Shown: one piece after another, positions 1 through 64,000 of the stretch
How the letters are laid out: each line of letters starts with the position of its first letter
How positions within the stretch are numbered: the stretch's first letter is position 1
Assembly (NCBI RefSeq): GCF_023217965.1
Contig: NZ_JALPSC010000002.1
Span: forward strand, 682,001 to 746,000
From: Prevotella sp. E13-27
GTDB lineage: Bacteria > Bacteroidota > Bacteroidia > Bacteroidales > Bacteroidaceae
Direction of reading: 5' to 3'
Length of the DNA stretch: 64,000 nt
Translations under genes and position numbers: made by a program
Notes under the pieces: model-generated
What the model was told of the DNA's origin: nothing
Seen by the model: only the letters and a program-made list of their open reading frames with translations
Databases searched by the model: none

Positions 1-211
1 AACGTGAAATCTCCACCACCTCCTTGAATCGCTTGTTCAGGAAGTATATCTGCAGGTTAAACGACCAGCGCTTCATGTCGGCATAGAAGTCACTCAGGTA
101 GGGGTTGTTGTCAACGGGTTCGAAACGCGGCGTCCATCCATATCGGTGGGCCAGCATCTTTGTCAGCGTGGTCTTTCCGCTGCCAATGTTTCCTGCTACG
201 GCTATATGCAT
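1..211 (-). CDS. Deoxynucleoside kinase, first 70 residues (runs off left edge)
   Basis: Reading leftwards from an ATG at 209-211, the frame is open to the window edge. It begins MHIAVAGNIGSGKTTL, a P-loop, and continues with the FEPVDNNPYL and KRWSFNLQIYFL stretches typical of the deoxyadenosine/deoxycytidine/deoxyguanosine kinase family, which phosphorylate salvaged deoxynucleosides with ATP in the cytoplasm. The catalytic DR segment and lid lie outside the window. It is a close paralogue of the next gene (229-852), whose stop lies only 17 bases upstream of this start, so the two are probably co-transcribed. Paired kinases of this family often split purine and pyrimidine substrates, or form a heterodimer in some bacteria; which applies here cannot be told. 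Confidence 0.9.
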   Translation of the reverse strand, partial: MHIAVAGNIGSGKTTLTKMLAHRYGWTPRFEPVDNNPYLSDFYADMKRWSFNLQIYFLNKRFKEVVEISR

Positions 212-228
212 AATTCTTAGTTGTTTTG

Positions 229-852
229 TCAGTTAGTAAATAGTCCGAAGAGCCTCTGGTCTATGCTGTCTATTATCTTTGCGAAGTCTTTCGGGTTGTG
301 TTCGAAGTCCAGCTCGTCCTTGTCCACCACTACGACCGGTCCCTTGTACTTGTTGAATATAAAGTCGTCGTAGCGCTTGTTCAGGTTCTCCAGATAGTCC
401 AGCTGCATCTGCTGTTCATAGTCGCGTCCGCGCTTCTGAATGTTTCCCACGAGGTGTGGCACCGATGCCCTTAGATAAATCATGAGGTCGGGCAGCGTCA
501 CCACCTCCATCATCTGTTCAAACAGCTCCATGTATGTCTCGTAGTCGCGGTCGCTGAGGTTGCCCATCGCCTTGTTGTTCTCCATGAACACATAGACGCC
601 CTCGTATATCGTGCGGTCCTGAACAATGGTGTGGTCGGCATTGTGAATGTCTATAAGGTCGCGGAACCGCTCTTTCAGGAAGAACACCTCGAGGTTGAAC
701 GACCATCGGTGTATATCCTTATAGTAGTCGTCGAGATAGGGGTTCTGTTCCACAGCCTCGAAGCGTGCCTCCCATCCGTAGTGTTTGGCAAGCATCCGCG
801 TGAGTGTCGATTTCCCGCTTCCTATATTTCCTGCTATCGCTATATGTTGCAT
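229..852 (-). CDS. Deoxynucleoside kinase
   Basis: Protein of 207 residues, the usual length for bacterial deoxynucleoside kinases. It opens with MQHIAIAGNIGSGKSTL (P-loop, residues about 8-15), then the substrate-pocket segment FEAVEQNPYLDDYY, the QDRTIYEG motif near residue 97 that carries the conserved Asp-Arg, and a basic lid region (QKRGRDYE). The role is salvage of deoxynucleosides to monophosphates. The downstream paralogue starts 17 bases after this stop, so both form one transcript. A near-perfect promoter lies directly before the ATG and would give a leaderless or nearly leaderless message. The exact nucleoside specificity is not readable from the sequence. Confidence 0.92.
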   Translation of the reverse strand: MQHIAIAGNIGSGKSTLTRMLAKHYGWEARFEAVEQNPYLDDYYKDIHRWSFNLEVFFLKERFRDLIDIHNADHTIVQDRTIYEGVYVFMENNKAMGNLSDRDYETYMELFEQMMEVVTLPDLMIYLRASVPHLVGNIQKRGRDYEQQMQLDYLENLNKRYDDFIFNKYKGPVVVVDKDELDFEHNPKDFAKIIDSIDQRLFGLFTN

Positions 853-859
853 AGTGTTG

Positions 860-891
860 CAAAATTACAAACATTCTTTCATTCTGGCAAA
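860..891 (-). promoter_or_regulatory. Bacteroidota-type promoter of the deoxynucleoside kinase pair
   Basis: On the minus strand TTTG (888-891) is followed after 20 bases by TAATTTTG (860-867), matching the primary sigma consensus of Bacteroidota. Only seven bases separate the -7 element from the ATG at 852, so the expected transcription start falls at or next to the start codon. Confidence 0.75.
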
Positions 892-1062
892 TTATTTCCG
901 CTTAATGTTAGAGGGCGCATGAAAAAAGATAGAGAGACGGTAACCGTTTAATAAGAACGCTCGGAGCGTTTAGTAAGATTGCTTGGAGCGTTTAGACCAA
1001 ACGCTTTTGTATTTTTACTCATATTTAGCCCTTGTTGTTAGCCAAATTTGATACGAGATGTG

Positions 1063-1269
1063 TCATTTTGCCATATTTTTCCTTCCAAATGTGTCATGGT
1101 GTTGAAATTTTGTGTCGCAGTTGTGTGCGCAAAATGAGGGGAAAAGCATCGGAACGAGGGGTTCGTGCATGTCTTTTGACACCTGTGAGAGTCGTAATTT
1201 TACTATTTCTGTACCTTTTCCAGGCTTTGGCATCGCTGGAGAGTTGTGACTATAAATATCGTAATTCAT
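1063..1269 (-). pseudogene. Remnant 5' end of a VirE/DUF3987-type gene (in repeat copy 1)
   Basis: An open frame of 68 codons starts at 1269 and includes the stretch VSKDMHEPLVPMLFPS, then loses its frame near 1090-1060. The matching frame in the other copy reads ASKDMYEPLVPMFFPSLGAQ and later KEICRKMANLV. From memory, the pattern of a DMxEPxVPMxFPxLGAHIS segment followed by a W-K-E-P-C-x-x-M-A-N-L-V stretch is found in large VirE/DUF3987-type primase-helicase-like proteins of Bacteroidales. Only the first tenth or so of such a protein would remain. Family assignment is from recollection and needs a search. Confidence 0.5.
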
Positions 1270-1305
1270 TGATTATTAGCTTTTTAGATGAAGTGTTATG
1301 TGATT

Positions 1306-1479
1306 GCGGTTACAGTTACAGTAGTTACAGTTGTTTTTTGAGTGGGTGTCATTTCCTTTATATTATATATATAATATATATAACTATATATATATCAATA
1401 AGTTACAAGCGTTTGCAAATGTCTCAAAGGAGATGTACACCCCTTTTATTTTAACTGTAACTTCTGTAACTGTAACCGC
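1306..1479. repeat. Large inverted repeat with AT-rich core (copy 1)
   Basis: A 27-base left arm (1306-1332) built of TTACAG units is matched at 26 of 27 positions by the reverse complement of the right arm (1453-1479). Nested inside, GGGTGTCATTTCC (1344-1356) pairs with GGAGATGTACACCC (1429-1442). The centre (about 1358-1410) is almost pure A+T. Transcribed from the minus strand it would form a long hairpin just before the pseudogene start at 1269; as DNA it resembles a repeat-flanked unwinding site. Function unknown. Confidence 0.75.
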
Positions 1480-1588
1480 AGACTGTTCTCATTCCTCTAC
1501 CAGGCCTTCTAATGCCCATAGCAGTTCGTTGACCATGCTGTTGGCATAGTTGCTGACGTGGTAGCTAGAACCTGTGTGGATGTAGGAA

Positions 1589-2688
1589 TTACTCTTCTAT
1601 CTGAGAGAGCGAACGGGCGAAGGATGAAAGGAAGTTTGTGATGCTCTCAGAGGGATAGTAGCGGAAATACTTGCCTGACTGACGTACATGCCACATCATG
1701 GCCGACGTGTTGTTGGCATGTACGAAGATGTCCTTGCCCTGCTTGAAATACCAGCTGTTCTTGTCGGCACCCTGGAAGTTGAACAGCTCGCTGAGTATCG
1801 GCTTTACATTAGTTGTGGTTGAGGTTACGAAGGGCAGCTCGTCGTAGCTGAAGTCGAACAGATTGACAAGAAGGGCGCCTGCAATGTTGGCTATGGACTT
1901 GAGCTGAAGAGTGTATAGCCAGCCTTGCAGCTTCACATAATCTACATCGTTGCCTGCCACGCGAAGGAAGATGCCGAGATCGCACAGATGCTTCAGCGAG
2001 ATGCCGTTGTTGAGCATGTGGAAGGAGAATCGCAGGAAGATGAGAAGCATGGACAGGCTCTTAGATATGGTCTCTGTGCCGTCGTTGAGAAGGGTGGGCT
2101 TGTTCTCGCGCGGAACTCACGCTCAACGATGTTATTGAGTCTGTAGTTCAGATATTTGTTGGTGAGTACATGAAGACGGTGGTGGTGCTCAACACGAAGG
2201 TCGTTATACTCGTAGGCGAAGGCTCCGTTGGCAAGGGTTGTGGCGTTCTGACCATTAGCCTTTGCCCATTCTATTGACTTGTCGAACTGTGTCTGAAAGG
2301 GGAAGAACAACTCTATCTTCATGTTTTGTCTGTGTGACGAAGCGGGATAGTTCTCTGCCCAGAGACGATTGCCAAACAGCACCGGACGCAGCTGCTGGCG
2401 GCTAAAGAGCTGATACAGGTTCTGCATGGTGGCTTCCTCACCTGCGTTTTCTTCTTCGAGCGTGGCTACGCTCTCTTCCCATATGGCAATGAGGTCATCG
2501 GGCAGCTGCATGAAGAACTGGCTGCGACACTTCTCAATGCCGTCGTACATTACGCCATGAATGCCATGAAGGCACGCATATTGGTAAAGCCGCTTCCACT
2601 TCCAGAAGGACATGGGCTCTATTTCAACATCTTCATTGAATGCTCCTGAGCGTAACAGGCGGAAATAATTGCGTGCGATGATGTTCAT
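1589..2688 (-). pseudogene. Nucleotidyltransferase-family protein (NTP_transf_5-like), frameshifted
   Basis: The first part (2688 to about 2108) reads MNIIARNYFRLLRSGAF to NNIVEREFR; the second (about 2107 to 1589) continues in another frame as ENKPTLLNDGTETISKSLSM and ends SLSQIEE. Joined, they give about 365 residues with the layout of the PF14907-like 'nucleotidyltransferase family' proteins often found with polysaccharide loci. The break is at CGCGCG (2107-2112): removing one GC restores E-F-R-E-N-K-P. The cause may be a real dinucleotide slippage or a sequencing error. A start at 2688 leaves 18 bases to the upstream nhaC stop, so they are probably co-transcribed. Substrate unknown. Confidence 0.65.
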
Positions 2689-2706
2689 GGGTGTAATGGG
2701 CTTTGT

Positions 2707-3984
2707 TTATGAATAACGTTTGGGATAGCGCAGGAATATGGAAAGGAGTGCTGCCATGCCTGTGGCAAACGGATAGTAGAGATAGGGTATGATGGCAATG
2801 GGGTCTATAGATGCGAGGCCTGCTGCCATGAGTATCTGGGCTCCATAGGGCAGGAGTCCCTGGGTGAAGCACGACGAGGTGTCGAGAAGCGACGCACACT
2901 TTCGCGGGTCGAGCTGGAAACGCTCGCCAATGTTCTTGGCTATGCTTCCTACGGTAATGATGGCAACGGTGTTGTTAGCAGTACAGACATTGACAACGCT
3001 TACGAGTGCCGCGATGCTTAGTTCGGCACCGCGCTTGCCGTGGATGTGGCGTGTCATAAGCGAGATGATGTACTCTATTCCGCCGTTATGCTTGATAACC
3101 TCAAGAAGTCCGCCTGCAAGGAGCGTTATGATGATGAGCTCGCCCATGCTGATGATTCCCTTGCCCATGGCATCGAACCATCCGTAGAGGTCGAAGGCTC
3201 CTGTCATCATGCCGATGATGCCTGTCAACGCTATGCCTAAGGTGAGCACCGCCATAACGTTAAGGCTCATGATGGCTGTCAGGAGTACAACGATATATGG
3301 GAGCACCTTCCAGAAATCCACGTCGCCGATGGCGGTAGGTATGGAGATGTCGCGGCCTAAGAAGACATAGACAAAGAGTATGAGTATGGCTGCGGGGAAG
3401 ACTATGAACGAGTTAACGCGGAACTTGTCGCTGGTCTTGCAGCCCTGCGTCTGTGTGGCAATGATGGTGGTGTCGCTGATGAACGACAGGTTGTCGCCAA
3501 AGAACGAGCCGCCCACTACGACAGCAGCGAGCATGGCCGACGAATAGCCTGTCTGGGTGGCCACGCCAGCAGCTATGGGCATGAGGGCAACGATGGTGCC
3601 CACGCTCGTGCCTATGCTGAGAGAGATGAAACAGGCGGCAAGGAACAGTCCTGCAAGAAGCATCTGTGAGGGTAGGAGAGAGAGCGTGAGGCTGACGGTG
3701 GCGTCGATGGCTCCCATGGCTTTGGCTGAGGAGGCGAAGGCTCCTGCAAGCACGAATATCCACACCATGAGCATCATCTCGGGTGTGCCTGCTCCGCGGC
3801 TGAAGACATTTAGTCGGCGACGGAGCTTGCCACGGGTGATGGCTATAGCATAGATGCTCGAGGAAAGGAAAGCGACAGTGATAGGCACCTTATAGAAGTC
3901 ACGAGCTATGATGCTCGTGACTAAATAGATGGTTACGAAAACTATCAATGGCGATATGGCCAATAGTCCGCTTTTCAGTTTCAT
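2707..3984 (-). CDS. Na+/H+ antiporter, NhaC family
   Basis: 425 residues, strongly hydrophobic, with about ten to eleven predicted membrane segments. It carries the NhaC-type signatures SIGTSVGTIVALMPIA (near residue 125) and the GGSFFGDNLSFISDTTI stretch (near residue 160), whose acidic and polar residues lie in the ion pathway of this family, and a second half with CTANNTVAIITVG. It should exchange cytoplasmic Na+ for external H+ in the inner membrane. Some family members instead move organic acids with Na+ or H+ (for example malate/lactate), so the substrate is not certain. It lies between altronate dehydratase and the broken nucleotidyltransferase gene; a run of short direct repeats separates it from the former. 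Confidence 0.85.
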   Translation of the reverse strand: MKLKSGLLAISPLIVFVTIYLVTSIIARDFYKVPITVAFLSSSIYAIAITRGKLRRRLNVFSRGAGTPEMMLMVWIFVLAGAFASSAKAMGAIDATVSLTLSLLPSQMLLAGLFLAACFISLSIGTSVGTIVALMPIAAGVATQTGYSSAMLAAVVVGGSFFGDNLSFISDTTIIATQTQGCKTSDKFRVNSFIVFPAAILILFVYVFLGRDISIPTAIGDVDFWKVLPYIVVLLTAIMSLNVMAVLTLGIALTGIIGMMTGAFDLYGWFDAMGKGIISMGELIIITLLAGGLLEVIKHNGGIEYIISLMTRHIHGKRGAELSIAALVSVVNVCTANNTVAIITVGSIAKNIGERFQLDPRKCASLLDTSSCFTQGLLPYGAQILMAAGLASIDPIAIIPYLYYPFATGMAALLSIFLRYPKRYS

Positions 3985-3989
3985 TTCAC

Positions 3990-4054
3990 TAACCTCTCAC
4001 TTCTCACCTCTAACCTCTCACCTCTAACCTCTCACCTCTCACCTCTCACCTCTA
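3990..4054. repeat. Short tandem repeat, CTCACCTCTAAC type
   Basis: Between nhaC and the altronate dehydratase stop, the plus strand is made of 7- and 12-base units, TCTCACC and CTCACCTCTAAC, repeated with small variations for about 65 bases. The last unit runs into the stop codon of the dehydratase gene. It has no dyad and no gene; unit number probably varies between strains. Confidence 0.85.
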
Positions 4055-5545
4055 AAGCGTCACACCATTCTTGAAGATAGAGATCTCGCGATAGTCGTTC
4101 TCCTCGTTGCGGGCTTTCTCGCCACTGGCAACGGCGAGCACCTTGTCTATGAACTCAGGAACGAGCTCCTCCATAGTCCTGCCCTCGATAAGCTGACCAG
4201 CTGAGAAGTCCACCCAGTTGGGCTTGCGTGCTGCAAGCGATGGGTTGGTGGCAATCTTCATCGTTGGAACGAAGGTTCCGAAAGGTGTGCCACGACCAGT
4301 TGTGAAGAGCACGATGTGGCATCCGCATGAAGCGAGTGCTGTGGATGCTACGAGGTCATTGCCTGGAGCAGAGAGGAGGTTCAGTCCTGTGTTCTCAAGA
4401 CGGACGCCATATTCCATGACGCCACTTACAGGAGCACGGCCGCACTTCTGGGTGCAGCCAAGAGCCTTGTCCTCTAGTGTAGAGATGCCGCCAGCCTTGT
4501 TGCCTGGCGACGGATTCTCGCCTACAGGCTCGCCGTGGGACAGGAAATACTCCTTGAAGTTATTGATGAGCGAGACTGTCTTCTGGAAGAGCTCAGGTGT
4601 CTCACAACGGTTCATGAGTATGGTCTCAGCGCCAAACATCTCGGGCACCTCGGTGAGCACGCTTGTGCCGCCCTGAGCCACGAGCCAGTCGCTGAACTCG
4701 CCAACGAGTGGGTTGGCGGTGATGCCGCTGAAGCCGTCGCTACCGCCACATTTCAAGCCTACACGCAGCTTGGAAACAGGCACATCGGTACGCTTGTCTT
4801 CCTTGGCTATGGCGTAGAGCTCGCGAAGAATAGCCATTCCTGCTTCTACCTCGTCGCCATCAACCTTCTGTGTAACGAGCAGACGGATGCGGCTCTTGTC
4901 GTAGTCGCCAAGCATCTCCATGAACTGGTCGGGCTGGTTGTTCTCGCAACCTAAGCTTAGCACGAGCACAGCACCAGCGTTGGGATGAAGGACTATGTCG
5001 CGCAGAATCTTACGGGTGTTCTCGTGGTCGCCGGAAAGCTGTGAACAGCCGTAGTTGTGATGCCAGGCATAGATGCTGTCTATTCCCTTGCAGCCAGTCT
5101 CCTGGCGCAGCTGTGTGGCAAGGCGCTCGGCAATGCCGTTGACACAGCCCACGGTAGGCACAATCCATATCTCGTTGCGAACGCCAACATCACCGTTCTT
5201 ACGAGTGTAGCCCTTGAAGGTTCTATTCTCAAATTTGATGCTAAGTTTCTCGTTTACAGGGTTGTATGTGTATTCGAGTGTACCTGACAGATTGGTCTTT
5301 AGGTTGTTCTCGTTTATCCATTCTCCTGCTTTGATGTCGCGACGGGCATGGCCGATGGGGTAACCGTATTTGATGATGTCTTCGCCTTCCTTAACGTCTT
5401 TAAGTAGCACTTTATGACCAGAAGGCACATCCTCGGCAAGTATTATTTTATTGCCGTCAACGATGATGACATCTCCCTTTTTCTTGTCTGCCAGACATAC
5501 TACAACCGAGTCGGCAGGATTGATTTTCAAAAATGTTGTCTCCAT
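4052..5545 (-). CDS. uxaA: Altronate dehydratase (UxaA family)
   Basis: 497 residues from the ATG at 5543-5545 (METTFLKINPADSV). Longer upstream frames run into the regulator gene and lack family similarity. Residues about 1-95 form the small SAF-type domain (HKVLLKDVKEGEDIIKYG); the rest is the UxaA catalytic body with HNYGCSQLSGDH, LSLGCENNQ, LKCGGSDGFSGITANP and GCTQKCGRAPV, whose cysteines bind the metal/iron centre. The enzyme dehydrates D-altronate to 2-keto-3-deoxy-D-gluconate in galacturonate breakdown. The LacI-type regulator 56 bases upstream probably controls it. No other galacturonate genes are in the window; galactarate dehydratase is a homologous alternative. Confidence 0.88.
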   Translation of the reverse strand: METTFLKINPADSVVVCLADKKKGDVIIVDGNKIILAEDVPSGHKVLLKDVKEGEDIIKYGYPIGHARRDIKAGEWINENNLKTNLSGTLEYTYNPVNEKLSIKFENRTFKGYTRKNGDVGVRNEIWIVPTVGCVNGIAERLATQLRQETGCKGIDSIYAWHHNYGCSQLSGDHENTRKILRDIVLHPNAGAVLVLSLGCENNQPDQFMEMLGDYDKSRIRLLVTQKVDGDEVEAGMAILRELYAIAKEDKRTDVPVSKLRVGLKCGGSDGFSGITANPLVGEFSDWLVAQGGTSVLTEVPEMFGAETILMNRCETPELFQKTVSLINNFKEYFLSHGEPVGENPSPGNKAGGISTLEDKALGCTQKCGRAPVSGVMEYGVRLENTGLNLLSAPGNDLVASTALASCGCHIVLFTTGRGTPFGTFVPTMKIATNPSLAARKPNWVDFSAGQLIEGRTMEELVPEFIDKVLAVASGEKARNEENDYREISIFKNGVTL

Positions 5546-5601
5546 TTTATTATGTATTTGTTTTAGTTTGTTAGTCTGATGAATATAACTGTGCTCAACT
5601 A

Positions 5602-6663
5602 TCAGTTCGTTCTTCTGTAGAACTGTATGTTCTCCTTGGTGAGGAGCTCGATGGGCATGTAGTTCACAGGTGAAATCTCTTTCTTCATGACTATGCAGTC
5701 GAAAAGCGTCCAGACGCAGGCGAAGCCCTGTAGGAAAGCGTGCTGAGCCAGAAGGAAGGAGATGCTTCCGTTGCGCACACACTCGGCATTCTTCGGCACC
5801 ATGTCATAGCCCATGATCTGCACGTCGCGGCGGTTGCTTCGCTGAAGGAACTCGCCCACGATATGAGCCTTTGAGTTGAAGGTGATGCAGTGATGCACCT
5901 GAGGATGATGCTTGAAGAAGTGCTCCAGCAGTCCGTCATAGGTCTCGGGCTTGTCCCAGGGCAGGTCCACTTCTACTATCTTGACATCAGGGAAGTGGTC
6001 AATCATGTAGTGGCGGAAGCCTGTCTCGCGGTTCATCTGCTGTTTCGAACCCACCTTGCCGTCCTTGAGCAGCTTCATGAGCATTATCTCTTTCTCTTTC
6101 GAGGCAATGAGCATGAGCATGCGGGCTGCGAAATAGCCACTTTGGAAAGAGTCCTGACCATAGAACGCAAGCGGCTTCAGGTCGGGCATGTAGGAGTCGA
6201 GAAGAATGAAGGGAATGCCTTTCTCGTGGAGCTTGTCAGTGAACTGGCGTGTGGCTTCAAGAGTAGATGGCACCACGATGATGCCATCGGGCTTTTCCTT
6301 CAGGCAGTCCTTGGCGCACTTGGCGAAGCTGGCGGTGTCGAAACGCTCGTAATAGAGTTTGTGAAGCGACACTCCGAAGTCGCGACGACGCTCTGTGGCA
6401 TCTTTGGCCCCGTCTTCCACCTCGTCCCAGTAAGCCACGTTCTCGTGGCTTGGGAGAATCATATAAAAATCGTAATTCTTGTTGTAGGCTAAGGCTGAAG
6501 CATACATATTGGGCTGATAGTCCATCTCCTCAAGTGCCTTTTCAACCTTCTCGCGTGCCACTTTCGAAACGTTAGGACGCTCGTGGAGCACACGGTCAAC
6601 GGTGCCTACGCTGACTCCGGCACGCTCTGCAATGTCTTTAATACGAATTTTATCTGTTGCCAT
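5602..6663 (-). CDS. LacI-family transcriptional regulator
   Basis: 353 residues. The N-terminal helix-turn-helix reads IRIKDIAERAGVSVGTVDRV (residues 6-25), followed by the hinge helix region VEKALEEMDYQPNMYA. Residues about 65-350 are a periplasmic-binding-like sugar sensor domain (DGIIVVPSTLEATRQFTDKL; IPFILLDSYMPDL). GTVDRVL in place of the common ATVSRVL is usual in a Bacteroidales subgroup. Its place between gpsA (6 bases away) and uxaA suggests it controls hexuronate use, and its inducer may be a galacturonate derivative, but that is inference. It is probably read on the lysS-gpsA transcript or from its own unseen promoter. Confidence 0.9.
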   Translation of the reverse strand: MATDKIRIKDIAERAGVSVGTVDRVLHERPNVSKVAREKVEKALEEMDYQPNMYASALAYNKNYDFYMILPSHENVAYWDEVEDGAKDATERRRDFGVSLHKLYYERFDTASFAKCAKDCLKEKPDGIIVVPSTLEATRQFTDKLHEKGIPFILLDSYMPDLKPLAFYGQDSFQSGYFAARMLMLIASKEKEIMLMKLLKDGKVGSKQQMNRETGFRHYMIDHFPDVKIVEVDLPWDKPETYDGLLEHFFKHHPQVHHCITFNSKAHIVGEFLQRSNRRDVQIMGYDMVPKNAECVRNGSISFLLAQHAFLQGFACVWTLFDCIVMKKEISPVNYMPIELLTKENIQFYRRTN

Positions 6664-6669
6664 ATAGTT

Positions 6670-7665
6670 TTATCTGAATGAATCAGTCAATAGCTTTATC
6701 TCCACCTTGGGAGCGATGCGCTCGTATAGGATGTTATACACAGCGTCGAGTATTGGCATGTTCACATGATGATGCTTGTTGATGTCTTTCATGCATTTCG
6801 TTCCGAAGTAGCCCTCGGCTATCATCTCCATCTCCATCTGTGCAGACTTGACAGAGTAGCCTTTGCCAATCATCGTGCCGAAAACGCGGTTGCGCGAGAA
6901 ATTGGAATAGCCCGTCACAAGCAGGTCGCCAAGATATACGGAGTCATAGACGTTGCGCTCGATGGGATAGACGGTACGCAGGAAGCGGTCCATCTCCTGA
7001 ACGGCGTTGGCCATGAGGACAGCCTGGAAGTTGTCTCCGAACTTAAGGCCGGAGCAGATGCCTGCCGCGATGGCATAAACATTTTTCAGGACGGAAGAGT
7101 ATTCTATTCCGATAACGTCGGTAGATGTCTTTGTCTTGATGAAGTTGCTTGTGAGCACATCGGCAAAAGCCTGGGCTTTCTCCTGATCGGCACAGCCTAC
7201 AGTGAGATAGCTGAGACGCTCGAGTGCCACCTCCTCAGCATGGGAGGGACCGCCAAGACAGGCAAGGTTCTCGTAGGGGATGTCGAACATCTGGTGGAAA
7301 TACTCCGAGCAGACCAGGTTCTCGTCAGGAACGATGCCCTTGATGGCTGTTATGACGAACTTGTCCTTTAGACGGCTCTTCAGACGCTTGAGATGATTCT
7401 TCAGATAGGGCGACGGCACTACGAACACCAGAGTGTCATAGATCTGTACTATCCTGTTCAGGTCGCTGTCAAAGAATATCTCGTCGGTGTTGAAGTGAAC
7501 GCTCGTCAAATAGCTCGGATTGTGACCCATGCGACGAAACTCTTCTATCTGGTCATCTCGCCTCATATACCATCCTATGTGGTGGGTGTGTCCCACCACA
7601 ATCTTGGCAATGGCTGTAGCCCAGCTACCTCCGCCAATGATGGCTATCTTTCCGCAATTATACAT
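6670..7665 (-). CDS. gpsA: NAD(P)H-dependent glycerol-3-phosphate dehydrogenase
   Basis: 331 residues. The Rossmann motif is at the start (KIAIIGGGSWATAIAKIV), followed by VFVVPSPYLKNHL, the TAIKGIVPDENL segment, LGGPSHAEEVALE and the catalytic lysine region SSVLKNVYAIAAGICSGL, then NFSRNRVFGTMIGKG. It reduces dihydroxyacetone phosphate to sn-glycerol 3-phosphate for phospholipid synthesis in the cytoplasm. Its ATG overlaps the lysS stop by one base (TAATG), so the two are translationally coupled. This lysS-gpsA pairing is common in Bacteroidales. Confidence 0.95.
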   Translation of the reverse strand: MYNCGKIAIIGGGSWATAIAKIVVGHTHHIGWYMRRDDQIEEFRRMGHNPSYLTSVHFNTDEIFFDSDLNRIVQIYDTLVFVVPSPYLKNHLKRLKSRLKDKFVITAIKGIVPDENLVCSEYFHQMFDIPYENLACLGGPSHAEEVALERLSYLTVGCADQEKAQAFADVLTSNFIKTKTSTDVIGIEYSSVLKNVYAIAAGICSGLKFGDNFQAVLMANAVQEMDRFLRTVYPIERNVYDSVYLGDLLVTGYSNFSRNRVFGTMIGKGYSVKSAQMEMEMIAEGYFGTKCMKDINKHHHVNMPILDAVYNILYERIAPKVEIKLLTDSFR

Positions 7666-9392
7666 TATTGTGCTTTGTCAATCCAATTCTGAACTTCCTC
7701 TACTGAAGGCTTCTGTAGCTCGAGCTTGAATTTCTTTACTATCTCACCAATCTTCTGCTGAAGACCCTGAGCCTTTTCATCCTTTATGTCCTGAATGAGG
7801 TGGAAGCCTGCCTTGCGCAACACATAGACCCAGTCTTCGGCTACTCCCACTTCGGCCCACTCCTGAACAGAGCTCTGAGGAGCTTTCTTCTCGGGCTTCA
7901 TCTGTGGGAAGAAGAGTACTTCCTGAATATATGTCTTGCCTGTCATGAGCATGACCAGACGGTCTATGCCGATGCCTATGCCTGATGTTGGAGGCATGCC
8001 GTACTGAAGTGCGCGCAGGAAGTCCTGGTCGATAATCATTGCTTCGTCGTCGCCCTTGTCGGCAAGTCGCATCTGCTCCTTGAAGCGCTCTTCCTGATCA
8101 ATAGGGTCGTTGAGCTCTGAGTAAGCGTTGGCAAGCTCCTTGCCGTTTACCATCAGCTCGAAACGCTCTGTCAGTCCGGGCTTCGAACGGTGCATCTTTG
8201 TCAGTGGCGACATCTCTACAGGATAGTCGGTGATGAATGTAGGCTGTATGAATGTGCCTTCGCAGAACTCTCCGAACAGCTCGTCGATGAGCTTACCCTT
8301 GCCCATGGTCTCGTCAACCTCCATGCCCTTCTCCTTGCAGAACGCACGAATCTCTTCCTCGCTCTTGCCGTTGCAGTCGAAGCCGGTCTTCTCCTTGATG
8401 GCGTCGAGGATAGGCAGACGGCGATAGGGAGCCTTGAACGACACTATCTTTCCGTCAATCTCGCGCTCGGGCTTGCCGTTGACAGCAATACAGATGGTCT
8501 CAAGAAGCTTCTCGGTGAACGACATCATCCAGTTGTAGTCCTTGTACTGAACGTAAAGCTCCATACAGGTGAACTCTGGGTTGTGGTTGCGGTCCATGCC
8601 TTCGTTGCGGAAGTTCTTGCCAATCTCATAGACACCCTCGAATCCGCCTACGATAAGACGCTTCAGATACAGCTCTGTTGCTATGCGCATGAACATATCT
8701 TGATTAAGGGCATTGAAGTGGGTCATAAACGGACGCGCACTTGCACCGCCGGCGATAGACTGAAGGGTAGGGGTCTCCACCTCTGTGTAGCCAGCCTCGT
8801 CGAGCACACGGCGAAGTGTGCGAATTACTGTTGCACGCTGCAGGAAGGTGTCTTTCACACCATCGTTAACCACAAGGTCAACATAGCGCTGGCGGTAACG
8901 CAGCTCAGGATCGTCGAACTTGTCGTAGGCAACACCATCCTTGTATTTCACGATAGGCAGTGGCTTCAGCGATTTGGAAAGAAGTGAGAGCTCCTTTGCA
9001 TGAACGGAAATCTCGCCAGTCTGAGTGCGGAACACGAAACCTTTCACGCCAATGAAGTCGCCAATGTCCATCAGCTTCTTGAATACTACATTATAAAGGT
9101 CCTTGTTCTCTTCAGGACAGATATCGTCGCGAGTGATGTAAACCTGAATACGACCCTTTGAGTCCTGCAACTCAACGAATGAAGCCTTACCCATGACACG
9201 GCGGCTCATCATACGGCCTGCAATGCATACCTCACGTGGCTCTGCATCGTCCTGGAAGTTATCTCTTATTTCAGTAGAAAATGCATTCGTGGGATATTCT
9301 GCTGCAGGATATGGGTCAATGCCCATATTGCGCAACTCGTCAAGTGATTGTCTGCGTAAAATCTCTTGTTCGCTTAATTCTAATACGTTCAT
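7665..9392 (-). CDS. lysS: Lysyl-tRNA synthetase, class II
   Basis: 575 residues from the ATG at 9390-9392 (MNVLELSEQEILRRQSL), which sits 37 bases inside the promoter; an upstream in-frame start would lie in the promoter itself. Residues about 55-160 are the OB-fold anticodon-binding domain (AGRMMSRRVMGKASFVEL). The class II core follows: motif 1 near RQRYVDLVVND, motif 2 FRNEGMDRNHNPEFTCMELY, motif 3 GIGIGIDRLVML. It charges tRNA-Lys. The C-terminus carries an extra roughly 75-residue tail (after QEVLFFPQMKPEKK), as seen in other Bacteroidota LysS. Confidence 0.96.
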   Translation of the reverse strand: MNVLELSEQEILRRQSLDELRNMGIDPYPAAEYPTNAFSTEIRDNFQDDAEPREVCIAGRMMSRRVMGKASFVELQDSKGRIQVYITRDDICPEENKDLYNVVFKKLMDIGDFIGVKGFVFRTQTGEISVHAKELSLLSKSLKPLPIVKYKDGVAYDKFDDPELRYRQRYVDLVVNDGVKDTFLQRATVIRTLRRVLDEAGYTEVETPTLQSIAGGASARPFMTHFNALNQDMFMRIATELYLKRLIVGGFEGVYEIGKNFRNEGMDRNHNPEFTCMELYVQYKDYNWMMSFTEKLLETICIAVNGKPEREIDGKIVSFKAPYRRLPILDAIKEKTGFDCNGKSEEEIRAFCKEKGMEVDETMGKGKLIDELFGEFCEGTFIQPTFITDYPVEMSPLTKMHRSKPGLTERFELMVNGKELANAYSELNDPIDQEERFKEQMRLADKGDDEAMIIDQDFLRALQYGMPPTSGIGIGIDRLVMLMTGKTYIQEVLFFPQMKPEKKAPQSSVQEWAEVGVAEDWVYVLRKAGFHLIQDIKDEKAQGLQQKIGEIVKKFKLELQKPSVEEVQNWIDKAQ

Positions 9393-9428
9393 GTTCCTTT
9401 TTAATAATAAATATATGTAATTTGTTTG

Positions 9429-9460
9429 CAAAGTTAGTTTAATTATGGTAAAATGCCAAA
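9429..9460 (-). promoter_or_regulatory. Promoter of lysS-gpsA
   Basis: On the minus strand TTTG (9457-9460), 20 bases, TAACTTTG (9429-9436), an exact fit to the Bacteroidota consensus. The 5' leader is about 30 bases. Confidence 0.8.
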
Positions 9461-9559
9461 TTTTTTTCAAATTTTTGAATTAAACATACCTCCTAAGTAC
9501 TTTAAAGAGGTTAAAAAACGAAAAATGCATATTTTCTGTGATAAATTTTTCACATTTTT

Positions 9560-9591
9560 CTTGTAAATGTGCCGAAAACAAACTAACTTTG
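9560..9591 (+). promoter_or_regulatory. Promoter of ppdK
   Basis: CTTG (9560-9563), 20 bases, TAACTTTG (9584-9591) on the plus strand, giving a leader of about 60 bases before the ATG at 9657. It is divergent from the lysS promoter; the 100 A+T-rich bases between them hold nothing else that I recognise. Confidence 0.75.
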
Positions 9592-9656
9592 CAACATTTG
9601 AAATTAAGAACTAAAATTATAACTAATTTATTGTTAATCGTAAATACTATTTTTTT

Positions 9657-12377
9657 ATGAGTCAAAAGAGAGTTTACCTGTTCGGCAACGGTAAGGCTGA
9701 AGGTAATGCAAAAATGCGTGAGGAACTCGGTGGCAAGGGTGCTAACCTTGCGGAAATGAATCACATCGGTGTTCCCGTTCCTCCAGGTTTCACAATCACA
9801 ACAGATTGCTGTAATGAATACTATCAGGTAGGTCAGCAGAAGATTATGGAGCTGCTGAACGACGACGTGATGGCAGCTGTAAAGCACATCGAGGGTCTGA
9901 TGAACTGCAAGTTTGGCGATGCTGCCAATCCTCTGCTCGTCAGCGTACGTTCAGGTGCCCGCGCTTCTATGCCTGGTATGATGGATACCATTCTGAACCT
10001 TGGTCTTAACGACGAGGTTGCAGAGGGAATGGCAAAGAAGACCAACAATCCTCACTTCGTTTACGACTCTTACCGTCGTTTCGTTCAGATGTACGGTGAC
10101 GTGGTTCTCGAAATGAAGCCCGTTAACAAGACCGACATCGACCCATTTGAGGAGATTATCGAGAAGGTTAAGGCTGAGCGCGGCGTTAAGCTGGATAAGG
10201 ACCTCAGCGTTGATGAGTTGAAGAAGCTCGTTGTTCTGTTCAAGGCTGCCATCAAGGAGCGCACAGGCAAGGACTTCCCCAACGATCCAATCGAGCAGCT
10301 GTGGGGCGCTATCTGCGCTGTGTTCCGTTCTTGGATGAACGAGCGCGCTATCCTCTATCGTAAGATGGAAGGAATACCTGACGAGTGGGGTACAGCCGTA
10401 TCAGTTATGGCAATGGTATTCGGTAACATGGGTGACACCTCTGCTACTGGCGTATGCTTCAGCCGTGATGCTGCTAATGGTGAGAACCTCTTCAACGGTG
10501 AGTACCTTGTAAATGCACAGGGTGAGGACGTTGTTGCAGGTATCCGCACACCTCAGCAGATTACAAAGATCGGTTCTCAGCGTTGGGCTGAGCGTGCCGG
10601 CATCAGCGAGGAAGAGCGCGTTGCTAAGTATCCTTCTATGGAAGAGGCAATGCCTGAGATCTATGCTCAGCTGAACGGCATTCAGGAGAAGCTCGAGGAG
10701 CACTATCGTGACATGCAGGATATGGAGTTCACCGTTCAGGAGGGCAAGCTCTGGTTCCTCCAGACACGTAACGGTAAGCGCACAGGTGCTGCTATGGTTA
10801 AGATTGCCATCGACCTGCTCCACGAGGGTAAGATTGATGAGAAGACTGCTATCCTGCGCTGCGAGCCCAACAAGCTCGACGAGTTGCTGCACCCCGTATT
10901 CGACAAGAAGGCCCTGTCAAAGGCCAAGGTCATCGCTCAGGGTCTGCCCGCATCTCCCGGTGCTGCCTGTGGTCAGATCGTGTTCCACGCTGACGACGCA
11001 GAGGCTTGGCACAACGATGGTCACAAGGTGGTGCTCGTTCGTATTGAAACCTCACCTGAGGACCTCGCTGGTATGGCTTCTGCAGAAGGCATCCTCACAG
11101 CACGTGGCGGTATGACTTCTCACGCTGCCGTTGTTGCTCGTGGTATGGGTAAGTGCTGCGTTTCTGGCGTAGGCTCACTCAACGTTAGCTACAAGGACAA
11201 GACTGTTGAGATTGACGGCGTTGTATATAAGGAGGGTGACTACATCTCTCTGAACGGTACAACAGGTCAGGTTTATGCAGGCGAAGTTCCAACAAAGGCT
11301 GCTGAGCTTTCAGGCGACTTCAAGGAGCTCATGGACCTCTGCGACAAGTACACCAAGCTGCAGGTTCGCACCAATGCTGATACTCCACACGATGCACAGG
11401 TAGCTCGCGCTTTCGGTGCTAAGGGTATCGGTCTGACACGTACTGAGCACATGTTCTTCGAGGATAAGAAGATTATTGCTATGCGTGAGATGATTCTCTC
11501 TGACAGCCTCGCTGGACGTGAGAAGGCTCTTGCTAAGCTGCTGCCTTATCAGAAGGCCGACTTCAAGGGCATCCTCGAGGCTATGGACGGTCTGCCCGTG
11601 AACATCCGTCTGCTCGATCCCCCTCTCCACGAGTTCGTTCCCCACGATCTGGCTGGTCAGGAGACCATGGCCAAGGAGATGGGCGTCAGCCTGGAGACCA
11701 TCCAGCGCCGCGTAGCTTCTCTTGCTGAGAACAACCCAATGCTTGGTCACCGCGGTTGCCGTCTGGGCATCACCTTCCCTGAGATCACAGCTATGCAGAC
11801 ACGCGCCATCCTCGGTGCTGCTTGCGAACTGAAGAAGGAAGGCAAGAACCCAATGCCAGAAATCATGGTTCCTCTGATTGGTACTCTCTATGAGCTGAAG
11901 CAGCAGAAGGAAGTTATCCAGAGCACAGCTAAGGAGGTATTCGCAGCTGAGGGCATCGAGGTAGAGTTCGAGATTGGTACAATGATTGAGATTCCACGTG
12001 CTGCCCTGACTGCTGACCGCATCGCTACAGAGGCTCAGTACTTCTCATTCGGTACTAACGACCTGACACAGATGACATTCGGTTACAGCCGTGACGATAT
12101 CGCATCGTTCCTGCCTGTATATCTCGACAAGAAGATCCTGAAGGTTGACCCATTCCAGGTACTCGACCAGAAGGGTGTTGGTAAGCTCATTAAGTACGCC
12201 GTTAAGGCCGGTCGCGAGGTTCGTCCAGAGCTGCGTTGCGGTATCTGCGGTGAGCACGGTGGTGAGCCCAGCTCAGTTAAGTTCTGCGCTAAGATTGGCA
12301 TGAACTACGCTTCTTGTTCTCCATTCCGCGTGCCCATCGCACGTCTGGCTGCCGCACAGGCTGCTGTTGAGGAGTAA
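9657..12377 (+). CDS. ppdK: Pyruvate, phosphate dikinase
   Basis: 906 residues, full length. The N-terminal ATP-grasp part begins with FGNGKAEGNAKMREELGGKGANLAEM. The swivelling phosphohistidine domain has GGMTSHAAVVARGMG with the phosphorylated His at about 489. The C-terminal PEP/pyruvate barrel has GIGLTRTEHMFF, SFGTNDLTQMTFGYSRDD and RCGICGEHGGEP with the catalytic Cys at about 864. It interconverts pyruvate + ATP + phosphate and PEP + AMP + pyrophosphate; in anaerobic Bacteroidota it serves glycolysis and gluconeogenesis, saving ATP through pyrophosphate. Codon use is that of a highly expressed gene (GGT, AAG, CGT/CGC frequent). It stands alone, between its promoter and a strong terminator. 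Confidence 0.97.
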   Translation: MSQKRVYLFGNGKAEGNAKMREELGGKGANLAEMNHIGVPVPPGFTITTDCCNEYYQVGQQKIMELLNDDVMAAVKHIEGLMNCKFGDAANPLLVSVRSGARASMPGMMDTILNLGLNDEVAEGMAKKTNNPHFVYDSYRRFVQMYGDVVLEMKPVNKTDIDPFEEIIEKVKAERGVKLDKDLSVDELKKLVVLFKAAIKERTGKDFPNDPIEQLWGAICAVFRSWMNERAILYRKMEGIPDEWGTAVSVMAMVFGNMGDTSATGVCFSRDAANGENLFNGEYLVNAQGEDVVAGIRTPQQITKIGSQRWAERAGISEEERVAKYPSMEEAMPEIYAQLNGIQEKLEEHYRDMQDMEFTVQEGKLWFLQTRNGKRTGAAMVKIAIDLLHEGKIDEKTAILRCEPNKLDELLHPVFDKKALSKAKVIAQGLPASPGAACGQIVFHADDAEAWHNDGHKVVLVRIETSPEDLAGMASAEGILTARGGMTSHAAVVARGMGKCCVSGVGSLNVSYKDKTVEIDGVVYKEGDYISLNGTTGQVYAGEVPTKAAELSGDFKELMDLCDKYTKLQVRTNADTPHDAQVARAFGAKGIGLTRTEHMFFEDKKIIAMREMILSDSLAGREKALAKLLPYQKADFKGILEAMDGLPVNIRLLDPPLHEFVPHDLAGQETMAKEMGVSLETIQRRVASLAENNPMLGHRGCRLGITFPEITAMQTRAILGAACELKKEGKNPMPEIMVPLIGTLYELKQQKEVIQSTAKEVFAAEGIEVEFEIGTMIEIPRAALTADRIATEAQYFSFGTNDLTQMTFGYSRDDIASFLPVYLDKKILKVDPFQVLDQKGVGKLIKYAVKAGREVRPELRCGICGEHGGEPSSVKFCAKIGMNYASCSPFRVPIARLAAAQAAVEE

Positions 12378-12403
12378 GAAGATTATTCCATATGAATGAA
12401 ATA

Positions 12404-12448
12404 GTGAGCGTAACTCTATGCGTAATAGTAAGTTACGCTCACTTTTTG
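12404..12448 (+). terminator. Intrinsic terminator of ppdK
   Basis: A perfect 12-base stem, GTGAGCGTAACT (12404-12415) with AGTTACGCTCAC (12431-12442), then TTTTT. It lies 27 bases after the ppdK stop. Confidence 0.9.
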
Positions 12449-12492
12449 GATTTTACCATAAAGAATTCATTTTAAACAATAATTAGACAACC

Positions 12493-14964
12493 ATGAACAT
12501 TAAGTATCTAGGTATCTTGGTAGCAGCGGCATTGCTTACTACAAGCCCCGCTGGAGCAAAAGAGAAAAAAGAGAAGAAAGAGAAAGCAAAGACTGAACAG
12601 AAGGCTGAAAAGAAGTCTGACAAGAAAGACGAGAAGAAGGCTGAGAAGAAAAAGGAGCCGAAGTATTTCAGCCTTTTCAAGAAGAAAAAGGCACAGCCCA
12701 AAGCTGCTCCAAAGGTTGAGAAGCCAGATGTTGACCGCAAGGGTCTCTTCCATGTGACCAAGGTTAAAAACGACTGGTTCTTCCAGATTCCCGACAGTCT
12801 TATCGGACGTCAGTTCCTCACAACCACACGATTCACCAGCACACCGGCTCAGAGCGGCATTTTCGGTGGTGAGCAGGTGAACGAACAGACTGTTTATTTC
12901 CAGAAGGGTGTTGACGACCAGCTCCTCCTGCGTGCAAACCTTATTATTAATGTAGCCGACAGCGTAGATAAGATTAGTCGTGCCATCACCATCAGCAATG
13001 AGAATCCTATCATTGCCTCATTCAAGATTGAGAGTCATAAAGACAGCATATATAAGATTAAGGTAAACTCGTTCTTCAATCAGGACAATCCTGCTATCGC
13101 TCTGCCTCAGTATGTGAAGAGACAGTTTGAACTGCAGGGAATGCTGGGCGACATGAGCTATATCGAGGATATCAAGTCGTTCCCAATGAACACCGAGGTG
13201 CGCACTGTTAAGACCTATGCCTCAAACAGTCGTTCGCTGCCTTCATCGTCATATACAGGTAAGGTGACCTTCGGACTCAACGTTAGCTTTGTGCTGCTGC
13301 CTGAGAAGCCAATGATGCGCAGATATTATGACCCTCGCGTAGGCTTCTTCGTGGACCGTTTCAACAGCTATACTGACGACCAGCAGCGCGTAGAGAGCAA
13401 GACGTTCATCACTCGCTGGCGTCTGGAGCCACGTCCAGAGGATGTGGAGAAGATGCGCAACGGCGAGCTCGTTGAGCCACAGAAGCCAATTGTCTATTAC
13501 ATTGACCCTGCAACACCAAAGCAGTGGCGCAAATATCTCATCATGGGTGTGGAAGACTGGCAGAAGGCTTTCGAGAAGGCTGGCTTCAAGAACGCCATCC
13601 AGGCTCGCGAATGGCCTGAGAACGACAGCACCATGAGCATGGAGGATGCACGCTTCAGCTGTATTCGCTATCTGGCAAGCCCAATAGCTAACGCCTATGG
13701 ACCAAATGTTCACGACCCTCGTACAGGTGAGATTATCGAGAGCCACATCTGCTGGTACCACAACGTTATGTCGCTGGTTCACGACTGGTATATGGTTCAG
13801 GCAAGCTCTATCGACGAGGCAGCACAGAAGATGAACTACGATGAGGAACTTATGGGACAGCTCATCCGTTTCGTTAGCTCTCACGAGGTGGGCCATACTC
13901 TCGGTCTGCGTCACAACTTCGGAAGCTCAAGCACCGTGCCTGTTGACAGCCTTCGTAACAAGGCATGGGTAGAGGCCCACGGTCACACACCAAGTATCAT
14001 GGACTATGCCCGTTTCAACTATGTGGCTCAGCCTGAGGACAACATCAGTCGCGACGGCATCTTCCCACGCATAGGCGACTATGACATGTGGGCTATCACA
14101 TGGGGCTACAAGCCAATGTTCGATGCTAAGGACGAGCTGCAAGACCACAAGATGCTCGAGCCAATGGTGCTCGAGTCTCTGAAGAACCGCCGTCTGTGGT
14201 GGGGCGATGGAGAAGGGGAGCGCAGAGATCCTCGTCGTCAGACTGAAGACCTTGGCGACGACCCTGTTAAGGCCAGCTATTATGGCATTGAGAACCTTAA
14301 GCGTCTGATAAAGAAGCTGCCTGAATATACTAAGGATGACGAGAAGGACATCTACGGCAATGACGTAGCTTCAATGTACAGTGAGGTTCTCAATCAGTTT
14401 TATCGCTACTGCGGACACGTGGCTCGCAACATCGGTGGCTATCTGGTAGATGTCAAGACTCAGGGCATGGAAGGCAACGTCTATGAGCCACAGCCTGTGG
14501 CCAAGCAGAAGGCAGCCATAAAGTTCCTTGACGAGCAGCTGTTGCACGAGCCCATGTGGCTTCGTGATGTGAACTATGCAAAGCGCATCACTACCGATCC
14601 TCAGACCATGACGAAATCTATTGGCGAGGCTGCTGTCTCAACAATGATGAGCCGTCTGCTGGAGCTCAATGAACTCTATACTCCGCAGCAGTATCTTAAT
14701 GACCTCAGCAAGCTGGTGTTCAGCGAGCTTGACAGCAACAGCAAGGTGACACCTTACCGCATGGCTCTGCATAACAGCATGCTTTCTTATCTGAAACGCT
14801 TCTTTAACTATGGCAATGATAAGATTCAGCCTGCCGTGCTCTACACTCTTCAGCAGCTGCAGAAGAAGGCAAAGACAGCGTCAACAGCTGCTCCCGATGC
14901 CGACAGCCGTGCTCACTATGCAAATATCTACGACCAGATAGGTCGTCAGCTTGTGTGGAAATAA
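12493..14964 (+). CDS. Zinc-dependent metalloprotease of the DUF5117/DUF4953 type
   Basis: 823 residues. A signal peptide (MNIKYLGILVAAALLTTSPAGA) is followed by a striking lysine/glutamate-rich stretch of about 45 residues (22-68), then a large domain of the DUF5117 kind (DNDWFFQIPDSLIGRQFL-like start) and the catalytic domain with SSHEVGHTLGLRHNFG (first His about 464; HExxHxxxxxH zinc site) and the downstream SIMDYARFNY turn. Such proteins are exported peptidases of Bacteroidota with unknown substrates. The charged stretch is probably a flexible linker in the periplasm. A terminator-like hairpin follows at 14994-15033; no close partner gene is apparent. Confidence 0.88.
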   Translation: MNIKYLGILVAAALLTTSPAGAKEKKEKKEKAKTEQKAEKKSDKKDEKKAEKKKEPKYFSLFKKKKAQPKAAPKVEKPDVDRKGLFHVTKVKNDWFFQIPDSLIGRQFLTTTRFTSTPAQSGIFGGEQVNEQTVYFQKGVDDQLLLRANLIINVADSVDKISRAITISNENPIIASFKIESHKDSIYKIKVNSFFNQDNPAIALPQYVKRQFELQGMLGDMSYIEDIKSFPMNTEVRTVKTYASNSRSLPSSSYTGKVTFGLNVSFVLLPEKPMMRRYYDPRVGFFVDRFNSYTDDQQRVESKTFITRWRLEPRPEDVEKMRNGELVEPQKPIVYYIDPATPKQWRKYLIMGVEDWQKAFEKAGFKNAIQAREWPENDSTMSMEDARFSCIRYLASPIANAYGPNVHDPRTGEIIESHICWYHNVMSLVHDWYMVQASSIDEAAQKMNYDEELMGQLIRFVSSHEVGHTLGLRHNFGSSSTVPVDSLRNKAWVEAHGHTPSIMDYARFNYVAQPEDNISRDGIFPRIGDYDMWAITWGYKPMFDAKDELQDHKMLEPMVLESLKNRRLWWGDGEGERRDPRRQTEDLGDDPVKASYYGIENLKRLIKKLPEYTKDDEKDIYGNDVASMYSEVLNQFYRYCGHVARNIGGYLVDVKTQGMEGNVYEPQPVAKQKAAIKFLDEQLLHEPMWLRDVNYAKRITTDPQTMTKSIGEAAVSTMMSRLLELNELYTPQQYLNDLSKLVFSELDSNSKVTPYRMALHNSMLSYLKRFFNYGNDKIQPAVLYTLQQLQKKAKTASTAAPDADSRAHYANIYDQIGRQLVWK

Positions 14965-14993
14965 GATAGTAATACATCCCATTAGAACAATAA

Positions 14994-15033
14994 AAGGTTG
15001 GCGCTTCCTTGTGAGGTGCCAATCTTTTTTATT
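14994..15033 (+). terminator. Intrinsic terminator after the metalloprotease gene
   Basis: GGTTGGCGCTTC pairs imperfectly with GAGGTGCCAATC (G-U and one mismatch), followed by TTTTTT at about 15025-15030. Confidence 0.75.
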
Positions 15034-15048
15034 TATATTGCCATTTGT

Positions 15049-15079
15049 TTTGTTTGTTCAAATTAAATGATTATCTTTG
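15049..15079 (+). promoter_or_regulatory. Promoter of the TlpA-like gene
   Basis: TTTG (15049-15052), 19 bases, TATCTTTG (15072-15079); the gene starts at 15142, giving a leader of about 55 bases. Confidence 0.7.
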
Positions 15080-15141
15080 CCGAATTATTGGTAAAGTCAT
15101 AACGACGATGCAACGCTACTAAATAATTAAAATTACGATAA

Positions 15142-15705
15142 ATGAAGAAAACTATCCTGCTGTCAACAGCATTCGCTTTGTTCTTGGCGCTGTCGCCAAA
15201 CAAGGCTTATTCGAGCAACAACAACGATGCCCTTATGGAAGTAAACAACACCGAACAGGCTCCTCAGTCTGAGGCGAAAGCCATAGGCAAGATGTTTACC
15301 GACCTTGTGATTAATGGCTCCGATGGGCGCAAACACCGACTGAGCGAGTGGTGTGGCAAGGGCAACTATGTGCTCATAGACTTCTGGGCAAGCTGGTGCG
15401 GACCCTGTCGCAGGGAGATGCCCAACGTGGTGAGATGCTACGAGGCATATCACAAGAAAGGCTTCGAGGTTATAGGCATCTCTTTCGATAACAACAAGGC
15501 AGCGTGGCTTGAGGCTATAAAGGAACTTAACATGCCGTGGATTCATCTTAGCGACCTGGCAGGGTGGAAGAGTGTAGGGGCTTCAACCTACGGCATCAGG
15601 AGCATTCCCTCAAACATACTTCTCGACAAGAATGGAAAAATCATTGCTGTTGACCTTCGCGGCTATGCTCTTGACGAACAATTAGAAAAAATATTCAATA
15701 AATAA
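15142..15705 (+). CDS. TlpA-like periplasmic thioredoxin-fold protein
   Basis: 187 residues. A signal peptide (MKKTILLSTAFALFLALSPNKAYS) precedes a thioredoxin-like domain from about residue 50. The redox motif is ASWCGPCRREMP, with the two cysteines at about 86 and 89; the cis-proline loop is YGIRSIPSNILLDKNGKI. AhpC/TSA-TlpA proteins of this kind reduce disulfides or support cytochrome and protein folding in the periplasm. No signal for a lipid anchor is seen. It has its own promoter and terminator-free short spacer before nifJ, so a shared function with nifJ is not implied. Confidence 0.9.
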   Translation: MKKTILLSTAFALFLALSPNKAYSSNNNDALMEVNNTEQAPQSEAKAIGKMFTDLVINGSDGRKHRLSEWCGKGNYVLIDFWASWCGPCRREMPNVVRCYEAYHKKGFEVIGISFDNNKAAWLEAIKELNMPWIHLSDLAGWKSVGASTYGIRSIPSNILLDKNGKIIAVDLRGYALDEQLEKIFNK

Positions 15706-15767
15706 CTAATTCTCTCCTATATCGACAAAAAAATGCAAACGTTTTAGCAAGATTTTGCAATCTCTGC

Positions 15768-15798
15768 TTTGCAATTCGAAAAATTGTTATTACTTTTG
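15768..15798 (+). promoter_or_regulatory. Promoter of nifJ
   Basis: TTTG (15768-15771), 19 bases, TACTTTTG (15791-15798). The start codon is at 15869, about 65 bases after the expected transcription start. Confidence 0.75.
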
Positions 15799-15868
15799 CA
15801 GCGTTTTAAAACAAATCACTATTTCTAGGTATATATAGGTTTTTCATTTTATACATTTATTTAACAAA

Positions 15869-19447
<3,579 letters not shown>

Positions 19448-19528
19448 GCGTAATGCCAAGCTTGCTTGAGCATTACCGAACGTACGAGCAGTCATGATGT
19501 AGTCATAACTGGGAAGATTAAGAAAAAA

Positions 19529-19558
19529 GTGTGGTCAGGAGTTTTGCTCCTGACACAC
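19529..19558 (-). terminator. Hairpin terminator reading leftwards
   Basis: GTGTGGTCAGGAG (19529-19541) and CTCCTGACACAC (19547-19558) form a stem. The T-run (TTTTTT) follows it only on the minus strand (19523-19528), so it stops leftward transcripts, presumably from the small gene at 19610-19711. Its stem resembles the one at 19771-19804. Confidence 0.7.
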
Positions 19559-19569
19559 CTGCCATACAA

Positions 19570-19612
19570 GAAAAGAGCGGCGCGTCCATTATGGATGCGC
19601 CGCTTTTCTTTA
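19570..19612. terminator. Bidirectional GC-rich terminator between nifJ and the smalltalk ORF
   Basis: AGCGGCGCGTCCAT and ATGGATGCGCCGCT form a stem with one mismatched pair and almost no loop, with A-rich flank on the left and TTTTCTTT on the right. It can end nifJ transcripts rightwards and the smalltalk transcript leftwards, whose stop codon touches it at 19610. Confidence 0.8.
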
Positions 19613-19711
19613 CATCATAGTCATGCAACTCTGCACTCCCAAGCTTGTCGCTATCGCGGTAAGTATCGCCGCAATTGTCTGCAAAATAAATTTCCACGTT
19701 TCGTTCTTCAT
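19610..19711 (-). CDS. Smalltalk protein (33-residue membrane peptide)
   Basis: A short frame starting at the ATG 19709-19711 encodes 33 residues: MKNETWKFILQTIAAIL and then TAIATSLGVQSCMTMM. A charged N-terminus, Trp-Lys-Phe, a single hydrophobic helix and a Cys near the end match the tiny 'smalltalk' family of Bacteroidales, whose function is unknown. In other genomes it usually sits beside HU-like DNA-binding, amidase and VirE-type genes; none of these is here, so this is an isolated copy. It begins after an A+T-rich leader and ends directly at a GC-rich hairpin. The conserved sequence and intact frame argue that it is a real gene. Confidence 0.8.
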   Translation of the reverse strand: MKNETWKFILQTIAAILTAIATSLGVQSCMTMM

Positions 19712-19770
19712 ATTTTTTTATTTGTCAAGAATTAGAGAGTCTGCCACGAGGTGAGAAGTAATATTATAAA

Positions 19771-19804
19771 AGTATGGTCAAGGTTTCAAAGCCTTGACCA
19801 TACT
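19771..19804. terminator. Terminator of lysA (reads leftwards)
   Basis: AGTATGGTCAAGG (19771-19783) and CCTTGACCATACT (19792-19804) form a perfect 13-base stem. On the minus strand it is followed by TTTTATAAT, 23 bases beyond the lysA stop. A T-poor right flank makes it weak in the other direction. Confidence 0.8.
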
Positions 19805-19827
19805 TATATGAGTATAGTTGATTGGAA

Positions 19828-20985
19828 TCAGAGTTCGTCGCTGGTTATACCTTTGGGCAACTGACGGCAGTTGTAGCCAGAGGCCATGATTTCGCCGTAG
19901 GCACCCGCAGAACGTATAGCTATTAGGTCGCCACGATGGGTCTCGTTAAGGTCGATCTGCTTGGCAAATACATCGGTTGACTCACAGATTGGACCAACAA
20001 CATCGTAAGACTCAGTGGCGCTATCACTTGACAGGTTTTCAATCTTGTGATAAGCCTGATAGAGAGCAGGACGGATGAGGTCAGTAAAGCCAGCATCAAC
20101 AATACAGAACTTCTTAAACGCACCTTCCTTTATATATAATGTTCGCGTGATGAGAGAACCACATTGAGCAACGACGGCGCGACCAAGCTCGAAGTGAAGG
20201 CTTTGACCTGTACGCAGCTTTAATGTGCGGGCAAAGGTGTCGAAATAGGACTTGAAATCGGCTATGGGCAAACGGTTGGGGTGCTCGTAATCTACACCAA
20301 GACCTCCGCCTACGTTTATGTGCTCAACTGTGATGCGATGACGCTCGAGCTCATCCTGAAGCTCGTTGACACGGTTGCAGAGTGCCTTGAAGTCATTCAT
20401 GTCGAGTATCTGGCTACCAATATGGAAATGGAGTCCAACGACTTGAATGTTCTGAAGACAGGTGGCGTGTTCTATGACAGGAACCATATCACGCATGGCA
20501 ATGCCAAACTTATTCTCAGCCAAGCCCGTGGTTATATTGGCATGGGTATGAGCACCGACATTGGGATTCAGACGGAAGGCTACGCGAGCAGTCTTACCTT
20601 TCTGATGTGCCAGTTGGTTGATGACTTCCAGTTCGGGAATGCTCTCAACATTGAAGCAGAAGATGTTATTGTCAAGTCCAAGGTTTATCTCCCAATCGCT
20701 TTTGCCGACACCAGCATATACTATCTTCGAGGCGGGAAAGCCAGCACGAATGCATGCTTCAATCTCACCTCCGCTGACACAGTCGGCACCAAAACCTGCA
20801 TTGCGGATGATGCGCAGCAGCGAGGGATTTGCATTGGCCTTGACAGCATAGTGAACATGCCAGTTTTCATGACGTTCCACCTCGTCGTTGATGGTCTGCA
20901 GAGTCTTGCGAAGCAAATCTGCATCATAGTAGTAGAACGGTGTCCTGATGCTCTGGAATCGCTCTAAAGGAAACTGTCCTTTCAT
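19828..20985 (-). CDS. lysA: Diaminopimelate decarboxylase
   Basis: 385 residues. The alanine-racemase-like barrel carries the PLP lysine in VHYAVKANANPSLL (about residue 48), the phosphate-binding glycines in EHINVGGGLGVDY, and the C-terminal beta domain has IVDAGFTDLIRPALY, GPICESTDVFAK and AGAYGEIMASGYN. It makes L-lysine from meso-diaminopimelate, the last step of lysine synthesis, in the cytoplasm. It lies 151 bases after lysC, the first enzyme of the pathway, with a palindrome between. No lysine riboswitch-like structure is evident upstream. Confidence 0.95.
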   Translation of the reverse strand: MKGQFPLERFQSIRTPFYYYDADLLRKTLQTINDEVERHENWHVHYAVKANANPSLLRIIRNAGFGADCVSGGEIEACIRAGFPASKIVYAGVGKSDWEINLGLDNNIFCFNVESIPELEVINQLAHQKGKTARVAFRLNPNVGAHTHANITTGLAENKFGIAMRDMVPVIEHATCLQNIQVVGLHFHIGSQILDMNDFKALCNRVNELQDELERHRITVEHINVGGGLGVDYEHPNRLPIADFKSYFDTFARTLKLRTGQSLHFELGRAVVAQCGSLITRTLYIKEGAFKKFCIVDAGFTDLIRPALYQAYHKIENLSSDSATESYDVVGPICESTDVFAKQIDLNETHRGDLIAIRSAGAYGEIMASGYNCRQLPKGITSDEL

Positions 20986-21058
20986 ATCTATTTGGGTTTT
21001 TAACTAATTTAGTTTTGTGTGTTGTTATAATACGAATATCGTATTCAAAGTTTGTTTT

Positions 21059-21116
21059 ACGACCACGAATTAAATGAATTCTACGAATACTCGTATGGTT
21101 ATTAATTCGTGGTCGC
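21059..21116. repeat. Palindromic repeat, ACCACGAATTAA type (short form)
   Basis: CGACCACGAATTAA (21060-21073) is matched by TTAATTCGTGGTCG (21102-21115), 28 bases apart, in the lysC-lysA spacer. The same ACCACGAATT ends flank a longer element at 46117-46280. It could act as a terminator or mRNA-processing hairpin between lysC and lysA. Confidence 0.75.
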
Positions 21117-21136
21117 TAAACTATTTTTATCTTATA

Positions 21137-22453
21137 CTATTTGAACAGCGTGTCGCTGAGTGACTGTAGGGCGCGACGCTTATCTTCCTCACGGATGAGG
21201 AATGAGATGTTGTAGTTCGAACCTCCGTAGGAAATCATTCTCACGGGGATGTTCTTCATTGCCTCGAGCACTTTTGTTTCGAAACCGATGTTTGACCAGT
21301 CGAGGTCACCAACAACACAGATTACGCACATGCCGGTATCTACTGTTACAGTACCGTATTTCTTCAGTTCATCAACAATCTCGCCAAGATGAGCAGAGTT
21401 GTCGATAGACATAGATACGCCAACCTCTGATGTGCAGACCATGTCAATGGGTGTCTGATAGCTCTCGAAAATCTCGAACACTTTTCTGAGGAAACCTGTG
21501 GCGAGAAGCATGCGAGATGACTTGATCTTGATGGCGATGATGTTGTCCTTAGCAGCAACAGCCTTAATCTTTCCATACTCAGTGGTATTGGAGATTGTGG
21601 TTCCCTCAGCCTCTGGATCCATGGTGTTAAGCAAACGTACTGGTATGCCTGCATACTTTGCTGGCTGAACACAGGTTGGGTGGAGGATCTTTGCTCCGAA
21701 GTAAGCGAGCTCAGCAGCCTCTTCGAAGTGGAGCTGATGGACAGGCTCTGTCTTGTCAACAACGCGTGGGTCGTTGTTGTGCATGCCGTCGATGTCGGTC
21801 CATATCTGAATCTCCTCTGCGCTGATAGCTGCGCCGATGAGTGATGCTGTGTAGTCGCTACCTCCACGCTGCAGGTTATCTACCTCGCCATAGGCATTGC
21901 GGCAGATGAAGCCCTGAGTGATATATACCTGGTGCTGGCCAATCTGATCCATGATAGCACCAAGTTTCTCCTTGATATAGATAGGATCGGGCTCGGCATT
22001 CTTGTCAGTACGCATAAAGTCAAGGGCATTGACAAGTACAGCATCGATGCCCTGCTCGCGCATATAGTTGACAACCATGTTTGTTGATATCATTTCGCCC
22101 TGTGCCACGATGCTCTTCTCTTCGAACGAGGTGAAGAGCTCCTTGGTGAATGAGCGCAGATACTGGAATTCCTCGCGCAGGAAATCGGCTGTCTGCTGCT
22201 TTAACTCAGCGTTAGCATAGAGCTCATCCAGATGGCGCAGATATTTCTGCTCCAGACGGTTGATAACCTCGTTGGCACCATCGGGATTCTTCTTGTAGAG
22301 ATAGTCGGAAATCTCGACAAGAGAGTTAGTAGTGCCTGACATGGCTGAAAGTACTACAAAAACGGGCTCACCTGACTTGGTGACCAGTGAGGTCACTTCT
22401 TTCATTCTTTGTGGCGATCCTACAGAGGTACCACCAAACTTCATCACTTTCAT
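21137..22453 (-). CDS. lysC: Aspartate kinase
   Basis: 438 residues, a monofunctional enzyme. The kinase domain opens MKVMKFGGTSVGSPQRM and includes LQRGGSDYTASLIGAAI and IWTDIDGMHNNDPRVV. Residues about 300-438 hold two ACT domains (SSRMLLATGFLRKVFEIF; IDNSAHLGEIVDEL), the usual site of feedback by lysine or threonine. It phosphorylates L-aspartate, the first step to lysine, methionine and threonine. The lysA gene follows downstream and metA lies elsewhere in the window (59187). The gap of 47 bases to ftsE upstream shows no clear promoter. Confidence 0.94.
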   Translation of the reverse strand: MKVMKFGGTSVGSPQRMKEVTSLVTKSGEPVFVVLSAMSGTTNSLVEISDYLYKKNPDGANEVINRLEQKYLRHLDELYANAELKQQTADFLREEFQYLRSFTKELFTSFEEKSIVAQGEMISTNMVVNYMREQGIDAVLVNALDFMRTDKNAEPDPIYIKEKLGAIMDQIGQHQVYITQGFICRNAYGEVDNLQRGGSDYTASLIGAAISAEEIQIWTDIDGMHNNDPRVVDKTEPVHQLHFEEAAELAYFGAKILHPTCVQPAKYAGIPVRLLNTMDPEAEGTTISNTTEYGKIKAVAAKDNIIAIKIKSSRMLLATGFLRKVFEIFESYQTPIDMVCTSEVGVSMSIDNSAHLGEIVDELKKYGTVTVDTGMCVICVVGDLDWSNIGFETKVLEAMKNIPVRMISYGGSNYNISFLIREEDKRRALQSLSDTLFK

Positions 22454-22500
22454 AGTCGTACTATTATTATATTTGTTGTTTTCTTTATTGACAGTTAATA

Positions 22501-23256
22501 TTAAGACTCGAGAATCATAATTGGTTCGTCGTTGCTTTCCTGAACAGGTTCTTCTTCAAGATTTTCTTCAATCTGCATCTTGTTATAGTCGCTGGTCATT
22601 TCCTCTATGCGACCATCAACACAGCGATACACGATGCCTGGGAACTCTTCGAGCAGAGGCATGTTGTGGGTTGACATGATGACAGCCGTACCTGTTTGAG
22701 CTATGTGACGCAGAATCTCCATGATGGTGTGTGCTGTCTCAGGGTCGAGGTTGCCCATGGGTTCGTCGGCCACAATCATTTTTGGACTATTGAGGAGGGC
22801 ACGGGCAATGGCTACACGCTGCTGCTCACCTCCAGACAGCTCATGAGGCATGCAATTCATCTTTGACTTCATACCTACGAGTTCAAGCACTTCAGTAATG
22901 CGCGCATCGACATCAGCTTTCTTCCAGCCTGTGGCACGAAGCACGAATCGCAGATTCTTATAGATTGTTCTATCGGTAAGAAGCTGAAAGTCCTGAAAGA
23001 TGATACCCATCTGTCGACGCAAGGCAGGTATATGCTTGCGACGTAGGGTAGTGAGGTCTGTGTCTAGCACCATTGCTGTATCAGCTTCTTTGACATCGAG
23101 CTCGAAGTAGAGTGTCTTCAAGAGTGAGCTCTTGCCTGAACCAACACGTCCTATGAGATAGACGAACTCGCCTTCATCAACCTTGAAGTCAACATCGGAG
23201 AGTATTTTTGAACCGTCCTGCTGATATATGTTTACGTTTTTATATTCAACTAACAT
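22501..23256 (-). CDS. ftsE: FtsE-like ABC transporter ATP-binding protein
   Basis: 251 residues: Walker [15 protein letters not shown] (residues 36-49), Q-loop [10 protein letters not shown], signature [15 protein letters not shown], Walker [15 protein letters not shown], and the switch His in [12 protein letters not shown]. The order [16 protein letters not shown] matches FtsE, which with FtsX controls septal peptidoglycan hydrolases at the division ring. The C-terminal acidic tail (residues 225-251) is extra. No ftsX lies next to it; the gene is packed between hisIE (27 bases) and lysC. Confidence 0.85.
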
Positions 23257-23283
23257 GTCATTATTGCCTTTTAAAGATAATGA

Positions 23284-23934
23284 TTAATCCATTGTGCCAG
23301 CAGCCTTTGCCTTGCGACGTTGGGCATCCCAGTTAGGGTCGTGGCGGCGATGAAGCTCTTCTGCCAGTTGCTCTATGCGAAGACCTTTACTTGTAAGAAG
23401 CACCATGAGATGATAGAGCATGTCGGCACCTTCGTAGATGAGATGCTCGTTGTCGCCATTTGTGGCTTCTATGACGGTCTCAAGGGCTTCTTCGCCCAAT
23501 TTCTGAGCCATCTTGTTAACACCATCGCGGAACAGTTTTGTGGTATAGCTGCCCTCGGGCATCTCAGTGTGACGCTTGTCAATGAAGTCCTGAAGCTCGG
23601 AAAGGAATGAAATGGCACTCAAGCCATTGTTCTCCTCACCCCAGCAGGTGTCTGTGCCTGTGTGACAGGTAGGTCCGTCAGGAGTAGCGCGTACAAGTAA
23701 TGTGTCGTGGTCGCAGTCGGACTTTATACTTACAAGATGAAGGAAGTTACACGAGGTCTCGCCCTTAGTCCAAAGGCAGTTCCTTGAGCGGCTCCAGAAT
23801 GTCACTTTGCCTGTGGCGAGGGTCTTCTGATAAGCCTCTTCATTCATATAGCCAAGCATCAGCACGTTGCGTGTGTTGGCATCTTGTATTATTGCCGGCA
23901 CGAGTCCGTCACATTTTTTGAAATCTATTTCCAT
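23284..23934 (-). CDS. hisIE: Phosphoribosyl-AMP cyclohydrolase / phosphoribosyl-ATP pyrophosphatase
   Basis: 216 residues with both domains fused. The HisI part (about 1-110) has MLGYMNEEAYQKTL, WSRSRNCLWTKGETS and the metal-binding SDCDHDTLLV and CHTGTDTCW. The HisE part (about 115-205) has GEEALETVIEA and LYHLMVLL helices. They carry out steps two and three of histidine synthesis. It is part of a run hisH-hisA-hisF-hisIE; hisG, D, C and B are not in the window. Confidence 0.95.
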   Translation of the reverse strand: MEIDFKKCDGLVPAIIQDANTRNVLMLGYMNEEAYQKTLATGKVTFWSRSRNCLWTKGETSCNFLHLVSIKSDCDHDTLLVRATPDGPTCHTGTDTCWGEENNGLSAISFLSELQDFIDKRHTEMPEGSYTTKLFRDGVNKMAQKLGEEALETVIEATNGDNEHLIYEGADMLYHLMVLLTSKGLRIEQLAEELHRRHDPNWDAQRRKAKAAGTMD

Positions 23935-23975
23935 AGTTGTATTTTGACTGTTTCGCTATTTACTATTTCATATGT

Positions 23976-24752
23976 TTACAATCTCACATTTATGCCTTCA
24001 TCAAGCAGGTATTGCTTTAGCTCTGGGATGAGTATCTCTCCGAAATGGAAGACGCTTGCTGCCAGTGCTGCGTCGGCTTTTCCTTTAATGAACGTGTCGC
24101 GGAAGTGCTCTTTACTCCCTGCGCCGCCACTTGCAATAATTGGTATAGAGAGCTTGTCGGCTAACTTGCTTATGGCTTCGTTTGCATAGCCAGTCTTAAC
24201 GCCATCGTGATTCATGCTCGTGAAGAGTATCTCGCCAGCACCTCGCTCCTGTGCTTCATAAGCCCACTGGAACAGGTCGAGTTCAGTACGTTCGCGTCCG
24301 CCTTTCAGATAGCAATGCCATGGGGTATGGAGTGGATCGTTTTCGTCATCCATCCTTGCGTCGATGGCGCATACACATACTTGTGAGCCGAAATGCTTGG
24401 CAATCTCGTCGATAAGTTCCGGATGACGTATGGCAGCGCTGTTGATGCTCACCTTGTCGGCTCCAGCATATAGGAGTCGCTCAACATCGCTCAGCTCGTT
24501 GATGCCACCGCCCACGGTGAATGGTATGTTAATAGCTTTTGCCACACGTGACACCATGTCGGTGAACGTCTTGCGCTCCTCAAACGATGCTGTGATGTCA
24601 AGGAACACCAGCTCGTCGGCACCAGCATCGCTGTAGGCTTTACCCAGTTCAACAGGGTCGCCAGCTCTACGCAGGTTGACGAAGTTTGTTCCTTTAACTG
24701 TTTCTCCGTTTTTTACGTCCAGACAAGGTATGATTCGCTTTGCTAAACTCAT
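23976..24752 (-). CDS. hisF: Imidazole glycerol phosphate synthase, cyclase subunit
   Basis: 258 residues, a (beta/alpha)8 barrel. The catalytic aspartates are in [15 protein letters not shown] (about residue 11) and CAIDARMD (about residue 130); phosphate-binding loops are TVGGGI and IASGGAGS. It uses ammonia from HisH to form IGP and AICAR. Spaced 36 bases after hisA in the his operon. Confidence 0.96.
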
Positions 24753-24788
24753 GGTTATATGTTGTGTTCAGATGCTTTAATATTTTGC

Positions 24789-25526
24789 TCAGATACGTTC
24801 AATTGTCTCTTTAAGCTCTATCAGGTCAATCTTTCCTTCATAGATGGCTTTGCCAAAGACTACTGCAGGAATGCCATCTTGCTGAAGAGCAACGATATCT
24901 GATATGGAGCTGACACCGCCGCTTGCTATCAGGTGAAGGTCGGGATATGCCGCCATCACTTCCTTGTATAACTGGTTAGCTGGTCCGGCAAGTGTTCCGT
25001 CTTTGGAAATCTCTGTACAGAGAACATTCTTCACACCCATATCGACATACTGTTTAAGGAATGGGAGTAATGACATCTTTGAATCCTCAAGCCATCCGTT
25101 AATGCTTATGAACCCGTTTCTTACGTCTGCTCCAAGAATAATCCTGTCTGAGCCATATTTCTTCAGCCAAGATTCAAAAAGCGAAGGATTGCTCACGGCT
25201 ATTGAACCCACGGTAACCATAGAAGCACCACAATTGAACGCCTGTTCTATATCTTCGTCAGTCTTAATGCCACCGCCGAAATCGACTATTAGACTGGTCT
25301 CTGTCGTTATGGCTTTGAGTGCATCGCTGTTAACTATATGCTTTGACTTAGCTCCATCAAGGTCAACGACATGAAGACGGGTATAGCCTAAACGCTCGAA
25401 GTTCTTTGCTATCTCGACAGGCGAGTCACTATAGACCGTCTTTGCGTCATAGTCGCCCTTGATCAAGCGCACGCACTGGCCGTTTATTATGTCAATAGCG
25501 GGTATAAGTTCTATCTTCGTAGTCAT
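24789..25526 (-). CDS. hisA: ProFAR isomerase
   Basis: 245 residues, a (beta/alpha)8 barrel related to HisF. Catalytic Asp in LIPAIDIINGQCVRL (about residue 11) and the second in ILGADVRNG (about residue 130), with FGGGIKTDED and IASGGVSS phosphate loops. It isomerises phosphoribosyl-formimino-AICAR phosphate in histidine synthesis. The spacer to hisH holds a duplicated 23-base unit that supplies its ribosome-binding site. Confidence 0.96.
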   Translation of the reverse strand: MTTKIELIPAIDIINGQCVRLIKGDYDAKTVYSDSPVEIAKNFERLGYTRLHVVDLDGAKSKHIVNSDALKAITTETSLIVDFGGGIKTDEDIEQAFNCGASMVTVGSIAVSNPSLFESWLKKYGSDRIILGADVRNGFISINGWLEDSKMSLLPFLKQYVDMGVKNVLCTEISKDGTLAGPANQLYKEVMAAYPDLHLIASGGVSSISDIVALQQDGIPAVVFGKAIYEGKIDLIELKETIERI

Positions 25527-25530
25527 TTCC

Positions 25531-25576
25531 TTTTCTCCTTTATCAGCTTGTTCTTTTCTCCTTTGATAGCTTATTC
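25531..25576. repeat. Tandem duplication of 23 bases before hisA
   Basis: Two adjacent 23-base units (25531-25553 and 25554-25576), TTTTCTCCTTTATCAGCTTG-like, differ at three positions. On the minus strand each carries AAGGAGAAAA; the one nearest hisA acts as its Shine-Dalgarno-like sequence. Confidence 0.7.
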
Positions 25577-25595
25577 TTGAGTTATCAACTATTCG

Positions 25596-26189
25596 TTACT
25601 GAGCTATTGATAAGAAGTTCTTCAGTATCTGCTCTCCAACACTTCCGCTCTTCTCTGGATGGAACTGCGTTGCAAAGAAATTATCTTTATGAATAGCTGC
25701 GGAATAGGGCGTGATATAGTCTGCTGTTGCGATGGTCTCCTTGCAGAGTGGCACATAATAGCTGTGTACGAAATAGACATACTTGTCTTCTATGCCATTC
25801 ATCAAAGCTGATTTCGTGTCATATAGCTTGTTCCAGCCCATGCATGGCACTTTGTCTTCATGACGAGTAGGGCAGAAACGCTTCACCTCAGTATCAAAGA
25901 TACCGATGCAGGCAACATCGCCTTCTTCAGAATGTTTGCATAGTAGTTGCTGACCTACACAAATGCCTAAGACTGGCTGACATAGTGAACGTATTACCTC
26001 GTCAAGATTTCTTGCGCGAAGATACTCCATGGCACTACGAGCTTCGCCCTGACCAGGGAAAATCACACAGTCTGCGCTTTTCAGTTGTTCTGCATCATCA
26101 GTAAGCAATGGCTCCACACCTAAACGGTTGAATGCGTTGATGACTGAGCAGATGTTGCCAGCATTATATTTGACTATTGCAATATTCAT
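25596..26189 (-). CDS. hisH: Imidazole glycerol phosphate synthase, glutaminase subunit
   Basis: 197 residues from the ATG at 26187-26189 (MNIAIVKYNAGNICSV), one base after the purU stop; upstream in-frame codons belong to purU in another frame. Class I glutamine amidotransferase: oxyanion and nucleophile segment LGICVGQQLL (Cys about 78), and FHPEKSG near the C-terminus with the catalytic His-Glu. It supplies ammonia to HisF. Confidence 0.95.
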   Translation of the reverse strand: MNIAIVKYNAGNICSVINAFNRLGVEPLLTDDAEQLKSADCVIFPGQGEARSAMEYLRARNLDEVIRSLCQPVLGICVGQQLLCKHSEEGDVACIGIFDTEVKRFCPTRHEDKVPCMGWNKLYDTKSALMNGIEDKYVYFVHSYYVPLCKETIATADYITPYSAAIHKDNFFATQFHPEKSGSVGEQILKNFLSIAQ

Positions 26190-26190
26190 T

Positions 26191-27054
26191 TTAGCTGAAG
26201 ATGATGGTCTTATTCTTGTAAGTGAGAATCTTTCTTTGTATGTGCTTTGAGACAGCTCGTGAGAGCACAATCTTTTCCAGATCCTTACCTTTAAGCACGA
26301 GACTCTCAGGCGTGTCCTTATGTGTTATGCGTGCCACGTCTTGCTCTATGATTGGACCTGCGTCGAGTTCTGCTGTTACATAGTGACTCGTGGCACCGAT
26401 AATCTTCACTCCGCGTTCCCATGCCTGATGGTAGGGCTTTGCTCCAACGAAAGCTGGAAGGAACGAGTGGTGAATGTTGATGATATGGTGTGGATAGGCA
26501 GCTATCATGTCGTCACTTATTATCTGCATGTATCTTGCAAGTACGATGAATGTTACTTTCTCCTTCTTCAGAAGGTCCATCTCTGCCTGTTCCACTTCAG
26601 CCTTATTTGAATGGTCTTTCTTTATGCTCCATACATGATATGGAATGCCGAACTGCTCAGCTACATAACGCAAGTCCTCGTGGTTAGAGACAATGCAGGG
26701 TATGTCAACATCGTACTCTCCGGCTTTCCATCTTGCAAGCAGATCATAAAGACAGTGGCTCATCTTGCTGACGAAGATTGCCATACGAGGACGCTGGTCG
26801 CTGAAATAAAGGTTGAACTCCATCTGATAACGCTGTGCATAGAGCGTCTTTATGTATTCGTTAATCTTTTCTCGTGGAATAAGAAAACCATCAAGTTCCC
26901 ATTGTATACGCATGAAAAACATACCATCCTGATGGTCAACATATTGGTCAAGGTCAACGATGTTACCTTGGTTATCCGTGATAAATTTTGTAACTTCTGA
27001 TATAATGCCTTGCTGATCTGGGCAATGCAGAAGAAGAATAGCTGTTGGCTTCAT
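26191..27054 (-). CDS. purU: Formyltetrahydrofolate deformylase
   Basis: 287 residues. An N-terminal ACT domain (LLHCPDQQGIISEVTKFI) is followed by a formyltransferase-like domain with the catalytic HHSFLPAFVGAKPYHQA segment and GATSHYVTAELDAGPII. It hydrolyses 10-formyl-THF to formate and THF, balancing one-carbon units. It is the first gene of the purU-hisHAF-IE run; purine and histidine metabolism meet through AICAR and formyl-THF, so the neighbourhood is sensible. Confidence 0.94.
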   Translation of the reverse strand: MKPTAILLLHCPDQQGIISEVTKFITDNQGNIVDLDQYVDHQDGMFFMRIQWELDGFLIPREKINEYIKTLYAQRYQMEFNLYFSDQRPRMAIFVSKMSHCLYDLLARWKAGEYDVDIPCIVSNHEDLRYVAEQFGIPYHVWSIKKDHSNKAEVEQAEMDLLKKEKVTFIVLARYMQIISDDMIAAYPHHIINIHHSFLPAFVGAKPYHQAWERGVKIIGATSHYVTAELDAGPIIEQDVARITHKDTPESLVLKGKDLEKIVLSRAVSKHIQRKILTYKNKTIIFS

Positions 27055-27091
27055 TCCTTATATGTTATTTTATTAAGTCTATTTCAACGTG

Positions 27092-27099
27092 CAAAATTA
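27092..27099 (-). promoter_or_regulatory. Probable -7 element of purU
   Basis: TAATTTTG on the minus strand, 37 bases upstream of the purU ATG. A good TTTG element at the right spacing is not evident, so the call is tentative. Confidence 0.45.
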
Positions 27100-27206
27100 C
27101 ATAAATAATTCGAGTTTATTGTCCTTTATAGTGAAAAATGCATTTTTTTTTCGATAAAAGAAACAAAAACGTATAAACAACACGTTTAAATACACTAAGA
27201 AACAAG

Positions 27207-27275
27207 TTTCACGAGTTTTACGTCTTTTTCTAATACTTGTACCAAGTATAGCCAGATAGCGTAAAACCCGTGAAA
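27207..27275. repeat. Inverted repeat downstream of atpG
   Basis: TTTCACGAGTTTTACG (27207-27222) pairs with CGTAAAACCCGTGAAA (27260-27275) with one mismatch, and ACTTGTACCAAGT forms a small dyad between them. It lies in the 243-base spacer between atpG and purU and may end or stabilise the ATP synthase message. The rest of the spacer is A+T rich with only the purU promoter. Confidence 0.65.
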
Positions 27276-27297
27276 ATTGTTTTGAATGAAATGGTTA

Positions 27298-28266
27298 TCA
27301 GTTGTTTACCGTTCCACCAACAATATCAAGAAGCTCGCTCGTGATTGCCTGTTGACGGCTCTTGTTGTATTGCAGGTTCAGCTGACGCAACAACTCATCA
27401 GCATTATCTGTAGCAGTCTGCATGGCCACCATGCGTGCTGCATGCTCAGAAGCCACGTTGTCGAGTAGGGCCGTGTAGAGCATCAGATGTCCCATCTTCG
27501 GTATGAGCTGCGACAGAACAGTATGCATGTCTGGCTCAACTATGAAGTTGTCGTTCAGAGGCTTAACCTCATTTTCGTTCACCTCGCGTTTGCGACCGTG
27601 TTGCTTCAGATAGTCCATTGCCTTCTTCGTGACAACGTTCGAACTAAGGTCGCGCTCATGATCGCTGTTCAGTTCGCTCTCGATGTCAATGGGAAGGAAA
27701 GTCTTGTGTGTAAGAACCTGTGAACCAGCACTTTTGAAGTGGTGATAAATAAGCTCTACTTTGTCAATCTCTCCTTTAGCGAAACGCTCTCCCAGTTCCA
27801 TGGCCAGGTCGATGCATTGCTTCACATTGGGATGGTCAACCAGATCGGCCAAGTCGCACTTTACGATGCAGCCCATTTTGCGAGCTTTCTCAGCCACCTT
27901 GCGCCCTATAGGATAGACCTCAACATTGTCCTTGCCTAACTCAGCGGAAAGAGCCTCTGTTGCTTTGGTCATAGTCTTGATGACATTCGCATTAAAGCCG
28001 CCGCAGAGTGAAGAATTGCTGGAGAAAACAACTAACGCAACTCGCTTGACAGGACGCTCCTGATCATAGATGGTCTGTGCCTCAGCCTCTGCTGCCAAGA
28101 ACGATTTCAAGATGTGCTCCAGCATCGTCTCATATGGCAGCATATTCTGTATAGCCACCTGAGCATGATGTAGCTTAGAGCTTGCCACCATTTTCATCGC
28201 GCTCGTAATCTTGCGCGTTGAATTTACAGAGGCTATACGTCCTTTAATCTCTTTCAGACTTGGCAT
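27298..28266 (-). CDS. atpG: ATP synthase F1 gamma subunit
   Basis: 322 residues, about 30 longer than in E. coli owing to an internal insertion common in Bacteroidota. The N-terminal coil reads LKEIKGRIASVNSTRKITSAMKMVASSKL, the Rossmann-like part has CGGFNANVIK, and the C-terminal coil ends ALLDNVASEHAARMVAMQTATDNADELL. It is the rotor shaft of F1. Last gene of the operon, 6 bases after atpA. Confidence 0.95.
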   Translation of the reverse strand: MPSLKEIKGRIASVNSTRKITSAMKMVASSKLHHAQVAIQNMLPYETMLEHILKSFLAAEAEAQTIYDQERPVKRVALVVFSSNSSLCGGFNANVIKTMTKATEALSAELGKDNVEVYPIGRKVAEKARKMGCIVKCDLADLVDHPNVKQCIDLAMELGERFAKGEIDKVELIYHHFKSAGSQVLTHKTFLPIDIESELNSDHERDLSSNVVTKKAMDYLKQHGRKREVNENEVKPLNDNFIVEPDMHTVLSQLIPKMGHLMLYTALLDNVASEHAARMVAMQTATDNADELLRQLNLQYNKSRQQAITSELLDIVGGTVNN

Positions 28267-28272
28267 AGGCTA

Positions 28273-29859
28273 TTAAGCTTTGTAGGTCCCAGCGATATCA
28301 GCCATTACAGCTTCTATCTTCTTAGTTGTCTCGTCGTCAATCTTACCTGCGGTGAGTGTCTCTATTACCTCAGGATTCTGAGTGCGCAACTTGTCGAGAA
28401 ACTGATCCTGGCATTGGCGAACCTTGTCAATAGGTACCTGACGCATCAGACCATGAACGCCACAGTAGAGGATAGCAATCTGTTCACCAACTGGCATTGG
28501 GCTGTACTGCGGCTGAATGAGCAACTGGTTGTTCTTACGTCCACGGTCAAGTGTCATAGCTGTAACGGCATCCATATCAGAAGAGAACTTCGAGAATGCT
28601 TCAAGCTCACGATACTGTGCCTGGTCAATCTTCAGAGTACCTGCCACCTTCTTCATAGACTTAATCTGAGCAGAGCCGCCTACACGTGACACAGAGATAC
28701 CTACGTTGATTGCCGGACGGAAGCCCTGGTTGAAGAGGTCGCTCTCAAGGAATATCTGTCCATCGGTGATTGAGATAACGTTTGTCGGGATGTATGCCGA
28801 CACGTCACCTGCCTGTGTCTCGATAATTGGAAGAGCTGTCAGGGAACCGCCACCACGAACATGTCCTTTCATGCAATCGGGCAGGTCGTTCATCTTTTCA
28901 GCCACCTCCTGCTGTTCGTTAATCTTTGCAGCACGCTCCAACAGACGGCTATGCAAATAGAACACGTCTCCAGGGTATGCCTCACGTCCTGAAGGACGGC
29001 GCAAGATAAGCGATACCTCACGATAGGCTACAGCCTGCTTCGACAGGTCGTCATAGACAACGAGTGCAGGATAGCCTCGGTCACGGAAATATTCACCTAT
29101 GGCAGCACCGGCAAATGGTGCGTAGTACTGCATGGCAGCAGGGTCAGAGGCTGTAGCTGCAACAACGATGGTGTAGGGCAGGGCACCGTGGTCCTTGAGC
29201 GTCTGCACAAGGGCAGCTACGGTAGATGCTTTCTGACCTATTGCTACGTAGATGCAATATACAGGTTTTCCTGCTTCATAAAAACTCTTCTGGTTGATGA
29301 TGGTATCGACAGCTATAGCAGTCTTACCTGTCTGGCGGTCACCAATAATGAGCTCACGCTGTCCACGGCCAATGGGAATCATTGAGTCAACAGCTTTCAG
29401 ACCAGTCTGAAGCGGCTCTTTAACTGGCTGACGATAGATAACGCCAGGAGCCTTGCGGTCCAGAGGCATCTCGAACGCTCCAGTGAGATCTATATCTCCC
29501 TTGCCGTCAATAGCCTTACCCAGTGGGTTGATGACACGGCCAAGCATGTTGTCGTTAACAAGGATAGATGCAATTCGGCGTGTACGCTTTACTGTCATTC
29601 CTTCCTTGATGCCCGATGTTGTTCCAAGAAGCACACAACCTACGTTGTCTTCCTCCAGGTTCATCACGATAGCCATGGTGCCGTTCTCAAACTCCAGCAG
29701 TTCGTTAGCTTCAGCATTACGAAGACCATAGATGCGCGCAACACCATCGGAAACCTGCAATACTGTGCCAATCTCGTCGAATTGCGCATTATCGCTGATT
29801 CCTTTTAGCTGGTCAAGAAGTACCTGACTGACTTCGCTTGGTTTAATTTTATCTGACAT
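28273..29859 (-). CDS. atpA: ATP synthase F1 alpha subunit
   Basis: 528 residues. P-loop [14 protein letters not shown] (about residue 170), VYVAIGQK-like strand ([14 protein letters not shown]), and the arginine-finger region [16 protein letters not shown]. Non-catalytic nucleotide-binding partner of beta in F1. Spaced 6 bases from both neighbours, as expected of tight translational coupling. Confidence 0.97.
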
Positions 29860-29865
29860 TGTTTT

Positions 29866-30411
29866 TTATTTCTTTAGTGTATTAAGAATTGAGTTGAGTT
29901 TCGATTTGACACTTGCGTCCATGCGATATGTGTCGTATTCGAGGACGAATCCTCCGATTATCTCGGGGTCAACCTCTGTTTCAAACTCCACAATACCTTT
30001 AGTGCGGCTCTCCACCATGTGTCGCATCTTCTGTTCCGTTTCTGGAGCTACAGCAACAGCGGTGGTGAGTTTACCACGGATGACGTTCTTCTGCTTACGA
30101 TAGAGCGTGATGTACGAATTTGCCATGAACTGAATCATGTTCTCGCGGTCTTCCTTAAGCACAAGTGCTATGAAGGCTTTGGTAAGAGGAGAGGCACTAT
30201 CACCACCTACGGCAGTTTCAAGCAACATCAGCTTCTTCTCCTTTGCGAGCATCGGATTGTCTATCGTATGGCGAAGAGCTGGAACTTCTATGTAGCTCTT
30301 AGCCAAGAGCTGCATGTTAGCATACACAGTATCTTCGATGTTCGTATCAGTAGCACTCTTTAGAAGAGCGCGTGCGTATCGAACCGATATGACTCCTATA
30401 TCCATACGCAA
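29866..30411 (-). CDS. atpH: ATP synthase delta subunit
   Basis: 181 residues. N-terminal helical bundle (MRMDIGVISVRYARALLKSATD; YIEVPALRHTIDNPML) and C-terminal part with EFETEVDPEIIGGFVLEYDTYRMDASVKSKL, the family signature. It joins the F1 head to the b-subunit stalk. Confidence 0.95.
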   Translation of the reverse strand: MRMDIGVISVRYARALLKSATDTNIEDTVYANMQLLAKSYIEVPALRHTIDNPMLAKEKKLMLLETAVGGDSASPLTKAFIALVLKEDRENMIQFMANSYITLYRKQKNVIRGKLTTAVAVAPETEQKMRHMVESRTKGIVEFETEVDPEIIGGFVLEYDTYRMDASVKSKLNSILNTLKK

Positions 30412-30417
30412 AAACGT

Positions 30418-30915
30418 TTAGTTTTTAGCAGAGACATCATCCAGCATACGGTTGATGAGATCCATCTGTGAGGCATTATCTTTCAAATTGGCACGAAGCA
30501 CTTTCTCTGCAATCTCCACACTCAGGGCAGCTACCTGACTACGAATGTCGGCGATGGCAGCTTTCTTCTCCTGTTCTATGGCTACACGGGCATCATCAAG
30601 CAGACGTGCTCCTTCCTGACGTGCTTTTTCCTGTGCTTGTTCTACGATAGCCTCACGAGTCTCGGCAGCCTCTTTCAATATCTGAGCCTGTTTTTCACGA
30701 GCCTCCTGTAAGATGGATTCACCTTCTTTCTGTATATTGGCCAAGCGTTCGTTTGCCTCATGAGCTTTGCGTAATGATTCATCAATGAAAGCTTTGCGTT
30801 CGCTCACCATCGAGGTGATGACGGGAAACCCGAACTTCCACAGGATGAACAGCACCACGAAAAACGTCAGTGACATCCAAAACAGCAGACCAGTACTCGG
30901 AATCAATAAATCCAT
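30418..30915 (-). CDS. atpF: ATP synthase Fo b subunit
   Basis: 165 residues. One N-terminal membrane helix (GLLFWMSLTFFVVLFILWKFGFPVI, about 9-33), then a long charged coiled coil rich in Glu, Ala and Arg to the C-terminus. It forms the peripheral stalk. It sits between atpE (43 bases) and atpH (6 bases). Confidence 0.95.
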   Translation of the reverse strand: MDLLIPSTGLLFWMSLTFFVVLFILWKFGFPVITSMVSERKAFIDESLRKAHEANERLANIQKEGESILQEAREKQAQILKEAAETREAIVEQAQEKARQEGARLLDDARVAIEQEKKAAIADIRSQVAALSVEIAEKVLRANLKDNASQMDLINRMLDDVSAKN

Positions 30916-30958
30916 ACGCTGAATATTCCTTTATTATGGTTTAGCTTTTCACTATTGT

Positions 30959-31195
30959 TTAGAGGCACATGAATGCGATCACGGCAGCGAACAGAGCAAC
31001 ACCCTCAATAAGAGCTGCTGCGATAATCATGTTAGTCATCAACTTACCGATAACCTCTGGCTGGCGAGCCATTGCATCCATGGCAGAACCACCAATCTTA
31101 CCGATACCAATACCTGCGCCAATAGCTGCGAGACCTGCGCCAACAGCAGCGCCAAACTTTGCAACACCTTCGATTGCTAATAATGTTGTAATCAT
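30959..31195 (-). CDS. atpE: ATP synthase Fo c subunit
   Basis: 78 residues, two membrane helices joined by the polar loop ARQPEVIGK. The ion-binding Glu lies in helix 2 (AALIEGVALFAAV). The residues that mark sodium-type rings (Gln in helix 1, Ser/Thr directly after the Glu) are replaced here by Ile and Gly-Val, so a proton-driven ring is the better prediction. This is inferred from motif comparison only. Confidence 0.95.
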   Translation of the reverse strand: MITTLLAIEGVAKFGAAVGAGLAAIGAGIGIGKIGGSAMDAMARQPEVIGKLMTNMIIAAALIEGVALFAAVIAFMCL

Positions 31196-31256
31196 AATTG
31201 TAATGTTTTTTAGTTATTATTTTATGTTTATTGTTTAATATCGAATATCGAATCGA

Positions 31257-32305
31257 TTAATGCTCATGTCCTTCGGGAACGGCTTTGGCCATGCCGATGA
31301 ACACGGATGAGAGAAGGGTGAACACCATGGCCTGAATGAAGCAGACCAAGCATTCCAGACACATCATGAAGATAGCCATGATAACGCTCACGGCACTCAT
31401 GCTATAGAACACGCCTACTGACATTGATGCCACCAGGAATATGATACATGGCATAGCTACTGCTATGGCATGACCAGCCATCATGTTGGCAAAGAGTCGG
31501 ATCATCAGGGCAAAAGGTTTCGTGAATATTCCCACGAACTCGATTACTGGCATCAATGGTACGGGACACTTTAGAAGGAAGGGCACCTCAGGCCAGAATA
31601 TTTCTTTCCAATAGTGTTTGCTGCCCGAGAACTGTACAACGACAAAAGTACACAAAGCCAGAATAAATGTCACGGCTATGTTACCAGTCACATTGCCAGA
31701 ACCAGGAGGGAATGGAATAAGACCCATCACGTTGCAGGTGAAGATAAAGAAGAAGCAAGTAAGCAGATAGGGCGTGTATTTCTCGTAGCCCTTACCTATT
31801 CCAGGCTTGATGATATCATCAACTACATACATGACCATCATTTCGATGAGTCCCACAAAACCACTCGGAGCCTCGTCGGAAGCCTGATGACGCTTATACC
31901 AGCGGGCACTGAACAGAATGCAGCACAGCAGTAAAGCCGCATTGATAAACATCACGGCAACTGTCTTCGTGATAGATAGGTCAAGTACAGGCTCACCATT
32001 CTCAACAATCTGTCCCTCATGATCACCCTCAGCAGCAATCTCAGTCCATAAGGCTTAGGTGCATGACCATGCGCAGCCTCTTCAAAACGAGTCGAACTGA
32101 AGACATGCCATCCTGTGGAGCTCTTCACGATGACAGGCAGTGGGATAACAATGCTGTTCTCACCTTCACCATACACATGCCATTCGTGCGAATCCTTGAT
32201 ATGCTCAAGCACCACCTCCTTGGCACTAAAGTCTGCTGCTGTGGCAACAGGCGTCAGCGCTAATAGCAGTAATGCTGTGATAATCAGTCGTTTGATGTGA
32301 TACAT
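31257..32305 (-). pseudogene. atpB: ATP synthase Fo a subunit, with a frameshift
   Basis: The 5' part (32305 to about 32046) gives a signal-like start (MYHIKRLIITALLLLALTP), then STGWHVFSSTRFEEAAHGHAPKPYG. The rest (to 31257) continues one frame over as TEIAAEGDHEGQIVENGEP, then the membrane body with IRLFANMMAGHAIAVAMP, which holds the essential Arg, and ends VPEGHEH. Adding one base at about 32045-32047 joins them into about 349 residues, the normal long form of Bacteroidota. All other subunit genes are intact, so a sequencing or assembly error is likely; a real mutation would cripple the enzyme. Confidence 0.8.
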
Positions 32306-32327
32306 TGATAAATGTTTGTCTTTAATA

Positions 32328-32591
32328 TTAATGTCTTAGCCAGAGGGAAATAACAACCGTTGTCGCGTACATTATTAAATATATTATAGCGAACATCATG
32401 GCATCTTCCCTGTTCTCCTTGAGTAGGATTACTATTCCCGCCAGTGTGCCTACAAGCACCAATCTGATGACTGTCATTGCCAAACAGAACTGAGCCAGAT
32501 ATGTAGGCGAATGCTTCTTGACAAAGTCAAAGCCCATCACGTGGGCTGTACCCAACAGGGATAGAAGCAGCACAGCGAGGATATACTCCAT
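32328..32591 (-). CDS. Small membrane protein of the ATP synthase operon (AtpI-like position)
   Basis: 87 residues with three likely membrane helices (residues 1-19, 33-57, 64-84), including LAQFCLAMTVIRLVLVGTLAGIVILL. It lies between atpC (5 bases) and atpB (22 bases), where many operons hold a small hydrophobic gene such as atpI, thought to assist c-ring assembly. The sequence itself is not one I can assign firmly; position and topology support an assembly role. Confidence 0.75.
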   Translation of the reverse strand: MEYILAVLLLSLLGTAHVMGFDFVKKHSPTYLAQFCLAMTVIRLVLVGTLAGIVILLKENREDAMMFAIIYLIMYATTVVISLWLRH

Positions 32592-32596
32592 GAGGG

Positions 32597-32830
32597 TTAG
32601 ACAGCCTTTTCTATACAGATAGATACTTCGTTTTTCTGTACTTCTACAAAACCGCCAAGCACCTCAAGCTGTTGACCGTCATATTCCACGATGCCTTTCT
32701 GCAACGTAGAAATAATGGGCGCGTGGTCTTTGAGAATCTCAAACTGTCCTCTTGTGCCAGGCACTTTGACACGCTCCACTTCACCGGTGAATTCTATTCT
32801 CTCAGGAGATACTATCTTTAGTTTCAGCAT
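32597..32830 (-). CDS. atpC: ATP synthase epsilon subunit, short form
   Basis: 77 residues, covering only the N-terminal beta sandwich (LKIVSPERIEFTGEVERVKVPGTRGQFEILKDHAPIISTL). The C-terminal helical hairpin of the usual 130-140-residue protein, which inhibits ATP hydrolysis, is absent. The frame ends cleanly 5 bases before the next gene, so this is not a frameshift; short AtpC is typical of Bacteroidota. It follows atpD after 78 bases that include a tandem repeat. Confidence 0.93.
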   Translation of the reverse strand: MLKLKIVSPERIEFTGEVERVKVPGTRGQFEILKDHAPIISTLQKGIVEYDGQQLEVLGGFVEVQKNEVSICIEKAV

Positions 32831-32848
32831 AATTCTTCTTTCCTTTTT

Positions 32849-32907
32849 CTAGATTGACTAGACTGACTAGATTAACTAGGTTGACTAGACTGACTAGATT
32901 CTCTAGA
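32849..32907. repeat. Tandem repeat, TTGACTAGAC/TGACTAGATT type
   Basis: About 58 bases in the atpD-atpC spacer are made of 9-10-base units built round GACTAG (GATTGACTAGACTGACTAG and variants). The units are partly self-complementary through CTAG. Copy number probably varies between strains and could tune atpC translation. Confidence 0.85.
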
Positions 32908-32908
32908 A

Positions 32909-34450
<1,542 letters not shown>

Positions 34451-34484
34451 TTATAATATTAGTCTTTTAGGTTTATTTTTCTGC

Positions 34485-34512
34485 AAAGGTAAGAAAAAGT
34501 TTTCATTTCCAA
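34485..34512 (-). promoter_or_regulatory. Probable promoter of the ATP synthase operon
   Basis: TACCTTTG on the minus strand (34485-34492), with a TTG 17 bases upstream (34510-34512). The -7 element is good, the spacing short. The leader to atpD would be about 45 bases. Confidence 0.6.
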
Positions 34513-34540
34513 CTAATATTTTGAGAAAAAAAACATAAAA

Positions 34541-34564
34541 AAAAGCTCCGCATTAGCAGAGCTT
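34541..34564 (-). terminator. Terminator of the MFS gene
   Basis: On the minus strand AAGCTCTGC, a short loop and GCGGAGCTT, then TTTTTTTT, 48 bases after the stop of the MFS gene at 34612. It separates the tilS/MFS transcript from the ATP synthase promoter. Confidence 0.85.
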
Positions 34565-34611
34565 ATTAATATTGTGGAAATCACAGGTAATACTATGTTT
34601 CTCTTATAGAC

Positions 34612-36282
34612 CTATTCGTTTGTTGTGGCTGTAGTATTTTCGGCTTTTGCTTCCGCAGGCTTGATGTTTGGAAGCTCCAGTCCTATGCCTTTCTTCTTGT
34701 CAACAACCTTCAGTATAAGACCGAGCACAAGTGCAGCTACGCCGAGTCCGGCAAACATTACCAATGGTACTGTATGGTCGAGTTCTGTTGCTGCCGTGCC
34801 CTCTGGGTTAGTAGCATCGAGAATCTTTCCGTAGAGGGTGGGGAAGAGCCACAGTCCTATGTTCTGCACCCAGAATATCATAGCATAAGCCGAACCGATA
34901 ATCTTGGCGTCAACAAGCTTGGGCACGCTTGGCCAGAGTGATGCAGGCACGAGCGAGAACGAGCTGCCGAGCACAAGAATTGTCACATAAGCAATGATGA
35001 CGCCTCCTACTGTTGAGTCCTTGAACAGAGGCAGGATGAATGCGAATGTGAGGTGGCAGGCGATGAGAAGCAGCGAGCCGAGCACGAGCATCGAAGCTGC
35101 TTTACCCTTGTGGTCAACATAGCTGCCGAGAATTGGGGTGATGAGTACGGCCAGAAGTGGGAACACGGCGAAGATAGAGCCAGCCGACTGAGTCATGTAG
35201 CCTATGAAGCAATAAACAACGAGCGATACTACCGAGATGCCCAGCAGAGTGTACTTCATGTTTGCCTTCTTCTGGAAGTTGCTTGCGAAACCTGTGGCTG
35301 CTACGAACAGCGAGATGACATACTGTATCATGGTTATGCTTCCGCTTGCCCAGAACGAGTCTGGATCGGGAGCCACGAGCGTCAGGTTACACTGGAGCAT
35401 GTTTGTGGCATACTTCTGGAATGGGAATATCGCGCTGTAGTAAAGCACACAGAGCAGAGCCACGAGCCAGAATCCGCTTGATGTGATAATCTGCCACAGG
35501 TCGCTAATCTTGAATGGGTCGTCCTTCTCCTCTGCCTCGCCAGTCTGTGAGTCAAGCTTGCGGTCCATGAAGAAATAAACGATGGTCATGATAAGTGCGA
35601 TACACATCAGTACCACGCCGAATGCAACTGAACGGCTCACGCTTATCTCTCCGCCCAGACGAGCGAAATATGGTGAGAAAATCATACATGTGGCCACGCC
35701 CAGACGAGCGAGTGCCATCTCTGAGCCCATTGCCATAGCCATCTCACGACCCTTAAACCACTTCACGATACCGCGGCTCACGGTGATGCCGGCCATCTCA
35801 CAGCCGCATCCAAAAATCATGAATCCGCTGGCAGCCAGCTTTGCTGAAGCGGGCATGTCGGCAGCAAATGGAAGCACGTCGAGCCATTCCAAACCGAATG
35901 GTGCCGACCAGTTAAGGTGATTGGTAAACCAAGCCTCGAGTCCGCTTCCTACGAATGCGTCGCTAACTGCATACCATTTGATGCATGCACCAACGAGCAT
36001 CACGGCAGCAGAGAGGATGGCTGTGAAGCGTACGCCCATCTTGTCGAGGATGATGCCTGCGAAGATGAGGAAGAATGCAAACACGTTAAGGAATACCTCA
36101 GCGCCCTGCATGCGTCCGAAAGCGCCCGATGACCAACCGAGCTCTGTCTGCATCAAGTCTTTGATAGGCGAGAGAATGTCCATAAAGATATATGAACAGA
36201 ACATGGCAAGTGCCAGCAGCAGAAGGGCTGTCCAGCGTATGCCTGCTGAGTCTCTCAGCGTTTTTTGTAATGTTTGTGCCAT
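34612..36282 (-). CDS. MFS transporter
   Basis: 556 residues, about 12 membrane helices, with the loop 2-3 signature altered to FAGIILDKMGVRF. There are larger than usual loops: residues about 110-150 (a periplasmic insertion, LNWSAPFGLEWLDVLPF) and the central cytoplasmic loop DRKLDSQTGEAEEKDDP. The C-terminal tail (530-556) is Ala/Thr/Lys rich and probably cytoplasmic. The closest general type is the nitrate/oxalate-formate-like MFS group of Bacteroidota, but the substrate cannot be named. It lies 22 bases after tilS. Confidence 0.85.
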   Translation of the reverse strand: MAQTLQKTLRDSAGIRWTALLLLALAMFCSYIFMDILSPIKDLMQTELGWSSGAFGRMQGAEVFLNVFAFFLIFAGIILDKMGVRFTAILSAAVMLVGACIKWYAVSDAFVGSGLEAWFTNHLNWSAPFGLEWLDVLPFAADMPASAKLAASGFMIFGCGCEMAGITVSRGIVKWFKGREMAMAMGSEMALARLGVATCMIFSPYFARLGGEISVSRSVAFGVVLMCIALIMTIVYFFMDRKLDSQTGEAEEKDDPFKISDLWQIITSSGFWLVALLCVLYYSAIFPFQKYATNMLQCNLTLVAPDPDSFWASGSITMIQYVISLFVAATGFASNFQKKANMKYTLLGISVVSLVVYCFIGYMTQSAGSIFAVFPLLAVLITPILGSYVDHKGKAASMLVLGSLLLIACHLTFAFILPLFKDSTVGGVIIAYVTILVLGSSFSLVPASLWPSVPKLVDAKIIGSAYAMIFWVQNIGLWLFPTLYGKILDATNPEGTAATELDHTVPLVMFAGLGVAALVLGLILKVVDKKKGIGLELPNIKPAEAKAENTTATTNE

Positions 36283-36304
36283 TTTTTCTTTTTTTTCTTT
36301 TTGT

Positions 36305-37630
36305 TTATTTGTTTGTTATCGTAATTGTTATCATTGTTTTCGTGTCTTTGTCTATGGCGCACTGGTTGGATGTTCTCAGTCCCACGAGCCATATAATATT
36401 ATTGTCGGCATCGGTAACCACCAACTGTCTCATCTTGTCGCTCACAGGCATCTTTATGTCTGTCAGGTAGTCGCTCACGAGCTTCGAGCCTTTCATGCCG
36501 AAGGGAATGAAGCGGTCGCCATTGGCTATGTGGCGCAGAGTTAGTGGAAACCTTACTTTTGCTGCATCAAGCGTAGCCAGACTGCTGTCGCGGCTTATCT
36601 CCACCTTGTCGCTTATTTTTACGCGTAGCTTCCTGCCGTCTGCCAGCGCATAGGTGCCGTCTTCTGGTACAACAAACGGCTTCATTTCTTCTTTCTTCTC
36701 TGATAGCACCAGACTGTCGCGGTCCTTGAACAGCGTGTGGCCTTCCGACTCCCAGCATTTTCCTGATGGTCTGTCGAGGCGTGTGGCTATCTGCCTAATT
36801 GTTGCGGGCGAGAAACCATAGTTCTTAAGCCATTCGTAGAGAGTGCATTGTGGCGAAGGCGTCGTAAGCAGATCGTCAATATTAATTGATGTGCCGCCGT
36901 CCTTCAGCATCCTGTCTAAGTCTTCGCTAATCTTGGCGTCATATACAGCCTCTGCCTCCGTCATCTGCTGCTGCATGGTGAGTATGTTCTCCACGGCGTT
37001 TGGCGCAATCTCCTTGAGCATTGGCAGAACGATGTTGCGAACCTTGTTCCTCATCACATCGTTCACCATGTTCGTGCTGTCCGTGACATAGTCCTGTCCT
37101 TCAGCCTTGAGCCATGATTCTATCTCGTCTCTGCTCACACAGAGTAGCGGACGGATAATCTTTCCGCGAACAGGATGGATGCCTGTCATTCCATGAATGC
37201 CTGTGCCTCTCAGCAGGTTTATGAGCACCGTCTCCACGTTGTCGTTCTTGTGGTGGGCCACGCATATTCCCTCGGCATTCAAGTCCCTGCGCAGCTGTTC
37301 GAAGTAGTTGTAGCGCAGGTCGCGTGCAGCCATCTCTATGCTTACCTTATGCAGCTCGGCATAGGCCTTAGTGTCGAAATGAGCCAGATGGCATTCCACG
37401 CCCATCTTCTTGCAAAGGTCGGTCACAAAACGCTCGTCGCGGTCGGACTCTTCGCCTCTGAGATGGAAGTTGCAATGAGCCACACAGACGCTGTAGCCCA
37501 GCCTTGTCATTGCCATGAGCAACGCCACGCTGTCAGCACCTCCGCTCACCGCCAGGATATAAAGTCGTTCCTTGTTGAGCAGCCCGTTTCTTTTGATGTA
37601 TTCTTCTACCTTATTCAACATAGAGGACAA
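36305..37630 (-). CDS. tilS: tRNA(Ile)-lysidine synthase
   Basis: 441 residues. PP-loop ATPase motif LAVSGGADSVALLMAM (about residues 27-42), the CVAHCNFHLRGEESDRDE segment, HHKNDNVETVLINLLRGTGI, and a TilS C-terminal domain (LRHIANGDRFIPFGMKGSKLVSDYL). It converts cytidine 34 of tRNA-Ile(CAU) to lysidine so that it reads AUA. Its start lies 20 bases inside the rlmI-like gene. Confidence 0.95.
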   Translation of the reverse strand: MSSMLNKVEEYIKRNGLLNKERLYILAVSGGADSVALLMAMTRLGYSVCVAHCNFHLRGEESDRDERFVTDLCKKMGVECHLAHFDTKAYAELHKVSIEMAARDLRYNYFEQLRRDLNAEGICVAHHKNDNVETVLINLLRGTGIHGMTGIHPVRGKIIRPLLCVSRDEIESWLKAEGQDYVTDSTNMVNDVMRNKVRNIVLPMLKEIAPNAVENILTMQQQMTEAEAVYDAKISEDLDRMLKDGGTSINIDDLLTTPSPQCTLYEWLKNYGFSPATIRQIATRLDRPSGKCWESEGHTLFKDRDSLVLSEKKEEMKPFVVPEDGTYALADGRKLRVKISDKVEISRDSSLATLDAAKVRFPLTLRHIANGDRFIPFGMKGSKLVSDYLTDIKMPVSDKMRQLVVTDADNNIIWLVGLRTSNQCAIDKDTKTMITITITNK

Positions 37631-38780
37631 GACCTTTCAAGTACTCTCCTTCTGGGTGATAGATGTTTATGGGATGGTCTGCCGGCTGGTGCAACTGGTG
37701 CAAAATGCGCACCTTGCGGTGGGCCAGGGCTGCCGCGGTGAAGACTGCGTTGCGGAAGTTGTCTTTCGTTACCACTTGGGAACAAGAGAATGTGAAGAGT
37801 ATTCCGCCTTTCTGAATCTTCTCGAAAGCCTTCATGTTCAGACGGGTGTAGCCCTTCAGGGCGTTGTGCAAAGCTCCACGGTGCTTGGCGAATGCAGGCG
37901 GGTCGAGAATTATCAGGTCGTAGTTGCTGCCTGCCTCGTCAAGATATTTGAACGCATCCTCGCAGAAAGCATCATGACGCTTGTCGCCAGGGAAGTTCAG
38001 CTCAATATTGCTGCGAGTGAGCTCTATGGCTTTCGCTGAGCTGTCCACGGAGTGTACGAGGTTTGCTCCGCCTCTCATGGCATAGACCGAGAAGCCGCCT
38101 GTGTAGCAGAACATGTTCAGCACGTCTTTTCCGTGGCTATAGGTCTCCAGCAGCGAACGGTTGTCGCGCTGGTCAACGAAGAATCCAGTCTTCTGACCTC
38201 TGAGCCAGTCCACTCGGAACTTCAATCCGTTCTCTATGCCAATGTTCTCGTCGCTCTGACCAATGAGGAATCCGTTCTCAGGCTCCATGAACGGCAGCGT
38301 GGTCTCACTCTTATAGTAGATGTTGTCCACCTGCTTGTCCATCACCTTTATCAGCTGCTGTGCTATCTCCTTGCGACACAGGTGCATGCCAACGCTGTGG
38401 GCCTGCATCACGGCCGTACGGCCATAGATGTCGATGATGAGTCCTGGCAGCAGGTCGCCCTCGCCATGCACCAGTCTATAGGTGTCGTTGTTCGGGTTGC
38501 CGGCCAGACCTATGGCTGTTCTCATGTTGAGAGCCGACTTCAGGCGTGAGAACCAGAACTCGTTGTCAATGGCCACGTTGTTGAATGTGAGCACTCTCAC
38601 AGCTATCGAGCCCATCTGGAAGTGTCCGGTGGCAATATAATCGCCGTTGCTGTCTATCACTCTCACCGTGTCACCATCCACTATGCCTTCGTCGGCATGG
38701 TGTATGGCTCCTGAGAATATCCATGGGTGAAAGCGTCTGAGGCTTTCCTCCTTACCTCGTTTAAGGTATATCTGTTTCAT
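37611..38780 (-). CDS. Class I rRNA methyltransferase, RlmI-like
   Basis: 389 residues. An N-terminal PUA domain (LRRFHPWIFSGAIHHAD; GSIAVRVLTF), a central linking domain, and a SAM-dependent methyltransferase domain with VLNMFCYTGGFSVYA (motif I) and DLIILDPPAFAKHRG (motif IV). E. coli RlmI makes m5C1962 in 23S rRNA; this is the likely role. Its ATG overlaps the exonuclease stop (ATGA). Confidence 0.9.
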   Translation of the reverse strand: MKQIYLKRGKEESLRRFHPWIFSGAIHHADEGIVDGDTVRVIDSNGDYIATGHFQMGSIAVRVLTFNNVAIDNEFWFSRLKSALNMRTAIGLAGNPNNDTYRLVHGEGDLLPGLIIDIYGRTAVMQAHSVGMHLCRKEIAQQLIKVMDKQVDNIYYKSETTLPFMEPENGFLIGQSDENIGIENGLKFRVDWLRGQKTGFFVDQRDNRSLLETYSHGKDVLNMFCYTGGFSVYAMRGGANLVHSVDSSAKAIELTRSNIELNFPGDKRHDAFCEDAFKYLDEAGSNYDLIILDPPAFAKHRGALHNALKGYTRLNMKAFEKIQKGGILFTFSCSQVVTKDNFRNAVFTAAALAHRKVRILHQLHQPADHPINIYHPEGEYLKGLVLYVE

Positions 38781-39436
38781 TCGTTTGATGATGTTGTTTC
38801 CTGTTGTGTCGTGTCGTCTTCGCTTACCGTCCTTAGCTCATAGTCGTTGGTTTCCTCCAGTCTTATAAGCTCTTTATACAGTTGCAGACAGGCCCATGCG
38901 TCGGTAGCGGCATATAGCTTCTGTTTGTCGTCGAGAATGTCGCGCTCCCAGTTGCTCAGCTGTTGCCGCTTGCTAATCTTCTGGCTGAACATGTTGGCAT
39001 AAAGCTTCTGCAGACTGAGGTCTTCTATACCAATCTCTTTCACGTGGTTCTGCAGGTCTATGAAGTTGCCTGCATTGAAGCTGCCCAGCTTGTGAAGTCC
39101 CAACAGGTCGTCGTGCCAGGAAAGACCAATCTTCGGAGTCGTGGTGTCTTCGAGAAGTCTTATTATCGATGGCGACAGCCCCAGATGGTTCAGTCGGAAG
39201 AGGAAGCAGTAGTCCTCTGCCGATACCTGAAGCAGCGACACCTTGTACTGCCACCCGCGCTTGAACGACGGACGTGTCTCCGTATCTACGCCAAGCATGG
39301 GCTGTGACAGAAGGTAGCTAACGGCTTTCTGTGCCTCTGCTTCAGACACCACAACCATTATCTTTCCTTCGAAAGCCACTGTCGGCAGCGTGGAAATAAG
39401 CTTCTTGTCGAACTTGTTATATAGAATCTTCGTCAT
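38777..39436 (-). CDS. 3'-5' exonuclease domain protein
   Basis: 219 residues from the ATG at 39434-39436 (MTKILYNKFDKKLI); an earlier in-frame ATG lies in the promoter. DEDD-type fold: GVDTETRPSFKRG (motif I Asp-Glu), ISLSWHDDLLGLHKLG-type motif II, and AATDAWACLQLY (motif III, DEDDy-like with Asp at motif end). RNase D-like enzymes trim RNA or ssDNA 3' ends. The acidic C-terminus is low in complexity. First gene of the exonuclease-rlmI-tilS-MFS run. Confidence 0.88.
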   Translation of the reverse strand: MTKILYNKFDKKLISTLPTVAFEGKIMVVVSEAEAQKAVSYLLSQPMLGVDTETRPSFKRGWQYKVSLLQVSAEDYCFLFRLNHLGLSPSIIRLLEDTTTPKIGLSWHDDLLGLHKLGSFNAGNFIDLQNHVKEIGIEDLSLQKLYANMFSQKISKRQQLSNWERDILDDKQKLYAATDAWACLQLYKELIRLEETNDYELRTVSEDDTTQQETTSSNE

Positions 39437-39457
39437 TGTCTTTCTCAAATCAAGCTG

Positions 39458-39465
39458 CAAAATTA
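39458..39465 (-). promoter_or_regulatory. -7 element of the exonuclease operon
   Basis: TAATTTTG on the minus strand, 21 bases before the ATG at 39436. No convincing TTTG element at 19-21 bases, so only the -7 box is called. Confidence 0.5.
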
Positions 39466-39584
39466 CAAAAAATACGACAAACAGCTTAAAAAACGTGTCA
39501 TAAAAATTTATAAAGGTCTTCATTTAGAAAGAACGCCTATAGTGTTTAGTAAGAATGCTCCGAGCATTTAGGCCAAACGCTTTT

Positions 39585-39828
39585 TGGCACTTTCCAATAT
39601 CACTTTTGCCACTAGATTAGCCATTTTGCGGCATATTTCCTTTCAAATTACGTCCATATGTTGAATTTCTTCGTCGCTGATTTGTGCGCCAAGTGAGGGG
39701 AAAAACATCGGAACGAGGGGTTCGTACATGTCTTTTGAGGCCTATGAGAGCAGTAATTTGATACATTCTGTACCCTTTCCGAGGTTAGGCATCTCGGGTG
39801 CCTTCTGTTTACTGATATCGTATCTCAT
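39585..39828 (-). pseudogene. Remnant 5' end of a VirE/DUF3987-type gene (in repeat copy 2)
   Basis: From the ATG at 39826-39828 the frame reads MRYDISKQKAPEMPNLGKG, then meets TAG where copy 1 has CAG, continues ASKDMYEPLVPMFFPSLGAQ ISDEE and, after a TGA, KEICRKMANLVAKV. This copy keeps the reading frame further than copy 1 but has two in-frame stops, so it is dead. The family call rests on remembered similarity. Confidence 0.55.
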
Positions 39829-39878
39829 TGATTATTAGCTTTTTAGATGAATTAATAATGAATTAATATTGGTCCAAC

Positions 39879-40046
39879 CATTACATTACAGTCATTACAG
39901 TCGTTTTTTTGAGGGTATGCATTTCCTCTATATTCTATATATAATATATATAACTAATTATATATCAATAAGTTATAAATAAATTTAAGGGATTAGAAGA
40001 AGATGTATACCCCCCTTTTTTTAACTGTAATGACTGTAATGTAATG
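39879..40046. repeat. Large inverted repeat with AT-rich core (copy 2)
   Basis: A 23-base arm (39879-39901) of ATTACA/TTACAG units is an exact reverse complement of 40024-40046. Inner arms GGGTATGCATTTCC (39913-39926) and GAAGATGTATACCC (39999-40012) also pair. The bases differ from copy 1 in both arms together, so pairing is kept. The core is A+T only over about 35 bases. Confidence 0.8.
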
Positions 40047-40193
40047 ATTTTGGCTTTTTACTTTTTTACCTTTTCCCTTCCAGGCCCTCCAGCGCCCATA
40101 GCAGTTCGTTGGCCACGGCGGTAGCGAATTGTGCCCTCATTGCCTTTTTCTTTATTTGAGGGTTTGAATCATACCTAATATTATTCTTTTCAA

Positions 40194-42764
40194 TTATAGT
40201 CGGTTCTTTTCTGCATTACCAGCACCTGTACCCTTATACTTCGACGGGGTGACGTTAAAGCGGTAACGCAATGAGAGTGTAACGCAACGGGAATCGTTGT
40301 CCTCCATCTTGCGGAACATCATGCGGTTGCTATAGAGCGTGATGCGGTTGATGCCGCTGTTGAAGAGGTCGTTACCTGAGAGTTTGATGTTAAGACGGCG
40401 ATTGAAGAAATCCCTGCTTACACTGAGTGAGAGCATTGGGTTGGTGCTATTGACATAAGTGTTCGCTCCTGGATGACCGTGGGTGTGAATGCTGAAGTCG
40501 GCCTGTAGCAGCCAGTCATGGGGCAGCGTGATGATATTGCCCAATTGCAAGGTTAGCATAGGATGGTTGAATTTCATCTGTTTATCCAAGAAGCCCGCCT
40601 TGAACCATGGTTTCATTAATGAGACATTATACTGTGGCATCCATATGACATTACTACCCAGCTTTACGTTTTTCTGTGCCCCCAGCATAATAATCAGCCA
40701 GTCGGCATGGTCGTAGTTCTTATAGGTCACAAGGTTTACCTTACTGTCGTTTTTCATACTTTCTGCTGTGTAGAGGATGGGGTTGACACAATGGCTAAAA
40801 TTAACGTTGAGATAAAGCCACTTCCACATAGCCATCGCGTTCAGATTATTATATTTAATGGGTTTCAGATATGGATTACCCGTCTGCATGTTCAGGCGGT
40901 TCTCATAGATGACATCGCTACTTAACTGCCAGTAAGAGGGACGCATAGTGCGCTTGGTATAACTGAAGGACAGTTGCACCTTCTTCACAGAGGTAGATAA
41001 GGAAATTGATGGAAATAAGTCATTATAGGTGCGGCTTTGGTCATCACGACGTATGCCACCCACGAAATATTCCGACATCACATGCTCATAGCGAAGACCG
41101 GCCGAGAGTTGGAGGCGGCCAAGTTGCTGTCGCAGTTCCATGAAGGGCGCGATGGCTTGCTCGTGTTGTTCGTTGTTACTATTGGCGATGTAGCCCTCCA
41201 CGTTCTCAAAACTGCTATTCCAGCGGGTATTGGTATACTCTTCTCCAATTTCTATTTGTCCTTTCCAAATCGGATGTGTCACGAAGAGTTTCTCTGCCAT
41301 CAGTCGGCTACGCGTCAGGGCATAAGTGTTTACATCGCGGTCATCATACTCATTGCTCAGTTCCAGCTGTTGGTTACGGTTGCGCTGGTCACGATAGGTA
41401 TAGTCGGCATTGAAGTCAATGCTGAGCTGTCCTATCTTACCCGTGTAGTATAAATTCGCTTGGTGTTTGGGCGCTCCTTCGGCTCTGCTGATACTGTTGT
41501 TCTGTAGGTGGTCATATATGATGCCGTTGGCTTGCAAGTCATCGTCATATTCGCTACAAGTCTTTACGTAGTCATAAGTATTTTGGTAAAATCCGCCAAA
41601 AGAGTTGTTATCATCCAATTGGTAGTTGAAGCCGAAACGGCCTTCAAGGAATGGATTGCGAACCTTGTCCTTCTGCTTGTTGGTAATTACCCACAGCGTG
41701 TCGGCAAAGACGGTCTGTTCGAACTCGCCCTTCTTCCAACGTTTGTTGTAAGCTCCAAAGAGATTTGCAAACAGTTCCAACTTTCCTGTGCGGAAGGTTA
41801 GGTTAATACGCTCGTTATTCGCGAAACCATGTCCCTTACGACTCCATGAGGTCAGTTCTACGCCAAGGCCTTCGCCCGCCGTACGTTTGGTGTGGATGAT
41901 GATGACCGCATTCACAGTCGCATCGTAGCGGGCACCTGGATTCTGAATCACTTCTATGCTCTTAATGTTGTCCGACTGGATATTCTTCAGTTCCTGTAAG
42001 TCGGTCAGCTTTCGGTTGTTCAGGTAAATTAATGGCATGCCTTTTCCTAGAATTTCATATACATCTCCTTTCTTTGAAATGGTCGGTACACGTGAAAGCA
42101 CATCTTCAGCGGTGCCCATTCGTTCCATCACAGTCCCCTCCACATTCATGACCAGAGAATTGCCCTGTAGTTGTACCTTGGGCCGCTCGCCAGTTACAAC
42201 AACACCTTTGATGGTCATCGTTTCGGGCTTCATTTGAATGGTACCCACTTGTTCATTATTGCATAGGCGATAGACGGTCTTGTAGCCCACATAAGAGATA
42301 CGGGCAAGAATGGTAGGGTGCTCGTAGGGGATGACAAAAACGCCAGCCTCGTTGCTCACGCCTCCACCGATTACTGTTGAGTCTGATGGATAAAGCAGGT
42401 AAATATTGGCGTAGGGCACAGGCTGGCGGTTCTCGTCAATAATGGTGCCAGTCAGATGGCGTTCAGTCTTATGGGTACATTCCACAAAGATTTCGTTTTC
42501 GCCACGCTTCATGACTCTGATGGGATAGAAGCCAATAATCTGCATGATAGCATCTGTGATTGATTTGTGCTTGATGCTAGTAGTCACGCGGAAGTCTTCC
42601 AAATCGTTGTAAAGGAAGCTGATGTAATAATCGCGAGACAGCTCGTTGAGGTCACGCAGAGCCTCCGACATAGATACGTTGTCGTAACTGCGCGTAATCT
42701 TTTGCGCCTGAACGTTAATGAAACAGAACAGGGCAATAAGGGTAATCATGAAGTGCTTCATCAT
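40194..42764 (-). CDS. TonB-dependent receptor with N-terminal STN domain
   Basis: 856 residues. Signal peptide MMKHFMITLIALFCFINVQA; a secretin/TonB N-terminal (STN) domain at about 22-95 (SMSEALRDLNELSRDYYISF); a carboxypeptidase-like beta-sandwich at about 104-190 (LTGTIIDENRQPVPYANIYL); a plug with GERPKVQLQGNSLVMNVEG; and an OMP_b-brl_3-type barrel to the end. The C-terminus is KYKGTGAGNAEKNRL, without a clear terminal Phe. With the sigma factor and DUF4974 gene just upstream it probably forms a cell-surface signalling trio: the STN domain would contact the DUF4974 protein. The ligand is unknown. The start overlaps the previous stop (ATGA). Confidence 0.85.
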   Translation of the reverse strand: MMKHFMITLIALFCFINVQAQKITRSYDNVSMSEALRDLNELSRDYYISFLYNDLEDFRVTTSIKHKSITDAIMQIIGFYPIRVMKRGENEIFVECTHKTERHLTGTIIDENRQPVPYANIYLLYPSDSTVIGGGVSNEAGVFVIPYEHPTILARISYVGYKTVYRLCNNEQVGTIQMKPETMTIKGVVVTGERPKVQLQGNSLVMNVEGTVMERMGTAEDVLSRVPTISKKGDVYEILGKGMPLIYLNNRKLTDLQELKNIQSDNIKSIEVIQNPGARYDATVNAVIIIHTKRTAGEGLGVELTSWSRKGHGFANNERINLTFRTGKLELFANLFGAYNKRWKKGEFEQTVFADTLWVITNKQKDKVRNPFLEGRFGFNYQLDDNNSFGGFYQNTYDYVKTCSEYDDDLQANGIIYDHLQNNSISRAEGAPKHQANLYYTGKIGQLSIDFNADYTYRDQRNRNQQLELSNEYDDRDVNTYALTRSRLMAEKLFVTHPIWKGQIEIGEEYTNTRWNSSFENVEGYIANSNNEQHEQAIAPFMELRQQLGRLQLSAGLRYEHVMSEYFVGGIRRDDQSRTYNDLFPSISLSTSVKKVQLSFSYTKRTMRPSYWQLSSDVIYENRLNMQTGNPYLKPIKYNNLNAMAMWKWLYLNVNFSHCVNPILYTAESMKNDSKVNLVTYKNYDHADWLIIMLGAQKNVKLGSNVIWMPQYNVSLMKPWFKAGFLDKQMKFNHPMLTLQLGNIITLPHDWLLQADFSIHTHGHPGANTYVNSTNPMLSLSVSRDFFNRRLNIKLSGNDLFNSGINRITLYSNRMMFRKMEDNDSRCVTLSLRYRFNVTPSKYKGTGAGNAEKNRL

Positions 42765-43408
42765 CGGATAATCAGTTTACCGTCCTCCACAGCCATATTG
42801 ACACGCTCGAACATATTCAACTTTTCGACTACCTCTTGCAGACTGTCGTTCCGTTTCCAAACGAAATAGAAACGGAGTTGCTTAGCCTGATCGTTCTGCA
42901 AGTCCATACCGATGTGATGATAGGCTGCAATGTCCTTGGCAATGCTATCAAGTGTAACATTGTCGAAAATAACTGGTGTTGCCATGACAATGGTGTCGCT
43001 CTTGATGGTATCAGCCGATATGACAGGTTGGTGAGAATCTGAAATCTTTGTTTCTTGAACAGGGGCTTTTGTATCTTTTTCTACAAAATTACGAACAATG
43101 TGGATTGTAGCAAAAGCCATGCCTGTAATAAAGAGTACACCAATGAATGTTGCGGCGATCTTCAGCCATCCGCGACGGAGTTTACTTTCGTTGTAATGGG
43201 TCTTTGAAAAATGCTGCCACTCGGCATCTATATTTGCAGTATTCTTGCCAGTGTTTTCCCAAGTCATGGCCTGCTTCAACTGCGCCGTAGCCTCCATGAG
43301 TTCGCGCACTTCGGGGGCTTTCAGCATTGTCTCCAATGTCTGTTCCGAGTAGTTTTCGGGATGCTCCTGCATATCGAGCAGCATCTGGATTTTTTCGTTA
43401 ATTTCCAT
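42761..43408 (-). CDS. DUF4974-type membrane protein, putative anti-sigma factor
   Basis: 215 residues. The N-terminal 75 residues are cytoplasmic and helical (EINEKIQMLLDMQEHPENY), one membrane helix follows (about 83-104, IAATFIGVLFITGMAFATI), and a periplasmic part ends in a DUF4974/STN-like fold (DSLQEVVEKLNMFERVNMAV EDGKLIIR). It is shorter than standard FecR proteins and lacks the central FecR domain. Position between an ECF sigma factor and a TonB receptor suggests it holds the sigma factor at the membrane until the receptor signals. Confidence 0.75.
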   Translation of the reverse strand: MEINEKIQMLLDMQEHPENYSEQTLETMLKAPEVRELMEATAQLKQAMTWENTGKNTANIDAEWQHFSKTHYNESKLRRGWLKIAATFIGVLFITGMAFATIHIVRNFVEKDTKAPVQETKISDSHQPVISADTIKSDTIVMATPVIFDNVTLDSIAKDIAAYHHIGMDLQNDQAKQLRFYFVWKRNDSLQEVVEKLNMFERVNMAVEDGKLIIR

Positions 43409-43412
43409 AGTC

Positions 43413-43925
43413 CTATCTATTTTTCTGTTTATACTCCTTGATCGTTGTCATCGCTTTCGTCAGGTGCTTGTAAACCATTACCTTACTGATACCCAGTTCG
43501 TTGGCAATATCCTGATACTTCATGCCTTTCAGGTGTCGCATTTGAAAAACCATTAGCGTCTGACATGTCATGTTTCGTCTGGCATACTCCAGCAGTCGCT
43601 CCCACCGCTCTGCGTAGGCAGGTTCTGTTTCGCCGTAAGTCAATGGCTCTTGGTTAGAAGAATTGGAGGCTCTCTCTGCGGTATAAGCCTGTTCAAACCT
43701 CGCCCTCACCTCCTTGTGCTCCAACAGGTTCAGGCAACGATTCTTTACGCTCGTTATTAGATAGCTCTCAATATTCTTTGGCATAATGTCCGTCTTTACT
43801 AGCGTAGCAAAAACCTCGCTTACCACGTCGCGCGATTCCTCGTCGTCGTAGAGCATCGTCCTCGCCAACCGTATCATCTGGTCGTAGTGTTGACGGAAAA
43901 GCCGTTCTATCTCTATTTCTTTCAT
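43413..43925 (-). CDS. ECF-type RNA polymerase sigma factor
   Basis: 170 residues: sigma region 2 (FRQHYDQMIRLARTML; ESRDVVSEVFATLVKTD) and region 4 (QTLMVFQMRHLKGMKYQDIANELGISKVMVYKHL), joined by a short Gly/Glu-rich linker. It lies 4 bases upstream of the DUF4974 gene and probably directs expression of this receptor locus, perhaps also other genes. Confidence 0.92.
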   Translation of the reverse strand: MKEIEIERLFRQHYDQMIRLARTMLYDDEESRDVVSEVFATLVKTDIMPKNIESYLITSVKNRCLNLLEHKEVRARFEQAYTAERASNSSNQEPLTYGETEPAYAERWERLLEYARRNMTCQTLMVFQMRHLKGMKYQDIANELGISKVMVYKHLTKAMTTIKEYKQKNR

Positions 43926-44013
43926 CTACTATAATAGACAGGAAAAGGTATCCAAAAGCTAACCAGAATTCTAAAATTTTACAGAAAAAAAAATCTGCAC
44001 CAGTTCCACTGTG

Positions 44014-44021
44014 CAAATATA
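44014..44021 (-). promoter_or_regulatory. -7 element before the ECF sigma gene
   Basis: TATATTTG on the minus strand, about 89 bases upstream of the sigma-factor ATG. No matching TTTG element at the right spacing, so it may be a weak or alternative promoter. Confidence 0.4.
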
Positions 44022-44074
44022 GTTATTTCTACCTAATTTATATAGTAGGCAGAAAGCGGAAATGTTACAGTTCT

Positions 44075-44584
44075 CTATGCTCGTTTCAGACGCTCGTTTA
44101 AAATCTTGAGCAACTCTTCTGTTTTTATGTTAGTGCCTTCAGTTGTCAGATTTTCTTGCGCACCTGTAAGATTTGTATTTAACCTACGAGCGAGGCGTCC
44201 AAAGAAACTGGCATCCTCGAATTTCTGAATTTCTACATTCGGTTTATAATGAATGGCCACAAAATCATGTTTTCCCATTTTCGCAATATCAAAGGACATA
44301 ACATCTGAGAAATTTATTATAAACGATGTTGAAGCACGTACAATAATACTCTTGTCTGTTATGGTGATATAAGCCTTACCGGTTATTCGCTCTCTTATCG
44401 TCATAAAGGGTATGACAAAGAAGCCTAATCCGAAGAATAGAAGACCTACAATTCCTACTACTTGCATAAAACGACTTGACTGTGAATCTACTATAATCGT
44501 GAATGCCATTACTACAAATGCGGCACAGCCCAGAGTAGGGAGGAGAGTCCTCCAAATAGAATGATAAATTCTGATTTCTTGCAT
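44075..44584 (-). CDS. Small membrane protein, STM3941-like
   Basis: 169 residues. Two adjacent membrane helices (residues about 12-31 and 38-62), then a PH-like soluble domain (KAYITITDKSIIVRASTSFIINFSDVMSFDIAKMG) and a polar C-terminal tail. The layout fits the 'STM3941 family' of uncharacterised proteins. It lies 19 bases after the radA gene's end on the same strand, so it may be read with radA. Function unknown. Confidence 0.65.
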   Translation of the reverse strand: MQEIRIYHSIWRTLLPTLGCAAFVVMAFTIIVDSQSSRFMQVVGIVGLLFFGLGFFVIPFMTIRERITGKAYITITDKSIIVRASTSFIINFSDVMSFDIAKMGKHDFVAIHYKPNVEIQKFEDASFFGRLARRLNTNLTGAQENLTTEGTNIKTEELLKILNERLKRA

Positions 44585-44603
44585 GTTCTTTTATATTATT
44601 ATA

Positions 44604-45989
44604 TTATCCGAAAAGCACTCTTAGGGCTTCTTCTACTTTTCTGACGGGATGTATCTCTATGGAGAAGCGTTTGCGGTCTAAGCCCTGAATGTTGTATTTG
44701 GGAACGATGATGTGGCTGAAGCCAAGCTTCTCTGCCTCGGCTATGCGCTGGTCTATACGGCCGACGGGACGCACCTCACCGCTCAGTCCTACCTCGCCAG
44801 CCATACACCATCCCTGCTCAATGGGAGTATCGACATTACTTGACAGAACAGCTGCTATGACCGAGAGGTCCATGGCAAGATCTGTGACTCGCAGTCCGCC
44901 GGCAATGTTCAGGAACACGTCTTTCTGCATGAGCTTGAAGCCTACACGCTTCTCGAGGACTGCCAACAGCATGTTCAACCGTCGCTGGTCGAAGCCTGTT
45001 GCTGAGCGCTGTGGAGTGCCGTAGGCTGCACTTGACACGAGTGCCTGAGTCTCCACGAGGAACGGTCTCACGCCCTCTATGGCGCTGGTTATGGCTACTC
45101 CAGAGAGGCCGTCCTGACTCTCGCTGAGCAACAGCTCGGAAGGGTTGCTCACTTGTCGCAGTCCGTTCTGCTCCATCTCATAGATGCCAAGCTCCGACGT
45201 GCTTCCAAATCGGTTCTTTATGCTGCGAAGTATGCGATACATATAGTGCTGGTCGCCTTCGAACTGGATGACTGTGTCAACGATATGCTCGAGGATTTTC
45301 GGACCTGCGAGTGTGCCTTCTTTGGTGATGTGGCCTATGAGGATGACGGGCACGCCGCTCGTCTTGGCAAAACGGAGTAGGGCGGAGGCGCACTCACGCA
45401 CCTGAGATATGGATCCTGCCGACGACTCCACTTCGTCTGTGGCAATGGTCTGTATGGAGTCTATGACCACCAGCTCGGGCTGCTGTACCTTGATGTGCTC
45501 AAAGATGTTCTCCAGCGAGTTTTCACATAAGAGCAGGAAATTCTCGGGCTCTACAGCCGACAATCGCTGTGCCCTCATCTTCAGCTGATGGGCGCTCTCC
45601 TCACCGCTGACATAGAGTATGCGCTTGTCAGTAAGTCTGAGCATGGTCTGAAGCGACAGGGTGGATTTGCCAATGCCAGGCTCGCCACCGAGGAGCACTA
45701 TGCTGCCAGGGACGAGACCTCCGCCAAGCACGCGATTCAACTCTTCGTCGTGCATGTCTATGCGAGGGTCGTCGTGGGCGTTTATATCCTTGAGCTTCAG
45801 TACTTTATTAGTACGCAAGGCGTGGCCTGCCTGTGCGGCGGCACTTGATGCCTTGACGTGGGTGGGCGTTGGTGCGATTGTTATCTCCTTGAAAGTGTTC
45901 CACTGTCCGCAGGCAGGACATTTGCCAATCCATTTTGGCGACTCCTGTCCGCAGTTCGAACAAACGTATGCAGTCTTTTCCTTTGCCAT
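44604..45989 (-). CDS. radA: DNA repair protein RadA
   Basis: 461 residues from the ATG at 45987-45989 (MAKEKTAYVCSNCG). In-frame codons further upstream lie in the promoter. C4 zinc finger CSNCG..CPACGQW (residues 10-30), RecA-like ATPase with Walker A GGEPGIGKSTLSL, the RadA-specific KNRFGSTSELGIYEM, and a C-terminal Lon-protease-like domain (GGLRVTDLAMDLSVIAAVLSS). It drives branch migration in recombination. Confidence 0.96.
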   Translation of the reverse strand: MAKEKTAYVCSNCGQESPKWIGKCPACGQWNTFKEITIAPTPTHVKASSAAAQAGHALRTNKVLKLKDINAHDDPRIDMHDEELNRVLGGGLVPGSIVLLGGEPGIGKSTLSLQTMLRLTDKRILYVSGEESAHQLKMRAQRLSAVEPENFLLLCENSLENIFEHIKVQQPELVVIDSIQTIATDEVESSAGSISQVRECASALLRFAKTSGVPVILIGHITKEGTLAGPKILEHIVDTVIQFEGDQHYMYRILRSIKNRFGSTSELGIYEMEQNGLRQVSNPSELLLSESQDGLSGVAITSAIEGVRPFLVETQALVSSAAYGTPQRSATGFDQRRLNMLLAVLEKRVGFKLMQKDVFLNIAGGLRVTDLAMDLSVIAAVLSSNVDTPIEQGWCMAGEVGLSGEVRPVGRIDQRIAEAEKLGFSHIIVPKYNIQGLDRKRFSIEIHPVRKVEEALRVLFG

Positions 45990-46007
45990 GTTTTTGATAG
46001 TTTCGGG

Positions 46008-46039
46008 CAAAGGTAGCGCTTTTATTTCTAACAGCCAAA
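46008..46039 (-). promoter_or_regulatory. Promoter of radA
   Basis: On the minus strand TTTG (46036-46039), 20 bases, TACCTTTG (46008-46015); the ATG follows after 18 bases. It is back to back with the ABC-F promoter. Confidence 0.8.
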
Positions 46040-46040
46040 T

Positions 46041-46071
46041 TTTGCGCTTAAAGAAAAATGTATTACCTTTG
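46041..46071 (+). promoter_or_regulatory. Promoter of the ABC-F gene
   Basis: TTTG (46041-46044), 19 bases, TACCTTTG (46064-46071). The ATG is 265 bases away at 46336, so the message has a leader of about 255 bases that contains the palindromic element at 46117-46280. Confidence 0.75.
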
Positions 46072-46116
46072 CAAACCATTATATAATACAACTCAACTTT
46101 TGGATGTAAAATAACG

Positions 46117-46280
46117 ACCACGAATTAAACTAATTAAACGAATTTTAGCTTCGCATGGATTACAATCATAATATCAAATTTCTCGAATGTAGGAATCACG
46201 GGTGATTCCTTTTCGTTCAATTCGTTATAATCTAAACGTGAACTATGTAGAAAATTCGTGAAATTCGTAAAATTCGTGGT
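46117..46280. repeat. Palindromic element with ACCACGAATT ends (long form)
   Basis: ACCACGAATT (46117-46126) and AATTCGTGGT (46271-46280) are perfect terminal inverted repeats. Just inside lie short tandem units: ATTAAACTAATTAAACGAATT on the left and ATTCGTGAAATTCGTAAA on the right. A central hairpin GGAATCACGGGTGATTCC (46192-46209) sits in the middle. The 164 bases have no gene. The ends match the short palindrome at 21059-21116. It resembles a miniature inverted-repeat element and would fold in the ABC-F leader RNA. Confidence 0.75.
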
Positions 46281-46335
46281 ATAAAAAAATAAGCGACACA
46301 TCATAATATAATTTATAATAAGAGAAATAAAAAGA

Positions 46336-48294
46336 ATGATTTCAGTAGAAGGATTGAAAGTGGAGTTTGGCGTGAAGCCGCTATTCAGTGATGCCACCTT
46401 CGTTATCAACGACCGCGACCGCATAGCCCTTGTTGGAAAGAACGGCGCAGGCAAATCTACGATGCTCAAGATACTCTGCGGCATGGAGCAACCCACTGAC
46501 GGTAAGGTGAACGTCTCCAACGACACCACCATAGGCTATCTGCCCCAGGTGATGAAGCTTCAGGATGACACTACTGTTAAGGATGAAGCGCAGAAGGCTT
46601 TTGCCGATATAAAAAAGGTGGAAGAGCGTATCCGCAGGATGGAACAACAGCTCAATGAACGTACTGATTATGAGAGTGATGAGTATATGTCGCTCGTGGA
46701 AAAGTTTACCACCGAGCATGAGCGCTATCAGATGTTGGGTACAGATGGCTACGAGGCGGAGATAGAGCGCACGCTCATGGGACTTGGCTTCAAACGTACG
46801 GACTTGGATCGCCCTACACGAGAGTTCTCAGGAGGTTGGCGTATGCGTATCGAGCTGGCAAAGATTCTTCTCTTACATCCTGACGTGCTGCTTCTCGACG
46901 AGCCCACCAACCACCTTGACATAGACTCTATACAGTGGCTTGAACAGTTTCTGGCTCAGTCAACGAGTGCCGTGGTGCTGGTTAGTCACGACCGTGCTTT
47001 CATAAACAACGTGTCGAACCGCACGCTCGAGATTTCATGTGGAAAGGTTATTGACTACAGGGTGAAGTACGACGAATATGTCACTCTGCGCAAAGAGCGC
47101 CGCGAACAGCAGTTGCGCGCCTACGAGAACCAGCAGAAAGAGATGGAGGATATACGCGATTTCGTGGAGCGTTTCCGTTACAAGCCCACAAAGGCCGTAC
47201 AGGTGCAGCAACGCCTGCGCCAGCTTGAGAAGATGGTTCCCATAGAGATTGACGAGGTGGACCGCTCAGCCATGCATTTCAGGTTCCCGCCTTGCCTGCG
47301 CTCAGGCGATTTCCCTGTAATCTGCGACGATGTTAAGAAAGAGTATGACCACGTGGTGTTTGACAAGGTTAACCTCACCATAAAGCGTGGCGAGAAAGTG
47401 GCTTTCGTAGGCAAGAACGGCGAGGGAAAATCTACGCTCGTGAAATGCATAATGGGCGAGATACCTTTTGAAGGCAATCTGAAGATAGGCCATAACGTTC
47501 AGATAGGCTATTTCGCACAGAACCAGGCACAGCTCTTGGATGAGACGCTTACAGTCTATCAGACCATAGACTATGTGGCCAAGGGTGATGTGCGCCTTCG
47601 CATAAACGACATTCTGGGAGCATTCATGTTCGGAGGCGAGGCTTCCGACAAGTACGTGAAGGTTCTCAGCGGTGGTGAGCGTAGCCGTCTGGCTATGATA
47701 AAACTGCTTCTCGAGCCTGTCAACCTGCTCATCCTCGACGAGCCTACGAACCATCTGGACATGGCTTCGAAAGACGTGCTGAAAGAGGCTATAATGGCGT
47801 TTGACGGTACGGCGATAATAGTAAGCCACGACCGAGAATTTCTTGACGGACTTGTAAGCAAGGTCTATGAGTTCGGAGGTGGACAGGTGCGCGAGCATAT
47901 CGGCGGCATCTACGACTTCCTGCGTACAAGGAAGATATCGGAACTCAACGAGCTTAACGTGTCGTTGGCACAGCCGTCGAAGGACGTTCAGCAGGCTCGT
48001 CAGTCTCAGGCGGCTACATCAGCACAGACTGCCCAGCCCTCGCAGTCGTCGGTTAGCTATGCTGAACACAAGGAGCAACAGAAGCGTAAGCGCAAACTGG
48101 AGCGACAGGTGGAGGAATGTGAGCGCAAGATAGCATCTATGGAGGCTCGCCTGAAAGAGCTTGACGAACTGCTCTGTGACCCGAAGAACGCCTCTGACAT
48201 GACGCTCGTGAGTGAATATACAGACACGAAGCGACAGCTCGACGAAGAGGTGGAAAGATGGGAAAAAGTCTCAGAAGAACTTCTTGATGACTGA
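46336..48294 (+). CDS. ABC-F family ATPase
   Basis: 652 residues with two ABC domains and no membrane part: Walker A GKNGAGKSTML (about residue 34) and GKNGEGKSTLV (about residue 358), signatures FSGGWRMRIELA and LSGGERSRLAMI, Walker B LLLDEPTNHLD twice, a P-site linker (about 235-300, rich in Arg and Gln) and a C-terminal coiled coil rich in Lys and Glu (about 570-652). ABC-F proteins act on ribosomes, as translation factors or antibiotic-protection proteins. It looks most like the Uup/YdiF housekeeping branch, but the branch is not certain. Confidence 0.9.
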   Translation: MISVEGLKVEFGVKPLFSDATFVINDRDRIALVGKNGAGKSTMLKILCGMEQPTDGKVNVSNDTTIGYLPQVMKLQDDTTVKDEAQKAFADIKKVEERIRRMEQQLNERTDYESDEYMSLVEKFTTEHERYQMLGTDGYEAEIERTLMGLGFKRTDLDRPTREFSGGWRMRIELAKILLLHPDVLLLDEPTNHLDIDSIQWLEQFLAQSTSAVVLVSHDRAFINNVSNRTLEISCGKVIDYRVKYDEYVTLRKERREQQLRAYENQQKEMEDIRDFVERFRYKPTKAVQVQQRLRQLEKMVPIEIDEVDRSAMHFRFPPCLRSGDFPVICDDVKKEYDHVVFDKVNLTIKRGEKVAFVGKNGEGKSTLVKCIMGEIPFEGNLKIGHNVQIGYFAQNQAQLLDETLTVYQTIDYVAKGDVRLRINDILGAFMFGGEASDKYVKVLSGGERSRLAMIKLLLEPVNLLILDEPTNHLDMASKDVLKEAIMAFDGTAIIVSHDREFLDGLVSKVYEFGGGQVREHIGGIYDFLRTRKISELNELNVSLAQPSKDVQQARQSQAATSAQTAQPSQSSVSYAEHKEQQKRKRKLERQVEECERKIASMEARLKELDELLCDPKNASDMTLVSEYTDTKRQLDEEVERWEKVSEELLDD

Positions 48295-48356
48295 TTTTCT
48301 ATACAACGAATTAAAATGAATTTCACTAATGAATACCAAAATATCAAACTGTTAAA

Positions 48357-50393
48357 ATGAAAACAAAAATGATTATTGCAATGGCTGGTCTTGCCACTAT
48401 GATGGCATGTACGAGCGAAAAGAAAATGGGGTCGGGAATGGACCTCAGCAATTTTGATAAGACTGTCAAAGCCGGCGACGACTTCTATCAGTATGCCTGT
48501 GGCGGATGGATGAAGAACAACCCGCTGCCTCCAGCATATCCGCGTTATGGCTCGTTTGACGTGTTAGCTGAAGAGAACAACAAGCGCGTCAACGGAATAC
48601 TCGACGAGCTGCTCAAGGGAAGCTATGAGAAAGGCTCTGTAGAGCAGAAACTCAGCGACCTCTACAAGCTCGCTATGGACTCTGTGAAAAGGGAACAGGA
48701 TGGCGTTAAGCCTCTGATGCCTATCATAGAGCGCATGGAGAACGCAAAGACCGTAGAAGAGCTCTTTAGCATACAAATGGAGATCGCGCCAATAGGTGAT
48801 GTGGAGTTCTGGTCTGTCTATCTTGGTGCCGATGACAAGAACGCCAAGGAGAATATCGTGACCGTTTACCAGGGCGGATTGATGCTCGGTCAGAAGGATT
48901 ATTATCTGGAGAATGATACCGCCACGGCCAAGATTCGCGAGGAGTACAAGAAGCATATCGTACGCATGTTCCAGCTGTTCGGATTTACTGAAAACGAAGC
49001 TGCTCAGAAGCGTGATAACATTCTGAAAACTGAAACCGCTCTCGCTCGCGTATCTCGCTCAAACACAGAGCTTCGCGACCCTCAGTTAAACTATAACAAA
49101 ACCACTCTTGGCGAGTTCCAGAAGCAGTATCCTCACCTGCAGTTGGAGACCGTTCTCAACGCCCGTGGAATAGACAGCAAATATCTGCAGGAGCTGGTTG
49201 TCGGTCAGCCGGAATTCTTGGCTGGAGCAGACAAGGTTGTTGCTTCGCTTACCCCCGCAGAATATCGCGACTATATGGAGTGGGGACAGATACTCAACGC
49301 AGCATCCATGTTGGACGAGGAAGTTCAGAAGACTAACTTTGAGTTCTTTGGCAAGGTGCTGTCAGGACGCAAGGAGGACCATCCTCTATGGCGCCGTTCT
49401 ACACGTCAGCTTGAAAGCGTGATGGGTGAAGCTCTCGGACAGATATACGTGAAGAAGTATTTCCCCGCTGAAGCAAAGGAACGCATGGTGAAGCTCGTGA
49501 AGAATCTGCAGGTTGCACTTTCTGAGCGTATTAACGCACAGGACTGGATGAGCGATTCCACTAAGCAGAATGCACAGGAAAAGCTTAATGCCTTCTATGT
49601 AAAAGTGGGCTATCCAGACAAGTGGACAGACATATCGGCTCTTACGATAGATCCTGAGAAATCGTTCTACGAGAACATGGTTGAGTGTAACCGATTCTGG
49701 ACGAAGTGGGATATTGAGCACAAGGCAGGAAAGCCCGTTGATCGCGATGACTGGCACATGTATCCGCAGACCGTTAATGCCTACTACAACCCAACGACCA
49801 ATGAGATATGCTTCCCCGCAGGCATACTGCAGAAGCCTTTCTTTGACATGGAGGCTGACGATGCTTTTAACTATGGCGCTATAGGCGTTGTGATTGGCCA
49901 TGAGATGACCCACGGCTTTGACGATTCTGGTCGTCAGTATGACAAGAACGGCAATATGTGTGACTGGTGGACACAGCAGGATGCCGACAACTTCAAGGAA
50001 CGTACAGGCCGCTATGCTGACTTCTTCTCAGCTATCGAGGTGTTACCCGGACTTAATGCTAATGGCCAGCTTACACTTGGCGAGAATCTTGCCGACCACG
50101 GCGGTCTCCAGGTGGCGTGGACAGCATTCCAGAATGCCATAAAGGATAATCCGCTGACTGATGCCGACGGATTCACTCCTGCACAGCGTTTCTTTATCGC
50201 TTATGCCGGAGTTTGGGCAGGAAACATTACCGAAGAAGAGATTCGTAACAGAACCAAGAACGACCCTCACTCACTGGGACGTTGGCGCGTAAATGGTGCT
50301 TTGCCACACATAGACGCTTGGTATGAGGCATTCGGGATTACTCCTGACGATAAAATGTACATTCCAAAGGGACAGAGGCTTTCTCTCTGGTAA
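48357..50393 (+). CDS. M13 family zinc metallopeptidase (PepO-like)
   Basis: 678 residues. Lipoprotein signal with lipobox (GLATMMACTSEKK; Cys about 19). The M13 N-terminal domain spans about 40-420; the catalytic part has VIGHEMTHGFDDSGRQYDKNG with zinc His at about 515 and 519, and GENLADHGGLQVAW with the third ligand Glu at about 576, and the C-terminal PEHF-type IAYAGVWAGN. Full-length, predicted to be anchored in the envelope and to cut peptides. It starts 62 bases after the ABC-F gene and ends at a terminator. Confidence 0.95.
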   Translation: MKTKMIIAMAGLATMMACTSEKKMGSGMDLSNFDKTVKAGDDFYQYACGGWMKNNPLPPAYPRYGSFDVLAEENNKRVNGILDELLKGSYEKGSVEQKLSDLYKLAMDSVKREQDGVKPLMPIIERMENAKTVEELFSIQMEIAPIGDVEFWSVYLGADDKNAKENIVTVYQGGLMLGQKDYYLENDTATAKIREEYKKHIVRMFQLFGFTENEAAQKRDNILKTETALARVSRSNTELRDPQLNYNKTTLGEFQKQYPHLQLETVLNARGIDSKYLQELVVGQPEFLAGADKVVASLTPAEYRDYMEWGQILNAASMLDEEVQKTNFEFFGKVLSGRKEDHPLWRRSTRQLESVMGEALGQIYVKKYFPAEAKERMVKLVKNLQVALSERINAQDWMSDSTKQNAQEKLNAFYVKVGYPDKWTDISALTIDPEKSFYENMVECNRFWTKWDIEHKAGKPVDRDDWHMYPQTVNAYYNPTTNEICFPAGILQKPFFDMEADDAFNYGAIGVVIGHEMTHGFDDSGRQYDKNGNMCDWWTQQDADNFKERTGRYADFFSAIEVLPGLNANGQLTLGENLADHGGLQVAWTAFQNAIKDNPLTDADGFTPAQRFFIAYAGVWAGNITEEEIRNRTKNDPHSLGRWRVNGALPHIDAWYEAFGITPDDKMYIPKGQRLSLW

Positions 50394-50422
50394 TATTAGA
50401 CAAAAAACTATGTTTTTTAATG

Positions 50423-50451
50423 ACCGTCGCAATTTTTTGCGGCGGTTTTTC
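50423..50451 (+). terminator. Terminator after the M13 peptidase gene
   Basis: ACCGTCGCAA (50423-50432) and TTGCGGCGGT (50437-50446) pair with one G-U, followed by TTTTTC. It isolates the next gene cluster from upstream transcripts. Confidence 0.85.
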
Positions 50452-50472
50452 TTTTATTTCTTTTTATTTGCC

Positions 50473-50480
50473 TATCTTTG
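50473..50480 (+). promoter_or_regulatory. -7 element of the kinase/AAA+ cluster
   Basis: TATCTTTG 29 bases before the ATG at 50510. The upstream region is T-rich without a clear TTTG at the usual spacing, so only the -7 box is convincing. Confidence 0.6.
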
Positions 50481-50509
50481 CACAAGATTTTAGCTAAAAC
50501 ACTTTTTTT

Positions 50510-51415
50510 ATGATTGATGAGAATACATCAAATGTTGCTGCGGAACAGCAGGAAGAGATGCAGATGACATTTCAGAGAAGTCAAGTAGGCAACGTTGACG
50601 AACAGCAGTTCCAGCAATCGGCAGTTAGAAACCAGTCAGCTGAGCAATATCAGACTGTTGACCAGTACCAGATGGCTGCAATGGCACAGGTGACTTGTCC
50701 GTATTGTGGCAGTCCTATGGATATAGATGCAGACTTCTGTGAGGTTTGCCATCACTATGCTCGTCCTGACATATGCTCCTTCTGTGGCGCAGGCCTGTCT
50801 ATGCAAGACGCTTTCTGTCCTGAGTGCGGTTCTCCGCGTGGCGGCATCGTTTGTCCTACATGTCACACGCTTAATGACTTTGCCTTTTGCAAACAGTGTG
50901 GCCAGCCACTTACCGATAACGCCAGGATGATAATGGCTGAGCTCAGAAGTGCTCCAGAGTATCAGGAGTTGGTTGCGCTGGCAAAGGAATACGACGAGCT
51001 GTCGCTTGAGCGTCCTATCGTTTCTGAGCGCGAAAAGGCCCGTGAGACGGCTTCACAACAGCTGCGCGAGAGAGTGCTGAGACTTCTGGCACAAGACAAC
51101 GGACAGTCAGACCCCGAGATACCTGCACAGGAGAAGAAACGCTTGACGAAGGAAGAGCTTCAGAAAAAGAAAGAAGAAACGCTGAACCGACTGGCTGAGA
51201 TTCTCGACCGCATGGAACTGCCGCCAAGTCCATCGCCAGCTATAGTGCGCAATTACGCCATGGCTCAGAAACCTTCTGGCGTGAGACTTGCCTGGGTGTG
51301 CAACTGGAAACATGCCATGCATAGCAGCCCTTGCGGATGCGCCAAGCCACAGCTGGGCGGAAAATGGATTGTGCTGGGCAGGGGAAGCAAACAGGAAATT
51401 AAAGATGACAAATAG
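50510..51415 (+). CDS. Zinc-ribbon protein heading the kinase/AAA+ cluster
   Basis: 301 residues. A Gln-rich, disordered start (about 1-60) precedes four zinc-ribbon knuckle sets between about 63 and 145: CPYCGS..CEVCHH, CSFCG..CPECG and CPTCH..CKQCG. A charged helical region (160-240) follows, and the C-terminus (RLAWVCNWKHAMHSSPCGCAKPQLGGKWIVLGRG) has four more Cys/His. No enzyme domain is seen. Its ATG is 29 bases after a promoter-like box and its stop lies 31 bases before the kinase gene. It could be an adaptor or a kinase substrate; no known function is assigned. Confidence 0.75.
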   Translation: MIDENTSNVAAEQQEEMQMTFQRSQVGNVDEQQFQQSAVRNQSAEQYQTVDQYQMAAMAQVTCPYCGSPMDIDADFCEVCHHYARPDICSFCGAGLSMQDAFCPECGSPRGGIVCPTCHTLNDFAFCKQCGQPLTDNARMIMAELRSAPEYQELVALAKEYDELSLERPIVSEREKARETASQQLRERVLRLLAQDNGQSDPEIPAQEKKRLTKEELQKKKEETLNRLAEILDRMELPPSPSPAIVRNYAMAQKPSGVRLAWVCNWKHAMHSSPCGCAKPQLGGKWIVLGRGSKQEIKDDK

Positions 51416-51446
51416 TCAAAGGAAATTCTTTTTGGATTAGAATTTT

Positions 51447-54400
51447 ATGAGCGATAATTTTGATCAGACAATACGCATAAACTCAACTACGGGAAACAAC
51501 AGTCAGGGGAATCCTGCTGATGACCTTGATCGTACCATCGTTGCTAACCGTGACATGCCTTCCTACGATGCCGGACCTATGAACGACGGCATGGGCGGTT
51601 TCGGTCAGACGCTACGTACTGCCCCAAGGCCTACTCAGAATATTTCTCAAGAACAGATAAACACAGACGCTACCTGCTTCATTCTAAAGGGAGAGCCGTA
51701 CTATCTGGTACGTTCGCTTAGTGAGAATTCTGGTGAGGCTCAGGTGTTCCTTGTCACCCATAACGGGCAGGAGATGGTGCTGAAAATCTATTATCCGAAT
51801 TATGATGTCAACAAGAACCTCATGCAGGTTATTCACGGCTTTAACTTCGAGATGATAGTAAGGCTTTATGATTTCGGAAAGACCTATGTTGACGGAAAGC
51901 ATCGCTTCTATGAATTGATGGAGTACCTCAAAGGCGGCACCTTGCAGGACTACAATCTCAATGGCGACTTAAACAAGTTCCGACGCATTGTGCTGCAGGC
52001 TGCAGGAGCTCTGGCGTATTGTCATCAGAACAACATACTGCATAAGGACATTAAGCCGGCAAACTTCTTCTTCAGGGATGAAGCACAGACAGAAGTCGTT
52101 CTTGGCGACTTCGGTATATCTTCGATGCTGGAGAGCGACGGAAAGACTTATCGCACCACACAGGCGAGAACGCCTATCTTTGCTGCACCTGAGATGTATG
52201 CAGACGTTATAGACGGCGAGGTTGAGGTTACGCCGGCTGCCGACTACTACTCACTTGGCATAACACTCTTTGCTCTTTGGCTTGGCGAGAACCCCATGAG
52301 TTCCAACGAGCGAGTGATGATGCGACAGAAGAACGAAGGACGTCTGCCAAGACTCGAAGAACTGCCACCACGTGTAAAACTTCTTATACAAGGACTTACG
52401 GCTGTTAACCCACAGAGCCGATGGAAGTATGATGAGGTAGAGCGCTGGTTCCTTGGTGAGGACGTGCCCATAGACCAGTCGTCGCCATTCCTTCGCTACA
52501 AGACCTTCATTGTAGATCCAGACAGGAACCTCGTAGCAGATAACATTCACGAGCTTGTTCCTCTGCTGCTTGCCAACGAACAGCTTGCAATAAACTATCT
52601 CTATAACGGAAGAATAACAACATGGCTTGAGACATGTGGTAACACAAAGCTGTCGGCTTTGGTTAAGGACATTATAGTAAACCGCTATCCTGTGGACCAA
52701 TACGCAGGACTTATGGCTGCTGTATATGTGATGGAGCCTACTTATCCATACCATGATGTACAGGATGAGATTTGTGATGACATACACAGCATAGCTCTTT
52801 CACTCATAAGCTACAAGGAAAGATATGCCCTGGAACTGCAGAATCCTAACAACCGGCTGTTCCTGTGGCTTGAGAGTCACACGAAGCTTAATGTCAACCA
52901 GCTGAGGTCATATTTCACAACGGGAGCCCAGGCACACGTGGCAATAATGAGACTCATCTATGAGATAGACCCGGACATACCGTTCTTGTCGCGTCAGGCA
53001 TCTTCTACAAAGGAAGAGATAGTACGCTCGTTTGGTACTGATGGTATGACAGAAGACGACTGGACTTCACTTGTTGACGGACGACTCCTGTCTTGGATGC
53101 ACAGTCACGAGGATGTTATAGCTTGCGAGGCTTTGCGAATAATGACAGAAGGTCAGCCGTTCTCAATGACGCTTGCATATAAGGTTCTATATAATCTTGA
53201 CCGCGAAGCGGCCTACGACTTGAGGGACGCAACGACGCCACCACAGGTTGGTCAGCTGCTGGCACGCTCGCTTCAGCTGCATCAGCACACGCCGAACAAT
53301 GAGCTTGAGACATTGATGCAGGACTTCATAGATCCTGAAGGACGCTTCTTCTATTATGCACAGCTGCACGGATGGTATGAACTGATGGCCGAGGCAAAAC
53401 GCTGCTTCGATTTGCAGTCGGAAGAGAACAGAGAACGTCTGAGCGCATACGACATGCACACAGCCCTGTATAGATTCTGTCGCATACTTGGTTTTATTCC
53501 TCCTTACAAGATGCCAGACGGCACAATGTTGACAGACATGAAAGCGCTTGGCAATGAAAGACTGCGCAACAGCTTGAGAAACGAAATACGTACCGGCTCG
53601 CTAATGCAGTGGACATCGATATTCTTCCATGAAGACCCGTCACGCGACTTCGCTGAGGAATACAGCTATGAGAATGAAATGGTGAACTGGCTTAAGGCCA
53701 TAGGCACCATAGACCCTCAGCAGCTGTACTATAAGCGTTTCATGAAAGCACAGGAAGACACTACTGAAAGAATTGCTACTGTGAGAAGAGACTGGAACAT
53801 GGCTCGTCTGAGAGAAATCACATGGAGATATCTGTTCTACGGATTGTCTGCTGTATGGATAGCTCTTCTGCTGATATATGGTATTGACAACAGAGAATAC
53901 TTGTTTGTTCATCCATTCATGAGCATAATGCTTCCATTGGGATTTTTTACCTGTGTGATAGTATCGACAAAGATGTTCTTCAATGGTCTGGGACCGTTTA
54001 TATCCTTCATCATAGGACTCGTAAGTTCAGTCACGGCATACGGACCATACTGGCTAATGAAATATGTAAACAACAACTACCCAAGTTTCTTCATAGCTAC
54101 TATGATTCTTCTTACTTTAGTATATATTGCTATCAGTCATTTTACAGACTATAGGCATAATGACAGTACTAATGCTAAGGCGATAAAGGAAATGCTTGCG
54201 GCAACGGATATAAACACGTCACTTATGGAGCCGCTTTACTATACCTTCAAGACAAAGTCGTACAGGTATAATAGCTCTAAATTCGGACTGCTTGACGACA
54301 TCTCGAATCAGGTAGGAAGTATTTCAGGTGAAACAGTCATTCATTATATTCAATGGGGATTGCTGATGCTTGCATTGATTGCGGAGTTCTGCGTGTTCAG

Positions 54401-54491
54401 TCCGAAACTGATGAATGTTGAGAATCCGCAATTCGGTCAGGAAGACGTGAACAATGTAATAGAAAACGTTCAAAAGAAGGTTGTTCAATGA
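51447..54491 (+). CDS. Transmembrane Ser/Thr protein kinase
   Basis: 1014 residues. The N-terminal 70 residues are flexible and hold three Thr motifs, DQTIR, DRTIV and GQTLR. A Hanks-type kinase domain (about 80-345) has the ATP lysine VLKIYY (about 113), catalytic loop HKDIKPANFF (Asp about 201), DFG (about 221) and APE (about 246). A long helical middle (350-790) follows, then about five membrane helices from 795 to 1000 (FYGLSAVWIALLLIYGI; IMLPLGFFTCVIVST; FIATMILLTLVYIAI; IQWGLLMLALIAEF). The kinase domain faces the cytoplasm. Its stop overlaps the AAA+ gene start (ATGA), and a phosphatase and FHA protein lie downstream, so this is the writer of a phospho-signalling circuit. Confidence 0.9.
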   Translation: MSDNFDQTIRINSTTGNNSQGNPADDLDRTIVANRDMPSYDAGPMNDGMGGFGQTLRTAPRPTQNISQEQINTDATCFILKGEPYYLVRSLSENSGEAQVFLVTHNGQEMVLKIYYPNYDVNKNLMQVIHGFNFEMIVRLYDFGKTYVDGKHRFYELMEYLKGGTLQDYNLNGDLNKFRRIVLQAAGALAYCHQNNILHKDIKPANFFFRDEAQTEVVLGDFGISSMLESDGKTYRTTQARTPIFAAPEMYADVIDGEVEVTPAADYYSLGITLFALWLGENPMSSNERVMMRQKNEGRLPRLEELPPRVKLLIQGLTAVNPQSRWKYDEVERWFLGEDVPIDQSSPFLRYKTFIVDPDRNLVADNIHELVPLLLANEQLAINYLYNGRITTWLETCGNTKLSALVKDIIVNRYPVDQYAGLMAAVYVMEPTYPYHDVQDEICDDIHSIALSLISYKERYALELQNPNNRLFLWLESHTKLNVNQLRSYFTTGAQAHVAIMRLIYEIDPDIPFLSRQASSTKEEIVRSFGTDGMTEDDWTSLVDGRLLSWMHSHEDVIACEALRIMTEGQPFSMTLAYKVLYNLDREAAYDLRDATTPPQVGQLLARSLQLHQHTPNNELETLMQDFIDPEGRFFYYAQLHGWYELMAEAKRCFDLQSEENRERLSAYDMHTALYRFCRILGFIPPYKMPDGTMLTDMKALGNERLRNSLRNEIRTGSLMQWTSIFFHEDPSRDFAEEYSYENEMVNWLKAIGTIDPQQLYYKRFMKAQEDTTERIATVRRDWNMARLREITWRYLFYGLSAVWIALLLIYGIDNREYLFVHPFMSIMLPLGFFTCVIVSTKMFFNGLGPFISFIIGLVSSVTAYGPYWLMKYVNNNYPSFFIATMILLTLVYIAISHFTDYRHNDSTNAKAIKEMLAATDINTSLMEPLYYTFKTKSYRYNSSKFGLLDDISNQVGSISGETVIHYIQWGLLMLALIAEFCVFSPKLMNVENPQFGQEDVNNVIENVQKKVVQ

Positions 54492-57400
54492 TTTGTGAAC
54501 ATTGTCATAAAGAAAACAGAGGTATAGCGAAGTTCTGCAAATGGTGCGGAAAACCGCTTGTGTCCCAGAACGTGTTAGATACGCTCGTGGGACTCAATGA
54601 CCTTAAGCTACAATTGAAAACTATTGTAGATACTTATACATATCTTAGAACGAGAAAGGATGTTTCTACAATACGACTGTCGGTAAATGCAATAGTAATT
54701 GGCGAGACAGGAACAGGTAAGACAGCTCTGTCAGAGGTATTCAAGAATTTCTTCTATCAGCACAGGATTATTGGTAAGCCGAAGCTGACAGTAGTAGATG
54801 CTGTTGACTATTCGCGATTTGTAGATAACTGGGCTGAGAATATCGAAAAGGCGAAAGACGGAATATTGTTCTTCGATAATGTGCAGAAGCTGTTGCCTGA
54901 CAGATATTCCAATCAGGTAAATCCGCTCGACAAACTGTTTGTTGAGATGGATAAGTGGGAGGACAATCCCATCGTCATCATAGCAGGTCTGCCAAAGGGT
55001 CTTGACGATTTCCTTGAAAGCAACCCTGCCGTAAAGAATCGTTTTAAATACACATTCCATCTGCCAACACCCAACTATCAAGAGCTGAAAGACATCACGA
55101 AGATGGAGCTCAGGATGAAGTACGGCATAACGAACTTCTCACCTGAAGCTGATAATCTGTTGACACGATTCTTCAAATATCAGATAAAGATAAAGGATGA
55201 GACATTTGGAAATGCTCATCTCGCCATGAAGACAGCAGAGGACATCTTCACCTCTTATATAAGTCGGGGTACACGTGCTGTGCAAGTTGAGACAGAGGAT
55301 ATCAAAGGCTATGTTCCAGAGGAACGCTCACTCGACAGCATACTGTCTGACCTTGACAAGTATATTGGTATGGACGAGGTTAAGCAGGCTGTTAGGGAGA
55401 TTGCCTATACGGTACAGAACAGCATACAGCGTGCACAACGTGGACTCGGAGAACAGGAGAAGATGGGCATGCATATTGTGCTCACAGGTAATCCCGGTAC
55501 AGGTAAGACGACAATAGCTCGTAAGCTTGGAGAAATATTGTCATCGATAGGATATCTCGATTCAGGTCATGTGGTAGAGGTGGACCGCTCTCAAATGGTC
55601 AGCCCTTATCAGAACGAGACACCGAAGGTTGTGAACAGACTATGCGACAAAGCTATGGGTGGCATATTGTTTGTTGACGAGGCATACACTTTGGCACCTG
55701 TCAATCAGTCAGGAGACCGCGACAGTCAGGGCGCTCAAGCTCTGGAAACCCTGATGAAAAGGATGGAGGACGACCGCGACAAGTTCGTGGTCATAGCAGC
55801 AGGCTATCGCACGGAGATGGATAATCTCTTCCGGATTAACCCTGGCATGCACAGCCGCTTCAACTATTTCCTTAATATTGAGGACTACACTCCTGATGAG
55901 CTATTCCAGATTATGCTTGTTTTTGCGAAAGACAAGAAATACATGTTCTCTCCTGAAGCAGAATCTCTCACGCGCAAACTTATTACAAATATGTATGAGA
56001 GCCGTGACAAGGACTTTGCTAACGGACGTTCGATGCGTAGCCTCTTTGATCAGATAATGAAGAATCAGGCTAAGCGACTACAGCAAAATGACTTGACGAA
56101 GATGAGCAACGAAGAGCTCATGACCATTACGGAAAGTGATATTCCTTATGAAGAGCCTAAGGAAGTCAATCTTGATGACTGTCTTAAGAAGCTTGACGGA
56201 ATGGTGGGTCTCGAAAACGTCAAGAAGGAGATTGCCAATCTGGCTTCGTTCCTCACCCTGCAGGTAAAGCGCGGAGAGTCAAACACGTTCCAAGGAAAGC
56301 ATTATGTGTTTACTGGTAACCCGGGTACCGGTAAAACTACTGTTGCACGTATTATGGCTGAGGTGTTCAAGACTCTTGGCATCGTAAGTCGCGGACAACT
56401 GGTAGAGGCAGACCGCTCAAAGCTCGTTGCAGGAGTGCTGGGACAAACAGCCATAAAGACCAACCAGCTCATAGATAGCGCTATGGGTGGCGTGTTGTTC
56501 ATAGACGAAGCTTATACCTTGAATCCAAGTAATGGCGACTCGTTCGGCAAAGAAGCAATAGACACGCTCTTGAAGCGTTTGGAAGACGACCGTGGAAAGT
56601 TCGTTTGTATCGTTGCCGGCTATACCGACGAGATGCATGACTTCATTGATAGTAACCCTGGCCTGAAGAGTCGTTTTACTCAGACCATTCATTTCGATGA
56701 CTATAATGCCGACGAGCTGACTCAGATATTCCTCAACATGGCATCTGCGAAGAAGTTGGTAGTCAACGATGAGACAGAGTCTGCTATTCACAGACAGTTC
56801 GAACAGATGTGTCTGCGTCGTGACAAGAACTTCGGTAATGCTCGTGAAGCACGCCGTGTGTTCGATGAGACAATGGAGAAACAGAGCCAGAGACTCATCA
56901 CGATGATGGGAAATCCGAACTTCAAGGAAGAAGACATGTATGCCATCATCACCGACGATCTTCCATTTGCTCACAATGAGGCAGCACGTCCGCTTGATGA
57001 AGTCCTAAATGAACTTGACGAGTTCATTGGCATGCGCTCCGTTAAGAATGCTATACGCAGGCTCGCCGTCCAGAGCATGTTTATGAAGCAGAGAGCAGCC
57101 ATTGGTGCAGGAAAAGTTCAGCAAATGGCTATGAACTTCATACTTACAGGTAATCCAGGTACTGGTAAGACTACTATAGCACGAAAAATGGGCGAGATAC
57201 TCCAGGCTATGGAGATACTCCCGACAAGCCATGTAATCGAAGCCAGCAGGGCTACGCTTGTAAGCAAGTTTATGGGCGAGACTCCTAAGTTGGTTAACAA
57301 CATCTGCGACAAGGCAATGGGCGGAATACTCTTTATCGACGAGGCATATACGTTATCTGAACAGAACGACCAGTATGGTAAGGAGGCTATTGATACTCTG

Positions 57401-57802
57401 ATGAAGAGAATGGAGGACGATAGAGGTAAGTTTGTAGTTATTGCGGCAGGATATAGAGATCAGATGGAAGAGTTCTTGATGATGAACTCTGGATTAGCAA
57501 GCCGCTTTACATACAAGCTACATATTGATGATTATAATGAAGATGAGCTGTTGGGTATCTACAAGAAGATGGCACAGAAGGAGCTTTACACTCTGTCACC
57601 AGAAGCAGAGTTCAAGGTGCTTGACGTCATCTACAAGATGGTACTGACGAAAAATAGTGGATTCGGCAATGCTCGTGAGATGCGCAACTTGCTTGATGAC
57701 ACCATTCAGCGCTTGTCTGTGAGAGTATCTCAGATTCCACAAGACAAGGTTACAAAAGAAACCTATCAGCTTATTCTCCCTGAAGATATTAAAGACTTAT
57801 GA
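54488..57802 (+). CDS. Zinc-ribbon protein with four CbxX/EccA-type AAA+ modules
   Basis: 1104 residues. An N-terminal zinc ribbon (CEHCHKENRGIAKFCKWCG, residues 3-21) precedes four AAA+ modules spaced by about 275 residues. Walker A sites: GETGTGKT (about 72), then GNPGTGKTT at about 334, 610 and 887. Walker B in modules 2-4 is ILF(V/I)DEAYTL; module 1 has ILFFDNVQKL, Asn for the catalytic Glu. Each has an arginine-finger segment NPGxxSRF (module 1 NPAVKNRF; module 4 NSGLASRF). The modules resemble CbxX/CfqX/SpoVK and EccA ATPases, ring-forming remodelling factors. Four in one chain would make most of a hexamer. It is coupled to its neighbours by ATGA overlaps on both sides. Confidence 0.88.
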   Translation: MICEHCHKENRGIAKFCKWCGKPLVSQNVLDTLVGLNDLKLQLKTIVDTYTYLRTRKDVSTIRLSVNAIVIGETGTGKTALSEVFKNFFYQHRIIGKPKLTVVDAVDYSRFVDNWAENIEKAKDGILFFDNVQKLLPDRYSNQVNPLDKLFVEMDKWEDNPIVIIAGLPKGLDDFLESNPAVKNRFKYTFHLPTPNYQELKDITKMELRMKYGITNFSPEADNLLTRFFKYQIKIKDETFGNAHLAMKTAEDIFTSYISRGTRAVQVETEDIKGYVPEERSLDSILSDLDKYIGMDEVKQAVREIAYTVQNSIQRAQRGLGEQEKMGMHIVLTGNPGTGKTTIARKLGEILSSIGYLDSGHVVEVDRSQMVSPYQNETPKVVNRLCDKAMGGILFVDEAYTLAPVNQSGDRDSQGAQALETLMKRMEDDRDKFVVIAAGYRTEMDNLFRINPGMHSRFNYFLNIEDYTPDELFQIMLVFAKDKKYMFSPEAESLTRKLITNMYESRDKDFANGRSMRSLFDQIMKNQAKRLQQNDLTKMSNEELMTITESDIPYEEPKEVNLDDCLKKLDGMVGLENVKKEIANLASFLTLQVKRGESNTFQGKHYVFTGNPGTGKTTVARIMAEVFKTLGIVSRGQLVEADRSKLVAGVLGQTAIKTNQLIDSAMGGVLFIDEAYTLNPSNGDSFGKEAIDTLLKRLEDDRGKFVCIVAGYTDEMHDFIDSNPGLKSRFTQTIHFDDYNADELTQIFLNMASAKKLVVNDETESAIHRQFEQMCLRRDKNFGNAREARRVFDETMEKQSQRLITMMGNPNFKEEDMYAIITDDLPFAHNEAARPLDEVLNELDEFIGMRSVKNAIRRLAVQSMFMKQRAAIGAGKVQQMAMNFILTGNPGTGKTTIARKMGEILQAMEILPTSHVIEASRATLVSKFMGETPKLVNNICDKAMGGILFIDEAYTLSEQNDQYGKEAIDTLMKRMEDDRGKFVVIAAGYRDQMEEFLMMNSGLASRFTYKLHIDDYNEDELLGIYKKMAQKELYTLSPEAEFKVLDVIYKMVLTKNSGFGNAREMRNLLDDTIQRLSVRVSQIPQDKVTKETYQLILPEDIKDL

Positions 57803-58398
57803 TAATTTGTCCGAATTGCAAAGAAGAAATAGATGACAACTCACGGTACTGTGACCAGTGTGGACAGGAGCTGCACTATTGTAACAGATGTGGAAGAGTG
57901 GGGTTAGGCCGCCGTTGTACAAACTGTGGCGGACTGATGGTCAGTCCAGATGAGCTGGTAAGCAACTCCATGTCGCAGACATCATTCTCATACTCCAACC
58001 CTTCGCTGATACGAGACCCAATATCAATATCACACGTCTCACAGCCGAGCTTTAGGGGCGTACAGCAACAGTTCCCACAACAGCAGATGGCTGGGCTGCC
58101 ATCATTGTCCCTGATAAACACCTCTTTAGGCATGCGCATAGAAGCAATAAATGGTGCTGTGATAGGCAGAAAACAAGGACCATACGCAAACTTTTTCCAA
58201 GAGAACAGGTATGTGTCTGGCGTTCATGCTCAGCTCCGTTTCAAGCCCACAATAGGTTGGTGTATCATTGATATGCATTCATCCAATGGTACTAAACTTA
58301 ATGATCGTGTAATCCAACCAGATGTTGAAATGTCGCTGAAGGATGGAGACATAGTTACAATTGCAAACGTTAATCTACAGGTAAAAATTAATAATTAA
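57799..58398 (+). CDS. Zinc-ribbon and FHA domain protein
   Basis: 199 residues. Double zinc ribbon at 4-46 (CPNCKEEIDDNSRYCDQCG; CNRCGRVGLGRRCTNCGG), a disordered linker (50-110, Ser/Gln/Pro rich), and an FHA domain (about 112-197) with GRKQG, VSGVHAQL and DMHSSNGTKLNDRVI, the conserved Gly-Arg, Ser-x-x-His and Ser-Asn-Gly that bind phosphothreonine. It should read marks made by the kinase encoded two genes upstream. Coupled by overlap to the AAA+ gene. Confidence 0.9.
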   Translation: MIICPNCKEEIDDNSRYCDQCGQELHYCNRCGRVGLGRRCTNCGGLMVSPDELVSNSMSQTSFSYSNPSLIRDPISISHVSQPSFRGVQQQFPQQQMAGLPSLSLINTSLGMRIEAINGAVIGRKQGPYANFFQENRYVSGVHAQLRFKPTIGWCIIDMHSSNGTKLNDRVIQPDVEMSLKDGDIVTIANVNLQVKINN

Positions 58399-58406
58399 AG
58401 ATATTC

Positions 58407-59156
58407 ATGTTAAAGTGTAATGTTACAGCCGCCAGTCGTGTTGGCTGTATTAGGGATAACAATGAAGATATGATTTTGGTGGGTGACATGTTCATCAGGG
58501 ATGATTCACTTAGTGAGACCTATGAGATAGACCCGTCAAAGCGTTTCTTGATGGCACTCGCTGACGGCATGGGTGGCCATAATTCAGGTGAGGTGGCAAG
58601 TAGTGACGTGCTACATAACCTACAGTTCTTTTATAGTGACATACCTTCCGGATTATGCGCATGTGACTTCAATGAAGTTATATATGAATGGCTCACAAGC
58701 ATGAATAATATTTTAGAAGCCAAGGGACGTGTGGAGCCAGCGTTGAAAGATATGGGAACAACTCTTGTAGCATTGGCACTCTACGAGAATAACTTTTACT
58801 GGATGAACTGTGGCGACAGTCGCCTGTACAGGTTCCGTAATGGTAAACTAGAACAGCTGTCTATAGACCACTCACTGAGTAATCTCCTTGGAGAAAAAGG
58901 CCATTCAAATGTCATAACAAACTGTATTGGAGGCGGATGCGACAATAGTTATATTGACATAGTCAAATGTACAAGTGATGTGAAGGTTGGTGATATGTTC
59001 CTGCTTTGTAGCGATGGACTATCAGACATGGTGTCTGACAGAATGATAGAAAACCTTCTAAATGACGGCGCTGATGCCTCTCAACTATGTGACGAAGCAG
59101 AAAATGCTGGTGGACTTGACAACGTTTCAGTAGCCTTGATAACCATCGGTTTTTAA
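58407..59156 (+). CDS. PP2C-family protein phosphatase
   Basis: 249 residues. PP2C motifs in order: VGCIRDNNEDMIL (metal Asp), MALADGMGGHNSGEVAS, GTTLVALALYENNFYWMNCGDSRLY, GDMFLLCSDGLSDMVSD and DNVSVALITI. All metal-binding aspartates are in place, so it should be active, reversing the kinase. It starts 8 bases after the FHA gene. Confidence 0.93.
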   Translation: MLKCNVTAASRVGCIRDNNEDMILVGDMFIRDDSLSETYEIDPSKRFLMALADGMGGHNSGEVASSDVLHNLQFFYSDIPSGLCACDFNEVIYEWLTSMNNILEAKGRVEPALKDMGTTLVALALYENNFYWMNCGDSRLYRFRNGKLEQLSIDHSLSNLLGEKGHSNVITNCIGGGCDNSYIDIVKCTSDVKVGDMFLLCSDGLSDMVSDRMIENLLNDGADASQLCDEAENAGGLDNVSVALITIGF

Positions 59157-59186
59157 TTTGTTTATACATTATATTTATATATAGAG

Positions 59187-60104
59187 ATGCCTTTAAGACT
59201 TCCAGACAGACTTCCCGCTATTGACATACTAAAGCGTGAGAATATCTTTGTGATGGATGACACTCGTGCTCATTCTCAGGATATTCGACCATTGAAAATT
59301 GTCATACTAAACTTAATGCCGCTTAAGATAACGACAGAGACTGATCTTATCAGACTGTTGTCGAATACCCCTCTTCAGCTTGATATCAATTTCATGAAGT
59401 TGAAGAGTCATACCCCCAAGAACACTCCAATAGAGCACATGATGATGTTTTATCGTGACTTCTATTCTATGAAGGATGAGAAGTTCGACGGTATGATTAT
59501 CACCGGTGCACCTGTAGAGACTCTGGACTATGAAGATGTGAGCTATTGGGACGAGATAACGACAATTTTCGATTGGGCTCGAACACATGTGACCAGTACG
59601 CTATATATATGCTGGGCTGCTCAGGCAGGATTATATTATAATTATGGTATAAAAAAATTTCCTCTTAAAAAGAAGATGTTTGGCATATTCCCACAGAGAA
59701 CATTAGAGGGTCAGCTGCCTATATTCAGAGGATTCGACGATGTGTTTATGATGCCACATAGCCGTCATTCAGAGATTCATAGGGAAGATGTCATAGCTTG
59801 CAAGGAACTACAGCTGATAGCCGACTCTGAAGAGAGTGGAGCAAGTATTGTTATGGCTCGCAACGGACGTGAGTTCTATATAACAGGACACATGGAATAT
59901 GCTCCTAACACCCTTGACAAAGAATATCGTAGGGATGCAGGAATACGTGATGATGTAGAACTGCCAAAGAACTATTATAAAAATGACAATCCTGACGATA
60001 AGCCTGTCGTTTCATGGCGAGCACATGCTAATCTGTTCTATAACAACTGGGTGAACTATTACGTTTACCAGGAGACTCCATATGACATAACGAAGATTGG
60101 ATGA
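59187..60104 (+). CDS. metA: Homoserine O-acyltransferase (MetA family)
   Basis: 305 residues. MPLRLPDRLPAIDILKRENIFVM start; KIVILNLMPLKITTETDLIRLL; catalytic Cys in LYICWAAQAGLYYNYGI; MMPHSRHSEIHREDV with the catalytic His; GHMEYAPNTLDKEY near the end. It acylates L-homoserine for methionine synthesis; whether succinyl or acetyl-CoA is used is decided by one residue I cannot call reliably. It is 30 bases after the phosphatase gene, with no visible promoter, so it may share the cluster transcript. Confidence 0.94.
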   Translation: MPLRLPDRLPAIDILKRENIFVMDDTRAHSQDIRPLKIVILNLMPLKITTETDLIRLLSNTPLQLDINFMKLKSHTPKNTPIEHMMMFYRDFYSMKDEKFDGMIITGAPVETLDYEDVSYWDEITTIFDWARTHVTSTLYICWAAQAGLYYNYGIKKFPLKKKMFGIFPQRTLEGQLPIFRGFDDVFMMPHSRHSEIHREDVIACKELQLIADSEESGASIVMARNGREFYITGHMEYAPNTLDKEYRRDAGIRDDVELPKNYYKNDNPDDKPVVSWRAHANLFYNNWVNYYVYQETPYDITKIG

Positions 60105-61966
60105 GAAAGTTAGAGCTACTGGCACCTGCTAAGAATCTTACATGCGGAATCGCTGCTATTAATCATGGAGCTGATGCTGTGTACATAGGTGCTCAGCGTT
60201 TTGGCGCACGTGCAGCTGCCGGCAATAGTGTTGAGGATATAGAGAAACTCTGTAACTATGCTCACCAGTATGGTGCGAAGGTATATGTTACAGTCAATAC
60301 TATTGTTTTTGACAACGAGACAGATGCCACTCGCGAACTCCTTCTTGAACTTAGCAGAATAAATGTTGATGCAATACTGATACAGGACATGGCTGTATTG
60401 GAAATGGCAAGAGGACTTTTTGCTTTACATGCTTCAACGCAGACCGACAATCGAACTTCTGAGAAAGTTCGTTGGTTGGCATCTCAAGGTTTTTCGAGAG
60501 TGGTATTAGCACGTGAACTTTCTATTGATGAGATTTCGGCTATTCACAACGACAATCCTGAATTAGAATTGGAAGCATTCGTTCATGGAGCATTGTGCGT
60601 AAGCTATTCCGGCTTGTGCTATGCTTCACAGTATTGCTTTGAACGTAGTGCCAATAGGGGAGAGTGTGCTCAGTTCTGCCGCATGAAGTTTGATCTCCTG
60701 GATGATGATGGTAATGAAATTATACATCAGAGTCATCTGCTTTCATTAAAAGACATGTGCCAAATAGATAATCTCGAAGCACTTGCAAAGGCAGGCGTAT
60801 GCTCCTTTAAGATTGAAGGCAGGCTTAAGGATATTGAATATGTGAAGAATGTTACTGCTGCATATAGCGAAAAGCTAAACCATCTGGTGAGAAAGCATCC
60901 CGATAAGTATCAGCGTGCATCTTATGGAAAGGTGTATTATGAATTCGAACCCAACCTCCAAAAGACATTTAATCGCGGATATACTACATATTTTGCCAAC
61001 GGACGCCAACCAAACATAGCATCTTTTGATACTCCGAAAGCTATGGGTGAGTTTGTTGGAACAGTAAAAAATATTAAGAGTGACCAATGTATAGTTGTGT
61101 CAAGTACTCATGGCTTCTCTAATGGTGATGGTCTTTGTTTTCTCAATACATCAAGGGAGTTGTGTGGTTTCCGTGTAAACAGAGCAGAAGGGAATCATCT
61201 GTATCTTCAGGTTGTTCCCAGCGCCTTACAGAAAGGTATGCGGCTCTATCGCAATAATGATCAGGCTTTTGAGCGTCAACTATTGAGTAATGACAGCGCA
61301 AAAAGGAAGATTCCATTAAAGATGATTGTCGGAATGACTACCGATGGAGTTTCCCTCCGCGTGTCTTCATTGTCATCATCAGACTGTTGGACGGAAGCGA
61401 CAATCGTCGTTGAACATCAGATAGCTGAGAAATCTCAGCGTGAGAACATAATAAGACAATTGTCGAAATTAGGTGATACATCATTTGAATGCTCGGATAT
61501 TGTTATTCCTGAGTCATTCAATCTCTTTGTACCAAGTAGCAGATGGACCGAATTGCGAAGAAAAGCTTTAGACGAACTGATTAGTAAGAGTAATAATGCT
61601 AAAGCCCCAAACGACACAATTGAGGCTGACGCTACTTCCAAACCTGGATGTATTGATGCAGTTATCAAGATTCCTGAATATAAGTATCAGTATTGTTATA
61701 ATGTCTCAAACAACATTTCAAAGCATTTCTATGCCAAACGCGGACTCAATAATGTTGACGATGCGTTTGAGATAAATGTTCCTCGCCCTGCATTGTTAAT
61801 GCAATGCAGACACTGTCTGCGCTTCGCGTTAGGTCATTGTGTTAAGAATGGAGGAATAAAGCCAAATTGGAAAGAGCCTCTTTGTCTTAGACTATCTGAC
61901 GGACGACGCTTCAGACTTGAATTTGATTGTAAGAATTGTCAAATGAATGTTTATGCAAACAGATAG
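60101..61966 (+). CDS. U32 family peptidase-like protein
   Basis: 621 residues, starting within the metA stop (ATGA). Barrel domain begins LELLAPAKNLTCGIAAINHGADAVYIGAQRFGARA; the U32 signature is EAFVHGALCVSYSGLCYASQY with CAQFCRMKFDL after it. The C-terminal DUF3656-like part ends in Cys pairs (CRHCLRFALGHC; CKNCQMNV) that probably bind a metal or Fe-S centre. E. coli relatives RlhA and TrhP hydroxylate rRNA and tRNA, so an RNA-modifying role is more likely than proteolysis. Confidence 0.9.
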   Translation: MRKLELLAPAKNLTCGIAAINHGADAVYIGAQRFGARAAAGNSVEDIEKLCNYAHQYGAKVYVTVNTIVFDNETDATRELLLELSRINVDAILIQDMAVLEMARGLFALHASTQTDNRTSEKVRWLASQGFSRVVLARELSIDEISAIHNDNPELELEAFVHGALCVSYSGLCYASQYCFERSANRGECAQFCRMKFDLLDDDGNEIIHQSHLLSLKDMCQIDNLEALAKAGVCSFKIEGRLKDIEYVKNVTAAYSEKLNHLVRKHPDKYQRASYGKVYYEFEPNLQKTFNRGYTTYFANGRQPNIASFDTPKAMGEFVGTVKNIKSDQCIVVSSTHGFSNGDGLCFLNTSRELCGFRVNRAEGNHLYLQVVPSALQKGMRLYRNNDQAFERQLLSNDSAKRKIPLKMIVGMTTDGVSLRVSSLSSSDCWTEATIVVEHQIAEKSQRENIIRQLSKLGDTSFECSDIVIPESFNLFVPSSRWTELRRKALDELISKSNNAKAPNDTIEADATSKPGCIDAVIKIPEYKYQYCYNVSNNISKHFYAKRGLNNVDDAFEINVPRPALLMQCRHCLRFALGHCVKNGGIKPNWKEPLCLRLSDGRRFRLEFDCKNCQMNVYANR

Positions 61967-61991
61967 AGAATCATTTCAGATTGCCTGGTCA

Positions 61992-62984
61992 ATGCCAAAA
62001 GTGTTAATCAAAAGACTGATGTTTATCATTATGTCAGTACTCGTGTCTTCATGTTTCTATCAAGGGCCATATACTTCAGATGCATGGAGCATGACAGAAG
62101 AGCAATTAGATTCGATATCTTTTTATACGACACATCATTATACCCGTAACTTCAATTTCTCTGTCCGTAGTGATTCGCTTCTTCTGATTGCCCAACACCC
62201 TACAGAGTTTATAAACGGTCTTCAAGTAGATTCTCTATATATTCGTAATTCTGACAAGATAGTAGTAGCAGACTTTGCAACTATATCAAATGACTCAATA
62301 GACACCTTGTGGGTTCGTGTAGCCCGTGATGAAGAGACAATAGGTTGGATTCACGAGAATGACCTTCTCAATGGTGTATCGCCAGACACACCGATAGCAC
62401 AGTTTATAGATATATTCTCCAATACCCATTTGCTGGTGTTCGTATGTATTCTTATTCTTGCATTGGCTCTATTTATGTTCAGAAGGATAAAAAGACTTGG
62501 TTCGAAGATTGTCTATTTTAATGACATCGATTCTTTCTATCCCACATTCCTTTGCTTGCTCATAGCTACATCAGCTGTGTTCTACAGCTCTATTCAAATG
62601 TTCGCCCCTGAGACTTGGCGCCATTTCTATTATCATCCAACACTTAATCCATTCTCAGTTCCATTGCATATTGGCTTGTTCCTTACATCGGTCTGGGGAC
62701 TTTTAATCTCCCTAATTGCGACTTTGGACGATGTTCGAAGACATCTTGCAGGATGGGAGTTGATATCATATCTGCTCGGACTGGCAGCGGTTTGTGGTTT
62801 ACTATACATCATCTTCAGCATCACGACACTTTATTACATAGGGTATCTTCTTTATTTGGCATTGCTTACTGTATGTTTGCGAAAATACTTATTTCACACT
62901 CAGGTGAAATACTTATGTGGTAATTGTGGAAAATGTATGCCTTCTAAAGGCATCTGTCCTCATTGCGGAGCGATGAACGACTAG
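61992..62984 (+). CDS. Lipoprotein-like membrane protein with SH3-like and C-terminal zinc-ribbon parts
   Basis: 330 residues from the ATG at 61992, chosen because it yields a lipoprotein signal (RLMFIIMSVLVSSCFY, Cys about 21); an earlier in-frame ATG at 61947 lies inside the U32 gene. A periplasmic part (about 25-130) has an SH3-like look (DTLWVRVARDEETIGWIHENDLL). Then about five membrane helices from 145 to 300, and a cytoplasmic zinc ribbon at the end (CGNCGKCMPSKGICPHCGAMN). It would couple an outer sensing domain to an inner zinc ribbon. No known family is recognised. Confidence 0.7.
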   Translation: MPKVLIKRLMFIIMSVLVSSCFYQGPYTSDAWSMTEEQLDSISFYTTHHYTRNFNFSVRSDSLLLIAQHPTEFINGLQVDSLYIRNSDKIVVADFATISNDSIDTLWVRVARDEETIGWIHENDLLNGVSPDTPIAQFIDIFSNTHLLVFVCILILALALFMFRRIKRLGSKIVYFNDIDSFYPTFLCLLIATSAVFYSSIQMFAPETWRHFYYHPTLNPFSVPLHIGLFLTSVWGLLISLIATLDDVRRHLAGWELISYLLGLAAVCGLLYIIFSITTLYYIGYLLYLALLTVCLRKYLFHTQVKYLCGNCGKCMPSKGICPHCGAMND

Positions 62985-63009
62985 CGTTTTTTAGAAAAAT
63001 ATAAATATT

Positions 63010-63041
63010 TTTGGCAGTTATGTCAAATTTGTGTACTTTTG
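63010..63041 (+). promoter_or_regulatory. Promoter of the response regulator/phosphatase gene
   Basis: TTTG (63010-63013), 20 bases, TACTTTTG (63034-63041), an exact match to the consensus; the ATG at 63071 follows after about 29 bases. Confidence 0.8.
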
Positions 63042-63070
63042 CATATTAACTAATAATAACCAAATTTATT

Positions 63071-64000
63071 ATGGCTGTTAAGATATTAAGCGTTGATGAC
63101 GAGATGGATCTCGAGTTGTTGTTAACGCAATATTTTAGAAGGAAGATACGCAAGGGCGAATATGAGTTCGTTTTTGCACATAATGGTCTTGAAGCATTGA
63201 CAATGATGCTGAAGCATCCAGATATTGAGATAATACTCTCTGATATCAATATGCCTGAAATGGACGGACTCACTCTGTTGGCGAAAATCAATGAGATGCG
63301 CAATCCTGCTCTGAAGGTTATTATGGTAAGTGCCTATGGTGACATGGGTAATATTCGTCAGGCTATGAACAATGGTGCCTTCGATTTCGCTACCAAACCA
63401 ATTGACCTTGATGACTTGAGCATAACTATTGAGAAGGCCATAGAACAGATTGAATATGTTCATTCCATGCAAGCAGAGCATCAGCAGCTTGAGTCTCTTA
63501 AGACTGATTTAGCAGTTGCCAGCGAGATACAGCAAGCCATACTCCCACGAGTATTTCCTCCCTTTGAGGATTTAACACAACAGATTGATATTGCTGCATC
63601 TATGGTACCTGCAAAGGATGTTGGTGGCGATTTTTACGATTTCTTCCGTATAGATGATGAACATATAGGCTTCACCATTGCCGATGTTAGTGGTAAAGGT
63701 GTTCCTGCAGCTATTTTTATGGCTGTAAGTCGAACATTGATACGAGCAACGGGACTTCGCGGCATTACTCCATCTGAATGTATGACATACGTTAATCGCC
63801 TGTTATCAGCAGAATCCGTTGACTGTATGTTTGTTACAGTATTCTATGGAATCTTGAATATCCATACTGGTGAAATAGTATATTGTAATGCTGGTCATAA
63901 TCCGCCATATGTTCTGAAGAATAACGGAAAGGTTGAAGCCTTACCAATGTCAACGAATCCTATGGTTGGAGCTGTTGATGGAATAGATTTTCAGCAGGAG
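63071..64000 (+). CDS. Response regulator with PP2C (RsbU-like) output, partial
   Basis: 310 residues visible, running off the right edge. A receiver domain comes first (about 1-120): ILSVDDEMDLELL with the acidic pocket, IILSDINMPEMDGLTLL with the phospho-accepting Asp (about 60), VSAYGD and ATKPID with the Lys. A short coiled linker (125-150) leads to a SpoIIE/PP2C domain (from about 155): IQQAILP, VGGDFYDFF, ADVSGKGVPAAIFMA and CNAGHNPPYVL. Such proteins dephosphorylate anti-sigma-factor antagonists or other regulators in response to a histidine kinase. No kinase gene is visible here. Confidence 0.92.
   Translation, partial: MAVKILSVDDEMDLELLLTQYFRRKIRKGEYEFVFAHNGLEALTMMLKHPDIEIILSDINMPEMDGLTLLAKINEMRNPALKVIMVSAYGDMGNIRQAMNNGAFDFATKPIDLDDLSITIEKAIEQIEYVHSMQAEHQQLESLKTDLAVASEIQQAILPRVFPPFEDLTQQIDIAASMVPAKDVGGDFYDFFRIDDEHIGFTIADVSGKGVPAAIFMAVSRTLIRATGLRGITPSECMTYVNRLLSAESVDCMFVTVFYGILNIHTGEIVYCNAGHNPPYVLKNNGKVEALPMSTNPMVGAVDGIDFQQE

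Follow-up and report, generated by a model that had tools for sequence, protein, structure and literature searches.

Switches built from a kinase, an FHA protein and a phosphatase are known, and so are AAA+ chaperones of the CbbX/SpoVK/EccA type, each separately. SpoVK, CbbX and EccA contain a single such AAA+ module each, and Hcp1 secretion in Pseudomonas, with which one of the switches is associated, is type VI secretion. PpkA, PppA and Fha1, a kinase, a PP2C phosphatase and an FHA protein acting together, are listed with Hcp1 secretion in PMC6213207. In mycobacteria, a non-catalytic segment of the membrane kinase PknB, its juxtamembrane domain, recruits the FHA protein FhaA, which also binds the phosphorylated substrate CwlM (sections of PMC6180346). 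The KKP (kinase-kinase-phosphatase) system (PMC11341870) brings a kinase, a PP2C phosphatase and an FHA domain into one small cluster. The characterized members of the SpoVK/CbbX/EccA clade are dedicated chaperones with narrow roles, and the tyrosine of the sensor-1 GY signature and a sensor-2 arginine are features of the clade (sections of PMC10659427).

The locus studied here codes for five proteins, P1 to P5, among them a membrane kinase (P2), a multi-module AAA+ protein (P3), an FHA protein (P4) and a phosphatase (P5). It resembles PknB–FhaA in that a non-catalytic segment of the kinase is proposed to recruit the FHA protein; unlike in that pair, the segment of P2 is N-terminal and repeated, P2 has no PASTA match, and P4 has zinc ribbons, its gene lying beside that of a multi-AAA+ protein. 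It shares with PpkA–Fha1–PppA the kinase, the FHA protein and the PP2C phosphatase, known here from the genes, but the Prevotella genome has no VipB match and P3 scores 46.3 bits on the TssH model, against a cut-off of 884.95. KKP differs in having two kinases, with FHA fused to one of them, in being prophage-encoded and in that AAA is never mentioned in the main text of PMC11341870; P1–P5 include one kinase and a separate FHA protein, at a chromosomal site between housekeeping genes. The present system differs from the actinobacterial GAP1-N2 kinase/PP2C/vWA associations in that neither a vWA nor a GTPase family is among the Pfam matches of P1, P2, P4 and P5.

Organization of the locus

The window, i.e. 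the whole stretch of 64,000 nucleotides of Prevotella sp. E13-27 that was analysed, contains five plus-strand genes within 50510..59156 according to the open reading frame calls. P1 and P2 are separated by 31 bases and P4 and P5 by 8 bases, and 4-base ATGA overlaps connect P2 with P3 and P3 with P4, exactly as described in an earlier note on this DNA. The domain content announced there (zinc ribbons, kinase, four AAA+ modules, FHA and PP2C) is confirmed by Pfam: P2 matches a protein kinase domain, P4 an FHA domain (E 4.5e-13) and P5 a PP2C domain (E 1.2e-12), P1 and P4 each have double zinc ribbons, and P3 matches AAA in four stretches and AAA_lid_6 in three. The ribbon of P3 is confirmed by its cysteine pattern. 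The features are reported in table 1.

Upstream of P1, the candidate element TATCTTTG corresponds to TAnnTTTG, the Bacteroidota -7 promoter consensus; no clear -33 TTTG was seen by eye at the usual distance from it. Stem-loops of the type found after the M13 peptidase gene occur at seven sites in the region against 6.4 in shuffled sequences, so this one is weak by itself.

Table 1. Features of the locus (positions in the window).
Feature	Position	Strand	Evidence and remarks
Terminator-like stem-loop	50422..50447	+	3' of upstream M13 peptidase gene; 11-pair stem, T tail
Candidate -7 promoter element TATCTTTG	50473..50480	+	fits TAnnTTTG, 29 bases upstream of P1; by eye
P1, 301-aa zinc-ribbon protein with C-terminal Zn-knuckle-like element	50510..51415	+	ORF, Pfam, alignment
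P1 zinc ribbons (residues 63-130)	50696..50899	+	DZR E 3.3e-12; 12 Cys invariant in 14/14 sequences
P1 C-terminal W-x-C-N...H..P..C..P..GG-x-W element (residues 262-286)	51293..51367	+	invariant columns, 14 aligned sequences
P2, 1014-aa membrane-anchored Hanks-type kinase	51447..54491	+	ORF, Pfam, alignment, predicted model
P2 disordered N-terminal tail (residues 1-75), threonine motifs T8 (TIR), T30 (TIV), T55 (TLR)	51447..51671	+	predicted model, motif counts
P2 kinase domain (residues 77-335), HKDIKPAN catalytic loop, GDFGI	51675..52451	+	Pfam, alignment, predicted model
P2 helical-repeat region (residues 367-755)	52545..53711	+	predicted models; repeats by eye
P2 putative membrane region with several long hydrophobic helices (residues about 780-985)	53784..54401	+	model helices, hydrophobic runs
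P3, 1104-aa zinc-ribbon protein with four CbbX/SpoVK/EccA-type AAA+ modules	54488..57802	+	ORF, Pfam, NCBIfam, structure matches
P3 N-terminal zinc ribbon (residues 3-20)	54494..54547	+	Cys pattern in 17/17 P3 sequences
P3 D1, AAA+ module lacking both the Walker-B Glu (DN) and the sensor-1 Tyr	54572..55297	+	alignment
P3 D2-D4, AAA+ modules with Walker A, Walker B and sensor-1 intact	55298..57799	+	alignment
P4, 199 aa; zinc ribbons, low-complexity linker, C-terminal FHA domain (residues 121-188)	57799..58398	+	ORF, Pfam
P5, 249-aa PP2C-type phosphatase	58407..59156	+	ORF, Pfam, NCBIfam

Conservation and genomic context

Of 62 Prevotella loci, 59 have all five genes in the same order and the other three are cut by contig ends. 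A further 19 diverged loci, out to Ignavibacteria-type genomes, comprise 13 complete ones, four cut by contig ends and two that lack only the phosphatase (P5 is absent beside P4 in L093 and L100); not one of the 19 is reordered. L020, L029, L060 and L101 are complete loci. The five-gene arrangement is far beyond chance, since it is kept where the proteins are only about 22-43% identical to those of the window, and in chromosomal surroundings that differ among loci. The earlier note had called the module self-contained and had named in advance unlinked genes in relatives as the result that would speak against it; the genes are linked, with contig ends and the absence of P5 as the only exceptions, which strongly supports a self-contained module.

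Strong matches to P1, P2 and P3 coincide in the same 14 of 201 genomes of the family, P3 occurring in one more as a contig fragment; at least 120 relatives of P3 were listed from 8000 candidates scored. Within the genus the distribution is patchy (60 of 150 genomes). The Prevotella module occupies one site between housekeeping genes, with M13 on the left in 50 and metA on the right in 55 of the 62 loci. Seven of the nine same-genus genomes without the kinase were inspected for an empty site. Four of these regions have one, with M13 and metA adjacent (L133, L134, L135 and L139); in L138, metA lies ~3.9 kb from M13 with other open reading frames between them, and the stretches examined around L136 and L137 contain no metA. 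A plasmid-borne module is less likely, the one match among 72,556 plasmid records being to the kinase domain only.

A gene of 345 amino acids downstream of P5 (61947-62984), with a CxxC...CxxC end, was not retained as part of the module; it occurs in five of the seven module-less regions (L133, L134, L135, L137 and L139). Another cluster of kinase, FHA and PP2C genes in this genome (L012) has no match to the P1 or P3 profiles and is a different system.

The kinase P2 and the threonine motifs of its tail

P2 possesses the catalytic Asp, the Asn and the DFG of active Hanks-type kinases and is predicted to be one. Its catalytic loop reads HKD where HRD is usual, and the DFG is intact. Residues D201, K203, N206 and D221-F222-G223 are invariant in the 15 aligned P2 sequences, and H.D.K..N is matched in 60 of the 62 Prevotella loci, the two misses (L025 and L034) both being cut by contig ends. 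HKD is common to the same 60 loci and to nine of 14 diverged rows; L102-L105 have HRD, and L101 has neither. In predicted models, the helical-repeat region is located between the kinase domain and the membrane helices; Foldseek gave no PDB match for it at E<=0.001. PASTA is not found in the complete Pfam list of P2, which scores 74.2 bits on the PASTA-kinase model NF033483 (cut-off 450), over the kinase domain only.

The first 75 residues of P2 have a pLDDT <50 in the predicted model. The threonine motifs of this tail, like the degeneracy of the first AAA+ module of P3, had escaped the earlier note. Threonine motifs were counted with the pattern T[ILVM][KRT], which does not score T30 (TIV), in the tails of 60 of the 62 Prevotella loci (L025 and L034 being contig-cut) and in 20 distant tails obtained by a search with an Ignavibacteria-type query together with L119-L123. 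The pattern occurs 22 times in the first 15 kinase tails (4.8 when shuffled), 195 times in the 60 tails (23.9), of which 59 contain one copy or more and 55 two or more, and 67 times in the 20 distant tails (6.0); because it was picked after the first tails had been inspected and the tails share descent, these shuffle counts are not probabilities, and the larger sets are not independent, the tails of L123 and P0128 being identical and several other distant tails being near-duplicates. Many distant tails consist of strings such as DDDKTIR or DDDKTVR, with up to eight scored copies; P0133 and P0135, two of the 20, score zero yet contain other threonine repeats. The serine version is not enriched (9 against 17.0 in the 60 tails; 1 against 6.3 in the 20 distant tails). 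Since the threonine motifs are enriched and their serine equivalents are not, the repeats on the kinase tail would suit an FHA adaptor.

The AAA+ protein P3

The ribbon CxxC-x10-CxxC is present in all 17 P3 homologues, although alone it stays below the Pfam cut-off (24.8 against 27.3 bits). The homologues have three to five AAA+ modules per chain. These modules are evidently not equivalent in P3, where D1 is degenerate: it is ~26% identical to D2-D4, themselves 41-48% identical to one another. D1 keeps its P-loop, but the Walker-B Glu and the sensor-1 Tyr are each found in none of 12 D1 sequences, against 12/12 in D2 and D3 and 10/10 in D4; the sensor-2 arginine is present in 12/12 D2, 9/12 D3 and 9/10 D4, and in 1/12 D1.

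Model scores, together with the sensor-1 Tyr and the sensor-2 Arg of D2-D4, place P3 in the SpoVK/CbbX/EccA clade. It scores 770.6 on TIGR02881 (cut-off 422.95), 697.8 on TIGR03922 (466.65) and 635.7 on TIGR02880 (459.25), sums over four stretches that flatter these single-module models, and it matches the solved structures of CbbX and EccA1. P3 differs from the clade in having four modules per chain, the first of them degenerate, behind an N-terminal zinc ribbon, and in its constant linkage to a kinase, an FHA protein and, mostly, a PP2C phosphatase. Unlike EccA, it has no TPR at its N-terminus by Pfam, zinc-ribbon-type matches being found there instead.

P1 and the FHA protein P4

The C-terminal element of P1 is present in its loose form in 76 of 76 P1-like proteins and in its strict form in 52 of them. 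In P1 tails (59 of 60 parsed), T[ILVM][KRT] is not enriched (7 against 6.2 shuffled), whereas [DE].T[ILVM] is (41 against 5.9). P4 carries the residues by which an FHA domain reads phosphothreonine, and such a function is predicted for it: among 61 P4 sequences, Ser is present in all 61, and Arg in 56 and Asn in 57 of the 57 that could be pattern-matched. In P4 linkers (41 of 61 parsed), T[ILVM][KRT] is not enriched (5 against 3.8 shuffled), whereas S[ILVM][KRT] is (27 against 10.0). Given the enriched motifs of the P1 tails and P4 linkers, the FHA domain of P4 may have ligands other than the P2 tail.

A proposed mechanism and its alternatives

We give about even credence to the reading that P1 to P5 form a single machine, in which phosphothreonine is the gate for recruiting a dedicated AAA+ remodeller to the inner membrane. 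The membrane part of P2, or its helical-repeat part, would sense a signal that activates the kinase, which, to judge from the motifs, would then autophosphorylate a number of threonines in the disordered tail at its N-terminus, in cis or in trans. The FHA domain of P4 would dock on these phosphothreonines, several motifs per tail providing avidity, and the zinc ribbons of P4, P1 and P3 would join, bringing the multi-AAA+ protein to the membrane; the joining of the proteins through zinc ribbons is a guess. D1, with its P-loop but without the Walker-B Glu and the sensor-1 Tyr, might be a nucleotide-binding platform or gate, and the other modules of P3 (two to four by lineage, three here) would use ATP hydrolysis to remodel a specific client in the manner of SpoVK, CbbX and EccA. 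Finally, P5 would strip the phosphates and reset the system. The recruitment of FhaA by PknB offers a precedent. Like the earlier note, we still infer that a phospho-switch governs an inner-membrane AAA+ machine, an idea that gains the threonine motifs on the kinase tail and the kept binding residues of the FHA domain. We hold more tentatively, and with some doubt, that this is an undescribed signalling machine of the Bacteroidota and Ignavibacteria-type genomes, in which the phosphothreonine 'landing strip' of the kinase and an FHA–zinc-ribbon adaptor would recruit to the inner membrane a single-chain, multi-module AAA+ protein whose first module is a pseudo-ATPase.

It is also possible, though rather unlikely, that P2 phosphorylates P3 or P1 and that P4 reads this site, the marks on the tail being a by-product and the AAA+ protein being switched in the cytoplasm rather than recruited. 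The enrichment of [DE].T[ILVM] in P1 tails and the binding of phosphorylated CwlM by mycobacterial FhaA point in this direction; the strongest and most widely kept threonine repeats found are, however, on the kinase itself, and 12 P3 sequences contain the counting pattern 0 to 4 times each, scattered (raw counts, without shuffle comparison). Much less credible is that the module regulates a secretion system whose genes lie elsewhere, as suggested by analogy with PpkA–Fha–PppA (type VI) or EccA (ESX). In its favour are the Pseudomonas switch listed together with Hcp1 secretion and the match of the P3 modules to the EccA model, but a genome-wide search gave no match to the type VI sheath protein VipB (PF05943), the E. 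coli control being positive, and the TagH model gives 24.5 bits against a cut-off of 120.25. The 71 residues before the first P-loop of P3 contain zinc-ribbon matches alone and leave no room for an EccA-like TPR region. The gene maps of the loci record, as neighbours, the remaining genes of the module and flanks that vary.

A conflict or defence system, with the AAA+ protein as an effector released once the kinase senses phage or envelope damage, seems improbable. The patchy presence of the module would fit such a role, as would the resemblance of the P2 kinase domain to the MAD6 and PD-T4-6 kinases and of the P3 modules to IetA. The PADLOC matches of P2 to PD-T4-6 (among the best 25 of 34; PADLOC gives no cut-off) cover the kinase domain only. 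In four distant loci, SUKH or DUF1963 genes occur within the module or next to it (the match in L122 is below the cut-off); members of these families are often regarded as immunity proteins. Yet P2 stays far below the curated cut-offs of the MADS/BREX PglW defence-kinase models (MAD6, 89.4 against 460 bits; PglW, 27.8 against 990), P3 reaches 80.9 bits for IetA against 510, and the single plasmid match covers a kinase domain only. Among the listed NCBIfam matches, none to a defence or type VI model reached its cut-off, and the complete Pfam lists of P1, P2, P4 and P5 contain no toxin or nuclease family, while for P3 the list comprises 25 of 73 matches. With no listed model at cut-off, no type VI sheath protein in the genome and a site between housekeeping genes, the defence part of the 'stress, defence or envelope' role suggested earlier is not favoured.

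Novelty of the module

A search of the text of open-licence papers, figures excluded, found no description of the five-gene system, consistent with the earlier opinion that it was not yet described; nor did the models and papers searched contain a fixed operon joining a phospho-switch to such a chaperone through a repeat-coded docking tail. In common rumen and gut bacteria, the module allows a direct test of how a Ser/Thr kinase of bacteria might gain access to a remodelling machine driven by ATP, and the empty sites of related species are natural knock-outs for comparison. A relative of P3 may be drawn in Figure 3 of PMC10659427, since the legend of this figure mentions operons and the label 'ZnBd: zinc-binding'.

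Organization of the module and its gene order

The source genome, G000, comprises two contigs (3.96 Mb), and the window corresponds to C2:682001-746000 on the plus strand. ORF calling recovered the five co-directional genes, here P1 to P5, where the earlier note had placed them.

Proteins encoded by the module and other features discussed in the text. Coordinates are those of the window unless a fetched locus (L-number) is named.
Feature	Position	Strand	Length	Remarks
P1		+	301 aa	zinc ribbons
P2		+	1014 aa	Hanks-type kinase domain
P3		+	1104 aa	N-terminal zinc ribbon and four AAA+ modules (D1–D4)
P4		+	199 aa	zinc ribbons and FHA domain
P5		+	249 aa	PP2C phosphatase
Terminator-like stem-loop	50422-50447			such sites are about equally frequent in shuffled sequences
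TATCTTTG	50473-50480			fits the Bacteroidota -7 consensus
Protein adjoining U32 peptidase	61947-62984		345 aa	without Pfam match
SUKH or DUF1963 gene	L119:6789-7583
SUKH or DUF1963 gene	L122:4665-5198			match below Pfam cut-off
SUKH or DUF1963 gene	L123:10445-10966
SUKH or DUF1963 gene	L105:16431-17075
Second Ser/Thr signalling cluster	L012:5479-15444 (G000:C1 ~1529.5-1539.4 kb)	-
FHA protein with N-terminal finger	L013:6732-7265 (G000:C2 ~836.7 kb)		177 aa
ORF with CbbX-type AAA+ module	L144:6009-8897 (G000:C1 ~1854.0-1856.9 kb)		962 aa

The five genes are a unit. When a public genome collection was scanned once with P3, 62 loci were recovered, each carrying the label Prevotella, Xylanibacter or Prevotellaceae. 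The full set of five genes was detected in 59 of these, never in a different order; one of the 59 (L069) retains just 98 residues of P1 on its contig. The other three (L025, L034 and L065) are cut by contig ends, and the remnant of P3 in L065 is also split into two ORFs. Median intergenic gaps in this set are -1, -1, 5 and 9 bases. Kinase searches led to 19 further neighbourhoods (L092–L105 and L119–L123), some possibly from the same species as loci of the P3 scan; L102 and L103 belong to one genus. Complete, ordered modules are present in 13 of these (L092, L094, L095, L099, L101–L105, L119–L121 and L123), contig ends cut four (L096, L097, L098 and L122), and P5 is absent beside P4 in two (L093 and L100). 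The comparison of gene order in relatives proposed in the earlier note was made here, and none of the 19 neighbourhoods is reordered either.

Insertions are found in a few loci: L119 and L122 have a SUKH-type gene separating P1 from P2, and in L105 an AAA-like ORF of 174 aa separates P3 from P4. In distant lineages, genes of the SUKH (SMI1/KNR4) family or DUF1963 are located inside the module or immediately behind it.

In whole-genome searches, the kinase was detected in 3 of 149 genomes sampled across the order and in 14 of 201 sampled across the family. When the query was a profile built from the non-kinase part of P2, the kinase was detected in 7 of 395 genomes from the phylum (as defined by GTDB, wider than that of NCBI) and in 60 of 150 from the genus; of the 69 genus genomes with a completeness of 90% or more and a contamination of 5% or less, 18 have it. 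In the family sample, the genomes with strong P1 matches (E<=1e-80) are the 14 that also have P2, and P3 matches strongly (E<=1e-150) in those 14 and in one contig fragment (G340); this comparison leaves out seven weaker P1 matches, to the ribbon part, and four weaker P3 matches.

Genomic site and spread

The left neighbour of the module in Prevotella is an M13 peptidase gene (50/62 loci) and the right neighbour is metA (55/62). The peptidase is present in all nine same-genus genomes that have no kinase. Among seven fetched regions without the kinase, four (L133, L134, L135 and L139) have an empty site, with M13 followed directly by metA, and three have a different arrangement. None of the five genes flanking the module in the window was found in L098–L105 and L119–L123, except for an ABC protein in L123 that is 28% identical to that of the window. 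The flanks of the module differ in these loci, and the five genes therefore persist or move as a block. At the level of protein sequences, as opposed to gene neighbourhoods, homologues of the kinase come from sources named Ignavibacteriaceae, Melioribacteraceae and Calditrichaceae, and a P1-like protein from one named Spirochaetia. The kinase tail in L123 is identical to that of a Melioribacteraceae protein.

The 345-aa protein of the window, which has a C-terminal CxxC...CxxC pair (by eye), is found in module loci and in five of the seven regions without the module. The NCBIfam model NF011149 (PRK14559), which bears the name serine/threonine phosphatase, gives matches to P1, P4 and P5 with scores far below the cut-off, its start region corresponding to the ribbons of P1 and P4 and its end region to P5. 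These matches hint at zinc-ribbon/PP2C fusions elsewhere.

Threonine motifs in the kinase tail

Residues 1-75 of P2, preceding the kinase domain, are disordered in the predicted model (pLDDT <50). This tail aligns poorly among homologues, yet it contains repeated threonine motifs, in the window DQTIRI at T8, DRTIVA at T30 and GQTLRT at T55. The pattern T[ILVM][KRT], picked after the fact, occurs 22 times in 15 tails (shuffled mean 4.8; reached in 0/5000 shuffles), 195 times in 60 Prevotella tails (23.9; 0/1000) and 67 times in 20 distant tails (6.0; 0/2000), the tails being related and including some duplicates. At least one copy is present in 59 of the 60 Prevotella tails and at least two in 55. 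The distant tails, which are matches to an Ignavibacteria-type query together with those of L119–L123, are in many cases strings such as DDDKTIR or DDDKTVR with up to eight scored copies; two of the 20 score zero. The serine version of the motif is not enriched (9 versus 17.0 and 1 versus 6.3 in shuffles), and the threonine pattern is shown neither by the P4 linker (5 versus 3.8) nor by the P1 tail (7 versus 6.2), both of them disordered as well. Other patterns are enriched there: [DE].T[ILVM] in P1 tails (41 versus 5.9) and S[ILVM][KRT] in P4 linkers (27 versus 10.0). The P2 tail of L014, from a roe-deer gut Prevotella, has nine near-perfect D[RK]TIV units, mostly in tandem, which go unscored by the counting pattern.

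Phosphothreonine is what FHA domains read, according to a passage of PMC6213207, and the FHA binding residues are kept in P4. Because of these two points and the threonine repeats, the simplest reading of the sequences is that the kinase would mark its own tail to provide P4 with a landing strip. The recruitment of FhaA by the juxtamembrane domain of PknB, as stated in PMC6180346, is a precedent in principle. The helical-repeat and membrane part of P2 gave no clear relative among solved structures, which does not in itself indicate a new fold.

The multi-AAA+ protein P3

P3 matches the models for SpoVK, EccA and CbbX, and its best solved-structure matches are CbbX (3syk, 3zuh) and EccA1 (9lur). 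D2, D3 and D4 are mutually 41-48% identical; D1 is only about 26% identical to them. An alignment of 12 homologues shows D1 with the Walker-A lysine retained (11/12) and with the Walker-B glutamate (0/12), the sensor-1 tyrosine (0/12) and, in all but one, the sensor-2 arginine (1/12) lost. The glutamate and tyrosine occur in every D2–D4 module present, and the arginine in 12/12, 9/12 and 9/10 cases for D2, D3 and D4, respectively. The N-terminal zinc ribbon is constant (17/17 homologues) despite a varying number of AAA+ modules, from three in L098, L102 and L103 to as many as five in L119, L120 and L123.

PMC10659427 describes members of the SpoVK/CbbX/EccA clade as chaperones that are each dedicated to a narrow task and differ in their N-terminal domains. 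By analogy, we infer that the zinc ribbon and the dead D1 may form a targeting part of this kind in P3. PMC11237479 mentions another bacterial protein with a pair of AAA+ domains and no activity in the N-terminal one.

Possible mechanism

What we observe directly is the anatomy and linkage of the genes, the enrichment of motifs and the loss of residues, and from these we infer all the molecular steps of a possible mechanism. A signal would reach the membrane part of P2, whose tail would be autophosphorylated; P4 would then dock onto the phosphorylated tail through its FHA domain, and zinc ribbons would bring it together with P1 and P3. A client at the membrane would next be remodelled at the expense of ATP, and P5 would reset the system. 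Clients in the clade include, according to PMC10659427, MurG for SpoVK, and ESX substrates and mycolate enzymes for EccA; because of these precedents, an envelope component is our first guess for the client of P3. Partial tests make it less likely that the five genes instead constitute a defence system, that they regulate type VI secretion, or that they are related to ESX.

Other signalling genes in the same genome

The second signalling cluster codes for two kinases, two PP2C phosphatases and four FHA proteins, one of which combines two FHA domains with a trypsin-like region (the latter by eye); the P1 and P3 profiles of the module gave no match in this cluster. The finger of the 177-aa FHA protein is of the CxxC...CxxC type, and a kinase gene is not among the ORFs listed around it. 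The 962-aa ORF is the sole AAA_lid_6 match outside P3 in this genome.
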